A program made the translations under genes and the position numbers. This document shows, one piece after another, positions 1 to 18,664 of a stretch of DNA of 18,664 nt (positions are counted from its first letter, which is position 1; each line of letters begins with the position of its first letter). This DNA is from Candidatus Eiseniibacteriota bacterium. GTDB lineage: Bacteria; Arandabacterota; Arandabacteria; JAGLYR01. The stretch is taken from positions 1 through 18,664 of the forward strand of contig JAGLYR010000155.1 of assembly GCA_023132135.1 (NCBI GenBank), written 5' to 3'. The notes under the pieces are model-generated. The model did no database searches, had not been told where the DNA came from, and was given only the letters and a program-made list of their open reading frames with translations.

Positions 1-1
1 C

Positions 2-1891
2 TTCGTCGACTCGCCCGAAAGGCTGAGGAAGCCGATGCTCCGCCGCGAGAAGGGGGGCAACCTCGAGGAGTGTTCCTGGGACGATGCGCTCGATTTCGTG
101 GCGGACCGGCTCGGGAAGATCAAGGAGGAACACGGCCCGGATTCCACCTTCTTCCTCGCCTCCGCCAAGGTGACCAACGAAGAGAACTTTGCCCTCATGA
201 GATTTGCGAGAGCAGTGATCGGCACTCACAATGTCGACCACTGCGCCCGACTGTGACACAGCTCCACGGTGGCCGGTCTGGCCAGCACGATGGGCTCGGG
301 CGCGATGACCAACAGCTTCGAGGAAATTTTCACCTCGGACGTCGCTCTCTTTATCGGTACGAACACGACGTGGAACCATCCGGTCTTCGCTTCCATGGTG
401 AAACGGGCGGTCCGCCAGGGGCTTAAAGTGATCGTCTGCGATCCGAGAAGGATCGATCTCGTCGATTACGCCGACATCTGGATCCAGCAGAAAAACGGGT
501 CCGACGTGGCGCTCCTGATGGGACTGCAGCACATCATCTTCCACGAGGGGTGGGAGGACAAGGCCTACATCGAAGAACGGCTCGAGAACATCGAGGAGTA
601 CAGGAAATCCCTCGAGTTCTTCACGCCGTCGAAGGTGGAGGAGCTGACAGGCGTCGACAGGGAACTCCTCTTCAAGGCCGCGAAGCTCTACGCCACGAGC
701 GGACGGGGCGCCCTCTACTACTGCATGGGAATCACGCAGCACTCGCACGGTGTCGACAATGTCAAGGCGTGCGTCAACATGCAGATGATCAGCGGAAACG
801 TCGGCCACGAGGGCGGCGGCGTCAATCCGCTCCGCGGCCAGAACAACGTTCAGGGCGCGTGCGACATGGGCGGCCTTCCGAACGTCTACGCCGGCTACCA
901 GCCGGTGACGAGCGAGGACGCGCGGAAAAAGTTCATGGAGTACTGGGGCCTGCCGGAGGATAACGTCAGCCTCGAAATCGGCATGACGCTCACCAGGATG
1001 ATCAACGCGTGCGGAGAGAAGATCAAGGCGCTTTATTGCCTCGGCGAGAACCCGATGATCTCCGATCCGAACCAGAACCACGTGAGAGAGGCCCTCGAAA
1101 GCCTCGACCTCCTCGTGGTGCAGGATATCTTCCAGACGGAAACGGGAGAGATGGCCGACGTGGTGCTTCCGGGAGTCACTTTCGCCGAGAAGCAAGGGAC
1201 GATCACCAACTCGGAGCGGCTCGTGCAGCTCACGAACCAGGCGATCGAACCGACCGGCGACGTGCGCCAGGACTACGAGATTATCGCCGACCTGGCCGGC
1301 CGGATGGGACATTCCGGATTCCCGAACACAGCGGAGGCTCTCTGGAAGGAGATCAAGGACCTTACGCCGCAGTATCACGGCATGACGTGGGACCGGATTC
1401 GCGAATCGGGCCTGCAGTGGCCGTGCCCCGCGGAGGATCATCCCGGCACGAAGTTCCTTCACAAGGACAAGTTCGCGCGCGGGAAGGGAATCCTGACTCC
1501 TCTCGAGTACAAGCCCCCAGCCGAGGAGCCGGACGCCGACTGGCCTATGGTCCTCTCCACCGGGCGGATGCTGCAGCACTTCCACACCGGCACGATGACG
1601 CGGAAGACGGATGTGCTCGACGCTCTCGTTCCAACGGGGAACGTGGAAATCCACCCGGCCGACGCGGAGAATCTGGGGATCGCGGACGGCGACAAGGTGC
1701 GGGTTTCGAGCCGGCGGGGATCAATCGAGACCACGGCGCTGGTGGTCGAACGTGTCGCTCCCGGATCGATCTTCATCCCGTGGCACTTCGCCGAAGCCGC
1801 TGCGAACGTGCTGACGAACGACGCGCTCGACCCGGTAGCGAGCATTCCGGAGTATAAAGTGTGTGCGGCCCGCCTGGAAAAGGTGGCGTAG
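2..1891 (+). CDS. fdhA: Formate dehydrogenase catalytic (alpha) subunit, selenoprotein, 5'-truncated by window edge
   Basis: Molybdopterin oxidoreductase that oxidises formate to CO2 (or the reverse). One frame is open from base 2 to 1891 apart from a TGA at 254-256. That codon sits in the active-site context HNVDHCARL-U-HSSTVAGL, where this family carries Sec (or Cys) followed by a conserved His, so I read it as selenocysteine, residue 85 of the visible 629. Further family marks are the NPLRGQNNVQGACDMG motif (about 830-880), the molybdopterin-binding middle domain, and the C-terminal dinucleotide-binding domain (about 1530-1880). The start and the N-terminal [4Fe-4S] domain lie outside the window; at least about 55 residues are missing compared with E. 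coli FdhF, more if a NuoG-like extension is present. The stop is 17 nt before the NuoEF-type gene, so the two are almost surely an operon encoding an NAD-linked formate dehydrogenase. A pipeline unaware of Sec would split it into two ORFs. Confidence 0.96.
254..296 (+). promoter_or_regulatory. Bacterial SECIS element with UGA selenocysteine codon
   Basis: Immediately 3' of the TGA (254-256), GGCC (271-274) pairs with GGCC (280-283) around the loop GGTCT (275-279); U270-A284 and G268-C286 extend the stem. A lower stem can form between 260-266 and 291-296 with U263 bulged. The loop begins 18 nt after the UGA, which matches my memory of the E. coli fdhF SECIS, whose apical loop is also GGUCU(G). 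SelB recognises this hairpin to deliver Sec-tRNA. This implies selA/selB/selC/selD elsewhere in the genome. Confidence 0.93.
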
Positions 1892-1893
1892 AC

Positions 1894-1898
1894 GGAGG
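1894..1898 (+). promoter_or_regulatory. Shine-Dalgarno GGAGG for the NuoEF-type subunit
   Basis: GGAGG lies just after the fdhA stop and 10 nt before ATG 1909. A second ATG at 1915 is in frame, but the spacing and family length do not separate the two. This classical SD contrasts with the apparently leaderless genes later in the window. Confidence 0.75.
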
Positions 1899-1908
1899 AT
1901 AGCAAGCG

Positions 1909-3642
1909 ATGGCAATGAAAAAAGAACTGCAGGACAAGATCGAGCAGATCGCCTCGCGCTACTCTCTGCGCGAGTCGGCCCTGATGCCCGCGCTCGACCT
2001 GGCGCAGGCCGGCGCGGAGGGGACGTACATCCCGCCCGACCTTCTGAAGGATGTGGCGGAGACGATCGGCGTGCGCGTCAATCGGGCGTACGGTCTGCAG
2101 ACCTACTACAGCATGTACAACCGGAAACCGGTCGGCAAGTACCACCTGCAGGTGGACACCAACATTCCGGCGATGCTCATGGGCGCCGGTGAGGTGCTCG
2201 ACCGGCTGAAGGAGAAACTGGGCATCGGCGTCGGGGAGACGACAACGTGCGGGCGCTACACGCTCTCCACCGTCGAGGACCTCGGATCGTGCGGCACATG
2301 CCCCGTGATCCAGGTGAACGACCGCTACTACGAGAGCATGACTCCCGAGAAGGTGGACAAACTGCTCGACAGCCTCGGCGGCGACAAGATGCCCGACTGG
2401 AAGGCGGAGACGTACTGGGAGTCCGATTGCGACATCCTTCTCCGCCGGCGCGGGAAGGCGGACTCGACATCGATCTCGTCGTACATCGCCGACGGCGGTT
2501 ACAAAGCACTGGAGAAAGCTCTGAAGATGAAACCGGCGAAAGTGACCGCGGAGGTGAAGGCAGCGGGGATACAGGGGCGCGGCGGCGCAGGTTTTCCCGC
2601 GGGCGTCAAGTGGGGCTTCCTCCCGAAGGACTCGGAGAAGCCGGTTTATCTCGTCTGCAACGCCGACGAGGGGGAACCGGGCACCTTCAAGGACCGGCAG
2701 ATCATGGAGTACGATCCACATCTCCTCCTCGAGGGGATGGCGATCTGCGCGCACGCAATCGGGGCGCACGAAGGCTTCATCTACATCCGGGGTGAATTCT
2801 CCTGGATCGCCGACATCCTCGAAAAGGCGGTGAACGAGGCGAAAGAGGCGGACAAGCTCGGTCCGGACTTCCGGATCATCGTCCACCGGGGTGCCGGCGC
2901 GTACGTGTGTGGTGAGGAGACGGCGCTGATCGAGTCTCTGGAGGGAAAGCGGGGGGACCCGCGCCTGAAGCCGCCCTTCCCGGCGGTGGAAGGCCTCTAC
3001 GGATGCCCGACGATCGTCAACAACGTGGAGACCCTGGCCAACATTCCGTACGTGATCGAACACGGCGCGGAAGCGTACAAGAAGTTCGGCGCGCCGGACA
3101 ATCACGGACCAAAAATCTTCGGTCTCTCCGGCCACGTCAACAAACCGGGCGTGTACGAGTATCCTCTCGGAACGCCCCTCAAGACGTTGCTGGAGAAGGC
3201 GGGCGGAGTGAAGGGGAAACTGAAGGCGGTGATCGTCGGCGGTCTCTCCGTTCCGATTCTGACCGCCGAAGAGGCCGCGGACCTGAACCTGGACTACGAT
3301 TCGTGCACCGCGCACGGAACGATGCTCGGTTCGGGAGGCATCATGGTGATCGCTGAGGGGACGAGCATTCCCGAGATCGCTCTCCGGACAATCGAGTTCT
3401 ACGCGCACGAGTCGTGCGGGCAGTGCACGCCGTGCCGGGAGGGCTCCAACGCGATCCTGTATCTTCTCAAGCGAATGGTCGACGGCGGCGGGAAGAAGGC
3501 GGATATCGACGCGATTCTTCGCCTCTGCGGAACGATCAAGGGATCCACTCTCTGCCCGACCGGCGACGCGTTCTCGCTGCCGATCGAGGCGATGGTGCAG
3601 AAGTTCCGTCCCGAGTTCGAAGCGCTCATAAGCAGTCCCTAG
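1909..3642 (+). CDS. NuoE-NuoF fusion, NADH/FMN-binding beta subunit of formate dehydrogenase
   Basis: 577 aa. Residues about 1-150 are a NuoE (24-kDa, thioredoxin-like) domain; about 170-577 are a NuoF (51-kDa) domain. The NuoF half looks fully functional: FMN/NADH loops GRGGAGFPAGVKWGF and CNADEGEPGTFKDR, the GAGAYVCGEETALIESLEG motif, and four [4Fe-4S] ligands C503, C506, C509 (SCGQCTPC) and C549 (TLCPTGD). In the NuoE half the expected [2Fe-2S] ligand positions are 83, 88, 124 and 128, the same 5/36/4 spacing as E. coli NuoE, but they read D, A, D, C. C114 and C131 are extra cysteines nearby. So the N1a-type cluster is probably absent or rebuilt. Its position directly behind fdhA makes it the diaphorase subunit of an NAD-linked formate dehydrogenase; fused NuoEF beta subunits are known in formate dehydrogenases and hydrogenases. 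The last codons (SSP-stop) run into a heptamer repeat. Confidence 0.94.
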   Translation: MAMKKELQDKIEQIASRYSLRESALMPALDLAQAGAEGTYIPPDLLKDVAETIGVRVNRAYGLQTYYSMYNRKPVGKYHLQVDTNIPAMLMGAGEVLDRLKEKLGIGVGETTTCGRYTLSTVEDLGSCGTCPVIQVNDRYYESMTPEKVDKLLDSLGGDKMPDWKAETYWESDCDILLRRRGKADSTSISSYIADGGYKALEKALKMKPAKVTAEVKAAGIQGRGGAGFPAGVKWGFLPKDSEKPVYLVCNADEGEPGTFKDRQIMEYDPHLLLEGMAICAHAIGAHEGFIYIRGEFSWIADILEKAVNEAKEADKLGPDFRIIVHRGAGAYVCGEETALIESLEGKRGDPRLKPPFPAVEGLYGCPTIVNNVETLANIPYVIEHGAEAYKKFGAPDNHGPKIFGLSGHVNKPGVYEYPLGTPLKTLLEKAGGVKGKLKAVIVGGLSVPILTAEEAADLNLDYDSCTAHGTMLGSGGIMVIAEGTSIPEIALRTIEFYAHESCGQCTPCREGSNAILYLLKRMVDGGGKKADIDAILRLCGTIKGSTLCPTGDAFSLPIEAMVQKFRPEFEALISSP

Positions 3643-3656
3643 TCCGTAGTCCCTAG
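3634..3656 (+). repeat. AGTCCCT heptamer tandem repeat overlapping a stop codon
   Basis: AGTCCCT, AGTCCGT, AGTCCCT, then AG. The NuoEF stop TAG (3640-3642) lies inside the repeat, so the C-terminal Ser-Pro-stop is encoded by it. The same 23 bases recur at 18607-18629 after another gene, and a single AGTCCCTAG unit lies at 16112-16120. Confidence 0.9.
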
Positions 3657-3665
3657 AACAGAACA

Positions 3666-3693
3666 AGGGGCGACCCACCACTGGGTCGCCCCT
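3666..3693 (+). terminator. Perfect 12-bp hairpin after the fdh operon, possible terminator
   Basis: AGGGGCGACCCA (3666-3677) and TGGGTCGCCCCT (3682-3693) pair perfectly around a 4-nt loop. It lies 24 nt after the NuoEF stop. No U-tract follows, so intrinsic termination is uncertain; it may equally be a REP-like palindrome. The left half recurs at 16393-16403. Confidence 0.55.
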
Positions 3694-3702
3694 ACTCGCC
3701 CT

Positions 3703-3734
3703 ATCGCGCCCTCGCCCCATCGCGCCCTCGCCCC
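3703..3734 (+). repeat. Two exact tandem copies of a C-rich 16-mer
   Basis: ATCGCGCCCTCGCCCC occurs at 3703-3718 and 3719-3734, flanked on both sides by CCTACTCGC. The core CGCGCCCTCGCCC recurs at 16442-16454, in each case upstream of a TTGAC -35 hexamer. Confidence 0.85.
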
Positions 3735-3752
3735 CTACTCGCACTCGCGGGC

Positions 3753-3780
3753 TTGACGCAGCCAATACATGTGGTACAAT
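3753..3780 (+). promoter_or_regulatory. Sigma70-like promoter TTGACG-N16-TACAAT
   Basis: A -35 at 3753-3758 and a -10 at 3775-3780 with a 16-nt spacer. Predicted start near 3787 gives a leader of about 66 nt before the lipoprotein ATG at 3853. It would drive the lipoprotein and the PEGA gene. Confidence 0.65.
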
Positions 3781-3852
3781 CAGTAAGTTGCGTGTCCCCA
3801 TTTGCCGGATTTCCCCACACGCATTGAGATCGACCATTTTCGGGACGATACA

Positions 3853-6207
3853 ATGGCAGCAAATCGGTTACTGCGACCCTACATTGCGGTCATGCTCCTG
3901 GTGCTCCTGGCGTGCACCTGTGCGAAGGAAAAGCCCGAGTCACCCCGGCGCTTGAATCCTCTGGATCCGGCAACGGAGCTCGAGGAACCCGATCCCTTCC
4001 ATCTCGTAGCGGAGTTGGAAGGGGATGCGGTCTCCGTCAACTGGCAGGCGGCGGCGATCGGCGGGATTGCCGGCTGGATGCTCCTTCGCAGCGAGGATGC
4101 CCTCTTCGACCAACCCGACACCCTGGCGTCCTTCGATCTGGATCTTCGATCCTACCTGGACACCGGCGTGGCGCCCAGCCTAACGTACTACTACAAGGTC
4201 CTCGCAGTGGACGGGAGCGGCATGGTTTCCGCCGGATCTCACCTTGTGGCGGCCCGGATTGAAACACGTCCAGTCATCCAGATCGATGGAGGCGCCGAGT
4301 ACGCCGCCTCGAGACGGGTGACTCTGGTTTTCTTGACGGCCGAAGCCGACAGCATGTGGATTGCCAACGATTCCGCCTTCGCCGCGGCCCAAGGCCAACC
4401 TTTCCAGAGCCCGGTCACCGATTGGCTGCTGGAATCCGGGGCCGGCGTCAAGACCGTCTACCTGCAATTGCGGCACGCGGATGGCCGGATGTCCCCCACC
4501 GTCGTGGACAGTATCCTCCCCCTGCCCATTGCGGATCGATGGATTCTGGGAGAGAGCGGAACCCGGTACCTGACGAGTCCGACCGGCCGCATCGTGGTTC
4601 ACGCGACCGGCGCCGACTCACTCAAGACCTGGAACTCGGGAGATCCGGTCCCCGGCGAGTGGGTGCCTTTCCCTTCCACGAGCGACTCATTGCCACTCGA
4701 CTGGTCGTTCCCCGGCGGGGAAGGGTGGAAAACCCTGATGGTCCGGTTCAAGGATGATTTCCTGATCGAGACCATGACGGATACGGTTTCTCTGGCCGTG
4801 GACCTGTCCCCCCCCGTGGCCCGGTTCACGGTCACCCCACCGGAGAGCGGGCGGTACTTCGTGGTGGATGCCACAGCTTCCCACGACGTGCTGGATGTCA
4901 CTCCCGCGGAGGATCTGCTGTTCTCGTGGCAGTGGGAGGACGAGGAATCCTGGACCACCTGGTCCACCGAGAGAACCGGGACCCACACGTACGAGACATT
5001 TGGCCCCAAGACTATCCGCGTGATCGTGAAGGACGCTGTCGGAAGAGAGGACACCCTCTCGTACGATGTAGAGGCCCTTAACCGGGCGCCCTCGCTCCCC
5101 GGCAACCCGACGCCCGCAGACGGGGCCGCGGGGCAATCGATCCTGCCCACCCTGTCCTGGACCGCCAGCGTGGACGAGGATGGGGACCCGGTCACCTACA
5201 CCGTCTACTTCGGGGACGGCCCGGGACCCGACCAGGTCCTGGCCGACAACCTTCCGGATCCCGTCCACCCCGCGCCTCCGCTGGCGGACGGACGGACGTA
5301 CTACTGGAATGTCGTAGCCACGGATACTCTCGGGTTGGGGAGCGACCCGGTGCAGTGGTCGTTTACAACCCATACGCGCAGCGGCGACGTCTATAGCCCC
5401 ATCATCTCCTGGGGTTCCCCCGGCGCCGGCCCGGGTCAGATGGAAGTCGTCCGGGACGTAGTTGTAGACTCCCGGGGTCGCATCTATGTGAGCGACATCA
5501 ACAACGGGCGAATCCAGATCTTCTCATACCCGGGGATCTACCTCGACGAGATCACCGAAGCTGCAGGAGCGGGTCTCGAGCAACCCTGCGGCCTGGCCGT
5601 CGATGAGGATGCATCTCTCTACGTGGCCGACACGAACAATCACCGGGTCGTCAAGTTCGATTCCACAGGCCAGTGGGTGCGGAGCATCGGAACCCGCGGC
5701 ACGGGAGACGGGGAGTTCGAATTCCCCAGAGACGTGTGCGTGGACTCCGGCGGGAACATCTACGTCCTGGATACTGGAAACAACCGGGTCCAGAAGTTCG
5801 ACGCGAGTGGCCACTTCACCCTCGAGTGGGGAAGCATGGGCGATCTTGACGGGCAGTTCCAGACTCCCGGCGGCCTAGCGGAAACTCAAGGTTCTATCTA
5901 CGTGGCCGATAGCTTCAACAAGAGGATCCAGCAATTCGACAACCAAGGGCAATTCCTGGCAAGTTGGGGCGGCTTCGGAGGGGACAGCGTCCCCGGCGCT
6001 GTCGCTGCGGACTCCCAGGGGAACGTGTATGTCCTGGAACGGTCCGGGGCAATCCACAAGTTCACCGCCGACGGCGCGCTCCTCTCCAGCTGGGGCGCCG
6101 GGGATCTTGGAAGCCCTGTCGATGGCTTGTGTGTTGGCGCGGCCGGCCATCTGGTGTGGGTAGCCGACACTTTCAACCACCGCGTCCAGGTATTTGAGAG
6201 GCAGTAG
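3853..6207 (+). CDS. Lipoprotein with FN3-like, PKD-like and NHL six-bladed propeller domains
   Basis: 784 aa from ATG 3853; a TTG at 3802 in the same frame was rejected because 3853 places a short charged n-region directly before a lipoprotein signal (hydrophobic run, then LLAC with Cys at residue 21). The mature protein would be lipid-anchored. In order: an FN3-like domain (roughly residues 40-130), a less defined beta-rich part, a PKD-like domain (about 315-410, ARFTVTPP to IRVIVKDAVGRED), a second FN3-like domain starting at NRAPSLPGNPTPADG (about 412-510), and six NHL repeats (about 525-784) recognisable by phrases such as YVADTNNHRVVKF and YVLDTGNNRVQKF, giving a complete beta-propeller. 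This is a binding or scaffold architecture with no catalytic residue pattern I recognise. The PEGA gene begins 39 nt downstream and is probably cotranscribed. Confidence 0.88.
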   Translation: MAANRLLRPYIAVMLLVLLACTCAKEKPESPRRLNPLDPATELEEPDPFHLVAELEGDAVSVNWQAAAIGGIAGWMLLRSEDALFDQPDTLASFDLDLRSYLDTGVAPSLTYYYKVLAVDGSGMVSAGSHLVAARIETRPVIQIDGGAEYAASRRVTLVFLTAEADSMWIANDSAFAAAQGQPFQSPVTDWLLESGAGVKTVYLQLRHADGRMSPTVVDSILPLPIADRWILGESGTRYLTSPTGRIVVHATGADSLKTWNSGDPVPGEWVPFPSTSDSLPLDWSFPGGEGWKTLMVRFKDDFLIETMTDTVSLAVDLSPPVARFTVTPPESGRYFVVDATASHDVLDVTPAEDLLFSWQWEDEESWTTWSTERTGTHTYETFGPKTIRVIVKDAVGREDTLSYDVEALNRAPSLPGNPTPADGAAGQSILPTLSWTASVDEDGDPVTYTVYFGDGPGPDQVLADNLPDPVHPAPPLADGRTYYWNVVATDTLGLGSDPVQWSFTTHTRSGDVYSPIISWGSPGAGPGQMEVVRDVVVDSRGRIYVSDINNGRIQIFSYPGIYLDEITEAAGAGLEQPCGLAVDEDASLYVADTNNHRVVKFDSTGQWVRSIGTRGTGDGEFEFPRDVCVDSGGNIYVLDTGNNRVQKFDASGHFTLEWGSMGDLDGQFQTPGGLAETQGSIYVADSFNKRIQQFDNQGQFLASWGGFGGDSVPGAVAADSQGNVYVLERSGAIHKFTADGALLSSWGAGDLGSPVDGLCVGAAGHLVWVADTFNHRVQVFERQ

Positions 6208-6230
6208 CGCGGTTCGTGCGCGAACCACGC
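6207..6230 (+). repeat. Intercistronic hairpin
   Basis: GGTTCG (6211-6216) pairs with CGAACC (6221-6226) around TGCG; one mismatch out, GCG (6207-6209) pairs with CGC (6228-6230). It begins at the last base of the lipoprotein stop. There is no U-tract. It could modulate expression of the downstream PEGA gene or stabilise the upstream mRNA. Confidence 0.5.
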
Positions 6231-6246
6231 AGAAAACCAGGATTCT

Positions 6247-7902
6247 ATGAGAGCGTTCACTCATCGAGCAGGGTTTGGGGAACAGTCCGGGCGGTTACGC
6301 CGCCTGGGGGTTCTGCTGCTCGTTGCCGTTGTTTCTCAGCTGCCCGGCTATCTTTTCGCTGACGCGCCCGGCCGCGGCGGCGGACCGGCATCCATGGGAT
6401 TGCCTCCGGGAGAGTTCCCCGTGAAACTGGGCAACCTGCTGGTCACAACCTATCCCCAGGGCGCCGAAATCCGTGTCAACTCCGAGGTCTTCGGGACCAC
6501 TCCGTTGGACCCTCTGAACGTCGAGGCTGGATGGTACCTGGTCCAGGCCCTCAAACCCAATCTCTTTGCCTCGGCAAGGGTCCACGTTCGCGTCGGCAAT
6601 CTCACCACCGTGGCGCTGACCCTCAACAATGCGAAAGGGACTCTGTCGGTTCTCTCCCGCCCCGACAGAGCATCTGTTTTCCTTGACGGGGAAAGGCGGG
6701 GCGAGACACCGCTCAGACTCGAAGGGATCAGCGCCGGAGATCATGATCTCCGCGTCAGCCGCAGAGGCTATCTCGACTACTCCACGGGCATCGACATCGG
6801 AGCCTCCGAGGAGTCGGTGGTGGACGTTCATCTCCCGGTCCCGGCCAAGCTGGATCTGCGGTCGGAACCGGAAGGGGCAGACATCTACATCGGCAACCGG
6901 CACGTCGGGCGCACGCCGACCCTTGCGCAGTCTGTCCGTCCCGGCCCTCTGGAGATCACGATCCGGCTGGACAACTTCGACGAGTGGATCGAGAGCATCG
7001 AGGTTGCCGAGGACGAATCCCGCCTGCTGATCGCGGAACTTGTGGCCCGGAGATTCCCATTGAACCTGGTTTCGGATCCTCCCGGCGCCGAGATCGAGAT
7101 GGACGGAGCAAAGATCGGGACGACGCCTCTCCATTGGGCGGTCCCCCTGGGTGAACGCCGGTTCGTGTTCCGGCGCCCCGGTTACGAGGACAACATTCTC
7201 AGGGTCTACGTCTCCTCTGACATGGAGCCCGATCTTCACGTGGCCCTGCGTCCTGTGACGGGATTCGTGACCCTCCGGAACGCCCCGGCCGGAGCCACAG
7301 TGGCGTTGTTGGACTCGGAATCCAGGGTCTGGCCCTCGCCGCTGGAAGGCGTGGAGGTAACGGCGGGAGCAAAGCGGTTCCTTATCCGGGCGCCGGGCTA
7401 CCGGACCCGGGAGATCCGCGCGGAAGTCCGGTACGAGGAAGAGCTTGTTCTTAGACCCGAATGGCAGGCGAAATCCTCGACCGGGGGACTGCTGAGAGTC
7501 CTGATCCCGGGATTGAGCCAGCGGTACCAGGAGAAGAGGGTCCGTTCGGTCCTGATTCCCGCCGCGCAGGCCGCTGCCCTGGCGGGTCTCCTCATCACCA
7601 CGAATTCCTACAATGACGCCGTGGACAGCTACAACACGGCCTGGGACCGCTACATGGACGAGGTCGTTGCCGAACCCATCGACGCAGCGTGGCGCGAGGC
7701 CCAGGATCGGCACGACCGCATGGAGGACAAGAAGACTGTGCGGAACGTGTTCCTCGCCGCGTCGGTTGGCATCTACCTCTATAACCTCGTCGATGCCCTC
7801 TTCCTCGTGCCCGACTACGGGGAAACCTCATCGTCCGGCGTAGATTTCACCGCCAATCCCGCCGCGCGGCAATTGTCAATGAGACTACGCCTGGTTTTCT
7901 AG
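6247..7902 (+). CDS. Exported protein with five PEGA repeats and C-terminal membrane segments
   Basis: 551 aa. The N-terminus has a hydrophobic segment (about 20-38, GVLLLVAVVSQLPGYLFA) that looks like a signal peptide. Five consecutive PEGA repeats of about 65-70 residues follow (roughly 62-131, 132-197, 198-266, 267-335, 336-404), each with a pattern like 'SxPxGAxVxxDGxxxGxTPL' then 'hxVxxxGY'. After that comes LLRVLIPGLSQRYQEKR and two hydrophobic segments (about 435-455 and 500-520) separated by a charged, probably helical stretch; this resembles the short membrane module (DUF5683-like) that follows PEGA domains elsewhere. PEGA domains are usually surface-layer or protein-binding modules. 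An AGGA 4 nt before ATG is a weak ribosome site. Function is unknown; pairing with the NHL lipoprotein suggests a shared cell-envelope role. Confidence 0.85.
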   Translation: MRAFTHRAGFGEQSGRLRRLGVLLLVAVVSQLPGYLFADAPGRGGGPASMGLPPGEFPVKLGNLLVTTYPQGAEIRVNSEVFGTTPLDPLNVEAGWYLVQALKPNLFASARVHVRVGNLTTVALTLNNAKGTLSVLSRPDRASVFLDGERRGETPLRLEGISAGDHDLRVSRRGYLDYSTGIDIGASEESVVDVHLPVPAKLDLRSEPEGADIYIGNRHVGRTPTLAQSVRPGPLEITIRLDNFDEWIESIEVAEDESRLLIAELVARRFPLNLVSDPPGAEIEMDGAKIGTTPLHWAVPLGERRFVFRRPGYEDNILRVYVSSDMEPDLHVALRPVTGFVTLRNAPAGATVALLDSESRVWPSPLEGVEVTAGAKRFLIRAPGYRTREIRAEVRYEEELVLRPEWQAKSSTGGLLRVLIPGLSQRYQEKRVRSVLIPAAQAAALAGLLITTNSYNDAVDSYNTAWDRYMDEVVAEPIDAAWREAQDRHDRMEDKKTVRNVFLAASVGIYLYNLVDALFLVPDYGETSSSGVDFTANPAARQLSMRLRLVF

Positions 7903-7922
7903 CCTGGACTATTCATGAATCC
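7902..7922 (+). repeat. Element-end-like motif after the PEGA gene
   Basis: GCCTGGACTATTCATGAA starts at the last base of the stop codon. It resembles GCCTGGATTATGCA at 18643-18656 (also just after AGTCCCTAG) and more loosely the GCCGGGTCATGAAAA terminus of the element at 16124-16392. It may be one end of a dispersed repeat family; the rest is not recognisable here. Confidence 0.35.
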
Positions 7923-7946
7923 CTGCTGCGCTTCCGCAACGCGTCC

Positions 7947-9737
7947 CTATTGTCTATTTCCTACGTTCTGTTTCCTACTTCCTCGCCCCGCGTAATTCAG
8001 GACAGAGACCCGAATTCCCACCAGCATGAGGATCGCAAGCGCCAGGGAGACAAGAGACACTCGCTCAGCGAAAGTCCGAACGGGCGTATTCACGAACTTC
8101 ACCGTTAGCACGTGGTTCCCAGGCGGAATCGCGGCTCCCAAACACCCAGTGTCCCGCCGGGGGAAGAGATCAATCCAGTTTCCATCCAGAGAGCCAACCC
8201 ACCCGGGAAACCAGAATGTGAACAATTCCAGGTACCCTCCGGTCAAGGACTGGATACTGTAGGACCTCTCCAGAGGCGTCTCGTGCAATGGCTCAACGGT
8301 GAATGCCCCTTGGACGGGTCTGTAAGATCCCTTTGGAAGCGAGAGGTGAGTCTCTTTTACCCATATCGGCAGGAAATCGTTCAAGAGGGTTGCCTTCACG
8401 CCAGTCTGGCGCATTCTCTCGACAGTGAGGTAATCCTCGACAGGTATGATGTTGGGATCCCCGGCAATATGGTCGAGGTCGCCTGCCTCTACCCATCGCA
8501 GCTCCCCAGCGGCATTGTCCCAGACAATGAACTTCGCTTTCACATACCCGCCGTAGGCCACCAACGTGGCGGCGAGGACTCCAACGAGAGCAGCGGCTCG
8601 CCATTTCCAAGACCTTCTCTCGAGACCGGCAAACGCCAATCCCGCCAAAGCAGATGAGGCAAAAGTGGCCAGAAGGAGCAGTCGCCAGGGGAACTGGACG
8701 AATCGCACAAACGGGAAGAGGCCCCAGAAGGGCTTCGAGATTGAGAACATGCAGAAGACAGAACAACCAAACACGATCCACAGGAAAACGTGGCTAGCCT
8801 CAACAAGGCGCCGCTTCCAGAAGGACACTACCGCAGACGCAATCAGGAGAATCCAGTGCAACGTACCCAGTTGCAACGAGATTGTGTCACTTGGATCCCC
8901 GGTTCCAAATCCCCACCGGGGTTCAAAGAGGCAGCTCAGCCTGAGGAAGTTCCCTGCGTACCAATAAGCTCCGTCTGTCAAGATCTGATCTCCGTGTACG
9001 AATCGCTTCTCAACAAGCACGGGCAACCAGAAGAGAGCCGACAGGCCGAGCGCCAGGCCACAGCCAAAGAGTCCTTCGGCGAGGCGACGAAGATCTCTGC
9101 TCCAGACGGAGTTCAGAACGACGAAGAATATCAGTGCAGGGAAGAAGAGAAGAGCCGTGATGTTATGCGTGAAGATCACGGCTGCTCCGAAGAACGCGCC
9201 GAAGACGGTGTGAGTGCGGCTGCCTCGAAGTCCCTTGAGGAAAAAGAAAAGCGTGAGTGGGATCCACGCGAAGCAAAGAACCTCGCCAATGGAAGCTCTG
9301 ACATAGACGTTAAGCAAGAGATACGGAGCAGAAACGTAGAGAATTGCGGATGCCGCCCCCGACACCGGACCCCACAGCTCCCTGACCAGAAAGAACATCC
9401 CCACGCCGGCGAGCAGGATGCCGCAGAAGTACGCCAGCTTTAGTGCCCATAGGGCATTGGCGCCGGCGAAGGCGAAGATCTCGCCCACCCAGTAGCCGCC
9501 CGGCGCATAGAAGTTAAACAACGGCGACCCGTACCCAAAATAGAGATCCGCGCACCACCGAGGGTATGAGATGCCCTGCCGGATCAAGTGGTGGAGCTCA
9601 AGCTGTCGAGCAAGATCGATGGTGCAGTTGTGGCCCCAGACTAACCACTTCGAGAAGAGCGGTTGACTGACGACAGCGACAGCTGCACAGGGACCGAGAA
9701 GGAACAGAATCTGTCGGCGGCTCATCTGCAAAGGCAT
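7947..9737 (-). CDS. Polytopic membrane protein, GT-C-like / PTPS-related membrane family
   Basis: 596 aa with roughly a dozen hydrophobic segments, then a C-terminal extracytoplasmic part (about 400-560) and one last membrane helix. The first external loop holds the family signature: GHNCTIDLARQLELHHL (35-51) followed by YPRWCADLYFGYGSPLFNFY (58-77). This matches the '6-pyruvoyl-tetrahydropterin synthase-related' membrane family, which is not PTPS itself but resembles GT-C glycosyltransferases using lipid-linked sugars. Asn37 stands where I would expect an acidic residue, so activity may differ. The start is ATG 9737, fixed by a promoter whose predicted +1 is this A; ATG 9725 is an in-frame alternative. 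The last ten codons run through a GTAGGAAA-type repeat, suggesting the original stop has drifted into repeat DNA. It is convergent with the PEGA gene, 44 nt away. Confidence 0.8.
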   Translation of the reverse strand: MPLQMSRRQILFLLGPCAAVAVVSQPLFSKWLVWGHNCTIDLARQLELHHLIRQGISYPRWCADLYFGYGSPLFNFYAPGGYWVGEIFAFAGANALWALKLAYFCGILLAGVGMFFLVRELWGPVSGAASAILYVSAPYLLLNVYVRASIGEVLCFAWIPLTLFFFLKGLRGSRTHTVFGAFFGAAVIFTHNITALLFFPALIFFVVLNSVWSRDLRRLAEGLFGCGLALGLSALFWLPVLVEKRFVHGDQILTDGAYWYAGNFLRLSCLFEPRWGFGTGDPSDTISLQLGTLHWILLIASAVVSFWKRRLVEASHVFLWIVFGCSVFCMFSISKPFWGLFPFVRFVQFPWRLLLLATFASSALAGLAFAGLERRSWKWRAAALVGVLAATLVAYGGYVKAKFIVWDNAAGELRWVEAGDLDHIAGDPNIIPVEDYLTVERMRQTGVKATLLNDFLPIWVKETHLSLPKGSYRPVQGAFTVEPLHETPLERSYSIQSLTGGYLELFTFWFPGWVGSLDGNWIDLFPRRDTGCLGAAIPPGNHVLTVKFVNTPVRTFAERVSLVSLALAILMLVGIRVSVLNYAGRGSRKQNVGNRQ

Positions 9738-9743
9738 TATTGG

Positions 9744-9771
9744 ATTCTAGGCCAACGCTGCGGCGTGTCAA
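9744..9771 (-). promoter_or_regulatory. Leaderless promoter TTGACA-N16-TAGAAT-N6-ATG
   Basis: On the minus strand, the -35 TTGACA is at 9771-9766, the -10 TAGAAT at 9749-9744, then CCAATA and the ATG (9737-9735). The predicted +1 equals the A of ATG. There is no SD sequence, which agrees with leaderless initiation. Confidence 0.72.
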
Positions 9772-9818
9772 GGGTGAGCTCTCCGCCAAGTTCTAGCCCG
9801 CATTTCTAATAATCAACG

Positions 9819-11378
9819 CTAATACCCCCGGACTACTGCCCCAAAGAACTCATACCCTCCATGCACGCCGTAGCTGGTCAGATACAGCGTGTAGAGACCC
9901 ACATCATCATCCCACCAGGACACTCGTCCTTCTTTCTGAATCATACCGGGAAGGGTGAGGTACAGAAATTCGTGGACGCCGTTCTGTCTCAAAAGAGCCA
10001 CCGTGCGCTGAAGATCTTCCTGACTTCGCGCCCAGAGGAAGATCCTCCTTTTGTGCGTAGTGGCCAGCTCAAGAGCGATCGTCTGATCCAGGACCACAAT
10101 GTGTTCAAGATCCGTATGCTTGAGTTCTTGTAGCGCCGGATAGATCCGATTCGCATAGTCCTTCGCCAGATGCCGGCCGCCCCCATAAGTGTTGGACACT
10201 GCACCCAGACCGAACAAGGCAAGAAACAGGACCCAGCACACAGCCTTCATCCACAGACGTCCGCCCTCCATAATAGCGTCCAACTGGGCGGCACAAGCAG
10301 CGGCGATCATCGGAATCGCAATCAGCAGATACCTGGGGCCCCATTGCTTCCCCCCGTCATTCGGAAGGATGAAGGGCACGGCCAGGAAGAAGAAGATCGC
10401 AACGCCGACGAGGATGAGGACGCCGGACCTCTTCTGAGACCGTAGCAGGAAGGGAATCGCCAGGAGAAACCCGAACATCACCGGGAACTTGCTGAATAGA
10501 TACAGATGGAGAACCCAGAAGAGGCGAATCGCCGTCTGCGCTCGCTCACCCAGTGACTTACTGCCAAGTACCTGAAGACTGCGCGCACTCAAAGGGTGGC
10601 CGTAGAGAATCTGATTCACGACAAGCAACGCGATGATGGCAGCCACACTGCCCGCGATGAAGAACGGGATCTCTCTCTTTCGGTCTCGAACGTACACAAC
10701 CAACAGGCAAACGAGGAGGGGAAGTACGACAAGAAAGGCTTCCGGTCTCAGCCACGTCGAGAGCGACGTGAGAACACCGAACAGGATTGCCCTCCCGACG
10801 GGGAATCCGTGGTGCGCGGTTCGAAGAGTGAACTCGACACCTAGAAACACCAGAAGCGCTGCAAGGGTGAATTCCCAGAACATCGCGCCGTAGAGTGTCA
10901 GGGGCGATGCGAAGATCAACGCGGCGAGACCGAAGGAGATTGCGATCCCACCAACGCCGATTGCCCTCAGGGTGGCGGCGAATCTCCACCACAGGAGCCA
11001 GAGGGCAACAACCGGAATCACATACAATCCCTTGTAGCCCAGGAGGGCGAAAAAGGGAACGCTCAGGATCTGGAACAGGATTGGAAAAACAGGGATGTGG
11101 CCGCTCGCGGAGTAATAGAGGTAGGGCGGCCCGAACGGATAAAGACCCGCGTCCCATATTTCCTCGACCCACTCTGGGGCTTCCAGGTGAAGAGCCGCAG
11201 ACACGTCGCCCCTGGCGAACTGCTCGACCATGAGGTACTTGAGACCGCCATCCCCGCTGTAGAAAACACCGTTCTTCACCTGGAGGAGCTGGTATCCGCT
11301 GAGGATGATTCCCAGAACGAGGACCAGAATCGGGAGAAGTCGAAATTCGGATTCCGTCCGGCTCGCCTTCTCACCCAT
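9819..11378 (-). CDS. Putative GT-C-type glycosyltransferase, integral membrane
   Basis: 519 aa, about ten or more hydrophobic segments. A first helix (about 14-33) leads into an external loop NGVFYSGDGGLKYLMVEQFARG in which D43 occupies the usual catalytic Asp position of GT-C enzymes. The loop also has an aromatic PFGPPYLYYSASGH stretch. A C-terminal soluble part (about 405-519) follows the last helix. The opening resembles the family annotated as LA_3751/LA_3752-type putative glycosyltransferase; that is from memory. It would transfer a sugar from a polyprenyl carrier on the outer face of the membrane. Start ATG 11378 has a weak purine tract (GGAAAGAG) just upstream. The second membrane protein lies 81 nt downstream with its own promoter, so the two may act together in polysaccharide or glycoprotein assembly. 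Confidence 0.78.
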   Translation of the reverse strand: MGEKASRTESEFRLLPILVLVLGIILSGYQLLQVKNGVFYSGDGGLKYLMVEQFARGDVSAALHLEAPEWVEEIWDAGLYPFGPPYLYYSASGHIPVFPILFQILSVPFFALLGYKGLYVIPVVALWLLWWRFAATLRAIGVGGIAISFGLAALIFASPLTLYGAMFWEFTLAALLVFLGVEFTLRTAHHGFPVGRAILFGVLTSLSTWLRPEAFLVVLPLLVCLLVVYVRDRKREIPFFIAGSVAAIIALLVVNQILYGHPLSARSLQVLGSKSLGERAQTAIRLFWVLHLYLFSKFPVMFGFLLAIPFLLRSQKRSGVLILVGVAIFFFLAVPFILPNDGGKQWGPRYLLIAIPMIAAACAAQLDAIMEGGRLWMKAVCWVLFLALFGLGAVSNTYGGGRHLAKDYANRIYPALQELKHTDLEHIVVLDQTIALELATTHKRRIFLWARSQEDLQRTVALLRQNGVHEFLYLTLPGMIQKEGRVSWWDDDVGLYTLYLTSYGVHGGYEFFGAVVRGY

Positions 11379-11403
11379 TTGCTCTTTCCACCGCTGCTTT
11401 TCG

Positions 11404-11441
11404 GGGATTCGGGTCTGTCCCGAATCCCTGTCCCGAATCCC
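11404..11441 (+). repeat. Tandem 13-mer with inverted partner
   Basis: TGTCCCGAATCCC occurs twice head to tail (11416-11428 and 11429-11441). GGGATTCGGG (11404-11413) is the inverted complement of either copy's CCCGAATCCC, so two mutually exclusive hairpins are possible. It lies about 25 nt upstream of the glycosyltransferase gene, on the side where its promoter should be. Confidence 0.85.
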
Positions 11442-11465
11442 TTGTGAAGTAGTTCACGGGGAAGC
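11441..11465 (+). repeat. 25-bp direct repeat flanking the ATPase gene, copy 1
   Basis: Matches 12846-12870 at 23 of 25 positions. Both copies read Leu-Val-Lys-stop in the plus direction (CTK GTG AAG TAG) followed by TTCAYGGGGAAGC. In copy 2 this is the end of a recognisable C-terminal sorting-like domain; in copy 1 nothing recognisable precedes it. Confidence 0.8.
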
Positions 11466-11481
11466 ACTCAGGGGAGTGACA

Positions 11482-11502
11482 AGTGTCTAGTGTCTAGTGT
11501 CG
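11482..11502 (+). repeat. AGTGTCT heptamer tandem repeat
   Basis: AGTGTCT, AGTGTCT, AGTGTCG. It has the same 7-nt period and a similar sequence to the AGTCCCT arrays at 3634 and 18607, and it lies between the ATPase 3' end and the glycosyltransferase gene. Confidence 0.8.
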
Positions 11503-11543
11503 AGGAAATAGGACAGTATTTCTACCGACTGTGCCGGGAGAAC

Positions 11544-12719
11544 TCAGAGCAGCTGTCCGCCCCACAGCTCGCCACAGAAATCGCTCCAGGGTAGAATCTC
11601 GATACCGTCGTCCGTCGTGCGCCGGTTCTCTGACCGAGAGACAACCACCTTTCGCCGTGGAGTGTTTTCCTCATTCAGTGCCCTCAGGCCCTTCAGGTCA
11701 GCGGCTCGAATCTCCCGGGTCGACTTGCATTCAATGGCCAAGTCCATATCGCCGACGATCAGGTCGACTTCGAAACCAGAACTCGTTCGCCAATAGCTTA
11801 TGGGATGATCGAGGCGTTCGTAGGAAAGATAGGCACGCACTTCGTTCAGTACAAAGTGCTCGAAGGCCCACCCGAAACGATCAGATCCCTCGACGATGAT
11901 CCGGGCTTCCGGATGAAGATGGTTCGCAACACCCACATCGAACAGATAGAACTTGGCCGTCTCGACTAGACGGCGCTTCTTGCGCCGCCGCCAAGGCTCC
12001 AAAGTGAAACCGAGAAGCGTATCCTCAAGAAGTTGGAAGTAGTTGCGCACGGTGCCGGCTGAAACACCAGTCTCGCGAGCGAAGTTGGCGTAGTTGATCT
12101 GCTGGCCGTGACAAAGCCCCGCAATCTGCAAGAAACGAGAAAACGCCGGGATGTTCCTCGTAGCGGACTCGTCGATGATCTCCGCCTTGATGTAGTTGTG
12201 CACGTATGCCTTCAGCAACGGTGCGGGATCATCGACAAGGTAGTGTACTGGAAGCGTCCCATGCTGAAGAGCCCGCGGCAGATCGACGGTGCCGATCTCA
12301 TGGCTGGTCAGCGGTAGCATGTGGTAATCGATGGCTCGTCCACCGAGAAGGTTGCGAGATCGGCGCCGTAGCTTCCGGGCGCTCGATCCGCACAGAATGA
12401 ACTGGGTACATGTGTTTTCGAGGAGCCAGTGCACCTCCTCCAGCAGAAGCGGAACATGCTGGACCTCGTCGATGACGACGATCCGGGGACTCTCGGCCAG
12501 CACCTCCTCGCGTAGAAGCCGCGGGCGAACACTCAATTCGGCGCTTAGTGTCGTATCCAGTAGGTCGTAGAATCTCGCCTCGGGATAGCGATCGTGCAAG
12601 AATGTCGTCTTGCCGGTCTGCCGCGCTCCCCACAGAAAGACGGCGGCCGAGCCCGTAATGGGGTTCGGCACCCACGATAACTCTAGCGAACGCTTGAATT
12701 TAGACATTCGAGATGTCAT
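11544..12719 (-). CDS. AAA_14 / DUF4143 family ATPase
   Basis: 391 aa. Walker A GARQTGKT (31-38), Walker B RIVVIDEVQ (79-87), and the sensor-like stretch FILCGSSARKLRR make up the AAA_14 domain. A winged-helix-like part (VSAGTVRNYFQLLEDTLLGFTLEPW) follows, then the C-terminal DUF4143 domain with a PD-(D/E)xK-like signature, FEVDLIVGDMDLAIECKS (E-x-K). This is a widespread, frequently transferred family with no settled function. The open frame continues upstream to 13133 but the extension is low-complexity and unrelated to the family. ATG 12719 (MTSRMSKF) is preceded by a promoter with its +1 on the ATG; ATG 12707 is an alternative. Direct repeats and a gene remnant flank it, suggesting it arrived by insertion. 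Confidence 0.88.
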   Translation of the reverse strand: MTSRMSKFKRSLELSWVPNPITGSAAVFLWGARQTGKTTFLHDRYPEARFYDLLDTTLSAELSVRPRLLREEVLAESPRIVVIDEVQHVPLLLEEVHWLLENTCTQFILCGSSARKLRRRSRNLLGGRAIDYHMLPLTSHEIGTVDLPRALQHGTLPVHYLVDDPAPLLKAYVHNYIKAEIIDESATRNIPAFSRFLQIAGLCHGQQINYANFARETGVSAGTVRNYFQLLEDTLLGFTLEPWRRRKKRRLVETAKFYLFDVGVANHLHPEARIIVEGSDRFGWAFEHFVLNEVRAYLSYERLDHPISYWRTSSGFEVDLIVGDMDLAIECKSTREIRAADLKGLRALNEENTPRRKVVVSRSENRRTTDDGIEILPWSDFCGELWGGQLL

Positions 12720-12725
12720 GTGCTG

Positions 12726-12754
12726 ATTTTCATGCAAATCAACATGACAGTCAA
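12726..12754 (-). promoter_or_regulatory. Leaderless-type promoter TTGACT-N17-GAAAAT-N6-ATG
   Basis: On the minus strand, the -35 is at 12754-12749 and the -10 at 12731-12726; CAGCAC precedes ATG 12719. The -10 is weaker than at the other three genes, but the 6-nt distance to the start codon is the same. It abuts the remnant of a plus-strand gene. Confidence 0.5.
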
Positions 12755-12764
12755 GGATTTTCTT

Positions 12765-12857
12765 GACGAAGGTCGAGGCGTATCCCCGGGAGTGTACCTG
12801 GTGCGCATCGATACCGGTGGATCCGTCCGGACGGGGCGTGTGGTTCTGGTGAAGTAG
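12765..12857 (+). pseudogene. 3' remnant of a FlgD/T9SS-like C-terminal domain
   Basis: An open plus-strand frame reads DEGRGVSPGVYLVRIDTGG and, after SVRT, GRVVLVK-stop (TAG 12855-12857). This is the classic ending of secreted or surface proteins in FCB-group bacteria: G-V-Y-hydrophobic-V-R, a beta turn, then R-V-V-L-hydrophobic-K-stop. No upstream body is present; the frame runs backwards into the start of the minus-strand ATPase, which probably replaced it. It shows the host has, or had, proteins with this sorting or anchoring domain. Confidence 0.72.
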
Positions 12858-12870
12858 TTCATGGGGAAGC
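12846..12870 (+). repeat. 25-bp direct repeat flanking the ATPase gene, copy 2
   Basis: Partner of 11441-11465 (23 of 25 identical). It spans the stop codon of the gene remnant and continues 13 nt beyond it, so similarity is not limited to coding sequence. Confidence 0.8.
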
Positions 12871-12913
12871 GCCCTCGGCGTCGCGGCTCTGGGCTCTCGC
12901 TTCTCAGTGCCAA

Positions 12914-12956
12914 GCTCACCGTTCGTCCTGAGCCCGTCGAAGGATCGACGGTGAGC
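12914..12956 (+). repeat. REP-like palindrome
   Basis: GCTCACCGT (12914-12922) pairs with ACGGTGAGC (12948-12956). The interior GTTCGTCCTGAGCCCGTCGA is of a type I recall as dispersed in many bacterial and metagenomic genomes. It lies between the gene remnant and the 3' end of the small secreted-protein gene. Confidence 0.65.
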
Positions 12957-13000
12957 AGCCGCCGGTGATTCTGCTCCCCCACGCCCGGCAGGCGAATCCC

Positions 13001-13690
13001 TCACCTCCTGTAGAGGGCCCTCAGGCGACTCCAAGATGTGACCTCGAGTGAACTCGGCGGCAGCGAGTAGCTTACCAGCTGATAGAGCTCTGAAGCTATG
13101 AACTGGACCTCGCCGACATCGGCCGTGAACCACATGGATGCCTGACGCTGCGACGCATCGATCTTTCTCCCCAGGAGGTCATAGTCCCCGCGGTCCAGAT
13201 CCGGGAATACCCCACCCACGGCGTATGCATAGAACTTCCCGGCAGGAACATTGACGAACCCTTCCTCCACGATCTGGTGACAGAAGGAGAACGAGTCGCA
13301 GTAGGTCGAGTCCGGCAAGTTGTATATATCCACCGAGAAGCACAACTTCTCCCCGAGGAAAGGAGCTGCGCTGATGATCCAAATGCCGGGTTCATAGATG
13401 AAGCCGAATTGTTCCTCGGATCTGTAAGCCCCCCGCAGCACCAGCGCCCCGTCCGCCGCCTCGTACCAGTAATTCCGAAGCCCACCGTCAGGGTCAGTCC
13501 TGTACTCCATCACAGCACACTCGATGCCCCAGATATCCTCCCAACCGACGCACTCCCTCACATACGGCGTCGACGTCTCATCGCCCACGTACTCCCACAC
13601 GCTTCCTGCGCACATGGGGAAAAACTCGTGTGCCTCCGTTGCGTGATTCACGCTGAGCACGAACACGATTACGAATCCAAGCAGACGCAT
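13001..13690 (-). CDS. Small secreted protein of unknown function
   Basis: 229 aa from ATG 13690, chosen over an upstream start at 13744 because a GGAGG lies 10 nt before it and the protein then begins with a signal peptide (MRLLGFVIVFVLSVNHATEA, cleavage probably after residue 20). The mature start EFFPMCAGSVWEYVG and a later VPAGKFYAYAVG resemble the 'FP...G..W.Y' and 'VPAGTF.A..V' motifs of a beta-rich family of bacterial exported proteins (DUF3108-like). Cysteines at several positions could form disulfides. No enzyme motif is visible. Neighbours give no functional clue: the ATPase downstream is separated by a repeat-rich gap. Confidence 0.72.
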   Translation of the reverse strand: MRLLGFVIVFVLSVNHATEAHEFFPMCAGSVWEYVGDETSTPYVRECVGWEDIWGIECAVMEYRTDPDGGLRNYWYEAADGALVLRGAYRSEEQFGFIYEPGIWIISAAPFLGEKLCFSVDIYNLPDSTYCDSFSFCHQIVEEGFVNVPAGKFYAYAVGGVFPDLDRGDYDLLGRKIDASQRQASMWFTADVGEVQFIASELYQLVSYSLPPSSLEVTSWSRLRALYRR

Positions 13691-13700
13691 TTCGCTGTCG

Positions 13701-13705
13701 CCTCC
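13701..13705 (-). promoter_or_regulatory. Shine-Dalgarno GGAGG deciding the start at 13690
   Basis: CCTCC on the plus strand gives GGAGG, 10 nt before ATG 13690. No comparable site precedes the longer alternative start at 13744. Confidence 0.7.
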
Positions 13706-13862
13706 AGAGAGATTCCAAGTGTTATCGCCACTCGTCCGTCCCACCGCCCGATCATCACGCGAGTACCGGATTGGTATCCTGTCCTCGGAACGCCGCTGCT
13801 ACCCCCCAAGATAGAAACGCACGCGCAGATCCACGGTCGTCAGCCGCGCTTTGGGGGACGTT

Positions 13863-13880
13863 GTCAGCTTAGTCAGCTTA
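13863..13880 (+). repeat. GTCAGCTTA tandem duplication
   Basis: Two exact copies of GTCAGCTTA at 13863-13871 and 13872-13880, in the divergent promoter region about 140 nt upstream of the plus-strand promoter. Confidence 0.85.
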
Positions 13881-14017
13881 TTCTGTCATCATCGGCACCA
13901 TCTGTCCATATCTGATCGGCAAGGGGGATTTCCCTCGATCCGGCGGACGGACTTGGCCTTTGCCCCCTTGGGAGCTTTCCGACCAGCGCGGAAAGCCGGT
14001 CTCCGCTGCCGCGGCAC

Positions 14018-14045
14018 TTGACGAACCCGGTTTCCGGCGGATAAT
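14018..14045 (+). promoter_or_regulatory. Leaderless promoter TTGACG-N16-GATAAT-N6-ATG
   Basis: -35 at 14018-14023, -10 at 14040-14045, then GAGAGC and ATG 14052. Predicted +1 is the A of the start codon. The geometry and -10 hexamer equal those of the paralogous gene at 16489. Confidence 0.75.
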
Positions 14046-14051
14046 GAGAGC

Positions 14052-16091
14052 ATGAAGCGGCAACCGGCCTGTCTTGGCCTGATCCTGGCAATTCTTGTGG
14101 TTCTTCTGGCCGCCCCGGCGCGGGGGGACCGCGCCGGGGCGCTCACGTGCTACAACGCGGGCGTGTCCCTCCTGGCGGAAGGAAAAAACAGGGAAGCCAT
14201 CAAGGAGCTGCGGCGAGCCGTCCGCAAGGATTTCAAATTCGCCGACGCCCACGCCAAACTCGCCGACGCCTACTCCGGACTCGCCACCATCGAGGGCAGA
14301 AGACTGGCCGTGGAGGAATACCGGCTGGCGCTGCGCTACGACCCGGAGAATCCCGACTACCACCTCGCGCTCGGGAAGATCCGTGTTGACCAGACCTTCG
14401 ACCGCTACGCCGACACCCGCTTCCAGGAAGCCATCAAACTGAACCCGGATCTGACCGCCGCGTACCTGCAGCGGGGCCTCATCTACATCCGCCGCTGGCT
14501 GACCTGGCGCCAGTACACCGATGACCTGGAAACCGCTCGCGGTTCCTTCCAGGAAGCCTACGATCGGGGCTCCGGAGACCGGGACGTCTTCTACCATCTG
14601 GCACAGCTGTCGCTGGAGCTGGAGAATCCGGAAACAGCCCTGGACGTCTCGGAACAGATCCTGGAGGAGGATCCGGAGGATACCGGGGCGCGCTTTGTCT
14701 GCGCGCAAGCCCTGCATGATATGGAGAAACTCGAAGAGGCGGAGGAGAATTACCTCCTTGCGATTTCCACGCTGGGTGTCGAAGAAAAACTGCTATTTCT
14801 CGGGATTGAAGAGGTCGCTTCCCGGAAGCTGAGGAAGATGCTCTCGAAGATCGATCCGGACAGCACGCGGGAGCTGGCCCGGAGGTTCTGGCGGGAGCAT
14901 GACCCCTACCTGGCGACCAAGGTCAACGAGCGCCTGCTGGAGCATTGGCGCCGCATCCTCAAGGCCGACCTGTACTTTTCCTCGGACAAGATCGAACTCA
15001 AGGGGCGACATTCCTCGAGGGGCAAATCCTACATCCGCTATGGCCCGCCGACGGAGATGGTTTCCTATATCGGCGAGAATCTCCGTCCCAACGAACTCTG
15101 GACGTACCGGGTTGGGGGTAACCGGTTCCGGCTGCGATTCGAAGACCGTTTCATGAACGGCGAGTTCGGCTTCCCCTTCGGCTCCAGGGGCGGCGGGTCG
15201 GCCATGCGCTGGGAAATCCTCCTCCGCCAGCTCCCGGAGTTCTACGTGCCCGAGTTCGAGGGTAAGCAGGTTCGCATGATTTCGGATGCCTGTTCCTTCT
15301 TCCGCCACAAGGGCAAGACGCGGCAGGAGATCTACTACGCCATCCCGGGGCGGGATCTCGAACTGCGGAAGGAGGACAAAGGGTGGCAAGGACGGCTCCG
15401 GCGGCGGGTCGTAGTCTACGATCGGGACTGGCGCATTGCGGCACAGGAGTCTTCGACCGTTCTCACACACCCCTCCGGATCCCTGCATCTACTGAGGGAG
15501 GGAACCCTGGTGGATCAGATCCACTTCGACCTTAAGCCGGGAACCTACCTGGCGGCCATTGCGCTGGAAGACCGCGCCGCCGAGGTCATGGGGCTGACGG
15601 AGGTCGGGATCACGGCCAGGGCTTTCGAGGGAACGGATCTCGAGATCAGCGACATCCAGCTGGCCCGCTCTATCCACCGGGCGTCGGACCCGAGTCCCTT
15701 CAACAAGGCCGCCCTCCGGGTGGAACCCGAACCCTCCCACCAGTTCCAGAGATCGCATCCCGTGAACCTCTACTACGAGATCTACGGCCTGGATCTGGAC
15801 GAGACGGGGCACGCCCGGTTCCGAACCACTATCCGGGTGATTCCTCTCGAGGTGGAGGAAGACCAGGGATTCTGGGACGGGGTCCTCCGCCTGTTCGGCA
15901 AGAAACCGTCGACTCCGCCACACATCGCCAGCACCTACGGCCACACGGCCACCTCCAGATCCGCGCCCCAGCACGTCTCGCTGGATCTCACCCCTCTCCG
16001 CCCCGGCATGTACCGCGTGACCGTCATGATCGAGGATGCGATCGCCGGGATCCATACCGCGCGCAGTACGGTGTTGTATATAAGCAGATAA
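14052..16091 (+). CDS. Exported TPR protein with degenerate GWxTD domain, paralog A
   Basis: 679 aa. A signal peptide (residues 1-25, LAILVVLLAAPARG then D) leads to a TPR superhelix (about 27-260; e.g. ALTCYNAGVSLLAEGKNREA, PDYHLALGKI, AAYLQRGLIYI). A GWxTD-family region follows: FWREHDP (279-285), VNERLLEHWRRILKADLYF, then GRHSSRG (318-324) where the family normally has GWxTDRG, and YIRYGPPTE (327-335). The C-terminal half (about 350-679) is beta-rich and ends in strand-like LRPGMYRVTVMIED. GWxTD proteins occur widely in FCB bacteria and Acidobacteria, and their function is poorly known; the TPR part suggests protein-protein contacts in the periplasm. The gene downstream is a paralog sharing most motifs over the full length. 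Predicted to be translated from a leaderless mRNA. Confidence 0.88.
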   Translation: MKRQPACLGLILAILVVLLAAPARGDRAGALTCYNAGVSLLAEGKNREAIKELRRAVRKDFKFADAHAKLADAYSGLATIEGRRLAVEEYRLALRYDPENPDYHLALGKIRVDQTFDRYADTRFQEAIKLNPDLTAAYLQRGLIYIRRWLTWRQYTDDLETARGSFQEAYDRGSGDRDVFYHLAQLSLELENPETALDVSEQILEEDPEDTGARFVCAQALHDMEKLEEAEENYLLAISTLGVEEKLLFLGIEEVASRKLRKMLSKIDPDSTRELARRFWREHDPYLATKVNERLLEHWRRILKADLYFSSDKIELKGRHSSRGKSYIRYGPPTEMVSYIGENLRPNELWTYRVGGNRFRLRFEDRFMNGEFGFPFGSRGGGSAMRWEILLRQLPEFYVPEFEGKQVRMISDACSFFRHKGKTRQEIYYAIPGRDLELRKEDKGWQGRLRRRVVVYDRDWRIAAQESSTVLTHPSGSLHLLREGTLVDQIHFDLKPGTYLAAIALEDRAAEVMGLTEVGITARAFEGTDLEISDIQLARSIHRASDPSPFNKAALRVEPEPSHQFQRSHPVNLYYEIYGLDLDETGHARFRTTIRVIPLEVEEDQGFWDGVLRLFGKKPSTPPHIASTYGHTATSRSAPQHVSLDLTPLRPGMYRVTVMIEDAIAGIHTARSTVLYISR

Positions 16092-16123
16092 GGGACAAGA
16101 GCATGAGAGACAGTCCCTAGACG

Positions 16124-16392
16124 GGATCTTTTCATAACCCGGCTGGAAGATCTCGGGACTCCGACAAGGTCGGGGACCCGAGGACTTCCAGCCTTCATGT
16201 CCTGCTTCAGTGCGTTCAGTGTTCGGCTTTTCGCCAACCGGCAGGACAAGAGCCAGACCATAACACTGAATACACTGAAAGAAGACTGAGAACTGCTGAA
16301 GGCCCCGGAGTCCGGCCGAAGGGAACTGTCACCACGTTGACCGTACCCTTCAGCCGTACCCCGGGGCCGGGTCATGAAAAAGTCCAAGATCC
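16124..16392. mobile_element. MITE-like 269-bp structured element
   Basis: The ends are imperfect inverted repeats: the left end GGATCTTTTCATAACCCGGC (16124-16143) against the complement of 16366-16392, which has the same GGATCTT and TTCATGACCCGGC separated by 7 extra bases. The interior is full of self-complementary segments and has no ORF. It sits between AGTCCCTAG (16112-16120) and AGGGGCGACCC (16393-16403); near 3650 those two blocks are separated by only about 9 nt, which suggests that the 269 bp are an insertion. No clear target-site duplication is visible. It could instead be a structured RNA. Confidence 0.55.
16141..16193 (+). repeat. Long near-perfect hairpin within the element
   Basis: Three stacked stems: GGCTGGAAG (16141-16149) with CTTCCAGCC (16185-16193), CTCGGG (16152-16157) with CCCGAG (16177-16182), and CTCCGAC (16159-16165) with GTCGGGG (16169-16175, one G-U), around the loop AAG. 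Only an AT/GA internal loop and an A/A mismatch interrupt 22 pairs. It lies about 50 nt after the stop of paralog A and could also terminate or protect its mRNA. Confidence 0.8.
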
Positions 16393-16454
16393 AGGGGCGA
16401 CCCCTCACCCTCTCGCGGTTTCGCCCTCGCCTTGTCGCCTTCGCGCCCTCGCCC

Positions 16455-16482
16455 TTGACAATCGCCTGCTTGCCCCGATAAT
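16455..16482 (+). promoter_or_regulatory. Leaderless promoter TTGACA-N16-GATAAT-N6-ATG
   Basis: -35 at 16455-16460, -10 at 16477-16482, then GGTGCT and ATG 16489, so +1 coincides with the A of ATG. A C-rich CGCGCCCTCGCCC block abuts the -35, as it does (at a distance) at 3721-3733. Confidence 0.77.
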
Positions 16483-16488
16483 GGTGCT

Positions 16489-18597
16489 ATGCGCTATCGA
16501 CGCCTCATCGCACTCGTCCTCGCTGTGATCGTGTGCGCTTCCTTTCACTCGCAGGCATTCGCCGATCGCGAGAAGGCCCTCGAACACTACAGTTCCGGTC
16601 TCGCTCTGATGGAGGAAAGCAGATACCGGGACGCTATCAAGTCCTTCGAAAAGGCCGTCCACGAGGACTTCAAGTTCGCAGACGCCCACGCGAAGCTGGC
16701 AGCGGTCCACTTCCGACTCGCCACGATCGAGGAGCGAAGGCTGGCCGCCGAGGAATACGGTCTGGCCATCCGCTACGATCCGGACAACCCCGACTACCAC
16801 CTGGCGCTGGGGAGAGTCCAGATTGCCCAGTCTTTCGACCGGGCGGCCCTGGTTTCTCTTCGAAAGACCATCGAGCTGGATCCGGAAAGGGACAAAGCAT
16901 ACCTCGAACTGGGTCTGCTCCAGCTCCGCCTCTGGAGAGATGAGGGAAAGGACCTTCGCGAATCTTACGAGACTCTCCTTCAAGCCTACGGCCGGGGTTC
17001 CACGGACCGTGAGCTGCTTCACACTCTGGGCCAGGTTGCCAACGAAGTAGAGGAATTCGAAATCGCCGAGGAAGTCCTGCTGAGAGTCGTCCTCGAGTAT
17101 CCGTCCGACTCCGAAGCCCGATTCCAGTACGCCATGGCCCTCCACGGGCTGGGACGATTGGCGGAAGCGGAGGAAGCCTACCTGACCGCCATATCCATGA
17201 CCGGCGTCGGGGACCGCGCGTTTTACCTCGGAGTCCAGGGAGTTGCGAGCGCCGGTCTTGATCGCGAGTTACGCGGTTCAAACGAAACGGGAATCGCAGA
17301 CCTGGCGCGCCGGTTCTGGCGCGAGCAGGATCCGCTTCCCAGTACGGCGGTCAACGAACGTCTCCTTGAACACTGGCGCCGCATTCTTCAGGCCGACCTC
17401 CGTTTCTCCGCGCCAAAAGCCGGATGTCTTGGACGCTACACGGCCCGCGGCCAGACCTATGTCCGATTCGGCATTCCCACCCATCGGGTCTTTTCCATCG
17501 ACGAAACTCGCCGCCCGCTGCGCCGGGATGAGGCGATGCTTCGCCATCCACAGAGCCCGCAGCACAACTATGACATGATCGATCTCAACCCTCGACCCGC
17601 CGAGACGTGGACCTACTGGGTCGACGGCAAGCCCTTCGAGCTCACCTTCCGGGATCGATTCCTGGATGGCCAGTTCGGTTTTGCGTTCGACTTGGGAAGG
17701 GACGCTGCAAAGGACTGGGAGACCTTCGTACGAGAAATCCCCCAGATCTACCTTCCCGAGTACGAGGGGAAACAGATCCGGATGTTCGCCGACGCTTGTG
17801 CATTCTTCCGGAACCCCGGGACAACACTGCAGGAGATCTACTACGCCATCCCTGCCAGGCAACTCAGGTTCAGGAAGGAGGAGTCGGGCTGGAGCGGCAG
17901 GCTGGTGCGCCGGATTGTCCTCTACGACCTGGACTGGAAGGTCGTGGCCGCCGAATCAAGCACCATCGTCACCCAGATTTCGGGAACCCTCGACAACGTG
18001 AGGCAGGGCACTCTGGTCTATCTGAGCGGGATCGATCTCAAACCCGGACGGTACTTCGCGGCGATTTCCCTAGAGGATCCGGCTGCCGGAATCATGGGTT
18101 TGGCGGAGATCGATCTGTCGACCCGGTCCTTCGACTGGCCGGGGGTCCAACTCAGCGATATCCAATTGGCCCAGTCAATCACAACCACGGACACACCCAA
18201 CCCCTTCGATAAGGGGGGTCTCACCGTTGTTCCCGAACCTTCTCACTTTTTCCACCGCGCAGAGCCGGTCAACTTCTACTACGAAATCTACGGGCTGGGT
18301 CTGGATGAGGATGGGCGCTCGCGATTCAAGGTGACCGTCCGGGTCATCCCCGTGGACGTCGAAGACGCGGGAGGGCTCTGGCAGTTGGTCCGGCGTCTCT
18401 TCCGTCGGAAACCGACGACCCCACCGCACATCGGCAGTACCTTCACCCACACCGGCTCGTCCGACACCGCTCCCCAACGGCTGTCGCTCGACCTCTCTCC
18501 CCTGCGGTATGGGAAGTACGATCTCTCCGTCAGCGTGGAGGACCTGGTCGACGAGGGAACCGCCTCAGGGAAGACAGTGCTGTATATCACGCGGTGA
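16489..18597 (+). CDS. Exported TPR protein with degenerate GWxTD domain, paralog B
   Basis: 702 aa. Signal peptide to AFA-25, mature start DREKALEHY. The TPR region (about 27-250) is very close to paralog A (shared DFKFADAHAKLA, LATIE.RRLA.EEY, DNPDYHLALG). The GWxTD-type region has FWREQDP (276-282), VNERLLEHWRRIL, then GRYTARG (315-321) instead of GWxTDRG, and YVRFGIPT. Compared with A it carries an insertion of about 25-28 residues (around RRDEAMLRHPQSPQHNYDM) before AETWTYWVDG. The C-terminal half again matches A (EGKQIRMFADAC, QEIYYAIP, PVNFYYEIYGL, TPPHI). The strong similarity along the full length shows a gene duplication that kept even the promoter geometry. Its separate promoter permits independent regulation. 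Role unknown; probably a periplasmic or outer-membrane-associated scaffold. Confidence 0.88.
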   Translation: MRYRRLIALVLAVIVCASFHSQAFADREKALEHYSSGLALMEESRYRDAIKSFEKAVHEDFKFADAHAKLAAVHFRLATIEERRLAAEEYGLAIRYDPDNPDYHLALGRVQIAQSFDRAALVSLRKTIELDPERDKAYLELGLLQLRLWRDEGKDLRESYETLLQAYGRGSTDRELLHTLGQVANEVEEFEIAEEVLLRVVLEYPSDSEARFQYAMALHGLGRLAEAEEAYLTAISMTGVGDRAFYLGVQGVASAGLDRELRGSNETGIADLARRFWREQDPLPSTAVNERLLEHWRRILQADLRFSAPKAGCLGRYTARGQTYVRFGIPTHRVFSIDETRRPLRRDEAMLRHPQSPQHNYDMIDLNPRPAETWTYWVDGKPFELTFRDRFLDGQFGFAFDLGRDAAKDWETFVREIPQIYLPEYEGKQIRMFADACAFFRNPGTTLQEIYYAIPARQLRFRKEESGWSGRLVRRIVLYDLDWKVVAAESSTIVTQISGTLDNVRQGTLVYLSGIDLKPGRYFAAISLEDPAAGIMGLAEIDLSTRSFDWPGVQLSDIQLAQSITTTDTPNPFDKGGLTVVPEPSHFFHRAEPVNFYYEIYGLGLDEDGRSRFKVTVRVIPVDVEDAGGLWQLVRRLFRRKPTTPPHIGSTFTHTGSSDTAPQRLSLDLSPLRYGKYDLSVSVEDLVDEGTASGKTVLYITR

Positions 18598-18606
18598 GTG
18601 AGAACA

Positions 18607-18643
18607 AGTCCCTAGTCCGTAGTCCCTAGTCCCAAGTCCCTAG
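18607..18643 (+). repeat. AGTCCCT heptamer array, five units
   Basis: AGTCCCT, AGTCCGT, AGTCCCT, AGTCCCA, AGTCCCT, then AG. The first 23 bases equal those at 3634-3656, including the variant second unit. It begins 9 nt after the stop of paralog B. The following GCCTGGATTATGCA resembles 7902-7915. Confidence 0.9.
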
Positions 18644-18664
18644 CCTGGATTATGCACGCGTTTT

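Follow-up and report, generated by a model that had tools for sequence, protein, structure and literature searches.

The window, by which we mean the whole stretch of 18,664 nucleotides analysed here, is the start of a contig in a 3.4-Mb genome assembled in 345 contigs, and the region 5′ of fdhA lies outside the assembly. It begins with two genes on the forward strand, one for the alpha subunit of a formate dehydrogenase and one for a protein in which NuoE and NuoF are fused. The features considered below, with residues numbered on the fusion, are:

2–1891, forward strand: fdhA, formate dehydrogenase alpha subunit, 5′ end cut by the contig start (open from nucleotide 2 with a TGA read through; Molybdopterin and Molydop_binding matches)
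254–256, forward strand: in-frame TGA in fdhA, predicted to be read as selenocysteine (motif DHCARL-U-HSSTV; homologues; tRNA-Sec in the genome)
1909–3642, forward strand: NuoE-NuoF fusion, formate dehydrogenase beta subunit, 577 residues (open reading frame; Pfam and NCBIfam; fold shared over the full length with MeFDH1-beta and HoxF)
1939–2376, forward strand: NuoE-like domain, helical part and thioredoxin fold, without the [2Fe-2S] site (PF01257; PDB alignment; AlphaFold2 model)
2155–2157, forward strand: D83, ligand position 1, a cysteine in NuoE (D in 9/9 fusions)
2170–2172, forward strand: A88, ligand position 2 (A in 8/9 fusions, G in 1/9)
2248–2250, forward strand: C114, private to the window genome (aspartate in the 8 remaining fusions and 14/14 aligned NuoE)
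2278–2280, forward strand: D124, ligand position 3 (D in 7/9 fusions, C in 2/9)
2290–2292, forward strand: C128, the sole retained ligand position (C in 7/9 fusions; S in one, G in one)
2299–2301, forward strand: C131, typical of the clade (C in 8/9 fusions; A, G or S in 108 NuoE)
2428–2430, forward strand: C174, in the linker, invariant (9/9 fusions; no C in the separate NuoF rows covering the column)
2467–3636, forward strand: NuoF-like part with the FMN/NAD(H) domain, SLBB and the ligands of the [4Fe-4S] cluster N3 (Pfam; ligands in 9/9 fusions; non-bifurcating signature)
3304–3306, forward strand: C466, after the SLBB match and before the N3 motif, invariant (9/9 fusions; 0/18 aligned NuoF)

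Pfam recognises 2Fe-2S_thioredx on residues 11–156 of the fusion with 141 bits, where the cut-off is 24.8, and the NuoF domains (FMN domain, SLBB and NADH_4Fe-4S) at residues 216–572. The NuoE domain is full, and both the alignment to PDB chains and the model give it a helical part at residues 5–66. The AlphaFold2 model of the fusion has a pLDDT of 90.4 and a pTM of 0.91, though the block 121–130 averages just 72, and it matches over the whole length both MeFDH1-beta (PDB IDs: 7vw6, 8j83, 7xqw; TM 0.82–0.88) and HoxF (PDB IDs: 5xf9, 5xfa; TM 0.83–0.85). The four N3 ligands, C503, C506, C509 and C549, are intact in all nine fusions.

When the domain is aligned to the NuoE and NDUFV2 chains in the PDB, the four ligand columns of the N1a cluster hold D83, A88, D124 and C128 with a spacing of 5, 36 and 4 residues, just as a first-pass annotation made from the DNA letters had proposed; C114 and C131, to which it also drew attention, are likewise where it placed them. 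The ligand sites align ungapped (VCTTTPCML...VECLGAC in a database chain, VDTNIPAML...VEDLGSC in the window), which rules out that the usual cysteines have shifted elsewhere. All of the 108 distinct standalone NuoE relatives scored have cysteines in the four columns (CCCC), and among 118 distinct homologues of the N-terminal domain the only other departures from this pattern, besides the fusions, were two HoxF proteins. Since nine homologous fusions, that of the window included, share the loss of ligands while the 108 standalone proteins are CCCC, chance or sequencing error can be excluded. The loss is real, conserved and modestly surprising.

The eight fusions found besides that of the window all adjoin fdhA and come from Planctomycetota, Acidobacteriota, Hydrogenedentota and Chloroflexota, so that the family spans five bacterial phyla with the window. 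When the N-terminal 224 residues of the fusion were searched against GTDB species genomes, 60 loci were returned, and only three of these are fused like the window protein, namely those of a Pirellulales MAG (L027) and a Holophagae MAG (L028), both with the ligand pattern DACC, and of a Hydrogenedentota MAG (L029) with DADC. Profile searches of sampled genomes gave five more: two with DADC, one each from the phyla of the Holophagae MAG (G078) and the Pirellulales MAG (G357); two from the phylum of the Hydrogenedentota MAG, in which even C128 is replaced, by S or by G (G738, DADS; G698, DADG); and one with DGDC from the phylum to which a Chloroflexi MAG belongs (G1106). At the thresholds used, fusions were found in 2/297, 2/392, 3/68 and 1/400 genomes across the four phyla sampled. 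None was found in 294 Elusimicrobiota genomes, whose seven top-scoring matches are NuoE proteins with CCCC, and seven other genomes of the window's own phylum hold no comparable match. Given these low counts and the lack of a match in those seven genomes, the family is rare and patchy.

Among the first eight fusions, mean pairwise identity is 68% in the thioredoxin half of the NuoE domain and 69% in the NuoF part, compared with 48% in the helical half. For the closest pairs the dN/dS of the NuoE domain (NG86) is 0.08–0.12, values that are rough, as synonymous sites are near saturation. Together, the identity of the thioredoxin half and the dN/dS indicate that the ligand loss struck a domain under purifying selection rather than a decaying one; they rule out random decay, which the first-pass annotation had already doubted. 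Both the NuoE tree (support 100/99) and the NuoF tree (100) unite the fusions in a single clade, and in these trees their NuoF part groups with standalone NuoF of the complex I type, apart from HoxF. Constraining all NuoEF fusions to a single origin gives AU p-values of 0.026 for the E domain and 0.056 for the F part, with long branches in play, and the E-domain test with fusions and HoxF as one clade gives a weak p of 0.04. A single origin is thus disfavoured, not firmly, and because the tests fall between 0.026 and 0.056 an independent loss is likely, if unproven: by these trees N1a was probably lost here a second time, separately from HoxF.

The neighbouring fdhA has a TGA at the selenocysteine position in six loci (the window, L027, L028, L145, L146 and L167) and a cysteine there in two (L147 and L148), that part of L029 being beyond the contig end. 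The tRNA-Sec of the window genome scores above the Rfam cut-off, and the formate dehydrogenase of the window probably contains selenocysteine. The order is fdhA followed by nuoEF in the window, L027, L028, L029, L147 and L148, and nuoEF followed by fdhA in L145, L146 and L167. In the relatives, the N-terminal sequence of FdhA resembles, by a look at the sequence, a ferredoxin domain of the NuoG type; the window copy is cut off there, and a search of the window genome with the FdhA N-terminus of L027 matched only nucleotides 2–253 of the window and other FdhA- or NuoG-like stretches. The Chloroflexota genome G1106 has tandem formate dehydrogenase operons (L167 and L175): the nuoEF-fdhA pair without the ligands lies directly before a second operon, which encodes a NuoEF fusion with all four cysteines in place (CTGPVC, PCAGRC), and both fdhA genes have one stop, at the selenocysteine position. 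NuoEF fusions with and without the four cysteines therefore coexist in one genome. Four relatives have MFS transporter genes, by appearance perhaps formate or oxalate carriers, close to their fdh genes (L027 8250–9518; L028 8840–10222, reverse strand; L147 2303–3565; L148 2484–3785), and none was noted in the window. Downstream of its fdh genes the window encodes an NHL-repeat/PKD protein (3802–6207) and a PEGA-domain protein (6247–7902), then an AAA_14/DUF4143 ATPase on the reverse strand (11544–13133), whose listed reading frame begins well upstream of the domain, and two adjacent, similar TPR-repeat genes (14052–16091 and 16489–18597) that probably arose by tandem duplication.

Taking sequence and model together, we consider it quite probable that the fusion serves as beta subunit in a non-bifurcating, NAD(H)-linked formate dehydrogenase of two subunits, in which the NuoE domain has lost N1a and acts as a structural cap. 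Complex I would apparently have supplied a full NuoE along with NuoF, and the two would then have been fused; the NuoE domain would subsequently have lost the off-pathway N1a and been kept for its packing on the FMN/NAD part of NuoF. Electrons from formate would pass by way of the Mo/W cofactor and the FdhA clusters to N3, FMN and NAD, involving neither N1a nor ferredoxin, and since this route runs through N3 and FMN the relay could dispense with N1a. The covalent fusion and the fixed substitutions at D83 and A88 may stand in for the structural task of the cluster. Reduction of N1a restrains NAD+ release and has been linked with the retention of NAD+ (PMC5562879), a restraint that would be absent in these formate dehydrogenases. 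A structural role is most likely for the domain, which favours one of the options raised in the first pass, that it may be purely structural.

The invariant C174 and C466 are the part of the fusion that could speak against such a cap, as they could signal that another metal is bound or a disulfide formed. Changing the N1a ligands of complex I in E. coli, Y. lipolytica and N. crassa destroys its assembly or stability (PMC3898324), so a loss without compensation is unexpected. The NuoE domain might bind a different cluster or metal through C174, C466 and C131 with C128 or with D83 and D124. C174 and C466 are present in every fusion and missing from the aligned NuoF relatives, where the C466 column is L, V or I in all 18 proteins (one other cysteine appeared in a wider scan), C131 is kept in eight of nine, and D83 is invariant. 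However, no set of four cysteines is conserved across the nine fusions, which makes a replacement cluster unlikely, and the cluster from C114 and C131 that was first suggested finds no support in either residue, the former being D in the eight other fusions and the latter G in the Chloroflexota member; nor does C128 fare better as part of one, being S or G in two of the Hydrogenedentota proteins. C174 and C466 are moreover distant in sequence, and HoxF without N1a is active with no such cluster (PMC3189943). We therefore hold a different cluster or metal to be clearly unlikely. A related speculation, resting on the same residues and assuming that N1a has the assembly role seen in complex I, is that the cluster was replaced and not merely lost, with C174 and C466, aided by C131 and D83, forming a disulfide or metal site that would lock the NuoE cap onto NuoF; this too seems unlikely. 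The cluster could also come from outside, if a separate intact NuoE resembling FdsG joined the complex and supplied N1a, as FdsG does beside the likewise cluster-less domain of FdsB (PMC7171172), and the window is indeed cut on its 5′ side. Such a gene had been suggested at first, but the flanking sequence retrieved for seven homologous loci contains none, the window's own upstream region lying beyond the contig end. Further NuoE domains occur elsewhere in the genomes of the relatives; in the window genome, the sole complete standalone NuoE is a HydC, which adjoins and is paired with HydB on contig C99. The window domain is a full NuoE with its helical part and not the FdsB domain of about 100 residues, and its full-length fold is that of MeFDH1-beta and HoxF, whose own domain occupies the place of NuoE. 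All this makes a separate NuoE partner highly unlikely.

An altogether different reading would make the enzyme electron-bifurcating in the manner of Bfu or HylABC, as proposed for the two-subunit FdhAB of deep-sea Chloroflexi, where a similar order of domains was so read and the beta subunit was annotated as thioredoxin-like 2Fe-2S (PMC5736913). The sequence marks of bifurcating beta subunits have been given (PMC7311640, PMC9304861), and at every one of these sites the window fusion and its relatives are in the non-bifurcating state (GTFKD, Y and GG[LS]S[VT], with GGLSV in the window), whereas the HydB encoded on contig C99 reads GAFMD, F and GGPSG. The HydC-HydB pair to which it belongs (genome G000, contig C99; loci L001 and L013) thus has the signature residues of bifurcation. 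After the SCGxCxPC motif the fusions continue for 74–76 residues, compared with 128–153 in those HydB-type proteins with their end in view. The extra clusters B2–B5 of the bifurcating family have no counterpart here: its C-terminal cluster domain is absent from the fusions, and Pfam finds no N-terminal [2Fe-2S] domain of the HydB type in that of the window. The ligands of the BfuC-type cluster are lost as well (PMC9304861). From the signature residues, the short C-terminus and the missing ligands, bifurcation by the fusion enzyme appears very unlikely, and a Bfu- or HylABC-like enzyme, as read in the Chloroflexi, extremely improbable.

The structural-cap reading bears on the role of N1a, which is debated: the cluster is off the electron path, yet complex I without its ligands fails to assemble. 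A family near complex I that keeps the NuoEF fold with the cluster presumably gone is a natural experiment on this role, in that the fusions would show what form a stable cluster-less NuoE takes and supply D83 and A88 as candidate substitutions. A more practical point concerns annotation, for the Pfam label 2Fe-2S_thioredx, assigned here far above its cut-off, is no proof of a cluster; for the two-subunit formate dehydrogenases that uncultured bacteria encode, it is unsafe to infer either a cluster or bifurcation from it.

Several known systems resemble the fusion in part. NuoEF without N1a is already known in hydrogenases, where the loss is described for HoxF (PMC3189943, PMC11647496), and for formate dehydrogenases we found no description, in the open-access literature, of a full NuoE domain so changed. 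The first-pass annotation had allowed that the pattern might be a known feature of all homologous formate dehydrogenase fusions: the loss does extend to all fusions of the clade, but no paper describing it for these enzymes was found. HoxF of the NAD-reducing [NiFe]-hydrogenases of Cupriavidus necator and Hydrogenophilus thermoluteolus is likewise a NuoE-NuoF fusion that has lost N1a ligands, with the pattern CACS in our alignment of the C. necator protein, which is described as a NuoEF fusion without N1a (PMC3189943, PMC11647496), and such N1a-less HoxFUYH enzymes show no reaction with ferredoxin (PMC11647496). HoxF differs in having a hydrogenase partner, with hoxU following it, other substitutions and a branch of its own in both trees, of NuoE and of NuoF, whereas the window fusion neighbours fdhA. 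The genome with the L027 fusion also has a HoxF-like fusion, with the pattern C-D-C-S (G008, L102).

A closer counterpart by function is MeFDH1 of Methylorubrum extorquens AM1, a two-subunit formate dehydrogenase whose beta subunit, Fdh1B (PDB IDs: 7vw6, 7xqw, 8j83), is likewise a fused NuoE-NuoF. It holds a [2Fe-2S] cluster, B2, where the window has D/A/D/C, and this cluster is present yet off-pathway, outside the relay (PMC10869683); in sequence, the NuoE part of the window is only weakly similar (E-value 5e-6 to 7e5z_B). The alpha subunit of the MeFDH1 type has a NuoG-like cluster domain at its N-terminus, a stretch that the contig end removes from the window copy. A search for a MeFDH1-beta-like sequence in a Hyphomicrobium genome gave a 569-residue match that looked FdsB-like and had no NuoE ligand set in the alignment. 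FdsB itself, from the formate dehydrogenase of Rhodobacter capsulatus, is also a beta subunit with a cluster-less N-terminal thioredoxin-like domain (PMC7171172), but there the domain is an extra one and N1a sits in the separate FdsG, while the window has a full NuoE and no FdsG gene was found. The closest sequences to both parts of the fusion are NuoE and NuoF of complex I, and the best PDB matches of its NuoE part are NDUFV2; complex I keeps the four ligands and requires them for assembly (PMC3898324), whereas the fusions have lost them.
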